IMG/VR virus record: IMGVR_UViG_3300024518_003578
Location: 1-43,170 of that record
From: a virus
Direction: 5' to 3' (one strand)
Length of the DNA: 43,170 nucleotides
How positions within the stretch are numbered: the stretch's first letter is position 1; each line of letters begins with the position of its first letter. This document shows, piece by piece, positions 1 to 43,170 of this stretch. A program made the translations under genes and the position numbers. The notes below the pieces were generated by a model. The model saw only the letters and a list, made by a program, of their open reading frames with translations. It did not search any database and was not told the DNA's origin.

Positions 1-2
1 CC

Positions 3-83
3 TCTGCAATTAACGTCGGGAGGCTTCTCAAGCTGAACGGCAAGGCCACCCACTATTCGGGACGGTGGCAGATAATGATTTAA
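3..83 (+). CDS. C-terminal end of an unidentified protein (cut by window edge)
   Basis: Only the last 26 residues are present, open from the left edge and ending at TAA 81-83. They read SAINVGRLLKLNGKATHYSG followed by RWQIMI. The pattern of an alternating helix, a Gly and a final R-W-x-I strand resembles the winged-helix tails that close some phage primases or helicases, but this is too short to assign. The next gene follows 22 bases later on the same strand. I am fairly sure the frame is coding and unsure of the function. Confidence 0.45.
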   Translation, partial: SAINVGRLLKLNGKATHYSGRWQIMI

Positions 84-105
84 TGTAAGGCTGCGAGGGG
101 ATAGC

Positions 106-318
106 ATGGGCGCGACAGGACCAAAACCCGATCCCAGGGAAATAAATGATAGCATCAAGACAGGCAACGACCGCGCAAAGGCTCTGAAGGCTCAAGTTGA
201 TGTTGTCCAGATAAGTCATGTCCACCGACAGGATATTGAGGTAGTCAACCTGGTAGTCGAAGCCTATGCGCTAATGACGAAACTCATGGAACTGATAGAA
301 ACTAAGAGCGATAAATAG
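106..318 (+). CDS. Small hypothetical protein, 70 aa
   Basis: ATG start preceded by a GAGGGGAT ribosome site. The protein is charged and predicted mostly helical: a Pro-rich N-terminus, then one long amphipathic helix with many hydrophobic positions in the second half (around residues 40-65). There are no Cys residues and no membrane segment. It sits between the partial gene at the left edge and the ParB-like gene, with a 16-base gap to the latter, so it is probably part of the same operon. I do not recognise the family. Confidence 0.6.
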   Translation: MGATGPKPDPREINDSIKTGNDRAKALKAQVDVVQISHVHRQDIEVVNLVVEAYALMTKLMELIETKSDK

Positions 319-334
319 AACGTGAGGTTTTCTG

Positions 335-868
335 ATGACAGCAGACCCAGAAAACACAAAAGCACTCACCACGGCGGAGCTTGAAACAGAGCGGCTCCCC
401 TTGTCTGAAGTTTCACCTCATCCACAAAATCCACGCACACACAGCGATAGGCAAATAAAGGAACTCCAGAACAGTCTCTTGGAGCATGGCTATGCCGCCG
501 GCTCTATGACTGTGCAAAAGTCAACCATGCGACTCGTAAAGGGACACGGGGTATACGAGGCACTCAAAGGCTTAGGATGTGTAGACGCTGACTTTGTTGT
601 AGTCGACATGAACGATGATGAAGCGCTCTTGTTCCTGGCAAGAGATAACCGACTCAGTGACCTATCTGCGTTCGACGTGCCAAAACTGAAAGCTATCACC
701 GTGGAGCTCCAAGCATTAAATATTCCACTGGAGCGCATGGGATTTACGACTGAAGAATATGAGCCAATGGTTGGTATATTCCGTCCTACTAATGGACTGG
801 AACAACCACGATTGGATGAGAAGAAGCCTACAATCTGTCCGGAGTGTGGTCATGAGTGGACAACGTGA
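335..868 (+). CDS. ParB/Srx-like domain protein with C-terminal zinc knuckle
   Basis: 177 aa. Residues about 20-140 form a ParB/sulfiredoxin-type N-terminal domain: L-P-L-S-E-V-x-P-H-P-x-N-P-R opening, a central VQKSTMRLVKGHGVYEALKG stretch matching the ParB box II G-H-x-x-x-x-A, and an acidic/DNR tail (LARDNRLSD). The last 12 residues add a CPECGH zinc-knuckle motif. In phages this domain is common alone or fused to DNA methyltransferases, where it may bind or nick DNA; the biochemical role here is inference. Its 3' end overlaps the start of the Mom-type gene by 17 bases, implying translational coupling. It is a paralog of the N-terminal half of the methyltransferase at 2377-3630. Confidence 0.8.
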   Translation: MTADPENTKALTTAELETERLPLSEVSPHPQNPRTHSDRQIKELQNSLLEHGYAAGSMTVQKSTMRLVKGHGVYEALKGLGCVDADFVVVDMNDDEALLFLARDNRLSDLSAFDVPKLKAITVELQALNIPLERMGFTTEEYEPMVGIFRPTNGLEQPRLDEKKPTICPECGHEWTT

Positions 869-938
869 TGTTGATCTAAAAGTGGATTGGTGTTCGTATA
901 AGGCGGCGAAGTATGCTGTTGAGAACTGGCACTATAGC
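830..938 (+). repeat. Left arm of mom duplication, copy A
   Basis: A 109-base segment closely matching 1694-1802. It spans the end of the ParB-like gene (the CPECGH zinc knuckle), the 17-base overlap and the first codons of mom copy A up to the WHYS motif. Differences are mostly at third codon positions, so the repeat is old enough to have drifted under protein-level selection. Confidence 0.9.
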
Positions 939-1343
939 GGAAGGATGCCGATGAGCAAGTTGTTAAAACTTGGCGTTTGGGAAGATGGTGTTTTTATTGG
1001 TGTGGTAATATTTGGTAATGGCGCAACCCCATTCTTGCTTGTGCGGTATAATTTGTCTATCCAAGGAGGTTGCGAATTGGTGCGTATCGCATTAAAAAAA
1101 CATCGAGCTCCAATGTCACAAATTGTTAAAATTTCTATAGCAATGTTAAAGCAGCAATCGCCTAAATTGAGGTTAATTATATCATTTGCCGACCCGGGGG
1201 AGTCTCATCATGGCGGCATATATCAATCAGGTAATTGGTGTTATACAGGACGAAGCGTAGGGGCGTATTTTTTTCAAGATAAAAAGGGAAATTATGGCAT
1301 CCACGAAACGTATCGGAGGATTTATCGAAATCATCGAAAATGA
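852..1343 (+). CDS. mom: Mom-family DNA modification protein, copy A (main part)
   Basis: 163 aa with the ATG placed at 852 to match copy B and to sit inside the ParB-like stop, as in a coupled pair. Features of the Mu Mom family (GNAT-like fold, modifies adenine in phage DNA to protect it from restriction) are visible: W-H-Y-S near residue 31, G-V-W-E-D then F-I-G-V-V-I-F-G-x-G-A core strands, C-E-L-V-R-I-A-L, and S-F-A-D-P followed by HHGGIYQ. The usual C-terminal K-H-R-Y-L-x-P-L-D segment is missing from this frame and lies in the next open frame (1340-1555), overlapping by ATGA. So copy A is split compared with copy B. It may act through frameshifting or reinitiation, or be inactive. Confidence 0.82.
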   Translation: MSGQRDVDLKVDWCSYKAAKYAVENWHYSGRMPMSKLLKLGVWEDGVFIGVVIFGNGATPFLLVRYNLSIQGGCELVRIALKKHRAPMSQIVKISIAMLKQQSPKLRLIISFADPGESHHGGIYQSGNWCYTGRSVGAYFFQDKKGNYGIHETYRRIYRNHRK

Positions 1344-1555
1344 TTAGCCCATTAGATTGTATTAAGGTTTGGAAAGAGGGGAAACACCGGTATCTATATC
1401 CTTTGGACAAAGCAATGAGACGACAGATTGAGAAACTAAGACAGCCATATCCTAAGCGGGCGGCCACAGGAGGCACGTCTACTCCAATAGACGCAGGCGG
1501 TTCGATCCCGACCCGTCCGCTCCAGATTGCAGGGCAGAATGTCAAGGTAGTTTGA
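1340..1555 (+). CDS. Detached C-terminal segment of mom copy A
   Basis: 71 aa starting at the ATGA overlap with copy A. Residues 15-47 carry KHRYLYPLDKAM and QPYPKRAATGGTS, nearly identical to the C-terminus of copy B, so this is the missing end of Mom displaced into the -1 frame. The junction reads CGA AAA TGA; the run of four A permits a P-site -1 slip that would rejoin both parts. Alternatively this is a simple frameshift mutation. After residue 47 the frame runs on for about 24 residues through a tRNA-like sequence instead of stopping where copy B stops. Confidence 0.6.
   Translation: MISPLDCIKVWKEGKHRYLYPLDKAMRRQIEKLRQPYPKRAATGGTSTPIDAGGSIPTRPLQIAGQNVKVV
1382..1479 (+). repeat. Right arm of mom duplication, copy A
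   Basis: 98 bases matching 2247-2344 with the same length. It encodes the KHRYLYPLDKAM to ATGGTS segment. The last 50 bases or so are almost identical, a level much higher than in the mom core between the arms. Confidence 0.9.
1456..1524 (+). tRNA. Degenerate tRNA-Gly(UCC)-like element
   Basis: Acceptor strands GCGGGCG (1456-1462) and CGTCCGC (1514-1520) pair over 7 bp with one G-U. They are followed by discriminator T and CCA (1521-1524), the bacterial tRNA-Gly pattern. A T-loop TTCGATC (1501-1507) is flanked by a T-stem with a bulged A. An anticodon stem CGTCT/AGACG encloses an 8-base loop with TCC. The D-arm is reduced to GCC/GGC with no normal 8-9 linker and the total is only 69 bases, so it is probably a pseudo-tRNA or tRNA mimic. 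Its 5' half is also the mom coding end. A covariance-model scan would settle it. Confidence 0.4.
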
Positions 1556-1579
1556 CACAATAGGCAAGCATGATATAAT
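1552..1579 (+). promoter_or_regulatory. Consensus sigma70 promoter with extended -10
   Basis: A perfect TTGACA (1552-1557) lies 16 bases from a perfect TATAAT (1574-1579), which is preceded by TGA (TGn extended -10). Transcription would begin near 1586, upstream of the leader peptide and mom copy B. Perfect consensus elements are rare by chance, so this is one of the best-supported promoters in the window. Confidence 0.8.
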
Positions 1580-1645
1580 AGAAGTGAAAGATTGAAGATG
1601 CAGCCGGTTTAGCGGCCAGTTGCAGAGCAAGGGACGGCGGGGGAT

Positions 1646-1732
1646 GTGAGAGAAATAAGGCGGCTTTTTGATGGCGGCATGACTCCCAGCGCGACAATTT
1701 GTCCGGAGTGTGGTCATGAGTGGACAGTGTGA
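1646..1732 (+). CDS. Zinc-knuckle leader peptide overlapping mom copy B
   Basis: A 28-residue frame from GTG preceded by a G-rich stretch (GGGACGGCGGGGG). It ends in TICPECGHEWTV, nearly the same tail as the ParB-like protein, and overlaps the mom copy B start by the same 17 bases. It is either a remnant of the duplicated upstream gene or a retained coupling peptide. Known context: Mu mom translation depends on Com, a small zinc-finger protein whose gene overlaps the mom start. The likeness of arrangement is visible; shared function is speculation. Confidence 0.45.
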   Translation: MREIRRLFDGGMTPSATICPECGHEWTV

Positions 1733-1802
1733 TGTTGATTTAAAAGTTGATTGGTGCTCATATAAGGCGGCGAAGTACGCTGTTGAGAACTGGCACTATA
1801 GC
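1694..1802 (+). repeat. Left arm of mom duplication, copy B
   Basis: Partner of 830-938, same length (109 bases). It carries the end of the leader peptide and the start of mom copy B. Confidence 0.9.
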
Positions 1803-2348
1803 AAGACTATTCCGGCAAATAAAAGCAATAGATTCGGGATTTGGGAAAATAGTATTTTTATAGGATCGATCATTTATGGATTGGGAGCATCCCCGTCTCT
1901 TGGGAAACCATATGGGTTAAATATTTTCGAGACCTGCGAATTAACAAGAATAGCATTGAATGGGCATAGTTCTTGTGTTAGCCTGTTGATCGCTATAACA
2001 TTAAGATTGGTTAAAAAGCGAAATCCTAAATTGAGATTATGCATATCGTTTGCTGATCCCTACCATGAACATTATGGAGGGATATATCAAGCTGCTAATT
2101 GGATATATAGTGGGGCAACTAAGGGAGCAAGTAAGATGATTATGCTTTTGGATGGTTCGCTTATTGATCCCCGGCGATATAATGGTCATGGTCATAATAG
2201 AGCGTCGCCTATGCCGGCTGGTGCAAAAGAATTAAGTATGCCATCGAAACATCGTTATCTATACCCATTAGACAAAGCGATGAGACGACAGATCGAGAAG
2301 CTAAGACAGCCATATCCTAAGCGGGCGGCCACAGGAGGCACGTCATAG
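1716..2348 (+). CDS. mom: Mom-family DNA modification protein, copy B
   Basis: 210 aa, complete. The ATG at 1716 is the equivalent of the copy A start. The Mom family pattern is intact: WHYS, F-G-I-W-E-N, F-I-G-S-I-I-Y-G-x-G-A, C-E-L-T-R-I-A-L, S-F-A-D-P then HYGGIYQ, and the C-terminal KHRYLYPLDKAM helix. Family knowledge: Mom converts a fraction of DNA adenines to a bulky N6-modified form (methylcarbamoyl/acetamido type) that blocks many restriction enzymes. It is transcribed from the consensus promoter at 1552-1579 and coupled to a zinc-knuckle leader peptide. First and last segments are almost identical to copy A while the central 120 residues differ widely. Confidence 0.88.
   Translation: MSGQCDVDLKVDWCSYKAAKYAVENWHYSKTIPANKSNRFGIWENSIFIGSIIYGLGASPSLGKPYGLNIFETCELTRIALNGHSSCVSLLIAITLRLVKKRNPKLRLCISFADPYHEHYGGIYQAANWIYSGATKGASKMIMLLDGSLIDPRRYNGHGHNRASPMPAGAKELSMPSKHRYLYPLDKAMRRQIEKLRQPYPKRAATGGTS
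2247..2344 (+). repeat. Right arm of mom duplication, copy B
   Basis: Partner of 1382-1479, same length. Here the frame closes immediately with TAG (2346-2348), whereas copy A carries seven extra bases after the repeat and stays open. Confidence 0.9.
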
Positions 2349-2376
2349 GCAAACGGACAATGTGGAAAAGTGTAAT

Positions 2377-3630
2377 ATGAGCCAGAAAGACGAAAAACCA
2401 GATTTAGTCTGGAGAGAATTTAACAAATTAAAACCGCATCCGATGAATTCTAACACTCATCCAAAAGAGCAAATAGATTCGATGGCATCTATGTTAGAAC
2501 GTCTTGGTGATGGTAAGATCCAAATTTCAGTTCAAAAAAGCACAGGTCTTGTTATGACAGGGCATGGGTTGATAAAATCCATGAAGCAAGAAGGGCATAC
2601 AGGGGCTTGGGTTATCGAAAAAGATTATGATGATTCAACAGCACTTACATGGATGGAAGCCGACAATCAATATCAAAAGTTAAGCGTAATCGACAAGCCC
2701 ACACAACTGGCTAATCTGGTAGAACTAAAAAGGATTGATGTTGAGCTCCAGCCGCTAGGTTTTGAACTAAAAGCAATAGAAACTCTGAAACGAGAAGTCG
2801 ATAACCGCGTGATTACAGAAGACGACCCGCCAGAAGTTTCAGAAGAAGAACCGATCACCGAGACTGGCGACCTGTGGCATTTGGGAGCGCACCGCGTTCT
2901 GTGTGGCGATAGCACGCAGGCCGAGGACGTTGAGCGGGTAATGGACGGCGAGAAGGCTGATATGGTGTTTACTGACCCGCCTTATGGAATGGATCTCGAT
3001 ACTGACTGGTCTGACTGTATAGGCAGTATAGGCAGAAAGAATATGACCAAAGGGAACAAATACGAACCGGTGATCGGAGATGATCAGCCATTTGAACCAT
3101 CGCATTTATTCGAGATCGAATGTGGCGAAATGTTTCTTTTTGGTGCTGATTACTATGCCGAACGAATACCACAAAGAGATAAAGGTTCTTGGCTAGTTTG
3201 GGACAAGCGCAAGGAGTCTCAGAGCGATGCTATTGGATGTGAGTTCGAGTTGATTTGGTCAAAGATCAAACACAAAAGACGGATGCTTAGGCATGACTGG
3301 TTTGGTTTTTTGAGCAGCGGAAATCAGAGTGATGCCAGAAATAGAGTACACCCCACTCAGAAGCCTGTGTCGCTATGTGCTGATATAATGACCCAATGGG
3401 GGAGTGTTGATAATATAGTCTACGATCCTTATCTCGGCTCTGGCACAACGCTCATAGCCGCTGACCAGCTTGACAGGGTGTGCTATGGATTGGAGATAGC
3501 CCCGAAGTATTGCGACGTGATAGTCAAGCGGTACATAGCGCACAGGGAATCATCCGAGGACGTCTGGGTTGAGCGCGGAACTGACCGCATAGCCTGGGAG
3601 CAGATAACCAGATCGGTCAAGGTGATATGA
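2377..3630 (+). CDS. ParB-domain / N6-adenine DNA methyltransferase fusion
   Basis: 417 aa from ATG 2377 (an in-frame GTG at 2362 is possible; the ATG is better placed after AAAAG). Residues about 10-140 are a ParB-like domain related to the gene at 335-868 (shared VQKST...GHG). The rest is a beta-class amino-methyltransferase: GDLWHLGAHRVLCGDS entry, motif IV TDPPYGMD, HPTQKP, then motif I-like DPYLGSGTTLIAADQL with GLEIAPKYCDVIVKRY. DPPY and the order IV then I point to N6-adenine methylation. It probably protects phage DNA or serves packaging or replication timing. Its stop overlaps the next start (ATGATG), placing it in the operon leading to terminase. Confidence 0.9.
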   Translation: MSQKDEKPDLVWREFNKLKPHPMNSNTHPKEQIDSMASMLERLGDGKIQISVQKSTGLVMTGHGLIKSMKQEGHTGAWVIEKDYDDSTALTWMEADNQYQKLSVIDKPTQLANLVELKRIDVELQPLGFELKAIETLKREVDNRVITEDDPPEVSEEEPITETGDLWHLGAHRVLCGDSTQAEDVERVMDGEKADMVFTDPPYGMDLDTDWSDCIGSIGRKNMTKGNKYEPVIGDDQPFEPSHLFEIECGEMFLFGADYYAERIPQRDKGSWLVWDKRKESQSDAIGCEFELIWSKIKHKRRMLRHDWFGFLSSGNQSDARNRVHPTQKPVSLCADIMTQWGSVDNIVYDPYLGSGTTLIAADQLDRVCYGLEIAPKYCDVIVKRYIAHRESSEDVWVERGTDRIAWEQITRSVKVI

Positions 3631-3917
3631 TGGCAATGAGTTGGCTGGCAGGACGGTTGAAACAAATAATGGGTAAAGATTCTCAAGCGCCTTTAGTTTT
3701 TCCCTATGGCGAAACTGCTGGCTTGATAGGCGAGGCTGTTGCTGAGTATATCCCGGAGCATATGATTGAGGGAAATACTGTCTTTGAGATCAGCATGCTC
3801 ATGACCAGGCGGCCACACCAGCTAAGTCAGCAGGAAAACGTAAAACTTACAATGCGTATAGATGACAACTTGAATGTGCAAATGATGGAGTATCCAGAAA
3901 GTGCGAAGGTGATGTGA
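3627..3917 (+). CDS. Hypothetical protein, 96 aa
   Basis: Starts at overlapping ATGATG on the methyltransferase stop and ends two bases before the terminase small subunit start, so it belongs to the packaging operon. The centre looks alpha/beta (GETAGLIGEAVAEYIPEHM) and ends in a strand-rich segment VKLTMRIDDNLNVQMMEYP. It has no Cys, membrane segment or recognisable motif. Position just before the small terminase suggests a packaging accessory role, but nothing in the sequence proves it. Confidence 0.6.
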   Translation: MMAMSWLAGRLKQIMGKDSQAPLVFPYGETAGLIGEAVAEYIPEHMIEGNTVFEISMLMTRRPHQLSQQENVKLTMRIDDNLNVQMMEYPESAKVM

Positions 3918-3918
3918 T

Positions 3919-4416
3919 GTGGTCGAAACCAAACGGCATGGAGACGCATTCGATTATTACTACTCCCTGGGTAACAGCCGAAGTTATATGCAAGTTGCAC
4001 AGGAGTTGCACGTTTCCAAGACATCGGTAGCTAAGTGGTCAAAGGCTTTTAACTGGAACGAAAGAGTCATCCAGCGCGACCTTGAGATAAACAAGAAAAC
4101 CGAAGAGAAAACCAACGATGCCATAGTTAATACGAAGGCAGATTATCGAGCAGATATTAGGTTGGCTCTACAGCCCATCAAGGCGTTGATAAATTCAGCA
4201 ATCATCGAAAAAGAGAATCCAAAGACAGGGAAAAAAGAAAGTGTAATAAAGTTTTCAGTCGAGGATCCCAAAGACATGGCGAGCATGATAACGTCACTTG
4301 AGAAACTAATTAAAGCAGATTTGCTCCTGATGGGCGAGGCAGATAGTCATGCGCAATTAAGTGGATCTGCCATTTCATTCAATTTCGGAAATAAACTTAC
4401 TGAGGATGACATCTAG
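3919..4416 (+). CDS. Probable terminase small subunit
   Basis: 165 aa, GTG start at 3919 in the TGATGTG junction. The N-terminus holds a helix-turn-helix (SYMQVAQELHVSKTSVAKWSKAFNW, residues about 20-45) of the type small terminases use to bind the packaging site. A long charged helical oligomerisation region follows, with an acidic C-terminus. It directly precedes the large subunit with a 1-base overlap (TAGTG). Length and position match the PBSX/SPP1-like small subunits. The DNA site recognised is not evident. Confidence 0.75.
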   Translation: MVETKRHGDAFDYYYSLGNSRSYMQVAQELHVSKTSVAKWSKAFNWNERVIQRDLEINKKTEEKTNDAIVNTKADYRADIRLALQPIKALINSAIIEKENPKTGKKESVIKFSVEDPKDMASMITSLEKLIKADLLLMGEADSHAQLSGSAISFNFGNKLTEDDI

Positions 4417-5705
4417 TGGAAATAGATATGGTGGAGACGACCAACTCCCAATTCTTCGACTTGACAAAATGCCACGACCGATATTTATTACCATACGGCG
4501 GTGGCGGCAGCGGCAAGAGTCACGAAGTAGCTCAGAAGATCCTCGTGAGAATCGAAAAAGCAGCGATGAACGGTTATCATGAGGGCTTTTTGTGTTTACG
4601 GAAGACGTCGCCAGATGTAAAACGGTCGGTTTTTGCTCTTTTCAAGACATATCTAGACCTCTGGGATCTACAAGGAATCACATCCAACAAAACAGACCTA
4701 TCCTATACCTGGCCTGGTGGCCAGTTCATATCCTGTGGCGGGCTTGATGACCCAGAGAAGGTGAAGTCGATTGAGAATATAACGGGGGTCTGGATGGAAG
4801 AGGCGACTCAGTTCACTTTAAGCGATTTCAGGCAACTCGATCTCCGGCTTCGGGGCGAGGCTCCTAGCTATTATCAAATTATAATGACATTCAATCCAAT
4901 GGATGATGCAAGCTGGATCAATGATGAGTTCTTTGATTCAGAAAAATCCCCCAAACTGGAATCATGGGATAACGGTAACAGCTTCCGAGTCATGAAAACC
5001 ATCACTATAGAAGAGTTGAAGAAAGAGATTGAAATGTATGCCACTGCCATTCACTCCACCTGGCGCAACAACAAATGGGTGGACGATCAATACGTCGCCA
5101 TGCTTACCGCTCTAAAGGAAAGCGACCCCGCACGATACAGTATATACGATCAAGGGTTATGGACTGCGTTGGCACAGCGTATATATGTCAACTACGAAGA
5201 GATAAGCGAAGCTGATTGGCCTGAACATTTTGACGAAGTGTTTTATGGAATGGATTTTGGCTATGCCAAACCAACTGCACTGATCATGATAGGCCTGAAA
5301 GATGGCGAAGTATATGAGAAGGAACTCATATATGAAAGCGAGTTAAAAAATGTTTCCAGAATAGCCAGGATGGAAGAACTGGATATAGACAAGAATGATG
5401 AAATATTTGCCGATCCGTCAGAGCCGGAGTTCATAGATGAAATATATGACGCTGGATTCAATATCAAACCAGCAAACAATTCAGTTATAGCTGGTATCGA
5501 TTGTGTGAATACTAAGCGCTCAAAGATATTGACTACAAGCATTAATCATCTTTGGGAAAAGAAGAAGTATCGCAGAAAAGAAGACAAGAATGGCAATATC
5601 CTTGAAGATCCTGTGAAAGAAAATGACCATCTTCAGGATGCTGAGAGATACGCATTATTTTCTCGCTTCCATGATGATGACAAGCCAGCCATTTGGGTTT
5701 TGTGA
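4416..5705 (+). CDS. terL: Terminase large subunit
   Basis: 429 aa, GTG start overlapping the previous TAG (an ATG at 4428 is an alternative). The ATPase domain shows Walker A YGGGGSGKS at about residues 27-35 and a Walker B region GVWMEEATQF. The C-terminal nuclease domain starts at YGMDFGYAKPTALIMIG, with a second acidic site at ADPSEPEFIDEI and a third near NDHLQDAERYALF, the RNase H-like metal site layout of the Terminase_3/PBSX XtmB group. It cuts concatemeric DNA and drives it into the prohead through the portal encoded downstream. Length is typical and all key motifs are present. Confidence 0.95.
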   Translation: MEIDMVETTNSQFFDLTKCHDRYLLPYGGGGSGKSHEVAQKILVRIEKAAMNGYHEGFLCLRKTSPDVKRSVFALFKTYLDLWDLQGITSNKTDLSYTWPGGQFISCGGLDDPEKVKSIENITGVWMEEATQFTLSDFRQLDLRLRGEAPSYYQIIMTFNPMDDASWINDEFFDSEKSPKLESWDNGNSFRVMKTITIEELKKEIEMYATAIHSTWRNNKWVDDQYVAMLTALKESDPARYSIYDQGLWTALAQRIYVNYEEISEADWPEHFDEVFYGMDFGYAKPTALIMIGLKDGEVYEKELIYESELKNVSRIARMEELDIDKNDEIFADPSEPEFIDEIYDAGFNIKPANNSVIAGIDCVNTKRSKILTTSINHLWEKKKYRRKEDKNGNILEDPVKENDHLQDAERYALFSRFHDDDKPAIWVL

Positions 5706-5716
5706 GGGATACAGCT

Positions 5717-5992
5717 ATGCCAAAGTTTCGTAAACGCAAGCATGTAGAAGGTTCTGTATTCTCAGAGAACATGACAGGCTTTAAGCGTGGCGATATTCTC
5801 GTTGTATCAGGGGTTGCAGGTGTTGACGAAAAATATAGAATTAAAAAAGTCAAAGACGATGCCTTGACATTCGGTAATATACACTGGTATCATAAAGGGT
5901 GGCGTTTAATGCGGATGTTAATGAGCGCCTTTTATTGGGGATGCAAGGTATTGTTTGTGAAATGTCGCATACATAGACTTCGTAAAGGATAG
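5717..5992 (+). CDS. Small basic hypothetical protein
   Basis: 91 aa with ATG 5717 chosen because AGGGAT lies 8 bases upstream; an in-frame TTG at 5693 lacks a ribosome site. The protein is rich in Lys/Arg. An MTGFKRGDILVVSGVAGVDEKYRIKKV-like segment suggests a small beta barrel (SH3/KOW-like). It ends with an amphipathic stretch containing WHKGW-like aromatic residues and two Cys. It lies between terminase and portal, one base before the portal start. No family recognised. Confidence 0.6.
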   Translation: MPKFRKRKHVEGSVFSENMTGFKRGDILVVSGVAGVDEKYRIKKVKDDALTFGNIHWYHKGWRLMRMLMSAFYWGCKVLFVKCRIHRLRKG

Positions 5993-5993
5993 C

Positions 5994-7448
5994 ATGGACA
6001 AAGGCATATTTACAGTAGGTGTTGATAATTTGCGCCAGCGGTATTGGGATCCGCTCTTCGGCGGCATGTTCGGTGGCCAGAAGGCTATCCGCTTTGATGG
6101 CTCGCATGATGGCATACTGGGCTTTGTCAATATGATGACAGGGATCAGCGGCACGGTGATTGATCCGGACAACCCAATATTTCAGATAAAGGCTAATAAG
6201 CGCAACATACATGCCTCGGTCAAACTAATTAGCAACGCTCTGGCGACTACGCCGTTGCGGGTTTACAAGACGAAGGAACCTAACGTCAAATCTAATTTCA
6301 AGTATACCAAAGTACGGGAAGTGTCTGAGCATCGCAAGAAAGAAATGATCTCGAAGGCGACGCCAGGAACTCCGCTGGCACAAGCTAACGATTTGGAAGA
6401 AATAGTCGGGGGTCATCCCCTGGTTGACCTGCTTAGAAACGTCAATAGCGCATGGGACAATTTCGGGTTGAAGTTCGTTACGGGAGCGTACATGTCGCTC
6501 ACTGGCGATGCTTACTGGTTGTTGTTGCGGAACAAGATCGGCGTTCCATCGGCTATCTGGATAGCACCAGCAGAATATATGCGGATCCGGCCTGATGAGA
6601 ATGTATTAGTCAAAGAGTATGTCTATAGGCGGGGTATGAAAGAAATTGTATTCCCGCCGGAAGATGTGATCCACTTCAGGCTATACGCTCCTGGGGCAAG
6701 CTATCAATTTCATGGCAGAGGCGATGTCGCGGGGGCTGCTGATGCTTTCAATTTGACAGAGAACATACAACAGTTTGAGCAAAAGATATTCCAGAACGAT
6801 GCTAATCTTGGTGGCATTCTTAGCACAACTAGCAAGACTGCTCCGGAACAGCGCAAGAAGTTGAGCAAAGAATTCACGACTGGTTATGTAGGTGTGAAAA
6901 ACGCCGGTAAGTGGATGGTAATGGAGAACGTCGAACCAAAGCCATTGGGCATGACTCCCAGGGAACTGGACTATCACGACGCCAGGGAAACGTTGATGCG
7001 CGAGATGTTACGCAATTTCAGCGTTCCTGAGTCGATGATGACAAGCCAATCAAGCACGAGAGCAGGATTGGAAACGTCACTGACGCAGTTTGCATTGATG
7101 TCTACTCTGCCATTTTGTGTACTTATGACAGAGGCGTTGAATGCTCAATTATCCCCACAATTTAACGACAATATCATCATCGCGTTTGACAATCCTGTGA
7201 TGGATGACAAACAATTCCAGTTGAAGCGGGACAGCGTTTATCTGAAGTATGGAGCGACGACCCCTGATGAGATTCGCGTACGAGATGGCAGAGAGCCGCT
7301 TGGTGGGCTATCATCGGAGCCGTGGGTTGACAGCAGTAGAGTCCCACTTAGCATGGTTGGCCAGCAGGACGTAGATGCCCAGGCAGACCAGGTGAACCTG
7401 ATAATGGAACGGGCTAGAGAGAAGCGTAGAGAGAAGCGGGAGGCGTGA
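5994..7448 (+). CDS. Portal protein (HK97 family)
   Basis: 484 aa. The core has the HK97-type portal signature: N-I-H-A-S-V-K-L-I-S-N-A-L-A-T-T-P-L-R-V-Y, then LTGDAYWLLLRNKIG with WIAPAEYMRIRPDE, EDVIHFR, the NDANLGGILST stretch, and the E-T-L-M-R-E-M-L-R-N-F-S-V-P-E-S-M-M helix with S-S-T-R-A-G. The C-terminus TPDEIRVRDGREPLGG is the usual stem/crown end. It forms the dodecameric DNA gate at one capsid vertex and binds terminase and, later, the connector. A 23-base stretch encoding KRDSVYL recurs in frame at 8183-8205. Confidence 0.93.
   Translation: MDKGIFTVGVDNLRQRYWDPLFGGMFGGQKAIRFDGSHDGILGFVNMMTGISGTVIDPDNPIFQIKANKRNIHASVKLISNALATTPLRVYKTKEPNVKSNFKYTKVREVSEHRKKEMISKATPGTPLAQANDLEEIVGGHPLVDLLRNVNSAWDNFGLKFVTGAYMSLTGDAYWLLLRNKIGVPSAIWIAPAEYMRIRPDENVLVKEYVYRRGMKEIVFPPEDVIHFRLYAPGASYQFHGRGDVAGAADAFNLTENIQQFEQKIFQNDANLGGILSTTSKTAPEQRKKLSKEFTTGYVGVKNAGKWMVMENVEPKPLGMTPRELDYHDARETLMREMLRNFSVPESMMTSQSSTRAGLETSLTQFALMSTLPFCVLMTEALNAQLSPQFNDNIIIAFDNPVMDDKQFQLKRDSVYLKYGATTPDEIRVRDGREPLGGLSSEPWVDSSRVPLSMVGQQDVDAQADQVNLIMERAREKRREKREA
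7223..7245 (+). repeat. 23-base direct repeat shared with 8183-8205
   Basis: Within the portal gene, encoding KRDSVYL. The same 23 bases recur 960 bases downstream, where the frame leading into the small gene at 8211 also reads KRDSVYL. This looks like a duplicated or recombined portal fragment. Confidence 0.75.
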
Positions 7449-7822
7449 TGATATATATTCTGGGAACATTAGCTGGATTGAGTAGCATATTCTTGGTGTT
7501 GAATAGGTACTTTGAAGGGATGAGCGTGTTTTGCTGGATGGCTACATTCCTAAGCTGTGCGACTTTATGTTCTGTATTGTTCGTGTGGGGTGTAACGAGA
7601 GCTGAGTCAAGTAGCGATTATAGATATATGGAGTTATGGCTTGAAGCGAATGACCCCCAGAAGTGTACGACTGACATACGGTTCATGGAGTTATATATAC
7701 GATATGATCGAGAATATAATAGTTGGCTAGGCAGGCAATTCGCGTGCGAGCCGCCAGAAGCAATACGGGAGTTATTCAGCAAAGGACATAAGGTAGCATT
7801 TCAGACCACTATGAGCGATTGA
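7448..7822 (+). CDS. Small membrane protein, hypothetical
   Basis: 124 aa from ATG 7448 (GTG 7445 is also possible). Residues 2-20 and 28-50 are hydrophobic and read as two membrane helices in a hairpin. The remaining 75 residues are soluble, with a repeated RYMELWLEAND / RFMELYIRYD pattern. It is placed between portal and MuF protein in the same operon. A membrane protein at this position is unusual. It could be a superinfection or host-interaction factor, but this is a guess. Confidence 0.65.
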   Translation: MIYILGTLAGLSSIFLVLNRYFEGMSVFCWMATFLSCATLCSVLFVWGVTRAESSSDYRYMELWLEANDPQKCTTDIRFMELYIRYDREYNSWLGRQFACEPPEAIRELFSKGHKVAFQTTMSD

Positions 7823-7831
7823 GGGGGAGAG

Positions 7832-8227
7832 ATGGGCAAGACGACAAAAGAGATAGTGAGGATAGCTTGGGAGCAGGATCGGGTGGTGGTAATCGGTCAT
7901 GCAAGCAAGGGATATATCGCTGATTATGATACACATGGGTATTGGGCTACAGTGGGCATGGAGACAATACGATGCCATTATAACGATGGCATCCGCTTTG
8001 TAGATAAACCAGCGGAAGAGCAGCCGGAAGATGTCGCAGAAGAAGCGGAGCGTAGAAGACCGCCGCCAATTGAAACAATAAACGGCGTCTTTATTACTGA
8101 CGCTGAGAATACCAGGCGCAAGGATGAATTAGCCAAACTCAAAGCAGAGAATACCGAACTCCAAGAGCGGTTGACTGTGTTGGAAGCGGGACAGCGTTTA
8201 TCTGACTATCATGTTTGCTCCGGATGA
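7832..8227 (+). CDS. Hypothetical protein with C-terminal coiled coil
   Basis: 131 aa with a GAGGGGGAGAG ribosome site. The N-terminal 60 residues look like a small beta-rich domain (V-V-V-I-G-H-A-S-K-G-Y-I-A-D-Y-D). The middle is acidic and Pro-rich, and residues 95-122 form a heptad-patterned coiled coil (ELAKLKAENTELQERLTVLE). The last codons run through the 23-base portal repeat in a different frame, so its C-terminus may be the product of recombination. Possibly a head accessory or scaffold-like protein; unproven. Confidence 0.6.
   Translation: MGKTTKEIVRIAWEQDRVVVIGHASKGYIADYDTHGYWATVGMETIRCHYNDGIRFVDKPAEEQPEDVAEEAERRRPPPIETINGVFITDAENTRRKDELAKLKAENTELQERLTVLEAGQRLSDYHVCSG
8183..8205 (+). 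repeat. Second copy of 23-base portal repeat
   Basis: Identical to 7223-7245. In the frame that leads into the gene at 8211 it encodes KRDSVYL as in portal. Confidence 0.75.
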
Positions 8228-8330
8228 ATGCGGCGAGAGTTCGGAGATAATCTTGCAGAAGTTGGAAGGCGTGGGCAATGCAGCAGGCGGCTATACGGAA
8301 GCAGTCAATGAGTCATCCGAGACATTATAA
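8211..8330 (+). CDS. 39-residue peptide, possible relic of a portal C-terminus
   Basis: ATG 8211 to TAA 8328-8330, overlapping the MuF gene start by one base (TAATG). The frame is open upstream to about 8175 and there reads KRDSVYL, identical to portal. The acidic sequence (EIILQKLEGVGNAAGGYTEA) could be the tail of a second portal-like gene left after recombination. It has no clear ribosome site of its own. It may instead serve only for coupling to the next gene. Confidence 0.35.
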   Translation: MFAPDECGESSEIILQKLEGVGNAAGGYTEAVNESSETL

Positions 8331-9208
8331 TGACAACTAATATCAACAACCTCATAGTCACAACGGCAGTCAAGCTCATGGCTCTGGAAGAAGCCGACCT
8401 TGAAGCGAAATGGCACGTCTTTGTGAAGCGCACAGAGAAGACCGAGGATAAGTTCAAGCCTAAGTTGCAGACGGTGTTTACGAAGCAGGAGAAGGCTGTG
8501 CTGGCCAAGCTGAAAGGCAAGCGTATACCAGACACCAGCGATGCGGAGAAGTCAATCGTCTATATGTTGTTTAAGGACAACGAGGCTATCTTCAAAGCCA
8601 GCGAAGAAGCCGAGAAATTTGTTGACCAGATATATACAGCTTCGGCGTGGCAGGAGCCGTTCACAGTTGTTATGCTACCATTCGTTACCGAAGCATTCAA
8701 GGAAGCTGGCGATGCCGCATTTGTAGAGATAGGCTTAGAAGGTGCGTTCAACGTCACCAACCCAACGGCGCGGAAGTTCCTGAAAGACAGAGTGTTTGAT
8801 AGCGTCAAAGGGATAAACGAAGAGACGCGAGAGAAGCTCAAGCGTGCTCTGATAAAGGGCTTTGACGCTGGCGAAGGTATACCGGAGATAAGCAAGCGCA
8901 TCGCTGGCGTGTTCGATATTAACCGTGGCTCACGGACAGATAAGATAGCCCGGACGGAGATCATAGGGGCTTCCAACAACGGAACGCATCAGGCGTATGT
9001 TGCCAGTGAAATAGTTGAGACGAAAATATGGATAGACAGCCGGGATGCTAATGTAAGAGTTCAGCATAGGATAGACGGGCAGGAACGGAAATTAAACAAG
9101 CGGTATAGTAATGGGCTATTGCATCCCCATGATCCAAGTGGATTGCCAGGAAACGTGATAAATTGCCGTTGTACGGAAACTGCTGGAAAGCTCAAGGAGG
9201 CGGCGTGA
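8330..9208 (+). CDS. MuF-type phage head morphogenesis protein
   Basis: 292 aa. The C-terminal half carries the Phage_Mu_F/SPP1 gp7 signature: IARTEIIGASNNGTHQAY, W-I-D-S-R-D-A-N-V-R-x-x-H, I-D-G-Q, P-H-D-P-S-G-x-P-G-N-V-I-N-C-R-C. The N-terminus is helical and charged. Family members bind portal, are packaged in small copy number, and are thought to help head assembly or DNA entry. It follows the portal block, as usual for the family. The full motif set and C-R-C ending are present, so it is probably functional. Confidence 0.9.
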   Translation: MTTNINNLIVTTAVKLMALEEADLEAKWHVFVKRTEKTEDKFKPKLQTVFTKQEKAVLAKLKGKRIPDTSDAEKSIVYMLFKDNEAIFKASEEAEKFVDQIYTASAWQEPFTVVMLPFVTEAFKEAGDAAFVEIGLEGAFNVTNPTARKFLKDRVFDSVKGINEETREKLKRALIKGFDAGEGIPEISKRIAGVFDINRGSRTDKIARTEIIGASNNGTHQAYVASEIVETKIWIDSRDANVRVQHRIDGQERKLNKRYSNGLLHPHDPSGLPGNVINCRCTETAGKLKEAA

Positions 9209-9507
9209 AGGCATATAAATGCAACTGTGGATCTGAGGCTATACATATAGAGCGATTAGAATGGTTATCAGAGACTGGGGAGCGTTACACTAATGACGAA
9301 TATCAAATATCTATTTGGCATCAAGGCGGTAACAAGTATACGCTGAAAGAAAAATTGAGACATTGTTGGCGAGTATTGAAGACGGGTAAGCCATACCCAG
9401 ATCAGGTATGTTTGGATCTCGCGGATGCTCGCGAGCTAGTCAGAGACCTTGCGGAAATGGTACAAATATCAAGTGACAATCAGATTGATTCAACGGAGGC
9501 GGCATGA
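9205..9507 (+). CDS. Hypothetical protein with N-terminal Cys pair
   Basis: 100 aa from GTG 9205, which overlaps the MuF stop and follows AAGGAGGCGG. The first residues MKAYKCNCGSEAIHIE form a half zinc-ribbon-like knuckle. The rest is alpha/beta with W-R-V-L-K-T-G-K-P-Y-P-D-Q-V-C-L-D and a helix L-A-D-A-R-E-L-V-R-D-L-A. The W-R-x-L-x-T-G-K-P-Y segment recurs in many small phage proteins of unknown role. It is coupled to the MuF gene and to the tiny gene that follows (ATGA). Confidence 0.6.
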   Translation: MKAYKCNCGSEAIHIERLEWLSETGERYTNDEYQISIWHQGGNKYTLKEKLRHCWRVLKTGKPYPDQVCLDLADARELVRDLAEMVQISSDNQIDSTEAA

Positions 9508-9629
9508 GAAGAGCAATATTGGAAATGCCAGCAGATTTCGTACATTTCGCATTTATTGACAGAACGGATTACCATGTGAAAGTTGAGCATGGACTTCCAG
9601 ATGATGCGAAATTTTGTGCTTGTCATTAA
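9504..9629 (+). CDS. 41-residue hypothetical protein
   Basis: Short frame missed by length filters: ATG 9504 overlaps the preceding TGA and follows ACGGAGGCGG. The sequence starts MRRAILEMPADFVHFAFIDR and ends in KFCACH, a possible metal-binding C-x-C-H. Good ribosome site and ATGA coupling support translation. The operon ends after it: a promoter-like element and two hairpins follow. Confidence 0.55.
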   Translation: MRRAILEMPADFVHFAFIDRTDYHVKVEHGLPDDAKFCACH

Positions 9630-9649
9630 GCAGGTGGCAATGTAGAAGT

Positions 9650-9678
9650 TTGACCTACAATCTAATTCAATATAAAAT
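9650..9678 (+). promoter_or_regulatory. Putative sigma70 promoter
   Basis: TTGACC (9650-9655) and TAAAAT (9673-9678) are separated by 17 bases; TATAAA at 9671 is an alternative -10 with 15-base spacing. It would serve the protease-AAA and capsid operon. The predicted start lies within the first hairpin, which weakens either this promoter or a transcript containing the whole hairpin. Confidence 0.45.
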
Positions 9679-9740
9679 AACCGGCGCAGCAGGATGAGTT
9701 TTTCCTTCGCCGGTTTTTCTTTTTCTGTTGCGCCGGTTAT
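9677..9740 (+). terminator. Three-armed alternative hairpin 1
   Basis: Arm a (9679-9686) pairs with arm b (9708-9715) over AACCGGCG/CGCCGGTT, with a small inner AGGA/TCCT helix, followed by TTTTTCTTTTTCT. This is a good intrinsic terminator. Arm a extended (9677-9692) can instead pair with arm c (9725-9740) over 16 bp with one G-U, placing the U-tract in the loop. The two folds exclude each other. The reverse strand also gives a stem followed by TTTTAT, so the element may work in both directions. Confidence 0.65.
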
Positions 9741-9782
9741 CGTAGGGGTGACACAAGACAATTAACCCAACTGAATATACAT

Positions 9783-9845
9783 GAAACGCCCGACTACAGG
9801 AGAGGTTTGCTCTTGGTCGGGCGTTTCTCTTTCCTGTAGCCGGGC
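9783..9845 (+). terminator. Three-armed alternative hairpin 2
   Basis: Same design as the preceding element with different sequence. Arm a (9783-9794) pairs with arm b (9816-9827) over 12 bp, with an inner AGAG/CTCT helix and a pyrimidine-rich tail. Arm a (9788-9801) can instead pair with arm c (9832-9845) over 14 positions with one mismatch. Arm c lies 5 bases before the ribosome site of the protease-AAA gene, so the switch could affect its transcription or translation. Confidence 0.55.
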
Positions 9846-9861
9846 AATTAGAGGTGATATG

Positions 9862-12258
9862 ATGGACTTGACACTTGACGCATTTATGGCGCAACTTGGC
9901 GAAGCATCCAGCGCAGACAAGGAAGCCTCAGCATCCAGCGTGATGAAAGTTGCGGAGGCTGTGGCGCAACGAGCCAAGCAAGTTTTTGGCTTGAGCGTGG
10001 ATAATGCTCAATTTGTATTGAAGGACTTTGTATGCGATATACATAAGAAGGGTGAACCTGACGCCGAAGATACAGGGCGTTTTGTACAGAGCTATATCAG
10101 CACAATAGCGAAGGACAGGGATAGCGAGGCTATACTTCCTGAAGGCGTAATGATGGATGACTACAGGGAGTTGCCGATAGTCTTGAGAAGTCATCTCTAT
10201 AACGAGATTGGGATAGGTTCAAATCAATGGATCATCTTCAATGCTAACGAGAAAGCAGCAGTTGAGCAGATACATTCGCTTCTGGCCAGCACGCAGTTTG
10301 CATCGAAAAAGGCAAATCCGCTGGCAGACCAATTATACCACTGGTCAATCGAGGATATGCCTATAGGCGACTCGATAGGCTTTATTCCTGTTGCTTTTGT
10401 GGAGCCGCAGGACAAAGGCTGGGATAAGGTATATGATTCGTGGGTAAAGCGGACGACCGCATTTCTCAAGCTAAAAGGCAGAGAAGCCACTGAGGACATG
10501 ATCGAAGGTGTAAAGCGTATATTCACGAAGGTTATCTTGCTTGAATACTCAAAAGTTATGGTCCCGTCAAATCCATTTGCTGTGTCCCTGGCTGTTGAAA
10601 AGGGATTGTTGCTTGCAAGCGAGGCGGCAACATATACACTTCCAGAAGAGTCGGGCACTGATGGCATTACAAGCGATACTTTCGCCATAGCGGGGCTGGA
10701 TGTGGTGCAGTTTGATGATGCTGGCGAGGCATTGGTGGGTACAGTCATAAAAGAAGGACGCACATTATCAAAGAAGACGCTAAGTGCCGTAACGACGGCT
10801 CATACGGCACTGGGGGATCTGTTAGATGCCAATGCAATAGAAACCGATGATACCGATACGGGTAAGACCATGACCAAAGCAAACGGCATGTGGAATAGAA
10901 CCCTGCCAAAGTCTTTCAACATCGCAGAATATGACGAGGCTAACACAGTATTCCGATATGAATTATTCACCAAATTCCTTGAGTGCCAAGTCAAAGAGAT
11001 ATACGTCAATACTTACGATATTCCATCCCCGCTGATTGGGACTTACCTGGAAGCTATCAGCGTAGTGACTGCTGATATGACCGTTGACGACACGCGTAGA
11101 TTTTCATATGAAGGCAAGGAATCACCACCAACAAGGTCATATATCCAGTTGAATTCAGAAAAGCGGAAGCAATTTCTGGTCAACGGAAGCGAATATTGTC
11201 ATGATAACGAAATGGCTCTGGTCAAAGACTTCACTCCTGGATGGTATGGATTAGAATTTGCCATCATAACCAGCACGGAAAATGAAGCCAAGAGTGACGA
11301 GATCATGAATGCTGTACACGCCGAAGCCGATAACAATCATATGCTCAAGGGTGAGAAGTTCGCCTTGTCTGGAGAGTTCCTGGGTGATACAGACGACTCG
11401 TGGGACGACCTGGTGCTTGCCAAAAAGGACAGGCAGGCGATACAGAAGTCCATGAAGGTCACCCAGAAATCAGATGGCAATAGCCGTGGACTCATGTTCG
11501 TGGGGCCGCCCGGGACTGGTAAGACAAAAGCTGGTCGTACCATAATGAATGATACCGAGAGCACTTTTATCTGGGTATCAGCGAGAGACTTTATGTACGG
11601 GTTGCCTGATCGTATTCTTGCGCTTGCTTTCGATATGGCCAGGAAGCTGGCTCCCACAGTGCTGTTCATGGAAGATGTGGACACGTCATTGGATAAAGAC
11701 CTACTCAAGACCGAATTGGACGGGCTGAAACAAAACAAGGGTTTGATGACCATATTGACCACGAACCATCCTGATAGACTGCCGAAGGCTCTCATAGACC
11801 GGCCGGGCAGGTTCCATCATATTCTATTGTTCGATCTCCCGGACGCTGGCCAACGTAAAGAGATGTTTAAGCTATGGGCTGGCGATATAGACGCCAAGAT
11901 ACTGGATGTGTTGGTAGACAGCACAGACAGCTTCTCCGGAGCGCATATCTATCACCTGGTGGAATACTCGCACGGCATAGCCGAAGACGAGGGGATCAGC
12001 ATAGGGAAAGCCTTGTTGGAGAGTCTGATCCAGATGAGCGACCAGATGGAACTCGTGGCCGGGTTAAGTAGTACGCAAACGAAGGAGCTATTTAACGAAG
12101 CGGACTTGAGAGAAGCCGCTGAAGATGAGATAGAGATCACGCCAGAGTTAGCGCGGAGACTACTGGAGTTAGACGATAAGGAGAAACAAACTGCCGAAGA
12201 TGACCAAACATTGACGGCGGCTGAGGAATTGCTGGTCGAGACAGGCCATTTTCTATAG
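9862..12258 (+). CDS. Prohead-type serine protease fused to AAA+ ATPase
   Basis: 798 aa from ATG 9862, chosen because GAGGTG ends 5 bases upstream (ATG 9859 is adjacent). Residues about 80-245 resemble phage prohead proteases: PIVLRSH with candidate catalytic His111, then IGDSIGFIPVAF, and RIFTKVILLEYSKVMVPSNP with candidate Ser230. After a linker and a domain of unknown type (about 320-520) comes an AAA+ module: Walker A GPPGTGKT (548-555), Walker B VLFMEDVD (600-607), sensor TTN (about 633-635), RPGRF Arg finger (647-651), and a helical lid. It sits exactly where the separate maturation protease normally lies, just before the capsid gene. It would mature the capsid shell; a role for ATP-driven unfolding is inference. 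I know of no such fusion, but have not searched. Confidence 0.85.
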   Translation: MDLTLDAFMAQLGEASSADKEASASSVMKVAEAVAQRAKQVFGLSVDNAQFVLKDFVCDIHKKGEPDAEDTGRFVQSYISTIAKDRDSEAILPEGVMMDDYRELPIVLRSHLYNEIGIGSNQWIIFNANEKAAVEQIHSLLASTQFASKKANPLADQLYHWSIEDMPIGDSIGFIPVAFVEPQDKGWDKVYDSWVKRTTAFLKLKGREATEDMIEGVKRIFTKVILLEYSKVMVPSNPFAVSLAVEKGLLLASEAATYTLPEESGTDGITSDTFAIAGLDVVQFDDAGEALVGTVIKEGRTLSKKTLSAVTTAHTALGDLLDANAIETDDTDTGKTMTKANGMWNRTLPKSFNIAEYDEANTVFRYELFTKFLECQVKEIYVNTYDIPSPLIGTYLEAISVVTADMTVDDTRRFSYEGKESPPTRSYIQLNSEKRKQFLVNGSEYCHDNEMALVKDFTPGWYGLEFAIITSTENEAKSDEIMNAVHAEADNNHMLKGEKFALSGEFLGDTDDSWDDLVLAKKDRQAIQKSMKVTQKSDGNSRGLMFVGPPGTGKTKAGRTIMNDTESTFIWVSARDFMYGLPDRILALAFDMARKLAPTVLFMEDVDTSLDKDLLKTELDGLKQNKGLMTILTTNHPDRLPKALIDRPGRFHHILLFDLPDAGQRKEMFKLWAGDIDAKILDVLVDSTDSFSGAHIYHLVEYSHGIAEDEGISIGKALLESLIQMSDQMELVAGLSSTQTKELFNEADLREAAEDEIEITPELARRLLELDDKEKQTAEDDQTLTAAEELLVETGHFL

Positions 12259-12296
12259 ACCAGCTATAAGCCCGTAGAGATGCCAGGTAACGACGC

Positions 12297-12362
12297 TGGA
12301 GATATTAGCCCTTAGCGGGGTGGAGATATTAGGCGAAGGGACTGGAGGCATTAGCGAGCGGT
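12297..12362 (+). repeat. Three imperfect ~22-base direct repeats
   Basis: TGGAGATATTAGC-like units begin near 12297, 12321 and 12343 in the 149-base gap before the capsid gene. Each unit ends in a G-rich segment. There is no convincing hairpin and no frame longer than about 15 codons. They could be protein or RNA binding sites in the capsid-gene leader. The ribosome site GAGGT at about 12396 is separate. Confidence 0.55.
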
Positions 12363-12407
12363 GGGAACGAGACGATAATCAACGCAAACTAATACGAGGT
12401 ACTTATA

Positions 12408-13763
12408 ATGCTTACCAATGAAGAACGAGCGTTACTGAAGAAGATAAAAGATAAAAACGACCGGAAGCTTGCCGAGATAGCGGCAGTGGCTGAGAAGGGC
12501 ATAGCTACAATAGACGACGCTGTTGAAGTTGTCGAGTCGGAAGTATCCGAAGGCGACTATCAAGGCGAGACGCTGGAAACGCTGAAAGCAAAAAAACTAG
12601 AGATGGAAGGGACTCTTTCGACTCTGTTGACGCATCTGAAACAACCCGAGAAGGCCCCACTGTTGGAGGGGGAACCGCAGCCAAAGGGTCAGCTAGAGCA
12701 TGATTTTAAGTCGATGGATGATTTCATGATTAAGTTGGCCACCGAAGGTCCGAACCGAGAGGCGACCTCGCCAGAGTTGAAGCGTTGGCGCGAAACGCTC
12801 AAGGCGAACCAAGCAGCAGGCGACCCGGCAACAGGTGGGACGCTTATTCCAGCCGAATACATCGAGCGGATAATGGAACGTGCCAGAGCCGACAACCCAA
12901 TTATGGCTAACGCCACCGTAATCCCGATGGCAACAGGCAAAGCTGTGATACCGTTTATTGACGGATTCGATGAGAGTCAAGGCAAAACAGCGGGAAATGG
13001 GCAGTTCTACTGGGAAGGTGAGTCGGAAGCGTTTACCGAAACTAACGCCCTTTTTGGCACGACTGAGCTGAATCTCAGGAAGCTGGCTGCACAGGTGCGC
13101 GTGACGTGGGAGTTGCTGAAATATTCTGCTGTCAGTATAGAGCCTATTCTGTCCAGAATGTTTGATCAGAGCTTATCTACGGCACTTTCCCGTGGCTTCA
13201 TTCGCGGAACTGGTGTGAAGCAGCCGAAGGGCATCTTGCAGAATGGCGGGCATAAGCTCGAAATACCAAAAGCTGACAGTCAGGTCGCTGATACATATAT
13301 CTACGACAACATCCTGGATCAAGTAGCAAGGCATTATAGCGCCGACGGGGATATTGGCGATGGAACCTTTATGGCTAACAAAACGGCCTTACCGGCACTC
13401 GGCAAACTCTCTGTCGTGGTTGGCACTGGCGGATCAGGTATCTTCTTGGTGAATCAGCAGATACAGGGCAAACCTGTATTTTCGTTGCTGGGAATACCAC
13501 TTAAATTCAATGGTCAGATGCCTATCGTGGGCGATGCTGGCGACGTTACTCTTGCCGATTGGGGTGGTGGGTATCTCGTAGGCGAGCCTTCTGGTGGTGC
13601 AGGTTTGGAAACTGAGCAGAGTATCCATCTGTATTTCAACTTTGGAGATACAGCCTTCAGAGCTATAACAGCAATGGATGGACAACCCTGGTGGCCGTCT
13701 GAGTTCAAGCCGGCATATGGCGATTCTCAGGCTCCTTTTGTGACTATCGCAGCCAGAGCATAA
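12408..13763 (+). CDS. Major capsid protein (HK97 fold)
   Basis: 451 aa. Residues 1-105 form a charged, coiled-coil delta domain that would act as internal scaffold and be removed by the protease encoded upstream. After it comes the classic Phage_capsid start: G-D-P-A-T-G-G-T-L-I-P-A-E-Y-I-E-R-I, the E-loop region with WEGESEAFTETNALFGTTEL, L-R-K-L-A-A-Q-V-R-V-T-W-E-L-L, the R-G-T-G-V-K-Q-P-K-G-I-L motif, G-I-P-L-K-F-N-G in the A-domain, and a beta-rich end. Such subunits build the icosahedral shell. The exact cleavage site is not determinable by eye. No separate scaffold gene is seen. Confidence 0.94.
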   Translation: MLTNEERALLKKIKDKNDRKLAEIAAVAEKGIATIDDAVEVVESEVSEGDYQGETLETLKAKKLEMEGTLSTLLTHLKQPEKAPLLEGEPQPKGQLEHDFKSMDDFMIKLATEGPNREATSPELKRWRETLKANQAAGDPATGGTLIPAEYIERIMERARADNPIMANATVIPMATGKAVIPFIDGFDESQGKTAGNGQFYWEGESEAFTETNALFGTTELNLRKLAAQVRVTWELLKYSAVSIEPILSRMFDQSLSTALSRGFIRGTGVKQPKGILQNGGHKLEIPKADSQVADTYIYDNILDQVARHYSADGDIGDGTFMANKTALPALGKLSVVVGTGGSGIFLVNQQIQGKPVFSLLGIPLKFNGQMPIVGDAGDVTLADWGGGYLVGEPSGGAGLETEQSIHLYFNFGDTAFRAITAMDGQPWWPSEFKPAYGDSQAPFVTIAARA

Positions 13764-13803
13764 ACCAGTACGCAATCTGGTTATATACGGAGGAAATAAA
13801 AAA

Positions 13804-14508
13804 ATGGAATACGGCATAAACAACCTACTGACCCCCTCGGTGCAGTGCATCGGGCCGGAGGACCTTAGCGAAGGGGCGTCTACTTCACCATGGATCTCAT
13901 TGGCGGATCACAGGCTTGGTATAGTCCACATCCTGATCGGTGATCTTGCTGGTGCTACCAGTGCAGTAACCTTGCTGCAGGCAACAGATGCCAGCGGAAC
14001 AGGTTCCAAGACATTGGCCTTTGCCAATCATTTCCAGTATGGTCAGAAATTGGCTTTTACTGGCAGGAGCGCTGCCAATTTCAGCCTTGAGGAAACCATC
14101 ACTGGTGGTACTTCTGGAAACACTGCCATTGTCAAAGAGATCAGTTCTGATCATCTTTGGATTGCTACGATTACTGGCTCAACAACGTGGACGGATACGG
14201 AAACCATAACGGGTGGCACTTCTGGAGCGACCGCTTCGGCAGATGGGACAGGTTCAGACGAGGACGTGCCGCTGAAGATGACTACCACGTCAAATACGTT
14301 CAATACGCTGGCTATCACTTTCAAGCATTATGCGATCATGGTAGATGATACGATGCTTGATGGCGATAATGACTTTGATCATTTCCAAGTCTTACTTGCC
14401 GACGCCAGTGCTTCCGAGACTCAGGGAGTGGCCATATGCAATCTCTTCAATCCGAGAATCCGCGCATATCCTGCAATCAGTACGCTGGGAACGCAGAAAA
14501 CTGATTAA
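13804..14508 (+). CDS. Probable capsid decoration / virion structural protein
   Basis: 234 aa, started by GGAGG-AAATAAAAAA-ATG. It is rich in Gly, Thr and Ala, beta-strand predicted. Two tandem segments ETITGGTSGNTAIV and ETITGGTSGATASA (about residues 96-150) are inserted in a domain resembling small capsid-stabilising proteins that follow capsid genes. The N-terminus (MEYGINNLLTPSVQCIG) has one Cys. It directly follows the major capsid gene, so it probably binds the head surface. The repeat may be an Ig-like or beta-prism insertion. Confidence 0.65.
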   Translation: MEYGINNLLTPSVQCIGPEDLSEGASTSPWISLADHRLGIVHILIGDLAGATSAVTLLQATDASGTGSKTLAFANHFQYGQKLAFTGRSAANFSLEETITGGTSGNTAIVKEISSDHLWIATITGSTTWTDTETITGGTSGATASADGTGSDEDVPLKMTTTSNTFNTLAITFKHYAIMVDDTMLDGDNDFDHFQVLLADASASETQGVAICNLFNPRIRAYPAISTLGTQKTD

Positions 14509-14532
14509 GCAATAAAAACGGGGGAGAGGAAA

Positions 14533-14775
14533 ATGCAAGTTAGATTTCTGAAACCATGGCAAGGCTCAAGTATTGGGGACGTATGCGAGTTCGTCCCCTT
14601 CATCACGGAGGATTTGCTCAGCCGTAAGATCGTTGAGCCTTATGTAAAAGACGACAAGCGAGATGCTAAGATCGAGAAACTCGCAAAGGAAAACGCCAGT
14701 CTAAAGCGCAAGCTCAAGCAAATAGACACCGCGCCTGTTGATAAGCAACTCAAGGGCGCGGTTGTCAAAAAATAA
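14533..14775 (+). CDS. Small protein with C-terminal coiled coil
   Basis: 80 aa with a GGGGGAGAGG ribosome site. Residues 1-40 read as a small beta barrel (MQVRFLKPWQGSSIGDVCEF), the rest as a Lys-rich coiled coil (DAKIEKLAKENASLKRKLKQ). Genes of this size and composition are often found behind capsid genes and may encode head-fibre anchors or assembly factors. No specific family recognised. Confidence 0.6.
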   Translation: MQVRFLKPWQGSSIGDVCEFVPFITEDLLSRKIVEPYVKDDKRDAKIEKLAKENASLKRKLKQIDTAPVDKQLKGAVVKK

Positions 14776-14825
14776 TCCTCACACGGGACTCCGTATAGAA
14801 CCGACCCCGGAATGGAGAATAGATA

Positions 14826-15749
14826 ATGGGACAATTAGCGAAAACAGGACTTTTTGTAAACCAGCAACCAGGCGGCATGTTCGCCATAGAAGATCAGAGT
14901 CTTACGACAGGAAATCGTTTCTTCGTAGACGCAGGAGCTTCTGGCGTTGGCTCAACCGATAGTTATGGGCGCAATCCAGAGTCACCATTGGCAAGCCTTG
15001 CTCTTGCTTATTCACTGGATATACTGACCCCCAACAATGGCGACATAGTGTATCTCATGCCCGGGCATGTGGAGAACGTAACCGGAGCCGCTGGTATCGC
15101 TTGTGATATCGCAGGTGTCACAGTGAAAGGTCTGGGATCAGGATCATCCAAGCCTACTATCACTTTCACAACGATAGACTCTGCCACTATGACAATGGCA
15201 GCGGCAAACACAACCATTGAAAACGTGCGTTTTGTCTGCGACATTGATGCTATGGTCGTCGGGATACCTGTTACAGCGGCATATATCACGATCAAGAATT
15301 GTGAATTTATCGACTTGGGAGCGGATAATTCCTTGCATTGGATAACGCTTTCTGCCGATGCTGATGATTTCACGCTTGAGAATTGTATCAATAAAGGCAC
15401 AGCCACCGCAGGCAATACCGGCTTTATCACGATGGCCGCCGCATCTAATGTGCGTATCTTAGGGCTTGAGTCAGAAGGTGACTTTGCAGCCGCTAATATT
15501 GATATGTCCGCCGCGGTAGTTAATGTGCGTATAGAAGGCTGTCGGCTTAATAATGCCAATGCCGTAGATGTAGGGATTGAGGGCTTCGCTGCTGCAACTG
15601 GGTGGCTGGCTAATAACTTTATCCGCATAGCGACAGACGGCGAGCTTACAGGTATAAACACCGTTGGAGCGTTGTCGTTATTTGAAAATTATCAGGTCAA
15701 TGATGATGGCGAGACAGGTGCGTTAATTGGTGCCGTATCAGCAGCGTAA
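14826..15749 (+). CDS. Right-handed beta-helix virion protein
   Basis: 307 aa. After an N-terminal segment (residues 1-60: F-F-V-D-A-G-A-S-G-V-G-S-T-D-S-Y-G-R-N-P-E-S-P-L-A-S-L) it shows repeated 20-25 residue rungs of alternating hydrophobic strands (ITIKNCEFIDLG, FTLENCINKGT, VRIEGCRLNNAN), the pattern of pectate-lyase-like parallel beta helices. It lacks visible polysaccharide-lyase catalytic motifs. Its position between capsid and connector suggests a head-surface appendage that binds glycans. It shares its fold type with 16950-17906 and the tailspike. Confidence 0.72.
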   Translation: MGQLAKTGLFVNQQPGGMFAIEDQSLTTGNRFFVDAGASGVGSTDSYGRNPESPLASLALAYSLDILTPNNGDIVYLMPGHVENVTGAAGIACDIAGVTVKGLGSGSSKPTITFTTIDSATMTMAAANTTIENVRFVCDIDAMVVGIPVTAAYITIKNCEFIDLGADNSLHWITLSADADDFTLENCINKGTATAGNTGFITMAAASNVRILGLESEGDFAAANIDMSAAVVNVRIEGCRLNNANAVDVGIEGFAAATGWLANNFIRIATDGELTGINTVGALSLFENYQVNDDGETGALIGAVSAA

Positions 15750-15762
15750 ACGCTAAAATGGA

Positions 15763-15853
15763 GCCGTTGTATCATAAGGTGCGCTAACGGCATAGTTTGA
15801 ATATCAACAGGGGCAGGAGAGATCTTGCCCCTATACTCCCCAGGAGTTAGATA
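15763..15853 (+). promoter_or_regulatory. Structured intergenic leader with sequestered ribosome site
   Basis: Three hairpins occur in about 90 bases: GCCGTT/AACGGC (15763-15768/15786-15791), AGGGGCA/TGCCCCT (15809-15815/15826-15832), and ACTCC/GGAGT enclosing the AGGAG ribosome site of the next gene. No U-tract follows, so it is more likely a translational control or RNA processing element than a terminator. Confidence 0.4.
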
Positions 15854-16225
15854 ATGGCTGGCAGCGCGATGGTCTTCACAAATATAACATATGAAAGCGT
15901 CAAGCTCATAAAAGCCGCATGGACAGCTGATGATGCTACTGGCGCAGTGAGCGGGGCAACAACCGAGTCTTTCACTGGCAAGATTCTGGGCTTAACCACT
16001 GTGCCAGGAACTGGCGGCACGCAACCTGACGATAATTATGATGTGGCTGCTAATGATGGCAATAGTATTGACGTTCTCATGTCTGGTGGTTTGAATCGGG
16101 ACGAAACGAATACTGAGCATGTGCTATCCACCTCGTTGGGTGCTGTTGTAGCCAGCACGTTGACAGTAGCAATCACCAACGCTGGAAATAGCAATACAGG
16201 CGAGGTGTATATCTTCATAAGGTGA
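15854..16225 (+). CDS. Small virion structural protein, possible decoration protein
   Basis: 123 aa, Gly/Thr/Ala/Asp-rich and beta-predicted. It starts MAGSAMVFTNITYESVKLIK and ends in a strand-rich segment ending YIFIR. This composition and the V-x-x-x-W-T-x-D-x-x-G-A-V-S-G-A-T-T motif occur in small proteins near phage capsid and decoration genes. It ends with TGA 16223-16225. The same frame then stays open to 16321 and encodes a strongly basic tail, so low-level readthrough could extend it. Confidence 0.6.
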   Translation: MAGSAMVFTNITYESVKLIKAAWTADDATGAVSGATTESFTGKILGLTTVPGTGGTQPDDNYDVAANDGNSIDVLMSGGLNRDETNTEHVLSTSLGAVVASTLTVAITNAGNSNTGEVYIFIR

Positions 16226-16240
16226 TGCTTGACACTGGTA

Positions 16241-16321
16241 ATGTGGTTGCTGCATAGCGGGAAGCGTAAGACTCGCAGGCGTAAGACATCTAAGCGGAGA
16301 AAAACGAGAGAATGGCTATAA
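16241..16321 (+). CDS. Arg/Lys-rich 26-residue micropeptide or readthrough tail
   Basis: ATG 16241 to TAA 16319-16321, overlapping the next gene start. 13 of its 26 residues are Lys or Arg, mostly in K-R-K-T-R-R-R and K-R-R-K-T-R blocks. A TTG at 16229 behind AAGGTGAT is an alternative start. It lies in frame with the preceding gene across its TGA. It could be a protamine-like nucleic-acid binding peptide, a readthrough extension, or a chance frame. Confidence 0.3.
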   Translation: MWLLHSGKRKTRRRKTSKRRKTREWL

Positions 16322-16950
16322 GTGAGAAATATTCGCACAAAGGTTTTCGGTGGGGAGTGGAAATATTCCGGACGCTGGGAAAACTGCGAACTGCGTTGGA
16401 TGCAGGTACAATACCGGCTGATATTGTAGGATTATTAGCGGATGCTGATGTAGCCATATTGCCTGATTACACGATTGCTAAACAGGATACTCGCACTCGG
16501 TGGTTGATAGCTGATGGGAAAATCGAGATTAACGTATTATGGGAGGCAGGCAACATAAGACATGGCACTCAAGCGGTATACATATTTTATCTGCCACTAC
16601 GGTACACTAAGGATATAAGCGGAACGATAGTTGGTAGTTCTTTTGGATGCGAAGAACCCGACTCGCATATCTTCCCGGAGGCTATGACTGGGGTTACATT
16701 CGAGGGCTGTAATTTAGATAATGTGTATGTAGCGCCTGGAAACACTGTAGGTGCTGGCTGTACCCATAAGCATATTACAGTTGAGGCGGATGGTGAGCAA
16801 TGGCTGCGAGTAGATGGCGTTATTATAGAACCACTAGCAAAAGAACTTTACGACAAATTTGGAATTAGCAAGCGTCCCGAAGATATTGTTGCTACTCTTG
16901 ATGGAGAGTCTATTATCAAGATAAAGAGGCGGGAAGAGGTAATTAAGTAA
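16312..16950 (+). CDS. Hypothetical structural protein, 212 aa
   Basis: The N-terminal 60 residues are helical (W-G-V-E-I-F-R-T-L-G-K-L-R-T-A-L). The middle is strand-rich and includes a short pentapeptide/beta-helix-like run GVTFEGCNLDNVYV. The C-terminus is basic and helical. The ATG has a weak ribosome site (AGAGA) and is nested in the basic micropeptide. It overlaps the next beta-helix gene by TAATG. Probably a partner or base of the head appendage proteins around it. Confidence 0.55.
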   Translation: MAISEKYSHKGFRWGVEIFRTLGKLRTALDAGTIPADIVGLLADADVAILPDYTIAKQDTRTRWLIADGKIEINVLWEAGNIRHGTQAVYIFYLPLRYTKDISGTIVGSSFGCEEPDSHIFPEAMTGVTFEGCNLDNVYVAPGNTVGAGCTHKHITVEADGEQWLRVDGVIIEPLAKELYDKFGISKRPEDIVATLDGESIIKIKRREEVIK

Positions 16951-17906
16951 TGGCAACATTTCATGTGACTGTTGCAGGCGGAGGCGATAGTAGTGGTGAC
17001 AGCAAAGCCAATGCTTTCACTCTCGCAGAAGCTATTACCGATCTTGCAACTGCCTCTGCTGGCGATATATATTTGTTTTATGGCGACGGCGGAGATTTTA
17101 CCGGGGTATCGAATTATACTCTATCTGTGAATGGGTCTACAACTGCGCGCATAACTTTGCGCGGTGTAGATGCTAGTGGCAATCCGGCAAGCGGCGGGGA
17201 TCGCCCTGTATTCAACATGGGAGTGTATTATCTCTATCTTAACGGTGATTATTATCTCGCAGAAAATCTTGATTTGAACAGTACGGCAAGTTCGGGGTGT
17301 ATACTGACAGGGCCAGGCAGTCATGTAAGAAATTGCAAAGCAAATAATACTAGTGGTACTGCTGGCCGACCAGGAATAGCTACTCTATCGACTCCTGCTT
17401 TCATAGAGAATAACGAGTTAATATCAGCGCAAGGCAATGCTTTAGATATTGGCAGTAGTGACTATGTAAATGTTATGTGGAATTACTGCCGTGATAGCGA
17501 ATGGGGTATAGAGGTCACCAGTGGATTTATTACGCTAGCCTATAATTATATAGATACTTGCGATACAGCAGGATTGTTAATACAATCTGCTGACAATATG
17601 ACTATAAATCATAATACTATTTATGGTTGTCCTATTGGTATTTCTGGAACTAATCCAACTAATATAATTATAATGAACAATCAGATTGAGTATGGTAACA
17701 CGGAAACAGGAATTTCTTTTAGCACACCGCACGTTACCAATATTGGCGACAATAATAACTACTGGGAAAGTGCGGGTTCTGGAACGGATGCAACTAACTT
17801 TACTAAAGGCCCCAACGCAACCGCTAAGACCCCAGGATATGCAGATGCACCTAATGGGGATTTTAGTGGCGTAGATGATTTCGATGCTAGGGTTATTGCT
17901 TTTTAA
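16950..17906 (+). CDS. Right-handed parallel beta-helix protein
   Basis: 318 aa. It opens with the F-H-V-T-V-A-G-G-G-D-S-S-G pattern seen at the start of many phage beta-helix proteins. It continues with regular rungs: I-E-N-N-E-L-I-S, V-N-V-M-W-N-Y-C-R-D-S, I-T-L-A-Y-N-Y-I-D-T, M-T-I-N-H-N-T-I-Y, I-I-I-M-N-N-Q-I-E-Y. Asn ladders are obvious. It ends with a short non-helical cap. Such proteins act as receptor-binding or glycan-degrading spikes. The gene location in the head region makes it a head-attached candidate. Confidence 0.75.
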   Translation: MATFHVTVAGGGDSSGDSKANAFTLAEAITDLATASAGDIYLFYGDGGDFTGVSNYTLSVNGSTTARITLRGVDASGNPASGGDRPVFNMGVYYLYLNGDYYLAENLDLNSTASSGCILTGPGSHVRNCKANNTSGTAGRPGIATLSTPAFIENNELISAQGNALDIGSSDYVNVMWNYCRDSEWGIEVTSGFITLAYNYIDTCDTAGLLIQSADNMTINHNTIYGCPIGISGTNPTNIIIMNNQIEYGNTETGISFSTPHVTNIGDNNNYWESAGSGTDATNFTKGPNATAKTPGYADAPNGDFSGVDDFDARVIAF

Positions 17907-17918
17907 GGGATAGATTAG

Positions 17919-18113
17919 ATGGGATCGGCACATATAGGCGCATGGCAAGGAGCAAGCGGAACGCAGATCGGTGCATGGCAGGATCAGACTGTTGCGGCTC
18001 CTTCGGCTTTTGTTCCGCGAATAATACTTCTTCTGGTCTTGTTGATAAGCATCGGCAATATGCCTGTAATGATTACGCTACTAAAATCCTGGCAACCGAT
18101 ATTTGTAATGTGA
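17919..18113 (+). CDS. Small protein with IGAWQ repeats and hydrophobic segment
   Basis: 64 aa. Residues 1-25 contain HIGAWQGASGTQIGAWQDQ, a two-copy I-G-A-W-Q motif. Residues 34-56 are strongly hydrophobic (IILLLVLLISIGNMPVMITLL) and could cross a membrane. I-G-A-W-Q-type motifs occur as short linkers in phage appendage proteins. Function unknown; possibly a membrane-interacting tip or attachment peptide between the beta-helix and the fibre. Confidence 0.5.
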   Translation: MGSAHIGAWQGASGTQIGAWQDQTVAAPSAFVPRIILLLVLLISIGNMPVMITLLKSWQPIFVM

Positions 18114-18124
18114 GGTGAGATTCT

Positions 18125-20731
18125 GTGGCAAAGAATAATTATCTAGCGTATGCCCTCACAGGGGGAGCTACAGGCGCGCTTGACGCCATAGATGGCACTG
18201 CCCTTGCCGATCAGGACATGGCTTTCGTTAGCGTCAAAGGCGGCTTCACATATCATTATATCCTGAATGCTACTTCAGGAGCAGCAGAATCCTCGCCTGA
18301 CGTTATTTCCCCGGATGCAAATGCTGGCACAAAGCGATGGATATTGAACGATGTTTATGGCGTCGTATTGGAAGCTGACTTTGATGCAAACACAATTCTT
18401 GCCGCCACTTCGGATAACACGCCGGTAACTTTGACAGTGGGAGAACAAACGCTAGTTGGGCGGATTACGGCTGGCAACATTGCCGCCTTAACGCCAACAC
18501 AAATTAGAACGTTGATCAATGTGGAAGACAATGCCGATGTGACTGATTCGACCAACGTAAATGCGGCCGGCGCTGTCATGGAGTCGGACTACAATGCCAA
18601 TACAGTGCTTGCAGCTACGTCAGACGATACTCCCGTAACGTTGACAATCGGCGAACAGACAATAGTTGGTAGGATAACGGCTGGTAGCATTGCCGCTTTG
18701 ACTCCGACTCAGATCAGGACGATGCTTAACGTAGAAGATGGCGCTGACGTAACGGATGCGACAAACGTCAACGCCGCTGGCGCGGTCATGGAAGCGGATT
18801 ATAACGCCAATACCATCCTGGCTGCAACGTCAAACGATACTCCTGTAGTCGTGAGTGTTGGTGAGCAAACGCTAGTCGGACGCATCACGGCTGGAGCCAT
18901 AACCGCTCTAACGGTCACGCAGATAAGAACGTTATTGAACGTGGAAGATGGAGCGGATGTTACGGATGCGACCAACGTCGCGGCGGCTGGTGCTGTTATG
19001 GCCACTCTTGCCGATGCCAAAGGCGATATAATCGTGGCGACGGCAGACAATACTTTCACCCGACTTGCTGTTGGCTCCAATACCGATGTACTGACTGCCA
19101 ACTCAGCGCAGGCAGAAGGCGTTGAATGGGCGGCAGCAGGAGCGCCAGGAGCGCACGATCTGGGTGGCGTTTCTCATAACGCTGATACTCTCGCCGACCT
19201 CAACACCAAAGTCTCTGATGCTACTTTAGTCGATACGGCTTCTATCGTCCTGAAAGCGTTATTTGACGCTAATACAATACTTGCGGCTACTGCTGACAAT
19301 ACGCCTGCTGCCATAACTATAGGCGAACAGACGTTGATAGGACGTATTACTGCTGGTAATATTGTTGCATTGACTCCAACGCAGATCCGTACACTTATCA
19401 ATGTAGAAGACGGAGCTGATGTTACCGACGCGACGAATGTGAATACAGCAGGGGCAGTTATGGAAGTCGATTTCAATGCTCACACTGTTCTTTATGCCGT
19501 CTCTGACGATACGCCTGTGGCATTAACAGTCGGGGCGTCTACTGTGGTAGGCAGGGCATCGGCAGGGAATATCGTGGCTCTAACAGCCACGCAACTCAGA
19601 ACGATAATCAACGTCGAGGATGGGGCGGATGTAACTGACGCCACGAATGTGAACGCGGCTGGAGCCGTGATGGAGGTTGACTATAATGCAAACACGATCT
19701 TGGCTGCAACCTCTGATGATACCCCAGTTACACTGACCGTAGGCGAACAGACCTTTGTCGGCAGGATCACCGCTGGAAATATAGCGGCACTCACGCCGGC
19801 TCAGGGCAGAACTCTCTTTGACGTGCCTACTAATGGCGAAGCGATCCTGAAAGCGTTTATAGCTGCCAAAGGAGATCTGATTGGAGCCAGTGCCAATGAT
19901 ACACCGCTCATCTTATCCGTAGGGACGAATGATTTTGTACTCACGGCTGATTCTGTAGAAGCCACCGGCATGAAGTGGGCAACGCCAGCCGCGCCAGTGG
20001 CACACGATTTAGCAGGAGCAGAGCATAACGCGGATACGTTGGCAGATCTCAACACAAAAATATCTGACGGCACGGTGGTTGATACGGGAGATATAATTCT
20101 CAAAGCATTCATGGCCGCCAAAGGCGATTTGATTTCTGCCAGCGCGGATGATACGCCACTCATATTGTCAGTCGGAACGGATACATATAGGCTGGTAGCA
20201 GATTCCGGCGAAGCCACAGGACTGAAATGGGAGGCAATTCCAGCGGCATCAACAACAGTGTCTGGCGAGGTGGAACTTGCTACCGCAGCGGAGACAGATA
20301 CAGGAACGGACGCGACGCGTGCGGTTAGCCCTGACGGACTGGCCGGGAGCATACACGGCACAAAAACGGCTGTTGTGAAGGTGATTGCAGACGATACCGC
20401 ACTGACTACAGGTAACGGCAAAACACATTTTACAGTTCCTATAGAATTGAATGGCATGGACTTGGTTACAGTCGGCGCTCATGTTTACACAGTCTCCAGT
20501 TCCGGGACACCTACGGTACAACTTCATAATTTGACCGACACTGTTGACATGCTGACCACTGAGATCACCATAGACGCAAACGAAAAGGATTCTAGTACCG
20601 CGCTGACCCCAGCGGTTATTGACGGGACGAATGATGATGTGGTAACTGGCGACGAAATACGAATTGATGTTGATGTAGCAGGGACAGGGACAGCCGGACT
20701 TGAGGTACGCCTCGGATTCAGGACACCATAA
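18125..20731 (+). CDS. Long repeat-containing fibre protein
   Basis: 868 aa, GTG start behind GAGGTGAGA. The N-terminal 75 residues form a cap domain (YHYILNATSGAAESSPDVIS). Then come six copies of a ~68-residue repeat with I-L-A-A-T-S-D-D-T-P-V-T-L-T, G-E-Q-T-L-V-G-R-I-T-A-G and L-I-N-V-E-D-G-A-D-V-T-D-A-T-N-V, interleaved with three copies of a second repeat (A-A-K-G-D-L-I, L-T-A-D-S) and two GAHDLGG-type units. The last 130 residues form a beta-rich terminal domain. The N-V-E-D-G-A-D-V-T motif is typical of phage fibres. Position before the connector suggests a head fibre rather than a tail fibre. Confidence 0.82.
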   Translation: MAKNNYLAYALTGGATGALDAIDGTALADQDMAFVSVKGGFTYHYILNATSGAAESSPDVISPDANAGTKRWILNDVYGVVLEADFDANTILAATSDNTPVTLTVGEQTLVGRITAGNIAALTPTQIRTLINVEDNADVTDSTNVNAAGAVMESDYNANTVLAATSDDTPVTLTIGEQTIVGRITAGSIAALTPTQIRTMLNVEDGADVTDATNVNAAGAVMEADYNANTILAATSNDTPVVVSVGEQTLVGRITAGAITALTVTQIRTLLNVEDGADVTDATNVAAAGAVMATLADAKGDIIVATADNTFTRLAVGSNTDVLTANSAQAEGVEWAAAGAPGAHDLGGVSHNADTLADLNTKVSDATLVDTASIVLKALFDANTILAATADNTPAAITIGEQTLIGRITAGNIVALTPTQIRTLINVEDGADVTDATNVNTAGAVMEVDFNAHTVLYAVSDDTPVALTVGASTVVGRASAGNIVALTATQLRTIINVEDGADVTDATNVNAAGAVMEVDYNANTILAATSDDTPVTLTVGEQTFVGRITAGNIAALTPAQGRTLFDVPTNGEAILKAFIAAKGDLIGASANDTPLILSVGTNDFVLTADSVEATGMKWATPAAPVAHDLAGAEHNADTLADLNTKISDGTVVDTGDIILKAFMAAKGDLISASADDTPLILSVGTDTYRLVADSGEATGLKWEAIPAASTTVSGEVELATAAETDTGTDATRAVSPDGLAGSIHGTKTAVVKVIADDTALTTGNGKTHFTVPIELNGMDLVTVGAHVYTVSSSGTPTVQLHNLTDTVDMLTTEITIDANEKDSSTALTPAVIDGTNDDVVTGDEIRIDVDVAGTGTAGLEVRLGFRTP
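18362..19830 (+). repeat. Coding repeats in the fibre gene (~204 bases each)
   Basis: Six diverged units start near 18362, 18575, 18784, 19250, 19459 and 19668. Bases differ mainly at synonymous positions while the protein repeat is nearly constant, so the array is old and selected at protein level. Confidence 0.75.
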
Positions 20732-20943
20732 TGGCTGATGCGGTATGGAAGGACACAACCGATGCGGTATGGAAGGACACGGCCGATGCGGTATGGTTTG
20801 ATACGACATTTATCGAAGCTGCGGCAAATTTTCCGGTCGTATTTGATCATAAAGGGTCAAAGCATTTATTCACTCACAATGGTAGTAAACATGCTTTTGA
20901 AGGCAAGGGATCCAAATATCAATTTACTCATATTTTAAGGTGA
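20731..20943 (+). CDS. Short tandem-repeat protein
   Basis: 70 aa, coupled to the fibre stop by TAATG. Residues 3-26 are three copies of DAVWKDT-T/A. Residues 42-67 are three H-K/N-G-S-K-H-x-F-like units (KGSKHLF, NGSKHAF, KGSKYQF). The middle is acidic and hydrophobic. No known family. Repeats of Trp and of Gly-Ser-Lys-His suggest a binding or cross-bridging role at the base of the fibre. Confidence 0.55.
   Translation: MADAVWKDTTDAVWKDTADAVWFDTTFIEAAANFPVVFDHKGSKHLFTHNGSKHAFEGKGSKYQFTHILR
20737..20808 (+). repeat. 24-base tandem repeat, three copies
   Basis: Units 20737-20760, 20761-20784 and 20785-20808. The first two are almost identical and the third diverges at its 3' half. The length keeps the reading frame. 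Confidence 0.85.
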
Positions 20944-20946
20944 TGT

Positions 20947-21267
20947 ATGGCGGAGCAAAATATCCGAAAGAATGCAAAAGAAGATGTCTATATAACAGTG
21001 CGGAACAGGCACACGCCGGGACAGACTGTTACCGTAGTTTCCGCCACGTTTTCAGTAAATGATGCCGATGGTACTGAAGTGCAGGCTTCTGCAAGTGCTA
21101 CCATTACCGACAACTCGACATTGACGCCGGATGTAAGCGGATTGGTAGATACGTCGGTTGCGGCTTTCGTTGCGACATCATGGTATGAGGTTATTTTCGT
21201 TGTCACTATTGGAAGCGAGGAACTGCATGAAGTCGTCTGGATCCAATGCGTGGAGGATAGGCTGTGA
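20947..21267 (+). CDS. Ig-like small structural protein next to connector
   Basis: 106 aa, all-beta prediction. V-S-A-T-F-S-V-N-D-A-D-G-T-E-V and a later W-Y-E-V-I-F-V-V-T-I-G-S-E-E-L strand pair are like small proteins found next to head-tail connector genes in many siphoviruses. The following gene overlaps it by GTGA. Its role is unproven; likely a neck or fibre-anchoring component. Confidence 0.55.
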   Translation: MAEQNIRKNAKEDVYITVRNRHTPGQTVTVVSATFSVNDADGTEVQASASATITDNSTLTPDVSGLVDTSVAAFVATSWYEVIFVVTIGSEELHEVVWIQCVEDRL

Positions 21268-22121
21268 TAACAACATTGGCGACGGTGAAATCATTTCTGG
21301 GGATTGCAGTCACTGACAACACCCAGGATACGCTTCTGAATATATACCTGCAAGGCATGGATGAACTATTCAACGAAGAATGCCACCGCGAATTTGACTC
21401 TACCGCATATGTGAATGAGTTGCTAGATGGCAACGGCGGGGACGCTCTGTGGGTTAAGAATCCGCCTATAGTCGTTGCTCCTATCGTCTTCAGCGGCAGA
21501 GCGAGTGCTATCAATATCAGAAACACCGACACGACAGCAACCTATGCTCAGGCGCTGGTTGACAAGGATAATAGCAAGCTCACGTTGACACTTTTAGGCG
21601 GCTCCAATCCCGGCTCGGACGATGTTGACTGGGCCACTTATACAACACTGTCGACTGTAGTGACGCAGATCAACACGTTGTCGGCTAAAGGATGGGTGGC
21701 CAGCATCTACGATTCCAACCTGAATAATGAAGTTTCACCACAGCTTCTACCGGAGTCGATCATGTGTGGATCTCAACGTGGCATTGCTGCTACTGATGAA
21801 ACGCTCAAAATCCCCGATGAACCAATCAATATAGAACGGTTCGAGGGTGCGACAGGCGGTATATACAAGGCGGGAGGCTTTGCGTCTGGCATCCAGAATT
21901 ACGCTGTAAGATACACAGGAGGTTATACGGCGGCGACTATGCCCAACAACCTTATAGAAGCTGTCTGCGAAGGCGTGAAGGCTTTATATGATAGGGGCGA
22001 GGAGAGCGGATTCGGTGTTGAGTCATTCAGCTCAAGCGATTTGACTATAAAATTTACCGAATGGCTACCAGCGTCAACGTTAGCAGCTATGGATTTCTAT
22101 CGGATCAAGGTGATAGTATGA
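21264..22121 (+). CDS. Head-tail connector (HK97 gp6-like), enlarged
   Basis: 285 aa, GTG start overlapping the previous stop. The N-terminus L-A-T-V-K-S-F-L-G-I-A-V-T-D-N-T-Q-D-T-L-L-N-I-Y is the gp6/SPP1 gp15 connector start, with E-C-H-R-E-F and V-N-E-L-L-D-G-N-G-G. The end has IEAVCEGVKALYDRG, also typical. The protein is longer than the usual 90-200 residues, with an extra beta domain at about 80-190. It forms the ring below the portal that receives the head-closure protein encoded next. Confidence 0.78.
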   Translation: MITTLATVKSFLGIAVTDNTQDTLLNIYLQGMDELFNEECHREFDSTAYVNELLDGNGGDALWVKNPPIVVAPIVFSGRASAINIRNTDTTATYAQALVDKDNSKLTLTLLGGSNPGSDDVDWATYTTLSTVVTQINTLSAKGWVASIYDSNLNNEVSPQLLPESIMCGSQRGIAATDETLKIPDEPINIERFEGATGGIYKAGGFASGIQNYAVRYTGGYTAATMPNNLIEAVCEGVKALYDRGEESGFGVESFSSSDLTIKFTEWLPASTLAAMDFYRIKVIV

Positions 22122-22453
22122 GAGGACGAAAGACGAAGGTGTCAGTATTAGAGCGGGTAGAAGGCGAACGTAACGCCGCCGGCGAAGCAGGGGAATCCTG
22201 GGAGGGCGCAAAAGGCGGCGGGACCATAGACGTTGTAATACGCGCCTTGTCAGTTGCGAAAGTAGCCGCGCTGAATCAGGCGGATCCCGGCCAAGTCTTC
22301 ACCAACAGCTTTTCGATAATCTTCCGTCCGGGTTTTGATATTAACGTTGATGACAGGTTGGTTGACAGCAAGGACAATCAGTATGTGATCCAGCATGTGA
22401 GACCGTATAACAGTCACACAGAGACGATTGCCGGGATAACTAATTTACAATAG
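22118..22453 (+). CDS. Head closure (head-tail joining) protein
   Basis: 111 aa from ATG 22118 in an ATGA overlap with the connector; upstream in-frame starts lack context. It has the small beta-barrel pattern of Phage_H_T_join proteins: K-V-S-V-L-E-R-V, an exposed loop, then D-D-R-L-V-D-S-K-D-N-Q-Y-V-I-Q-H-V-R-P and a final I-T-N-L. It plugs the connector after packaging and provides the tail docking surface. Assignment rests mainly on gene order plus this fold-like pattern. Confidence 0.65.
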   Translation: MRGRKTKVSVLERVEGERNAAGEAGESWEGAKGGGTIDVVIRALSVAKVAALNQADPGQVFTNSFSIIFRPGFDINVDDRLVDSKDNQYVIQHVRPYNSHTETIAGITNLQ

Positions 22454-22463
22454 GGGGGGAGCG

Positions 22464-22634
22464 ATGCAGATACAGCAGATAACAGAAGAGGCGCATAATA
22501 CAGCGCTATTGACTTTTGTAGCAGGCAGACAAGAGCTATTATATTATCGCTCCAGGATGCCGGTATTGGAGCAGCAGATCAAGGAACTTACGCAAAAGAT
22601 ACAGATGCTTGAATCGTTGCCAAAGGAAGAATAA
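22464..22634 (+). CDS. 56-residue coiled-coil protein
   Basis: Below the usual length cut-off but well supported: a GGGGGGAG ribosome site before ATG 22464, and its TAA overlaps the next ATG (TAATG). The C-terminal half is a clean helix with heptads (V-L-E-Q-Q-I-K-E-L-T-Q-K-I-Q-M-L-E). The N-terminus MQIQQITEEAHNTALLTF is also helical. Possibly an assembly factor for the neck; no family recognised. Confidence 0.6.
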   Translation: MQIQQITEEAHNTALLTFVAGRQELLYYRSRMPVLEQQIKELTQKIQMLESLPKEE

Positions 22635-23302
22635 TGGCGATAGGGCAGCTCACATTCGAGGCTTTGCGATGGGCGTTGGCGAATGACAGCGGATTGACCA
22701 CACCAGCCAACTCCAGTACGACTACTACGGGAACGGGATCGGCCGGGTCGGCAGCACTCACGGTAGCAGCAACTACGAGTTTTTCTGTGGGGCATGGTAT
22801 AAAGGTTGACAATGCCGGAACAGGCGGCTCTACTCTGGCGACGTGGATAACGGCTATCAACAGCCTCGTGTTGACGCTCAACGATAAGATAATAACCGCT
22901 GTTACATCTCAAGCAGTATCGCATGATGATCGGGCTATCGTGCCAGCGAATCAGATTATACCAGCGACAGGAAATCTGCCAGTGGTCTTTCCTACAATAG
23001 TTCTCAGAATGACTGGCGCGGAAGCCTGGGATTTTACCGACTCCATGAGTGGTGAGCTATCATTATTTACTTACACGCAATCAGAGCCACGCGGGGCAGG
23101 ACAGCCCATGACGGTATTGAACTTGATCAGCGATAGGATCAAGTCAATACTGCACAAACAGGAAGAGAGTATTTCCAATGGAGCGATTCGAGTGCAGGGA
23201 CTACGAGAAGTATTCAGAAATGGGGTTATCCCTGAAATAGATGTATCCGAAACAACACACAGCCAGGCGTTACGCTATGAATACATAGTAAATCTGGCAT
23301 GA
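22634..23302 (+). CDS. Probable tail terminator protein with beta insertion
   Basis: 222 aa. The N-terminal helix (L-T-F-E-A-L-R-W-A-L-A) is followed by a Ser/Thr/Gly-rich inserted segment (about 22-95). The C-terminal half then reads as a tail-completion fold: V-V-F-P-T-I-V-L-R-M, L-F-T-Y-T-Q-S-E-P-R, N-L-I-S-D-R-I-K-S-I-L-H-K and a strand Q-A-L-R-Y-E-Y-I-V-N-L. The order between head closure and major tail protein matches a tail terminator. The insertion is larger than usual. Confidence 0.62.
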   Translation: MAIGQLTFEALRWALANDSGLTTPANSSTTTTGTGSAGSAALTVAATTSFSVGHGIKVDNAGTGGSTLATWITAINSLVLTLNDKIITAVTSQAVSHDDRAIVPANQIIPATGNLPVVFPTIVLRMTGAEAWDFTDSMSGELSLFTYTQSEPRGAGQPMTVLNLISDRIKSILHKQEESISNGAIRVQGLREVFRNGVIPEIDVSETTHSQALRYEYIVNLA

Positions 23303-23315
23303 AGGAGGCCATAAA

Positions 23316-23840
23316 ATGGCTGATGAAAATGTTGGCTTAACAGGGCAATTATTCGCCCATGCTTCCGCTGTAACTAATGCAGCGGCTAACGAAATTGCAG
23401 AGTTCCGAGCAGGCTGGACGGTGGCGTTGGAAGAGACTTTCGCTGAATGGTATGGGCAGAGTATTGCCAGAAAAGCGGCCATCTTGACACAGCTAGATAT
23501 AAATATCAGTATAGCAGAAGTGGCGTTCAAACCTAACATCTTTGATAACGCTCAGGCTTTCGGTATTTACAATATAACTGTAGGGGCAACGCCTATCAAG
23601 AGCGTTGGAGCAGAGGCGGCTACGAGTTATGATTTTTCAGCGACAGCCGGTGCTCCAAAAGAGATGCAGTATCTGGTTGAATGCCAGCTTGACGGCAAGA
23701 CATTCCAGGCTTTCGCTCCCACTGCGAAGATTATGACACCCACGATTAACTTCACGAATCAGGATTTTGTCGTTATGAATGTGGACTTGATTTTGTATGG
23801 AGCCACGGGCAGCCTTCTGACCTTGATTCACGAAACTTAA
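23316..23840 (+). CDS. Major tail tube protein
   Basis: 174 aa with an AAGGAGG ribosome site. The sequence begins with a strand pair, then E-T-F-A-E-W-Y-G-Q-S-I-A-R-K and I-S-I-A-E-V-A-F-K. It ends with KIMTPTINFTNQDFVVMNVDLI, the tube-fold C-terminal strands. Its place before chaperones and tape measure supports a tube role. It is the short paralog of the next gene, sharing the EWYGQSIARK and IxExAF elements and the F-x-x-x-D-F-V-V end. It probably forms most of the tube. Confidence 0.78.
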   Translation: MADENVGLTGQLFAHASAVTNAAANEIAEFRAGWTVALEETFAEWYGQSIARKAAILTQLDINISIAEVAFKPNIFDNAQAFGIYNITVGATPIKSVGAEAATSYDFSATAGAPKEMQYLVECQLDGKTFQAFAPTAKIMTPTINFTNQDFVVMNVDLILYGATGSLLTLIHET

Positions 23841-23876
23841 ACACCTTCTCTGAGAAGGCAAAAGGAAGGTGAGATC

Positions 23877-26135
23877 ATGGCGACCGAACACGTCGCATTA
23901 AACGGGAAGCTATATGCCGCAGAGACATCGGAGACTATTCTGAATACGTCTGATTTTCAGATAGCCGATTACCGGGGCGGCTATGACCTGTCTATTGCGG
24001 AAACTTTTGCTGAATGGTACGGGCAATCCATCGCTAGAAAGCAAGTTGTCCAGATACAGCAGGATCCCGGCATGACTATCTCCGAGGTGGCGTTCAGGGT
24101 GGATACGCTTGCCGAACTCATGGGCATCGATCCTGAACGCATGGCGGCACGAAAAGCTGTAACTGCCATCGTCCAGGGCGGCACAGAGGCCACGCTCACA
24201 ACAGCATCAGAGACAGACGAAGCCTTTGAGGATAATGAGCAAATAGTTGTCTCGGATCGGTTGGGAAGATTCAAGGAAGGATATATTGACGGGACGCCGA
24301 CTGACACATCCGCTGACGTAGATAACGGCTCCGGGGCTGTAGTTGCCAATATAGACGATATAGGCATCATGGCGGACATTAATTCGGCAACGCCGCAGTA
24401 TTTCACCAGGGCGGATAACGTGCTTCTGGATATAGGCGCAGCCCAGGACTACTCATGCTCCATCTGGTTTGAACGGGATCGACAGACGGCGACAGAAGTA
24501 TTGATGGCAAAGACAAGCGATCAGTCAGGCACAGCCGCCGGCACAACAGCGGGATGGGTGCTTTATATCGACGTGAGCGGCATTCTGCATTTCGCCGTGA
24601 ATGACGGTACAGACGCGTATATCATCAACGGCACAACGTCAATCCCAGAAAGCGAAATGCACAATGTTGTCGTGACTTATGATGAATCTGACGCGTCAAA
24701 CTGCAAGATTTATCTGGATGGGTATGATGATACTGCATCCAAAACCGGGACGCTGGCCAGTATTGACGACTGCTCCAACGCTCTGGTATTCAGTATAGGC
24801 GCAGAATCTGACGGCGGAGTTCCTTTCGATGGCAAGATCGCAGGGGCGGCGGTGTGGGACGACACTGTTCTAACGGCTGCCAATGCGCTCACAATAGCCA
24901 CGACTCCATTAAGTGAGCCAACCGGTAGCCCTGATGCCTGGTGGACGTTCTATGGGTTGGCAGCGGCTACTACGCTGGATGACGAGGCTACTGCTGCAAA
25001 CTCTCTGGATCTCACTTTAGTTGGCGGGACTACCACCAATTTCGGGACGCATTCGCGAGTTACCAAAGCATTGTTGACGGCAAATCTCCTGGGCTTCGAT
25101 CAGTTGGTTGACAATCACGGGATCGGTGGTTGGTCGGCAGGCGATGCCGCAAGCCAGATCAAGAAGGACAAGCAACGCCGGAAATTTGGCAATACGTCGC
25201 TGCGGGTAGGAAACACTGACGCGACTCAGGCATTTGCCAGAGCTACAGTCACGACCATCGCTGCTATTGAGTACCATTTCCACGGCTGGTTTTTCGCTCC
25301 TGTTACACCGTCAGGGGCTGCTCAACTGGTTGACGTTGACGGCACCGCCGCTCTGGGGATCACAGTGACCCAGGCAGGGGCTACTACTGCCGGAGCGTGG
25401 TACGAGATAGAGTTTGACTTCGAGGCTGCTGATACTTCCACGACAATAGATCTGGGAAGTGGGTCGGCTACTAATGCGGAGTATGGCTACTGGGATTCTG
25501 TACAGCTATACAAGAACTACGTTGACACTGGCGGATTCGAGACTAATTACGCTGGTAGTGATTGGGCTTTGACTGGCGTACCTACTTCAGAAGACGACGC
25601 CGATACAGATGAAGACTCAGGAACTTTTAGCTACAGTATCAACAGCGACGATCCAGCCACAAAATACATCAGCCAGGATGTAACTCTTGTGGCTGGCATT
25701 GATTATACATTTACTGGACGGGTAAAATGCGGTACTGCTGACTCCGGGGTAGTCGTGCTGTCGGGAGCGCAGGCGACCACTACAACACTGGATAATGGAG
25801 CTGATACAACCAACTGGGTCACTGTCAGGAACAGATTCACAGCCGCCACAACCACGCTTACCATCAAGATATACGGCGATGGCGCGGAGGCTTTCTTTGA
25901 TAACTTCTCGGTGAGCAAGATCAATGAACGGCAGTACGATTTCAACGATCTGGTAACTATGCCTACAATCCAGTTCATGCTTCAATATACCGATGCCAAC
26001 GCAAAAACCAATCAGATATACTATGCCACGGCAAAGATAACCCTGGGAGAAATTGGCTTTGCTAATGAGGATTTTGTCGTCCATGATGTGAATGTAATCC
26101 CACTAAGTGGCTTCACCTATATTGTCGAGGACTAA
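23877..26135 (+). CDS. Tail tube paralog carrying LamG/CBM-like insertion
   Basis: 752 aa. Residues 1-85 and about 660-752 match the two ends of the 174-residue tube protein just upstream (ETFAEWYGQSIARK; ITLGEIGFANEDFVVHDVNV). About 570 residues sit between them. The first inserted part (about 180-345) looks like a LamG/concanavalin domain: CSIWFERDRQ, GWVLYIDVSG, HNVVVTYDES, IYLDGYDD, FDGKIAGAAVWDD. Next come two beta-sandwich CBM4/9-like segments (W-S-A-G-D-A-A-S-Q; G-T-F-S-Y-S-I-N-S-D-D-P). It is probably a minor tube subunit displaying glycan-binding domains on the tail surface. Confidence 0.8.
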   Translation: MATEHVALNGKLYAAETSETILNTSDFQIADYRGGYDLSIAETFAEWYGQSIARKQVVQIQQDPGMTISEVAFRVDTLAELMGIDPERMAARKAVTAIVQGGTEATLTTASETDEAFEDNEQIVVSDRLGRFKEGYIDGTPTDTSADVDNGSGAVVANIDDIGIMADINSATPQYFTRADNVLLDIGAAQDYSCSIWFERDRQTATEVLMAKTSDQSGTAAGTTAGWVLYIDVSGILHFAVNDGTDAYIINGTTSIPESEMHNVVVTYDESDASNCKIYLDGYDDTASKTGTLASIDDCSNALVFSIGAESDGGVPFDGKIAGAAVWDDTVLTAANALTIATTPLSEPTGSPDAWWTFYGLAAATTLDDEATAANSLDLTLVGGTTTNFGTHSRVTKALLTANLLGFDQLVDNHGIGGWSAGDAASQIKKDKQRRKFGNTSLRVGNTDATQAFARATVTTIAAIEYHFHGWFFAPVTPSGAAQLVDVDGTAALGITVTQAGATTAGAWYEIEFDFEAADTSTTIDLGSGSATNAEYGYWDSVQLYKNYVDTGGFETNYAGSDWALTGVPTSEDDADTDEDSGTFSYSINSDDPATKYISQDVTLVAGIDYTFTGRVKCGTADSGVVVLSGAQATTTTLDNGADTTNWVTVRNRFTAATTTLTIKIYGDGAEAFFDNFSVSKINERQYDFNDLVTMPTIQFMLQYTDANAKTNQIYYATAKITLGEIGFANEDFVVHDVNVIPLSGFTYIVED

Positions 26136-26136
26136 T

Positions 26137-26517
26137 ATGCCAGATGACATGGAAGGCCTCAAAGACGTCTTGAAAGAATTGAAAGAGGCCGGGGGTGACA
26201 TCGTTAAGGGTGTTGCTGGTGGGATGCAGATGGCCGTCATAGCCACTTCGTCTCATATCAAGCGCGGATACAACCGACCAAATACAGGCAAAGGCTTTGC
26301 CAACCAGACAGGGCGCTTGAGAGCCAGTATAGGGCAGGCAGTGATAATAACTCGACGTGGTGTTATTGGCGTGGTTTATGCTGGTACTTCGTATGCTATA
26401 TACGTTGAGTTTAGATGGTCAGGGAAATATGCCTATCTCTGGCCGGGTGTAATTGACATGCGAAAGACGATTATAGAGTTGCTTGAAAAAGGAGCAAAGA
26501 AAGGACTTAAAGGATGA
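26137..26517 (+). CDS. Tail completion / HK97 gp10-like protein
   Basis: 126 aa from ATG 26137 behind CGAGGA. The helical start (MEGLKDVLKELKEAGGDIVKG) is followed by G-R-L-R-A-S-I-G, V-Y-A-G-T-S-Y-A-I-Y-V-E-F and P-G-V-I-D-M-R-K-T-I. This R-L-R-x-S-I ... Y-A-x-x-V-E-F pattern is the HK97 gp10 / minor tail protein signature. It normally lies upstream of the tube gene, so here its order is slightly shifted. It overlaps the next gene by ATGA. Confidence 0.8.
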   Translation: MPDDMEGLKDVLKELKEAGGDIVKGVAGGMQMAVIATSSHIKRGYNRPNTGKGFANQTGRLRASIGQAVIITRRGVIGVVYAGTSYAIYVEFRWSGKYAYLWPGVIDMRKTIIELLEKGAKKGLKG

Positions 26518-26894
26518 GTTTTTTGGAGCTATTGCAGCCACAAGGTGATAAGGCGACTCTTAATGAGATTATCGAGGTAAAAAAGCTATTGCCGTCACGA
26601 GTCGTGGCAAATATCCCGGCTTGTTTGTATGACGGAAACGGTGATCTTGATGAAGAGGTGTTGGTTATTCTCTGCACTATACTGGCCAGACGCGAAAACA
26701 AGGATATGACCACACAAGAGGTCGGAGATCGCATAGGCAATCAGACGGCCGACTTGTTGGAACCTATCATCAAGGATTTGCTCTACTTCTATACCACGAA
26801 TACCAAGGAAGAAATAGAAGAGCGGTACGCTGATGCTCAAGAAGATGCGCCAGAGCAGGAGGTCAGCGAGCCGGTAGAGGACCCTACGGAATAG
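26514..26894 (+). CDS. Probable tail assembly chaperone
   Basis: 126 aa. Helical, with an acidic C-terminal tail (EDAPEQEVSEPVEDPTE). Its location between tail completion protein and tape measure is the usual gpG position. A -1 frameshift into the next frame would be possible between 26834 and 26894, but I find no canonical slippery heptamer there. The following gene has its own ribosome site. So the classic gpG-gpGT fusion is not evident here. Confidence 0.65.
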   Translation: MSFLELLQPQGDKATLNEIIEVKKLLPSRVVANIPACLYDGNGDLDEEVLVILCTILARRENKDMTTQEVGDRIGNQTADLLEPIIKDLLYFYTTNTKEEIEERYADAQEDAPEQEVSEPVEDPTE

Positions 26895-26908
26895 AGGAGC
26901 AATTCCAG

Positions 26909-27139
26909 ATGCTCGATGAGATAGCCTTTAACCTTCTGGAGCTTGGATATACGCAACAGGAGATTATGGACAGCGAGGTCACTTTCCTGATGGGATACGC
27001 CATAAAGAAGATGGAGCGCAACAAGCAAGCACAGGAAGCAACACAGCCAACTGATAAAGACGGATGGCAGACAAGCGGAAATAAACGGCGGAAGACAATG
27101 ACTTCTCAACAGGCACTTGCAAAGGTGCGAGGCAAATAA
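26909..27139 (+). CDS. Second tail assembly chaperone-like protein
   Basis: 76 aa behind GAGGAG, in the -1 frame relative to the previous gene. The first half is helical, with L-L-E-L-G-Y-T-Q-Q-E-I-M-D-S-E-V-T-F-L-M-G-Y-A, resembling the T part of gpGT and gp26-like chaperones that precede tape measure genes. The second half is highly charged and disordered. The stop abuts the tape measure start. Confidence 0.6.
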   Translation: MLDEIAFNLLELGYTQQEIMDSEVTFLMGYAIKKMERNKQAQEATQPTDKDGWQTSGNKRRKTMTSQQALAKVRGK

Positions 27140-29842
27140 ATGCTTATACGCAATCTGGGAACGCTGAACGCAAATATTACGGCGGACACCAAACAACTTA
27201 CTAAGGACTTAAAGCAAGGTGATAAGCAATTTAAGGGCTTTAGTGAAAATACGACTAAACGGCTAAAAACTGTTGGAATAGCAATGGCTGGCGTAGGAGT
27301 CGCAGTTACTGGAGCATTGACCAAGCTCATTTTTGATGCTGGCAAAGCTGGCGACGCCTTTGATAAGATGTCTCTTAGGACGGGAGAATCCGTCGAAGCA
27401 TTATCGGGCTTGAAGTTTGCCGCAGAAATTTCAGGGTCAACAATGGGTGACGTTGAAATAGGATTGCGGCGACTTGCTGCCAATATGCTGGATTTTTCCC
27501 AGGGAACAGGAGAGGCTAAGAAATCCTTTGAATCATTGGGGATTAGTGTCTTAGATCAAAATGGGCAACTCCGCTCCAGTGTTGATGTGATGCTTGACGT
27601 TTCAGACGGACTAAATACTCTGTCGTCTGAATCCGAAAAAACCGCTATAGCTCAAGATCTATTTGGCAGAAGTGGGCAGAAATTACTTCCTCTATTCAAA
27701 GAGGGGAGTGAGGGCATAAACACACTCACGGATAGGGCGCGCGAGCTAGGTCTGGTTATGTCTACAGAAGCTGCCACCGCATCCGCCGAATTTGAGGATC
27801 GATTGACCGAGTTGACGGGTAGTGTGAAGATGGCAGGATTTGAGTTAGCACAGGTTTTGCTGCCTACAATCACGAGCCTCATAGAGAAATTAACAGATCT
27901 AACAGGCTGGTTCAGCAGGCTAACAGATAACCAACAAAAGATGATAGGATGGGGAACGGCTATCACCGGCGCTTTTTCTGTTATCGCCGGGGGGATGCTT
28001 TTAGTTCTGCCGAAAATACCCTTAATGATAACGGGCTTGACATCTCTCCTTGCCCTTGCCCCAGCATTGCCGATAACAGCGGGTATAATAGCGTTAGGAG
28101 CGGCAATAACTATAGGCGTGCTTGAGATAAGAAAATTCAACAAAGAACTTGATTTGATGACTGCTCGCAAAATTCACGGTTTGGCATTGAAAGAACAGGC
28201 AGAGGCAATGCGCGAGTTGGTGGAAGCTGTACAGGGCGCCAATAAAAATTTTATGGCCTCCGAAGTTGCCCTCACTAATGCCGCTCGTGGTACTGAGCGT
28301 CTGGCGGCAATTACAAAGATACTGGGAGATGATATAGTCGTCGCTGACGGGGCGATTGCGAAGATAAAAGTTGCACTGGGTAGTAGCGATGGCTATATCA
28401 GCGTTACTGATGCCGCCGAAAAAGTTACAAAGGCACTTGCCGGTATCACTGATACCGCAACCACTAATACCTCGGTTTTCAAGAGCGTTGTTGAGGCAAT
28501 ATTCAATCCGGTTGCTGCGTTTTCAACACTAATGAAAAACCTCACTGGCGAAATGATCGGATTTAATCAAGCATCATTTGCGTTTCTTGATGCTGGCAAG
28601 TTGATGTTGCCGACAATACAGGAGAGGGCGGCGGCACTTAAAGCGGAAAATGACGCACTTAGAGCACAAGGAATTGCACTCAGAGAACCGCTCGATTTGT
28701 TGAAGTTGACAAAAGAAGAAAAGAAGGCTATGGCGAAACTTGAAATGGACATAGCTCTCGATAAGGATCGACAGGCTGAAAGAGACGAAGAAATACGGCA
28801 GCAGGAAATCTCCGGACTACATATAGAACAACGTGCTTTGGAAATGGGTATAGAAGCTGACGAAGATGCAGCCAGGGCAAAGGAGCAAACTCAACAGATT
28901 CGACAGAAAGTAGTCGATGATTATGAGAATTTAATGAAACGCCGCGTCACGATAGACGAAAAAAGCTGGTTAGAAATTAGCAATGTGACAGCTAGAGGCG
29001 TTAATGCTCTGAACAATTCGTATCTTTCAATCGTTGATATGTGGCGCACTCTGACGGGAGATCAGCGAGAGTTCCACGACACATGGCTATCCGATATGAC
29101 TCTTTGGGTAACTAATATAGCTAGTTTATTAAACGATCTTACAACGGTCTGGAAGAGCGCCGTGACGATCATCAATAAGGTTGCGAGCTTTTTACCCGGC
29201 GGCGGTGGCGGTGGCGCAACGGATCTAGCTGGGGCATTGGGTGGCGGAGGCGGTGGAATAGGGACGCTTGGCAAGATAGGCGGAACAGCGAGCGGTATTG
29301 GAGCAGTCCTGGGCAAGATAGGCGGCGGGATCAAGGCGGGGGCTGGAGCGGCTGCGGGTGGAATAGCAAGCGCTGCCGGTGCCGCTGCTCCTATAGCACT
29401 TGCTCTGGCACCTTTCCTGGCATTTGGCGCGGCTGCTTTTGGTCTATCGAAACTGAATGACATTCCTACGCTTGGTCATGTGTTCGGGCCGGGTACTCCG
29501 AATCTTAGTCTGGCAGGGACAGGAAATACTGTAAGTGATGAATTACGCCGGATACGCAATGAGCAGTTTCGCCAAACGGCTCCTTTCCTATCAACACGCA
29601 ATACATTGCCATCACTGTTGGGCCGAGGCGGGCCGGAAGATATTCTTTCTCGTGAATTTGGTCTGGCCGGACAAGGCGGTCAGGCTGGCGGGGCTGCGGG
29701 AGTCGAACGCATTGTATCTGTATTGAACCAGATATTGCAGGCACTTCAATCCGATCAAATGAGTCCTGTGAGTCAACGACAGATAGGCAGCGCACTATGG
29801 GAGCTTGTTGGTCCATCAGCACGGGCGGGAGGTTTTGTCTAA
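27140..29842 (+). CDS. Tail tape measure protein
   Basis: 900 aa. The N-terminus (MLIRNLGTLNANITADTKQL) leads into a helical F-K-G-F-S-E-N-T-T-K-R-L-K-T-V-G-I-A-M-A-G-V-G segment and the PhageMin_Tail pattern (L-S-G-L-K-F-A-A-E-I-S-G-S; L-F-G-R-S-G-Q-K-L-L-P-L). Residues about 270-335 hold several hydrophobic helices that could insert in the host membrane. Residues about 670-780 are rich in Gly and Ala. It sets tail length: about 0.15 nm per residue gives roughly 135 nm, before any C-terminal processing. No lytic domain is visible. Confidence 0.92.
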   Translation: MLIRNLGTLNANITADTKQLTKDLKQGDKQFKGFSENTTKRLKTVGIAMAGVGVAVTGALTKLIFDAGKAGDAFDKMSLRTGESVEALSGLKFAAEISGSTMGDVEIGLRRLAANMLDFSQGTGEAKKSFESLGISVLDQNGQLRSSVDVMLDVSDGLNTLSSESEKTAIAQDLFGRSGQKLLPLFKEGSEGINTLTDRARELGLVMSTEAATASAEFEDRLTELTGSVKMAGFELAQVLLPTITSLIEKLTDLTGWFSRLTDNQQKMIGWGTAITGAFSVIAGGMLLVLPKIPLMITGLTSLLALAPALPITAGIIALGAAITIGVLEIRKFNKELDLMTARKIHGLALKEQAEAMRELVEAVQGANKNFMASEVALTNAARGTERLAAITKILGDDIVVADGAIAKIKVALGSSDGYISVTDAAEKVTKALAGITDTATTNTSVFKSVVEAIFNPVAAFSTLMKNLTGEMIGFNQASFAFLDAGKLMLPTIQERAAALKAENDALRAQGIALREPLDLLKLTKEEKKAMAKLEMDIALDKDRQAERDEEIRQQEISGLHIEQRALEMGIEADEDAARAKEQTQQIRQKVVDDYENLMKRRVTIDEKSWLEISNVTARGVNALNNSYLSIVDMWRTLTGDQREFHDTWLSDMTLWVTNIASLLNDLTTVWKSAVTIINKVASFLPGGGGGGATDLAGALGGGGGGIGTLGKIGGTASGIGAVLGKIGGGIKAGAGAAAGGIASAAGAAAPIALALAPFLAFGAAAFGLSKLNDIPTLGHVFGPGTPNLSLAGTGNTVSDELRRIRNEQFRQTAPFLSTRNTLPSLLGRGGPEDILSREFGLAGQGGQAGGAAGVERIVSVLNQILQALQSDQMSPVSQRQIGSALWELVGPSARAGGFV

Positions 29843-31411
29843 ATGGCTGTCAATTTCTATTTACTGGATAACGCAGGCTATTATACGGAGTTTGACGATC
29901 TGCACAACGTCACTGCATGGACAGCGGAGGACGGCACTGTAACGCGCACATTGAACCAAGATACTGTAAACCAGCCAACACATCCAAAGTGCATGAAGGT
30001 CGTCTCTACAACTGATGGCAAGGGCGTCTATATTGACGTTACCGGGTTGACCGTAGACGAGACGCACGTTGTGGAGTTCGATTACAAGATAGATGCCACT
30101 CAGGAAATAGATTGGGTGATATACGACCAGACCAATGGCGCGCCTATCGCTTCGGGAACGCTGGATGTTACCGCAAACTGGCTGGGCTTTTATCGGGAAG
30201 TCACGACGCCGACTGCATGTGTGACAATCAGGTTATTTCTCCGGGCTGGGACAGCTACATCGGTGGCTTTTTATATAGATAATATCGGTTGTCGCGGGAA
30301 TGTGATCAAGGAAGATGCGGAATCCGCGTCTTATAATCGCTCTTTCGCACGTCAGAGCAATACGCATATAACCGAGCGCGGTGTTATCGTCGAGGATTCC
30401 TCACTTTCAAGAATGCTCTTCCCGCTGCATTGGGAATATCTGACCAATACTCAATTCGCCAGTCTTATCAAGTTCGCTCGCTCGCGAGGTCAGTCATATT
30501 TTAATGATGGCAATTTGCCACAGTTGGTTATTAAGCAGCAGGCATATACCGAGACTCAGTATACTTATTCGGGGATCACTAACCCATCAGGAACGCATGT
30601 TGCCTATTATGACACTGATGTAGATCTCCCCAATGCTGAGGGAGATTTTCAGACGACTGAATTTTCTACAGCAAATTATGGGGCGGTGGATGGAAACGAT
30701 TCGAACTCAGTAGATACCAGCATAACAACCTCATCTAATATCAAGAAATATATCTATCACCATTTTGTAATAGACATCTCAGGCGAATATTCTGTAATAG
30801 ATGGCATCCAGCGGTTCAAGGTAAAATACGTTGGAGAGTGTGACGATCTGTCGGATAATGATGTGAACGGCGTAGTGGTATATGCCTGGAACGGATCAAA
30901 CTGGATGCGTATAGGCGATTCGGCCAGCAAGGACAAGACAACCATCGACTACAGCACAGACGAGCCGGTGCAAGCCCAGGACTTTATCGACATAGGCGAT
31001 CAGACGGTGGCTATATTGGTTCGCTCCAGAGGACACAAAGGGTCTAGTGGCAACCTGACACTCAAGAGTTATTACATATCGGTATGGATCAACCAGGACA
31101 TGGGATCTGGAGTCAAACTCCTGTCGGAAGTCACGCTTGATTCAGGCGGAGACGTTGTTGAAGTGAAAAACATTACCGATGACAACGTGCTGACGCTTGG
31201 GACTGAGTACGAAATAGGCGATGGGCTGGATAATATAAAAGCCATGAGCGAAGACGCTGGAGATATAATCCAGGTCACTTACAATCCCCGCTTGAAAGTA
31301 ACTCAGGCGGCATCACTATCCGATCAATGGATCGGCACAGGCACACCAACAACACCGCCCCGGACTGCCGATCTGGGCCTGCAGTCTGTTGACGTATTGA
31401 CGGAGGACTGA
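29843..31411 (+). CDS. Tail tip protein (distal tail type) with CBM-like domain
   Basis: 522 aa, directly following the tape measure, where distal tail protein is expected. Residues 20-150 look like a carbohydrate-binding beta sandwich (W-T-A-E-D-G-T-V-T-R; HVVEFDYKID; FYIDNIGCRG). Residues 150-240 have an R-S-F-A-R ... PLHWEYLTNTQFASLIKFAR segment, then a long beta-rich part with I-K-K-Y-I-Y-H-H-F-V-I-D. The end I-Q-V-T-Y-N-P-R resembles the core of tail tip structural proteins. It may bind host-surface sugars. Confidence 0.6.
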   Translation: MAVNFYLLDNAGYYTEFDDLHNVTAWTAEDGTVTRTLNQDTVNQPTHPKCMKVVSTTDGKGVYIDVTGLTVDETHVVEFDYKIDATQEIDWVIYDQTNGAPIASGTLDVTANWLGFYREVTTPTACVTIRLFLRAGTATSVAFYIDNIGCRGNVIKEDAESASYNRSFARQSNTHITERGVIVEDSSLSRMLFPLHWEYLTNTQFASLIKFARSRGQSYFNDGNLPQLVIKQQAYTETQYTYSGITNPSGTHVAYYDTDVDLPNAEGDFQTTEFSTANYGAVDGNDSNSVDTSITTSSNIKKYIYHHFVIDISGEYSVIDGIQRFKVKYVGECDDLSDNDVNGVVVYAWNGSNWMRIGDSASKDKTTIDYSTDEPVQAQDFIDIGDQTVAILVRSRGHKGSSGNLTLKSYYISVWINQDMGSGVKLLSEVTLDSGGDVVEVKNITDDNVLTLGTEYEIGDGLDNIKAMSEDAGDIIQVTYNPRLKVTQAASLSDQWIGTGTPTTPPRTADLGLQSVDVLTED

Positions 31412-32610
31412 TGCCATCATTCGGGAACTTAGCCAGAGAATGGACTTTAGGCGACGGCTTCACGCTTGCAGATTGGATGCTGCTTGGTCAAGAGATCGGG
31501 CGTTTGGATCCCTTCTTCAGACAAACGCGAAGTAATCGACGACAGCCTACCTTCTCGGTCTTTGTAGAGGGGCAGGGGTCGGTGACTGCGAGTGCAAAGA
31601 GCGCCACTTACAATCGCAGGATAAAGGACTCTCTGCACGAACCCAATCACGGGTCGGGATCGGTGACTCTGGTAGATACTGATGGCACGCTTATCAGGAA
31701 TGGTCGCTCGGTGATCCAGGTTGGCGACAAGGTTAAGGTCTGGGCAGGCTATGCGCGGCATGGATTTATTGATGGGGATCTCGTGCCGCGTTTTACGGGC
31801 GTAGTTCAGGACCCAGAAGTCAACACAACCACTGGCGAAATTACGCTTGCGCTACAGGATTACGGCTTCCTTATGAAAGGCGCGCAAACTAGCGGAGACT
31901 TTTCCGCTTTCAATACGCCGAAATTGTTGGTTGATGAGTTATTGAATAGACTAAATCTGGCAGCTCCAACATGGCAAAACGAAACGGGCCTGCCGACGAC
32001 TTTTACATTGGGGTTCACCAACCCATTATCGCGCCGAAGCTATTGGGCTATTACTCACGGGGCGTTATTAGGAATCGGTTATGTATTTTTCTTTGACGGC
32101 AACGGTGAATTGCAGTGCAAACGGCGGGATTTCGCTTTTGAGTCGGATGAACTATTCACAGATGATGATATAGGCTGGATCGTTCATAAAGAGATGGCGG
32201 AGCTTATAAACGAGAAGAGCATTGCACTGGGAACCGCTGCCCCGGTTCCGTGGTCTGCTACCGCTGGCGATTCCCTGAGGTGGGGTCAGTCGAATTATAC
32301 GCCGCAGGACAAACAATCTCAAGCACAGCTTGGCGTATCGGCAGACTTCGAGTCCGAGGAAATGCTGACCACATGGGATAACATATTACCGTTTGGCAGG
32401 GACTCCGTTCGGTACTTAAAGTTTCCGCGCCAGATATATGAGATGAGTTGTCCAGCGCGCCCCTATCTTGATATACTTGACAAAGTGCGTATTGATTCAG
32501 AGAAGCGAAACATACATGGGCAGATGACTATTATAGGTATAGATGGGGCTGTATCGGCATCATCTTATAGCCAGAGATTAGTGCTGCTATCTGAGCGGGA
32601 GTTATTCTGA
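31411..32610 (+). CDS. Tail hub / tail-associated baseplate-like protein
   Basis: 399 aa, ATGA coupled. It contains G-D-K-V-K-V-W-A-G-Y, R-F-T-G-V-V-Q-D-P-E-V-N and I-T-L-A-L-Q-D-Y-G-F-L, the strand order of gp27/Tal-type hub domains found in the first half of siphovirus tail hubs. It continues with K-L-L-V-D-E-L-L-N and F-F-D-G-N-G-E-L-Q. The expected C-terminal fibre-like extension is absent; separate genes downstream may supply it. It would close the tail tube and bind the spikes. Confidence 0.65.
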   Translation: MPSFGNLAREWTLGDGFTLADWMLLGQEIGRLDPFFRQTRSNRRQPTFSVFVEGQGSVTASAKSATYNRRIKDSLHEPNHGSGSVTLVDTDGTLIRNGRSVIQVGDKVKVWAGYARHGFIDGDLVPRFTGVVQDPEVNTTTGEITLALQDYGFLMKGAQTSGDFSAFNTPKLLVDELLNRLNLAAPTWQNETGLPTTFTLGFTNPLSRRSYWAITHGALLGIGYVFFFDGNGELQCKRRDFAFESDELFTDDDIGWIVHKEMAELINEKSIALGTAAPVPWSATAGDSLRWGQSNYTPQDKQSQAQLGVSADFESEEMLTTWDNILPFGRDSVRYLKFPRQIYEMSCPARPYLDILDKVRIDSEKRNIHGQMTIIGIDGAVSASSYSQRLVLLSERELF

Positions 32611-33725
32611 TGCCGTCACTTAGTATCGAGAGTAGCACCACAGTCACACTAAGAGGTGGATCATCAATCAGCTATCTATCAGCTTGGGGTCTAGCTTCCG
32701 CTAATAGAATGTATCTTAATGCTACATCAGTACAACCTGGCCAATACAAGAAAGTTAGTTCACCTATATGGAATGTAATGCGTGATGGCCTAGTATTCGA
32801 CCTTTCGGCGCTACCCCCTGATGCTGAAATCACAGCAGCGACATTGAAAATATACGTTAATTCTGATTCAAGTGATACAGACTTTCTCATATTCGCCTGT
32901 GAGGTAAATCTTAGTTCACCACCTACTTATTCGGATTATTCAAATTTTGGCGCATCGTTCGGAATGTTGACAACAGTCGGGATAGCAGTGGGGGCATTTA
33001 ATAGTATTGTTTTCAATAGCACGGGAATAGCATATGTAAATTCCGCTATACAGGTAGGTGAAGTTGAAATAGGCCTCCGCAGTTGGAATGATTTTATACA
33101 AGCAGCTCCCACTCAAAATGAATATGTTACTCTATCCGGACAAGCACAGTCTAATCGACCTGTTCTGGAGTTGACCTATTCAGAATTGTCCAGTGGGGAC
33201 TATCCTGATGCTCCTATTTTTGCCGCTACAGGAAAGATCGACCTGGATACTTACAGTACAATCGGCAATTATTTGACAGCGTTAGATAACGACCTTTCGG
33301 CAGTAGCGGATACAGATGGGAATGTGGCGCTAGATGAAGCTAATTGGATTACATGGGACACTACTTCGGAAAAGATCGCCTATGATGCAGCAGAATCAAA
33401 CGTGACTGTCACTACACTTCAGTTTACGACTCTCGCGCTAGTTGGCGATTTCATTACCGCTGACCTGACTATGAATAATGACAGCGCCGCTGTGGATTGC
33501 ACTGTTGCCAATGACGCTCAGTTATCAGATACGGCATATGCTACCATACAAAGCCAGGTGACTGACGATGAGGTTGTCTTTACAGGCATAGCGGGTTTTG
33601 CGACTACTGACGACACCGGCTTCGTCCGGATGGTAGCTGCCGACGGCGACCTGGTTCTCATAACCCGGGATGATGGGCAGGCAGGAGCAAAAACCGACAT
33701 ATTAGCAGATTTTTCGGCATTATAG
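32610..33725 (+). CDS. Tail tip protein with DNRLRE-like N-terminus
   Basis: 371 aa, coupled by TGATG to the hub gene. Residues about 1-190 are a beta sandwich with W-N-V-M-R-D-G-L-V-F-D-L-S-A-L-P-P-D-A-E-I-T-A-A-T-L-K-I-Y, the signature of DNRLRE/CBM96-like domains. Residues 200-260 form a linker, and the C-terminal part has a repeated strand pattern ending D-D-G-Q-A-G-A-K-T-D-I-L-A-D-F-S-A-L. That ending recurs in the next two genes. Probably a receptor-binding or adaptor component. Confidence 0.6.
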   Translation: MPSLSIESSTTVTLRGGSSISYLSAWGLASANRMYLNATSVQPGQYKKVSSPIWNVMRDGLVFDLSALPPDAEITAATLKIYVNSDSSDTDFLIFACEVNLSSPPTYSDYSNFGASFGMLTTVGIAVGAFNSIVFNSTGIAYVNSAIQVGEVEIGLRSWNDFIQAAPTQNEYVTLSGQAQSNRPVLELTYSELSSGDYPDAPIFAATGKIDLDTYSTIGNYLTALDNDLSAVADTDGNVALDEANWITWDTTSEKIAYDAAESNVTVTTLQFTTLALVGDFITADLTMNNDSAAVDCTVANDAQLSDTAYATIQSQVTDDEVVFTGIAGFATTDDTGFVRMVAADGDLVLITRDDGQAGAKTDILADFSAL

Positions 33726-33746
33726 ATTTATGCAGGAGGGAACCTG

Positions 33747-34313
33747 ATGACATTCTATCCAGATAGAGTTTATCCAGAATCGCCAGACTATCCCGCAGGC
33801 CATGATGATGTACCGCTAGGCGATGATCTGTATCAGGTAATTATATCGTATATCCCCTCTTTGGTGGCAAGCATAACGCCATTTGTGGATTATCTGGGCA
33901 ATATAGAATTAGGCGTTACCAAAGGAATCTATTGGGATGGTACAGAGCGGATCGACCTCTCCGGTGGGGAAATTTTATTCAGTGCTTTACAAGTTGATAC
34001 AGCGCTGGTAGTTGATACGCCATCAGTGACAGTCCTGACAGTAACAGGTGATCTCATCATAAGCAACGACCTGATAATTACACCCACAACCGGAGATTTA
34101 ACTGTTGCGGGAACGGTGACTCAGGACTACGTTGATCGTGAGCTATGGACAATGACGCAGGCGACTGCACCCGGAGATCCGGCGGACAACAATGCAGTGT
34201 TTTGGATTAGTGACGGGACAGGAGGCTTCGGTGATGCAGGCGACTTTTGTTGCAAGATAACCGAGGGCGGCGGGACGACCAACTTCACAATATCGGATTA
34301 TTCGGCATTGTGA
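33747..34313 (+). CDS. Tail tip adaptor protein, C-terminal module paralog
   Basis: 188 aa with a CAGGAGGG ribosome site. The N-terminus is Pro/Tyr/Asp-rich (MTFYPDRVYPESPDYPAG). The middle contains strand repeats V-T-V-L-T-V-T-G-D-L-I-I-S, as in short fibre shafts. The end ATAPGDPADNNAVFWISDG to ISDYSAL matches the ending of its neighbours (P-G-D-P ... W ... D-G ... D-F/Y). Likely an attachment module between hub and spike. Confidence 0.55.
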   Translation: MTFYPDRVYPESPDYPAGHDDVPLGDDLYQVIISYIPSLVASITPFVDYLGNIELGVTKGIYWDGTERIDLSGGEILFSALQVDTALVVDTPSVTVLTVTGDLIISNDLIITPTTGDLTVAGTVTQDYVDRELWTMTQATAPGDPADNNAVFWISDGTGGFGDAGDFCCKITEGGGTTNFTISDYSAL

Positions 34314-34332
34314 TATTACAGGATAAAAGAAG

Positions 34333-34872
34333 ATGAGCTTTCTTGATTCGGCTTTTCCAGCAGTAATAAATACCACGAAGTTCGATCTGATAATGTACAA
34401 CAGGATCGTCAATGCAATAACCGACATGACGGCTGTAATACCAGTATTGTTTGATTCGTCTGGCGATCTCAAGTTGCTTGCTTCCAAAGTTGTAAAATTC
34501 GGTGGCGTATCGAAGCTGTCTTTCTCAACGCCGGACGTAGTTATCGACCGGCTAGAAGTTCTGGACTCCCCGTGGACTACCGGCGCAATTTCGCCAGGCG
34601 GTGATTGTACTGTATCGAATGATGCAACAGTGGCTGATAGCAGGACGCTTGCTTTGAGTGGAGATCTAACTGTCACTGGCGTTATTGACGTAGATACAAT
34701 TACTGGCACCAGCTTTACCATAGCCCAGATAGCGGAGCCCGGGGATCCTCCCGATGAAAAAGCGGTGTTGTGGTGTGATGACGGATCTGGTCCTGGTGAT
34801 GTCGGTGACATAATGATTAAAATACAACACGGTTCAGTAGTCAAGAGCACGACGCTGGTTGATTTCGCATAG
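34333..34872 (+). CDS. Tail tip adaptor protein, second paralog
   Basis: 179 aa, preceded by AAAAGAAG. A helical N-terminus (FDLIMYNRIVNAITDMTAVI) precedes a strand-rich shaft with LALSGDLTVTG, and the C-terminus PGDPPDEKAVLWCDDGSGPG to LVDFA repeats the module of the previous gene. The two paralogs may form a hetero-oligomeric base for the tailspike encoded next. Confidence 0.55.
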   Translation: MSFLDSAFPAVINTTKFDLIMYNRIVNAITDMTAVIPVLFDSSGDLKLLASKVVKFGGVSKLSFSTPDVVIDRLEVLDSPWTTGAISPGGDCTVSNDATVADSRTLALSGDLTVTGVIDVDTITGTSFTIAQIAEPGDPPDEKAVLWCDDGSGPGDVGDIMIKIQHGSVVKSTTLVDFA

Positions 34873-34881
34873 GAGGGCAAC

Positions 34882-37677
34882 ATGCCAATACCGCAAGGGA
34901 CAAACGCAACACCAGTAAATCCAACTAATTGGAATACATTAGTTGACGGAATTAATGCCCTCGGCGAGAATGTCATACAGCATGGAGCAACTGGCGATGG
35001 GTCTACGGATGATTCGGCAGCTTTTATTGCTGCTATCGCTGCTGCTGCTGGTGGTGTAGTTTTAGTACCAGAAGCCGCAACCAGTTTCAGACTCAGTGCT
35101 AATGTCACTGTGCCGGCTGGTGTTACCGTAGTGTTCCAGGAAGGCGGCCTGCTGCTGATAGACAATGCCATCGCGTTTACAGTGAATGGCGGTATCCAGG
35201 CTGGGACATATCGAATCTTCAGTGGGGCGGGTACAGCGGTACTCGCGGCAAATCCTACCATCAATATCGTCTGGTATTCAGCGTCGGGAACTGGCGACAA
35301 TAGCTCAAGGTGGGTGGACGCGTTAAGAAACGCCTTTGCATCCAATGGTAATATTTCTCACTACTATGCCCCAGCCGGGAACTACGAGGATCAGAGTACG
35401 ATTACTCTGGACTCTACCGGGTTCTGGACGCTATCTGGCGATGGGATGTCTGTCACGAGGTTTCATTATGACCAGATCGATGATACGAGCCTGATGAAGG
35501 TAGAGCGGGACGCAGGAGTTAATATAGTATACAACGTAGTGATCAGGGATATGTCATTCTATGGCGGTAGCACCGCAACAGGGGCGGCTATCGAAATAGT
35601 TGACGCGTCGCAGTTCTGGATCAATAACGTGACCATAGAGGACTTCGATGCTGATACGGTGACGAACAGAGGTGTCTGGACCAAGGGAAGAGACAATATA
35701 AAGTTAAGCAACGTGCGGTTTTCGGGCGTCATAACGTCCATATATATAGACGACAATGCCAACTCCACCATAGATTGTGATCACTTTTACTTAGAGAATG
35801 TGAGAATGCACGCAGGCGATCAGGACAACGGTTATGGTGTGCATTTCGTATGTCAGAACGTATATAATTTTACAGCTACAGGGAACAACGCCATTGCCCA
35901 TGTGAAGTACGGCTTTTATTGGGATGAAGGAACCCAGTCGCTCCGGTCGTTGAATATAGCCATTCGTGATTTCAGGATAGAGAATGGCGACAGTGTTAAT
36001 AAGGACGGCTGGTTTGCGTGGATAGAGCACAACGACGCCATCAACGATCTCATTTTTAGTAACATCAGGATTGGGACTAGTTTCAACGGATTCCATATCA
36101 AAAATGTAGATAGGTTATCAATATCGAACGTTAATAGCGCGGGTGATACCGGCTATACGGCATTGGATATTGATACAACTGTCATATCGTCAATATTCGA
36201 CCATTTTTCGCGTGCAAGCGGCGCGACGTTTACAACTACCGGGCTGACGGCAAGTTATCTACGGGGGGATAACGCGCAGTTCGGTTTGGAATTGTATGGC
36301 GCGGATAGTCGCCACTCGTTCGGGTTGGGGCCTGGCGCTGCTGATGATTTTATTGTCGGTACGAATTACATAGTTGTTGAAGGCGATACTGGCAATGTCG
36401 GCATCAATACTGACGATCCAGACCAGCTTCTTGAGGTATCGGATTCCACAACACCGTATATCAGGTTGGTCAACACAACTGAAGGCACATGGGATTTTGA
36501 CGACATTTTCTCTGGAATCCAATTCTACAATGACGATACGACAGCTACTGGGCCTAATATTGCCGCAGCTATAGAAGCGATACATACCAGGTCTGGTTCG
36601 GGACATGGCGGCGCTGATGCTGGTTTGCGGTTTTTAACATGGGATATTAACGATGCCAACCCTACGGAAAGAATGCGTATCACGTCAGTTGGCAAGACGA
36701 TCCTTCACGGTAGTTTGGTTGCCGATTCATATAATTTTGCGGCTGACGCAGAGGCAAGTGATACTTACGTCATATCCCTGGACCCAGCCCCCGACGGGTA
36801 TGTAACAGGTATGCTGATAACGTTCACAGCTAATACTGCCAATACTGGCGCATGTACGGTGAATGTTAATGCCCTGGGTGCTAAGTCGCTGAAGGTGAAT
36901 CACGATAGAGATCCGGGAAACGGTTATATTGAGTCAGGCAGCGTGGTGACTGCTGTGTATGATGGTACGAACTTCCAGATAACATCGATAGATGCTGGCG
37001 TACCTGATTACGCTGGTATATTTGGTGATGATAATGCGGTAGCAACAACTATTCTTTTGGTAGACGCTTATGAACCTGTTACGATATTCGATACCAATAT
37101 GCCAGAAGTAGTGAGTAATGGTGACTTTTCCAACAATAACATAACTATCGGGAACACGGGTGATTATAAAGCCAGTGTGCATCTATCTGGTGAGAGTGCT
37201 GGTAATAATAAGGTTTACGAGTTCGATGTGTTTGAGATAGCGGCTAGCGGCGATACTATAACGGGTGTAACACAGGCGAACCCTGGTGTAGTGACGGCCA
37301 CGGGACACAGTTTTAGCAATGGGAATAGGGTTAAGATAGCGAGTGTGGCTGGCATGACGGAGTTGAACGGGCAGATATATACTGTTGCCAGTGCTGGCGC
37401 AAATGACTTTGAGTTGAACGATGATAACGGTGCGAATATCAACACCACCGGTTATACGGCTTACACGTCTGGTGGAACAGCATTCCTGGCTACTTGTGTT
37501 GACGTTGCGCATACACATAGGCAATTCGGAGCCGGAGTGGGGGATATAGGTTCTATGTCGGGCGGCGGGATTGCAGCACTTACCAGCGGGAACACTCTAG
37601 AGCTGCATGTGAAAGGCGTTACGGACGCAACTAATTTAACCTTAGAAAGTTTACAACTCAGTATAATAAAACTCTAG
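34882..37677 (+). CDS. Tailspike with pectate-lyase-like beta helix
   Basis: 931 aa with a GGAGGG ribosome site. Residues 30-100 carry the Pectate_lyase_3 entry motif: V-I-Q-H-G-A-T-G-D-G-S-T-D-D-S-A-A-F, then V-L-V-P-E. Rungs of a right-handed beta helix follow to about 470. Next comes a segment with VGINTDDPDQLLEVSDST and T-E-R-M-R-I-T-S-V-G-K, common in phage appendages, then an ALGAKSLKVN-like domain and C-terminal sandwiches (G-V-V-T-A-T-G-H-S-F-S-N-G-N-R-V-K-I). It probably binds and may degrade host polysaccharide. Catalytic residues cannot be placed by eye. Confidence 0.82.
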   Translation: MPIPQGTNATPVNPTNWNTLVDGINALGENVIQHGATGDGSTDDSAAFIAAIAAAAGGVVLVPEAATSFRLSANVTVPAGVTVVFQEGGLLLIDNAIAFTVNGGIQAGTYRIFSGAGTAVLAANPTINIVWYSASGTGDNSSRWVDALRNAFASNGNISHYYAPAGNYEDQSTITLDSTGFWTLSGDGMSVTRFHYDQIDDTSLMKVERDAGVNIVYNVVIRDMSFYGGSTATGAAIEIVDASQFWINNVTIEDFDADTVTNRGVWTKGRDNIKLSNVRFSGVITSIYIDDNANSTIDCDHFYLENVRMHAGDQDNGYGVHFVCQNVYNFTATGNNAIAHVKYGFYWDEGTQSLRSLNIAIRDFRIENGDSVNKDGWFAWIEHNDAINDLIFSNIRIGTSFNGFHIKNVDRLSISNVNSAGDTGYTALDIDTTVISSIFDHFSRASGATFTTTGLTASYLRGDNAQFGLELYGADSRHSFGLGPGAADDFIVGTNYIVVEGDTGNVGINTDDPDQLLEVSDSTTPYIRLVNTTEGTWDFDDIFSGIQFYNDDTTATGPNIAAAIEAIHTRSGSGHGGADAGLRFLTWDINDANPTERMRITSVGKTILHGSLVADSYNFAADAEASDTYVISLDPAPDGYVTGMLITFTANTANTGACTVNVNALGAKSLKVNHDRDPGNGYIESGSVVTAVYDGTNFQITSIDAGVPDYAGIFGDDNAVATTILLVDAYEPVTIFDTNMPEVVSNGDFSNNNITIGNTGDYKASVHLSGESAGNNKVYEFDVFEIAASGDTITGVTQANPGVVTATGHSFSNGNRVKIASVAGMTELNGQIYTVASAGANDFELNDDNGANINTTGYTAYTSGGTAFLATCVDVAHTHRQFGAGVGDIGSMSGGGIAALTSGNTLELHVKGVTDATNLTLESLQLSIIKL

Positions 37678-37712
37678 CATGAGTTAGTTTTACGATAGAT
37701 TAGGGATAAGTT

Positions 37713-37988
37713 ATGGCAGCAATCACTGATGCAGATATAAACCATGTCTGGGACGATGGCTATGTTGCGAGTGATTTTTTGTTGTTTGGTGCTGATACTA
37801 TCGCGGCAGGTCGCCAGAGCGACCCTAACGACGGGTTAATAACAGGTCTGCGGTATCAAAATATTCCCATCCCGAAAAATTCGGCAATAATATCCGCAAG
37901 TCTAAAATTTCGAGCCGTAGGCAATCCACCGTTCACTCGTTTGAATGTTGTGTATACATCGGGCGGCAGAATCATCAGCATCACATAG
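37713..37988 (+). CDS. Short DNRLRE-like protein, possibly truncated
   Basis: 91 aa. A beta-sandwich pattern (V-W-D-D-G-Y-V, L-R-Y-Q-N-I-P-I-P-K-N-S-A-I-I-S-A-S-L-K-F-R-A) resembles the first half of the DNRLRE-like domain in 32610-33725. The frame stops soon after S-L-K-F-R-A, where such domains normally continue for 80 or more residues, so it may be a truncated adhesin. A hairpin/terminator follows directly. Confidence 0.5.
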   Translation: MAAITDADINHVWDDGYVASDFLLFGADTIAAGRQSDPNDGLITGLRYQNIPIPKNSAIISASLKFRAVGNPPFTRLNVVYTSGGRIISIT

Positions 37989-38001
37989 TATAACAAAAAG
38001 G

Positions 38002-38046
38002 AGTCACCTCTATAAAAAAAACATTTTTTGTAGGAGGTGACTTTTT
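38002..38046 (+). terminator. Long hairpin that also covers a ribosome site
   Basis: AGTCACCTC (38002-38010) pairs with GAGGTGACT (38034-38042), extended inward by A/T pairs and capped by a short loop, and followed by TTTT. It fits a terminator for the tail operon. The 3' arm contains the strong AGGAGGTGA ribosome site of the next gene, so transcripts that pass through would have that site hidden. Confidence 0.65.
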
Positions 38047-38247
38047 CTGTCGAAAGTAGAAGACATGATAAAACAACTTATAGAGAAATTCGTAATAAAG
38101 GACATTAAGTGCGTCCCTGAATCCAAGATGGACGAAATCAGAGAAATGTATTCCAGTTTGCCAGAGCGTCCACAGCGCGGAAAGGTGGCTCCTGAATGGA
38201 AGAAGCAAAACAAAACGGCTGGAGCGAGTGGGGGAAATACGTCCTGA
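38047..38247 (+). CDS. Small basic protein, probable CTG start
   Basis: 66 aa if started at CTG 38047, 6 bases after AGGAGGTGA; the first in-frame ATG (38065) is 24 bases away and poorly placed. The sequence is charged and helical (SKVEDMIKQLIEKFVIKDI), then Pro/Lys-rich. It overlaps the holin-like gene by 52 bases. This may be a lysis-timing or assembly factor; family unknown. Use of CTG rather than ATG is my inference from spacing. Confidence 0.5.
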   Translation: MSKVEDMIKQLIEKFVIKDIKCVPESKMDEIREMYSSLPERPQRGKVAPEWKKQNKTAGASGGNTS

Positions 38248-38414
38248 AAGAACTGGAGCGGCTTAATGACTGTTACGATGAGCAAGGAAAATTGATACAA
38301 TCCATGCGAGTCGAGATCGCCATGCTCAAAGTTAAATCTGGTATTTGGGGTTTACTTGCTGGAGCGATTCCTGCCACGCTAGCCTTGATATATACTTTTT
38401 TGAAATCCAAATAG
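38196..38414 (+). CDS. Holin/XhlA-like single-pass membrane protein
   Basis: 72 aa. Residues 1-48 form a charged amphipathic helix with coiled-coil character (WGKYVLKELERLNDCYDEQG). Residues 50-69 form one hydrophobic segment (IWGLLAGAIPATLALIYTFL) ended by KSK. This matches the layout of haemolysin XhlA-like and holin-associated proteins of siphoviruses. It would sit in the inner membrane and control lysis. A second membrane partner or endolysin gene was not recognised nearby. Confidence 0.65.
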   Translation: MEEAKQNGWSEWGKYVLKELERLNDCYDEQGKLIQSMRVEIAMLKVKSGIWGLLAGAIPATLALIYTFLKSK

Positions 38415-38477
38415 ACGGCGCTCCCTGGGATTCTCTCCCCTTTGTCGCACTCCCGGGGAGTGGCCGCCGTTCTTTTT
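38415..38477 (+). terminator. Strong intrinsic terminator
   Basis: ACGGCG (38415-38420) pairs with CGCCGT (38465-38470). Inside, CTCCCTGGGA (38421-38430) pairs with TCCCGGGGAG (38451-38460) with one G-U. TCTTTTT follows at once. It ends the late (structural-lysis) operon. Confidence 0.85.
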
Positions 38478-38491
38478 AAGGGAGGATAGCC

Positions 38492-38704
38492 ATGAAAATC
38501 GATGGAACTTATAGATGTGGATTTGTTGACATAAGCGTGAAAGTCGGAGCGCTTAAAGTTGAAGATGGTAAACCTTTCGTAGAAATGTCTTACAGCACGA
38601 AGATAATAAGATGGCGCCGCTTAGTATGGAAGCTCTCTGTTCTATTCTGCAATGTGTTAGATATACCGCTGCCAGAACCACAAATGAAAGAAATAAACCC
38701 ATAA
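38492..38704 (+). CDS. Hypothetical protein, 70 aa
   Basis: ATG behind GGGAGGATAG. The first 40 residues are strand-rich (GTYRCGFVDISVKVGALKVE), and the next segment is basic and aromatic (KIIRWRRLVWKLSVLF), followed by Pro-rich residues. No known motif. It sits alone between the late terminator and the next promoter, so its transcription depends on readthrough or on an unseen promoter. Confidence 0.55.
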   Translation: MKIDGTYRCGFVDISVKVGALKVEDGKPFVEMSYSTKIIRWRRLVWKLSVLFCNVLDIPLPEPQMKEINP

Positions 38705-38718
38705 TCCTGCCATTTCCT

Positions 38719-38747
38719 TTGACATTCCCCTGCCAATGTGTTACAAT
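38719..38747 (+). promoter_or_regulatory. Strong sigma70 promoter (extended -10)
   Basis: A perfect TTGACA (38719-38724), a 17-base spacer and TACAAT (38742-38747) preceded by TGT. Predicted start near 38754. It drives the structured leader and the methyltransferase/HNH locus. Confidence 0.78.
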
Positions 38748-38753
38748 ACAAAC

Positions 38754-38887
38754 ATGGTGAGTTAATTGCATGACTCGCCTATCCCAACAGAATTATGACT
38801 ATGATGGTGGGTTATGGTTGGGCATCCCATATGCCTTATGCTAGGACCCGCTAACCCACCACCGCCTTTCCCTAGCAGGAGGCACAA
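38754..38887 (+). promoter_or_regulatory. Structured 5' leader before methyltransferase locus
   Basis: TGGTGGGTTA (38805-38814) pairs with TAACCCACCA (38852-38861) over 10 bp, with a loop holding GGGCATCCCATATGCC. A 24-codon frame (38770-38844) lies inside, with a weak ribosome site. No riboswitch class was recognised. The AGGAGG ribosome site of the next gene lies after the hairpin, so folding need not block it. Confidence 0.4.
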
Positions 38888-38986
38888 ATGTTCAACCCTA
38901 TTCCAAAAGACGCGCCTGAGTTCTTCTCAGATAAAGCGCATTATATCGACTGGCATAAACACAACAGTCCGATAGGGAGGGAGTGA
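38888..38986 (+). CDS. 32-residue peptide upstream of dcm
   Basis: ATG 38888 with a good GCAGGAGGCACAA ribosome site. The sequence MFNPIPKDAPEFFSDKAHYI ends with DWHKHNSPIGRE and no known motif. It is the first gene after the promoter and ends 4 bases before the methyltransferase start. Short length makes it uncertain, but the ribosome site is among the best in this region. Confidence 0.5.
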   Translation: MFNPIPKDAPEFFSDKAHYIDWHKHNSPIGRE

Positions 38987-38990
38987 TGTC

Positions 38991-39806
38991 ATGTCTGATA
39001 TATTTGCCGGAGAAGTTCAACAGCTTCGAGAGCTTTCTTTGTTCTCTGGAGCAGGAGGCGGATTGCTTGGAAGCAAACTTCTCGGCTGGAAAACAGTCGG
39101 GTATGTCGAATGGGATAAATACTGCCAGCAAGTTCTCGAAGCAAGAATCAGAGAAGGATACCTTGACGAAGCTCCAATCTTCGGAGACATCCGACAATTT
39201 ATCGAGGAGGGATATGCGGAAGCCTACGCAGGACATGTCGATGTTGTCAGCGCAGGCTTCCCGTAGCCATGCCAGCCGTTCTCAGTCGCAGGAAAACGTA
39301 AAGGGGCAGACGACAGCCGGAATATGTGGCCCGAAACCATCAGGGTTATTCGGGAAGTGCGACCCCGTTATGCGCTGTGTGAAAACGTCCCAGGTCTTAT
39401 TAGCGGGAGTCATGGGTACTTCGGACGAATACTTAACGACCTTTCCCAAAGCGGGTATGATGCTCGATGGCGAATTATATCGGCGGCCGACGTGGGAGCG
39501 CCCCATCTCAGAAAAAGACTCTGGATACTCGCATCAATGGTCAACGCCGATAAAGAGCGATTCGACGGGGAACTACCAGAGCGAGAAGGCACTTGCAAAG
39601 GGTTGGAAACCCAGACTGACGGATCAGGCGAGGACATGGCGCACACCAGATGCGGGTACACGCAACAATGTGGCGAGTCCTTGCCTGAAACTACTGAACG
39701 GAGAGACTCACGGGGCGGGTGGCCATCCAATACAGATCAGGCTTGTGGATCAGGTGGTCGTGATAGAAGACAGAAAAGAAGACAGGACGAAGAAGGGGCA
39801 GCTTAA
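38991..39806 (+). pseudogene. dcm: C5-cytosine DNA methyltransferase interrupted by TAG in motif IV
   Basis: The frame shows Dcm motifs: motif I LSLFSGAGGG (residues 15-24), V-E-W-D-K-Y-C (motif II), D-V-V-S-A-G-F-P then TAG (39264-39266) then P-C-Q-P-F-S (catalytic motif IV), ENVPGL (motif VI), and A-A-D-V-G-A-P-H-L-R-K-R-L-W-I-L-A (motif VIII). Removing six bases at the TAG restores a normal GFPCQPFS. The same frame continues open to 39806 without a recognition-domain end, while motif X (RLKALGNAQVP) sits at 40311-40350 in the frame of 39235-40380. So no complete Dcm can be made from one frame. It may be inactive or depend on recoding. Confidence 0.75.
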
Positions 39807-40380
39807 TCCTGATTGGGTGGGACTCTTGATGGGCTTCCCGCGAGGCTGGACTGACTTGGAACCGTTTTGTAATGTGGAATGGGAACGCTGGCTTGGAGGT
39901 TTTGGTAATGAGATACAGGAAAATGAAACTGAAAATATGCGAACATTGCGGGATAGCGTTTGGGAGGAAAAGATACAACGACAGGCTGGAGGATCGGGGA
40001 GTCTTTCGGCGTCGGAAATATTGCAGCCTGAAATGTGCGAACAGCAGGAAACGCCCGATATGCTGGGAAACATATCATTGGAGAGCAAGAAAGCACAGGA
40101 AGAATCTGTGCGAAGCGTGCGGAATGAAGGAGAGACTACACGCCCATCATGTGGATGGGATTCCTGCCCACAACGATCCTGTAAATATTCAGACTCTATG
40201 TATATATTGCCACAAATTTATCCACGATACGGCAGAACGGCATGGTTGGATGGTTCCTGGGAGGATGGCGTTGCTAGAACAACATGCGGAACAGCAAACC
40301 GCGTAAGCCGACTTAAAGCCCTTGGCAACGCCCAGGTTCCAGGCGTGGTTGCGCTTGCATGGCGTTTGCTAACAGAATGA
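39235..40380 (+). CDS. Overlapping-frame protein with Dcm-like C-terminus
   Basis: 381 aa from ATG 39235 in the +1 frame over dcm. It contains C-V-K-T-S-Q-V-L-L, F-P-K-A-G-M-M-L-D-G-E-L-Y-R-R-P-T-W-E, S-G-Y-S-H-Q-W-S-T-P, R-T-W-R-T-P-D-A-G-T-R, then G-Q-L-N-P-D-W-V-G-L-L-M-G-F-P-R-G-W-T-D-L-E, which I recall from phage proteins found beside dcm genes. The end RVSRLKALGNAQVPGVVALA is Dcm motif X. Residues 226-357 run through the HNH gene in a different frame and look non-conserved. It may be a recognition-domain protein overlapping dcm; not proven expressed. Confidence 0.5.
   Translation: MSMLSAQASRSHASRSQSQENVKGQTTAGICGPKPSGLFGKCDPVMRCVKTSQVLLAGVMGTSDEYLTTFPKAGMMLDGELYRRPTWERPISEKDSGYSHQWSTPIKSDSTGNYQSEKALAKGWKPRLTDQARTWRTPDAGTRNNVASPCLKLLNGETHGAGGHPIQIRLVDQVVVIEDRKEDRTKKGQLNPDWVGLLMGFPRGWTDLEPFCNVEWERWLGGFGNEIQENETENMRTLRDSVWEEKIQRQAGGSGSLSASEILQPEMCEQQETPDMLGNISLESKKAQEESVRSVRNEGETTRPSCGWDSCPQRSCKYSDSMYILPQIYPRYGRTAWLDGSWEDGVARTTCGTANRVSRLKALGNAQVPGVVALAWRLLTE
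39908..40306 (+). CDS. HNH endonuclease nested in the methyltransferase locus
   Basis: 132 aa from ATG 39908 behind GGAGGTTTTGGTA. N-terminal CEHCGIAFGRKRYNDR and RRRKYCSLKC form a zinc finger. The second half holds CEACGMKERLHAHHVDG, DPVNIQTLCIYCHKFIHD, the HNH catalytic and zinc residues (H-H, N, H with paired Cys). This is typical of free-standing phage homing-type endonucleases. It sits between the L-M-G-F-P-R-G-W and motif X parts of the overlapping frame, as an insertion would. Confidence 0.88.
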   Translation: MRYRKMKLKICEHCGIAFGRKRYNDRLEDRGVFRRRKYCSLKCANSRKRPICWETYHWRARKHRKNLCEACGMKERLHAHHVDGIPAHNDPVNIQTLCIYCHKFIHDTAERHGWMVPGRMALLEQHAEQQTA

Positions 40381-40419
40381 CATTGCAATTACGGATTGTT
40401 TTAATACGAAAGGGGAGTT

Positions 40420-40695
40420 ATGATAGCGTGTTTGGGCATGTTCACTTTAAACGAGTTAGTCTGCGACCGTTGCGCCTGGCGCGATTCGTGTGGCACAGTG
40501 ACAACAGCATCATGTAGTCAGGTATGGCGCGAAGAGGTCAATACAGATACTACCCAGGGCGAGTTTGCCGCTCAGGAAGAGGAGCCACGCAGAGAGCGCG
40601 AGAATATCCATATCCAGAAAGACTACCCTGTGCGCCAGAGTACTGTGCGGGATAACCGTAAATACGTCTTGATAACGGCTCCCCGAAGATTGTAG
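40420..40695 (+). CDS. Small Cys-rich hypothetical protein
   Basis: 91 aa behind AAAGGGGAG. Residues 14-33 hold four cysteines (VCDRCAWRDSCGTVTTASCS), a likely zinc or iron-sulphur knuckle. The rest is acidic then basic and disordered. No family recognised. A hairpin follows, so it is probably the last gene of the methyltransferase transcript. Confidence 0.55.
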   Translation: MIACLGMFTLNELVCDRCAWRDSCGTVTTASCSQVWREEVNTDTTQGEFAAQEEEPRRERENIHIQKDYPVRQSTVRDNRKYVLITAPRRL

Positions 40696-40732
40696 CGGGG
40701 GCGGCATACGTTGAATAACACCGCCGCTTTAT
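40694..40732 (+). terminator. Probable terminator
   Basis: AGCGG and CGG (40694-40704, bulged by GGG) pair with CCGCCGCT (40721-40728), followed by TTATT. The stem is imperfect and the U-tract short. It separates the Cys-rich gene from the next promoter. Confidence 0.4.
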
Positions 40733-40754
40733 TGTCATTTCCTTGCTTTTTCTC

Positions 40755-40783
40755 TTGACTTTCGTAACATACTATGGTATACT
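40755..40783 (+). promoter_or_regulatory. Sigma70 promoter for the right-end module
   Basis: TTGACT (40755-40760), 17-base spacer, TATACT (40778-40783). Expected start near 40790; the first gene begins at 40832 after AAAGGAG. Probably the early promoter of the regulator/recombination block. Confidence 0.7.
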
Positions 40784-40787
40784 ATAG
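40772..40787 (+). promoter_or_regulatory. Operator-like palindrome over the -10 box
   Basis: CTATGGTATACTATAG is a 16-base inverted repeat with 7 of 8 symmetric pairs centred on GTATAC and covering the -10 element. A bound dimer would block RNA polymerase. The XRE-type gene at 41477 is the obvious candidate ligand, but this is inferred from proximity only. Confidence 0.45.
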
Positions 40788-40831
40788 ATAGTCAACAAGT
40801 TACTTAACGACCCAGGCAAAGGAGAAAGCGA

Positions 40832-41137
40832 ATGACAACTCAAATCATGATAGATCAAATCGGGGCTGAGGGAAATGCGGTAATTGGCGACCTGGAAATG
40901 GAAATCACAAAGATGGACGAGGAAATCAGGGCGCAGGAAAAAGCTCTGCAAAGGGCCGACAGATTCAAGGCGCAATACGAGCAACTGCGAGACCTCTGGC
41001 GCGACCATCTTGACGACAGCTACCCCCAGGACGATGACGAGCAGGAAGCCACAGCGCGGCAGATTCTGTGGAACGACAGCGACTCGAAGAACCTCGCAGA
41101 GTACGAAAAGTCCGATGCGGGTTACATACCCTTCTAA
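40832..41137 (+). CDS. Acidic coiled-coil hypothetical protein
   Basis: 101 aa with an AAAGGAGAAAGCG ribosome site. Residues 20-60 form a helix with heptads (L-E-M-E-I-T-K-M-D-E-E-I-R-A-Q-E-K-A-L). The C-terminus is very acidic (DSYPQDDDEQEA) and ends in Y-I-P-F. First gene after the operator-bearing promoter. The overall negative charge could suit a DNA-mimic or recombination accessory, but there is no direct evidence. Confidence 0.6.
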   Translation: MTTQIMIDQIGAEGNAVIGDLEMEITKMDEEIRAQEKALQRADRFKAQYEQLRDLWRDHLDDSYPQDDDEQEATARQILWNDSDSKNLAEYEKSDAGYIPF

Positions 41138-41151
41138 ATAGACCACTGAAC

Positions 41152-41167
41152 GGGGGCGCAAGCCCCC
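41152..41167 (+). promoter_or_regulatory. GNRA-tetraloop hairpin in intergenic gap
   Basis: GGGGGC-GCAA-GCCCCC, a 6-bp stem with a GCAA tetraloop, lies 4 bases before AAGGA and 15 before the next ATG. No U-tract follows, so it is more likely an RNA stability or translation element than a terminator. Confidence 0.55.
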
Positions 41168-41181
41168 AGAAAGGATTTGAG

Positions 41182-41400
41182 ATGATGGCACTGCATGACT
41201 ATTACTTGATTCTTCTTGAGACATCTCACGGAAAACGATATTGGATAATAGCAGATGATGATATAGGAATTGATGATAAAGTCCATTCAATAAGAATAGA
41301 TGGGAAAAATGTAGAGGAAGTAGAGGAAGTGGCGCGGTGCAATTTCCCGCTTGACCTATGGGATAATGGCGAGGTCGAAATAGAGGATTTTGCATTGTAA
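41182..41400 (+). CDS. Small alpha/beta hypothetical protein
   Basis: 72 aa from ATG 41182 behind AAGGA (41185 is also possible). Strand-rich and acidic: Y-Y-L-I-L-L-E-T, K-R-Y-W-I-I-A-D-D-D, V-H-S-I-R-I-D-G-K-N, then an E-V-E-E-V cluster and F-P-L-D-L-W-D-N. No family recognised; one Cys. Part of the early operon. Confidence 0.58.
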   Translation: MMALHDYYLILLETSHGKRYWIIADDDIGIDDKVHSIRIDGKNVEEVEEVARCNFPLDLWDNGEVEIEDFAL

Positions 41401-41405
41401 TCCGA

Positions 41406-41465
41406 CACGACCCTTCGTGGCCGTAGGCTGGACGTACCAGCCCTGATGAGGATAACCAGATAGGG
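41406..41465 (+). promoter_or_regulatory. Tandem hairpins upstream of the XRE regulator
   Basis: CACGA/TCGTG (41406-41410/41415-41419) and GGCTGG/CCAGCC (41426-41431/41437-41442) are followed by a weaker CCCT/AGGG pair. CTGATGA follows the second stem directly, as in hammerhead ribozymes, but the required GAAA partner is missing. The ribosome site GGGGGTGAT follows. Possibly a translational control region for the regulator. Confidence 0.4.
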
Positions 41466-41476
41466 GGTGATAGCAG

Positions 41477-41680
41477 ATGAAACACTTGAAACGGATCAGG
41501 GAAAAAGCAGGGATGCCGTTAGAATCACTGGCACACCTAACCGGCATCAAATACAGTTCTGTGGCAAATTATGAGAGTGGAAGACAGAAAGCGCCGGCAG
41601 ATAGGGCAGTTGTGATCGCGCAGGTACTCAACACGACAGTCGAGGCACTGATCGGTAAAATTGGAAAGGTGAAAAAATGA
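41477..41680 (+). CDS. XRE-family helix-turn-helix regulator
   Basis: 67 aa, almost entirely a Cro/C1-type HTH: L-K-R-I-R-E-K-A-G-M-P-L-E-S-L-A, H-L-T-G-I-K-Y-S-S-V-A-N-Y-E-S-G-R-Q-K-A-P, I-A-Q-V-L-N-T-T-V-E-A-L. Size fits a Cro-like repressor or a small accessory regulator; there is no ligand or protease domain. It overlaps the next gene by ATGA. It may bind the palindrome at 40772-40787 and self-regulate the operon. Confidence 0.88.
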   Translation: MKHLKRIREKAGMPLESLAHLTGIKYSSVANYESGRQKAPADRAVVIAQVLNTTVEALIGKIGKVKK

Positions 41681-41988
41681 CACCAGCAGAGAGAGCGAGA
41701 GAGCGGCTACAAGCAGATATAGAGAATAAGCTTGAGCCTTACCGCGGGGTCTTGGAATCCGCTGACATGCAGTGTGATCTTGAGCGTCAAATTGACAGTA
41801 TCACTCAAGAGTTATTATTAGCGCAGCAGCAGTTGGCGGAACTGCGTATAGCGAATGCCAACTGGCGCACGTTCGTTAAGGAACTTATGGCTGAGGTACA
41901 GTCGTATAAGACGGAGACTTCGCGCGGGCGTAAAGAAACATCGAATTTGTGGTCGCGCTTGGCGGAGGCGATAAATGATAGTAACTAG
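41677..41988 (+). CDS. Coiled-coil hypothetical protein, 103 aa
   Basis: ATGA coupled to the XRE gene. Almost wholly helical: R-A-R-E-R-L-Q-A-D-I, then C-D-L-E-R-Q-I-D-S-I-T-Q-E-L-L-L-A-Q-Q-Q-L-A-E-L heptads and a basic end. It resembles small phage early proteins placed before recombination genes. Function unknown. Confidence 0.6.
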   Translation: MTPAERARERLQADIENKLEPYRGVLESADMQCDLERQIDSITQELLLAQQQLAELRIANANWRTFVKELMAEVQSYKTETSRGRKETSNLWSRLAEAINDSN

Positions 41989-42031
41989 CCTATCACCTTC
42001 GATGGTGAACACATACAGGCAAAGGAGCTAA
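41975..42031 (+). CDS. 18-residue frame, possible relic of a RecB-like nuclease start
   Basis: ATG 41975 with GGAGG six bases upstream. It reads MIVTSLSPSMVNTYRQRS and stops. L-S-P-S-x-x-N-T-Y is how many PD-(D/E)XK (RecB/Cas4-like) phage nucleases begin, but the rest is missing. It overlaps the end of the previous gene and the ribosome site of the next. Either a relic or chance. Confidence 0.25.
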   Translation: MIVTSLSPSMVNTYRQRS

Positions 42032-42032
42032 A

Positions 42033-43170
42033 ATGAGCGAAGAAACAAGAACACCCGAAACTAACTTAGCGATACCTGAGACGGCGGAGTTGACGAAAGT
42101 GCCAACCACAAACGTTATAGAGATGTTGCTGGAAACAGCAGGCACGATCAAACTCACCGATGACCAGCGTGACATATTGTTTGCTAAAGTCGATCCTAAT
42201 CTGGTGGAGATCAGGGAAGATGGGATAGTCTACCTTCCAGCGGTGGAGTACAAAGTTGTTCTGTGCGAAACATTTGGCCTAGAGTGGGCTATTGTTCCTG
42301 AGTCTCCGAAACCTGTAGAGGTAGACAACACGATACTGTGGGGATTCCATCTGTTCATTCAGGGACAACCGGTGGCTTTTGCATGGGGGGAACAGAAATA
42401 CAAGAAGGGTGACTGGTATATGTCTTATGGTGACGCAATGGAAGGCGCTAAGAGTAACGCCATCATGCGACTGTGTAAGCAAATTGGGATTGCCCAAGAC
42501 CTCTGGCGGCCGTCATTTATCAGGAAATGGAAAAAGGAAAATGCTGAGGAATACGAAGACCGGGACAACAAAAGGAGAATGATATGGCGGCGCTTGGAGT
42601 CTGCCGAACAGGAAGAGGGTGAAGGTGGCGAAACCGGCGAGACTGAGCAGGGCGCAGATCCAGACCGTTTCAGGCGCACAGCATTTCTCATGATAGAATA
42701 TCTCCAGATAGATGAAGCGCGGATGAAAGCTGAATGTAAGGAAATGTTCAGTGTGGATAGTAGGTCAAAGATGGTTCCTGATCAATGGGTTGATTACATT
42801 GCTTATCTTTCAGGGACAATGGACGAAGCTCAGAAGAGTGATTACACCGACTGGCTTGGTGTACGAAGCGCGATAAAGCCTTTGGTCGAACGCGGGATGG
42901 ATAAAAAGGAACTTAAATTTTATCTGCAAACACATTTCCTGCGTCTTGGCGTACTTGACCGTGGTATACCAGAAGATTTGGCGCAGCGTCTCAAGCGTAG
43001 TGGAGCATCAGATAAGCATTACGCAAGACTCCAGAAAGGCGTTCAGCGCGCTAAAGAGTGGGCTGAGGCTATAGGTGGGCAAGGCGAGGCAGAGGAACTC
43101 CTGGAACATTTGGGCATAGCTATACAGGACCCAACAAACGATTCAGTAAATGAGTTCTTCAAAAAAATGG
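42033..43170 (+). CDS. Mgm101/Rad52-like single-strand annealing protein (3' end outside window)
   Basis: At least 379 residues from ATG 42033 behind AAAGGAG; open to the right edge. Residues about 65-170 show V-Y-L-P-A-V-E-Y-K-V-V-L-C-E-T-F-G-L-E-W, H-L-F-I-Q-G-Q-P-V-A-F-A-W-G-E-Q, and S-Y-G-D-A-M-E-G-A-K-S-N-A-I-M-R-L-C-K, L-W-R-P-S-F-I-R-K-W, the core of the Mgm101/Rad52-like annealing family. Members anneal complementary single strands in phage replication and recombination. A glutamate-rich linker and an alpha-helical C-terminal region follow. It probably heads a recombination module to the right. Confidence 0.75.
   Translation, partial: MSEETRTPETNLAIPETAELTKVPTTNVIEMLLETAGTIKLTDDQRDILFAKVDPNLVEIREDGIVYLPAVEYKVVLCETFGLEWAIVPESPKPVEVDNTILWGFHLFIQGQPVAFAWGEQKYKKGDWYMSYGDAMEGAKSNAIMRLCKQIGIAQDLWRPSFIRKWKKENAEEYEDRDNKRRMIWRRLESAEQEEGEGGETGETEQGADPDRFRRTAFLMIEYLQIDEARMKAECKEMFSVDSRSKMVPDQWVDYIAYLSGTMDEAQKSDYTDWLGVRSAIKPLVERGMDKKELKFYLQTHFLRLGVLDRGIPEDLAQRLKRSGASDKHYARLQKGVQRAKEWAEAIGGQGEAEELLEHLGIAIQDPTNDSVNEFFKKM

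Follow-up and report, generated by a model that had tools for sequence, protein, structure and literature searches.

The standard S78 proteases cut the head scaffold without ATP, and in tailed phages generally scaffold cleavage is understood to be an ATP-independent step, ATP being known for DNA packaging and host chaperonins. FtsH and Lon join an AAA+ ATPase and a protease in one chain, with the protease C-terminal to the AAA+ part. S78 prohead proteases (HK97 gp4-like; PF04586, TIGR01543, phrog_80) are encoded between the portal and capsid genes, alongside a capsid protein whose N-terminal extension can be cleaved off, and they are known as separate proteins or as fusions with the capsid protein (PMC6563490). 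HK97 Prohead 1 contains 415 copies of the capsid protein and about 60 copies of the protease (PMC12749128). The prohead protease/major capsid protein fusions (curated model NF045541, and phrog_617) likewise join an S78 protease to another head-module protein. In the locus described here the partner is instead a middle domain with an AAA+ ATPase, and the capsid gene is separate downstream.

The window that we analyzed, a stretch of 43,170 nucleotides making up positions 1 to 43,170 of the uncultivated virus contig IMGVR_UViG_3300024518_003578 from IMG/VR, contains an uninterrupted reading frame at 9862..12258 (on the + strand, as are all features located below) that encodes a single 798-residue, 90-kDa chain. 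From N to C terminus the chain consists of an S78-type serine prohead protease, a variable linker, a middle domain, and an AAA+ ATPase, and homologs have the same architecture. The initial annotation had described protease-type motifs with candidate residues His111 and Ser230 and a complete AAA+ module in this chain, in front of the capsid gene. The positions were correct, the residues proved invariant among homologs, and an HK97-type major capsid protein gene lies at 12408..13763 (phrog_10, E 1.2e-39). We consider it likely, with a probability of roughly 60%, that the product joins a maturation protease by a tether to an AAA+ ATPase that forms rings and is of chaperone or remodeling type, the whole acting on the capsid protein.

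An alternative upstream in-frame ATG at 9781 would lengthen the frame, and we dropped it. The added stretch, 9781-9862, is occupied by a strong RNA hairpin just 5′ of the fusion gene (9788-9845; -33.6 kcal/mol, z -5.3), a ribosome-site-like GAGGTG motif lies 5′ of 9862, and close homologs begin near 9862, with L007, L011, and L051 carrying a similar LDAxMAQLGEA sequence near their own Met; 9862 is therefore the better start. The hairpin itself may be a terminator or a regulatory element.

The protease domain spans residues 74-245 (10081..10596). Its initial assignment as a prohead-type serine protease rested on motifs, since the window’s own half has no Pfam match and no significant PHROG match. 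Profile searches on the two halves, which had been proposed as a check, thus identified the ATPase (Pfam AAA, E 1.1e-19) and the proteases of relatives but left the window’s protease half unmatched. Among 33 homologous halves, 21 matched Peptidase_S78 (PF04586) at E<0.01, the best at 1e-17, with bit scores of 28.4 for L003 and 24.4 for L004 against a cut-off of 21. The L003 half also matched the phrog_80 head maturation protease (1.5e-19), and the L020 half matched the TIGR01543 HK97 prohead protease at 7.8e-15, which is under the 59-bit cut-off of that model. The AlphaFold model of the window’s half was confident for most of residues 71-240, and Foldseek searches with it returned viral prohead proteases, with 134 matches at E<=0.001 and a best E of 2.3e-13, a significant result for residues 80-245, the region on which the protease call had been staked beforehand. 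A PDB fold search with the same half found nothing, probably because the PDB set had no S78 structure. The candidate catalytic residues His111 (10192..10194) and Ser230 (10549..10551, within LLEYS) are unchanged in all 33 aligned halves and in 60/60 sequences of a wider homolog set, in which Ser171 and Glu228, the latter two residues ahead of Ser230, also never vary and Asp85 is found in 59 of the 60, with one gap. Judged by predicted fold for the window and by sequence for its homologs, the N-terminal half is an S78-type serine prohead protease, sharing both the fold and the His and Ser motifs of that family. The same fold and motifs rule out an ordinary AAA+ adaptor domain, the other identity that had been raised for this part of the chain.

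The linker that follows (residues 246-342, 10597..10887) shows little conservation among relatives and differs in content between them; with pLDDT values of ~50 or lower across the modeled part, 247-293, it is probably mostly disordered. A zinc-ribbon-like module, CECxxCG...HCxxIxCxxCGGEMRRAERPGPGK, occurs in the linker (L010, L013, L017, L019, and L020) or at the C-terminus (L028, L035, L044, and L050) of many fusions, and a second linker module, ITKPETTENYHRIPV...ALYCG...YLFDxxKWTMEEAxxWV, recurs in other fusions.

The neighborhood of the gene is a head module. Terminase large subunit (4416..5705; phrog_3717, E 2.8e-52), portal (5994..7448; phrog_12, E 2.3e-51), and head-morphogenesis (8330..9208; phrog_2468, E 1.6e-35) genes lie upstream, and the fusion occupies the usual place of an S78 protease, between portal and capsid genes. 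The capsid protein is the presumed substrate: alignments to its best-listed phage relatives begin no earlier than residue 136-144, so we presume its first ~135 residues to be a scaffold (delta) domain, comparable to the cleavable extension found with S78 proteases. The gap between the fusion and the capsid gene (12259-12407) holds repeated ggagatattag-like units. Elsewhere in the window, two Mom-like DNA modification genes (759-1343 and 1710-2348; phrog_1384) adjoin ParB-like and methyltransferase genes.

Homologs had been proposed as a means of seeing whether the fusion recurs, and it does: IMG/VR scans retrieved 66 distinct sequences that contain the middle domain, and in 59 of them it shares one ORF with the protease, so the fusion is not a product of chance. 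It is real, recurrent, and maintained, and its carriers, uncultivated tailed phages, form a large and scattered group. Four of the remaining seven sequences encode the halves as separate adjacent genes, one has a frame break, and two (L034 and L040) are truncated at contig ends. The frame break, in L032, falls inside the protease and is probably a sequencing error, and we did not count it as a natural split. The order of the separate genes is protease then AAA in L022, where the AAA gene begins 2 bases past the protease stop codon, exactly at the protease/middle boundary, and AAA then protease in L114, L125, and L122 (the L122 AAA ORF is truncated by the contig end). In L125 the middle/AAA unit is the end of a 1823-residue ORF (334-5802) with a separate protease gene downstream, and the ~1235 residues ahead of the unit have no match to the head-gene profiles used. 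Of the 59 fused loci, 42 have a capsid-protein gene within 3 kb downstream; in 14 of the remaining 17, the sequence extends less than about 1.5 kb further on that side. Portal or head-morphogenesis genes lie upstream in most fused loci. Nine loci (L030, L031, L034, L036, L040, L044, L048, L053, and L056) have two tandem HK97-type capsid-protein genes after the fusion, perhaps encoding a pair of capsid proteins or a minor one.

The two halves of the fusion have different histories. Compared with L003, the window is 31% identical in the protease, 87% in the middle domain, and 90% in the AAA part, and with L002 the corresponding values are 42%, 75%, and 88%; with L051 they are reversed, at 58%, 41%, and 53%. 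The AAA tree places the window (L001) with L002, L003, L004, and L007 with full support. The protease tree conflicts with it, grouping L001 and L007 with L042 and L051. AU tests rejected the AAA grouping on the protease data (p 2e-70 with L004, 9.9e-5 without it) and the protease grouping on the AAA data (p 4e-64), p-values that overstate the conflict because the groups were named after the trees had been seen and some protease branches are long. The identity contrast between the halves stands by itself, and these sequence comparisons indicate that protease modules have been swapped between lineages, the fusion having been kept or re-formed.

These observations bear on whether the ATPase takes part in maturation at all. 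The AAA+ half could have a task of its own, for example in early host takeover or in a DNA-related process, and be merely co-expressed with a protease that releases itself, as the variable, probably disordered linker and the occurrence of the halves as separate genes would allow. We regard this as unlikely, as every locus of sufficient length pairs the middle/AAA unit with a prohead protease, the unit lies in the head module in all loci where the module is recognizable, and protease halves that were exchanged are still fused to the AAA part or next to it. It is through this linkage alone that we infer a connection between the ATPase half and the capsid.

What the tethered ATPase might do is suggested by its fold and motifs. 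The middle domain (residues 343-535, 10888..11466) is conserved in the 66 distinct loci sequences and confidently modeled, and alone it has no match in Pfam (including the Bcs1 N-terminal family), PHROG, or PDB sequences. The AAA+ core and lid (residues 542-740, 11485..12081), the only domain found by a Pfam scan of the chain, also has PDB matches. The module is complete. Among 36 middle/AAA sequences, K554 and T555 of Walker A (GPPGTGKT, residues 548-555, 11503..11526) and E604, D605, and D607 of Walker B (FMEDVD, residues 602-607, 11665..11682) are invariant in 36/36, the arginine-finger motif DRPGRF (residues 646-651, 11797..11814) in 35/35 where sequence is present, and sensor-1 Asn635 wherever sequence is present. 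With active-site and ATPase motif residues both invariant, the two halves look catalytically intact. The Glu-Asp order in Walker B departs from the usual Asp-Glu and is the one found in Bcs1. By predicted fold, the middle domain and AAA part together are nearest to Bacillus subtilis YjoB (Foldseek E 8.7e-18) and Bcs1, with matches spanning ~410-425 columns; the superposition is loose (TM 0.45-0.5, rmsd about 9), identity is 16-18%, and the fusion differs from both in having a protease in front. Because of this looseness, and because the AAA core by sequence is nearest to Cdc48/VCP, the chaperone label is uncertain.

The same chain could also be read as an FtsH- or Lon-like machine in which the AAA+ ring threads and unfolds the scaffold domains of the capsid protein and passes them on to be degraded processively by the fused protease, as the initial annotation suggested in its idea of pulling out and degrading the delta domains. 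Protease and AAA+ do share a chain as in FtsH and Lon, the AAA core is similar in sequence to Cdc48/VCP and FtsH, and a pore-loop 1 Tyr is present in the window and its nearest relatives. Across the family, however, Tyr occupies this position in only 13 of 36 sequences and the aromatic typical of unfoldases is not conserved. The domain order is reversed, the protease is of an unrelated type, and Pfam detects neither an FtsH zinc nor a Lon Ser-Lys protease domain in the chain. S78 proteases, moreover, normally cleave scaffold without ATP. Bcs1, one of the nearest folds, moves folded protein and does not thread an unfolded chain (PMC12219900). Together the loose fold match to YjoB and Bcs1, the folded cargo of Bcs1, the pore loop, and the N-terminal protease favor a chaperone or remodeling role, so that FtsH-like degradation is doubtful, more so than a separate task for the ATPase. 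Remodeling of the capsid or portal is the better of the two options first proposed. An assembly or annotation artefact that merged two genes, a natural concern with an uncultivated virus contig, is refuted as a chimera and has practically no probability, since 59 distinct sequences, drawn from many IMG/VR sample accessions, share the architecture and show conserved synteny.

Searches for earlier examples covered several sources. None of 50,697 phage records shows the fusion, has a match to the N-terminal 479 residues, or aligns over 80% of the chain; the proteins that the AAA part matches in isolated phages look like generic AAA ATPases, and both contexts inspected lie away from head genes. 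Plasmids, among the matches listed, match the AAA part only, and none of the matching places spans 80% of the query. A scan of bacterial and archaeal genomes, of limited sensitivity as both query patterns lay in the middle domain, turned up nothing apart from an FtsH in a Bacteroidales MAG. Searches of the openly licensed literature found no description of a protease/AAA+ fusion. Unremarked examples may already be deposited, possibly among some BFVD entries labeled ‘prohead protease’ and 650-700 residues long that the Foldseek search matched.

Under the tethered-chaperone reading that we prefer, the N-terminal protease, through His111 and Ser230, would cut the N-terminal scaffold domain of the capsid protein encoded by the adjacent gene, and the middle domain and AAA+ part would form a ring that spends ATP on handling the capsid protein, the scaffold, or the portal, either ahead of cleavage or while it proceeds. 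Tethering would hold both activities at the same assembling head, and the ATPase may be freed by the protease cutting the linker. More tentatively, and at clearly less than even odds, the ATP-hydrolyzing ring might travel with the protease into or onto the procapsid and remodel or extract scaffold domains or the portal, making maturation ATP-driven and chaperone-assisted rather than passive.

With the protease joined to what may be a chaperone-like ring motor driven by ATP, head maturation in these phages may itself consume ATP. The fusion is widespread, has been kept through protease exchange, and lies beside the capsid gene, so that ATP-assisted head maturation becomes directly testable, and the middle-domain/AAA+ family, so far unlabeled, offers a usable marker for these uncultivated phages.
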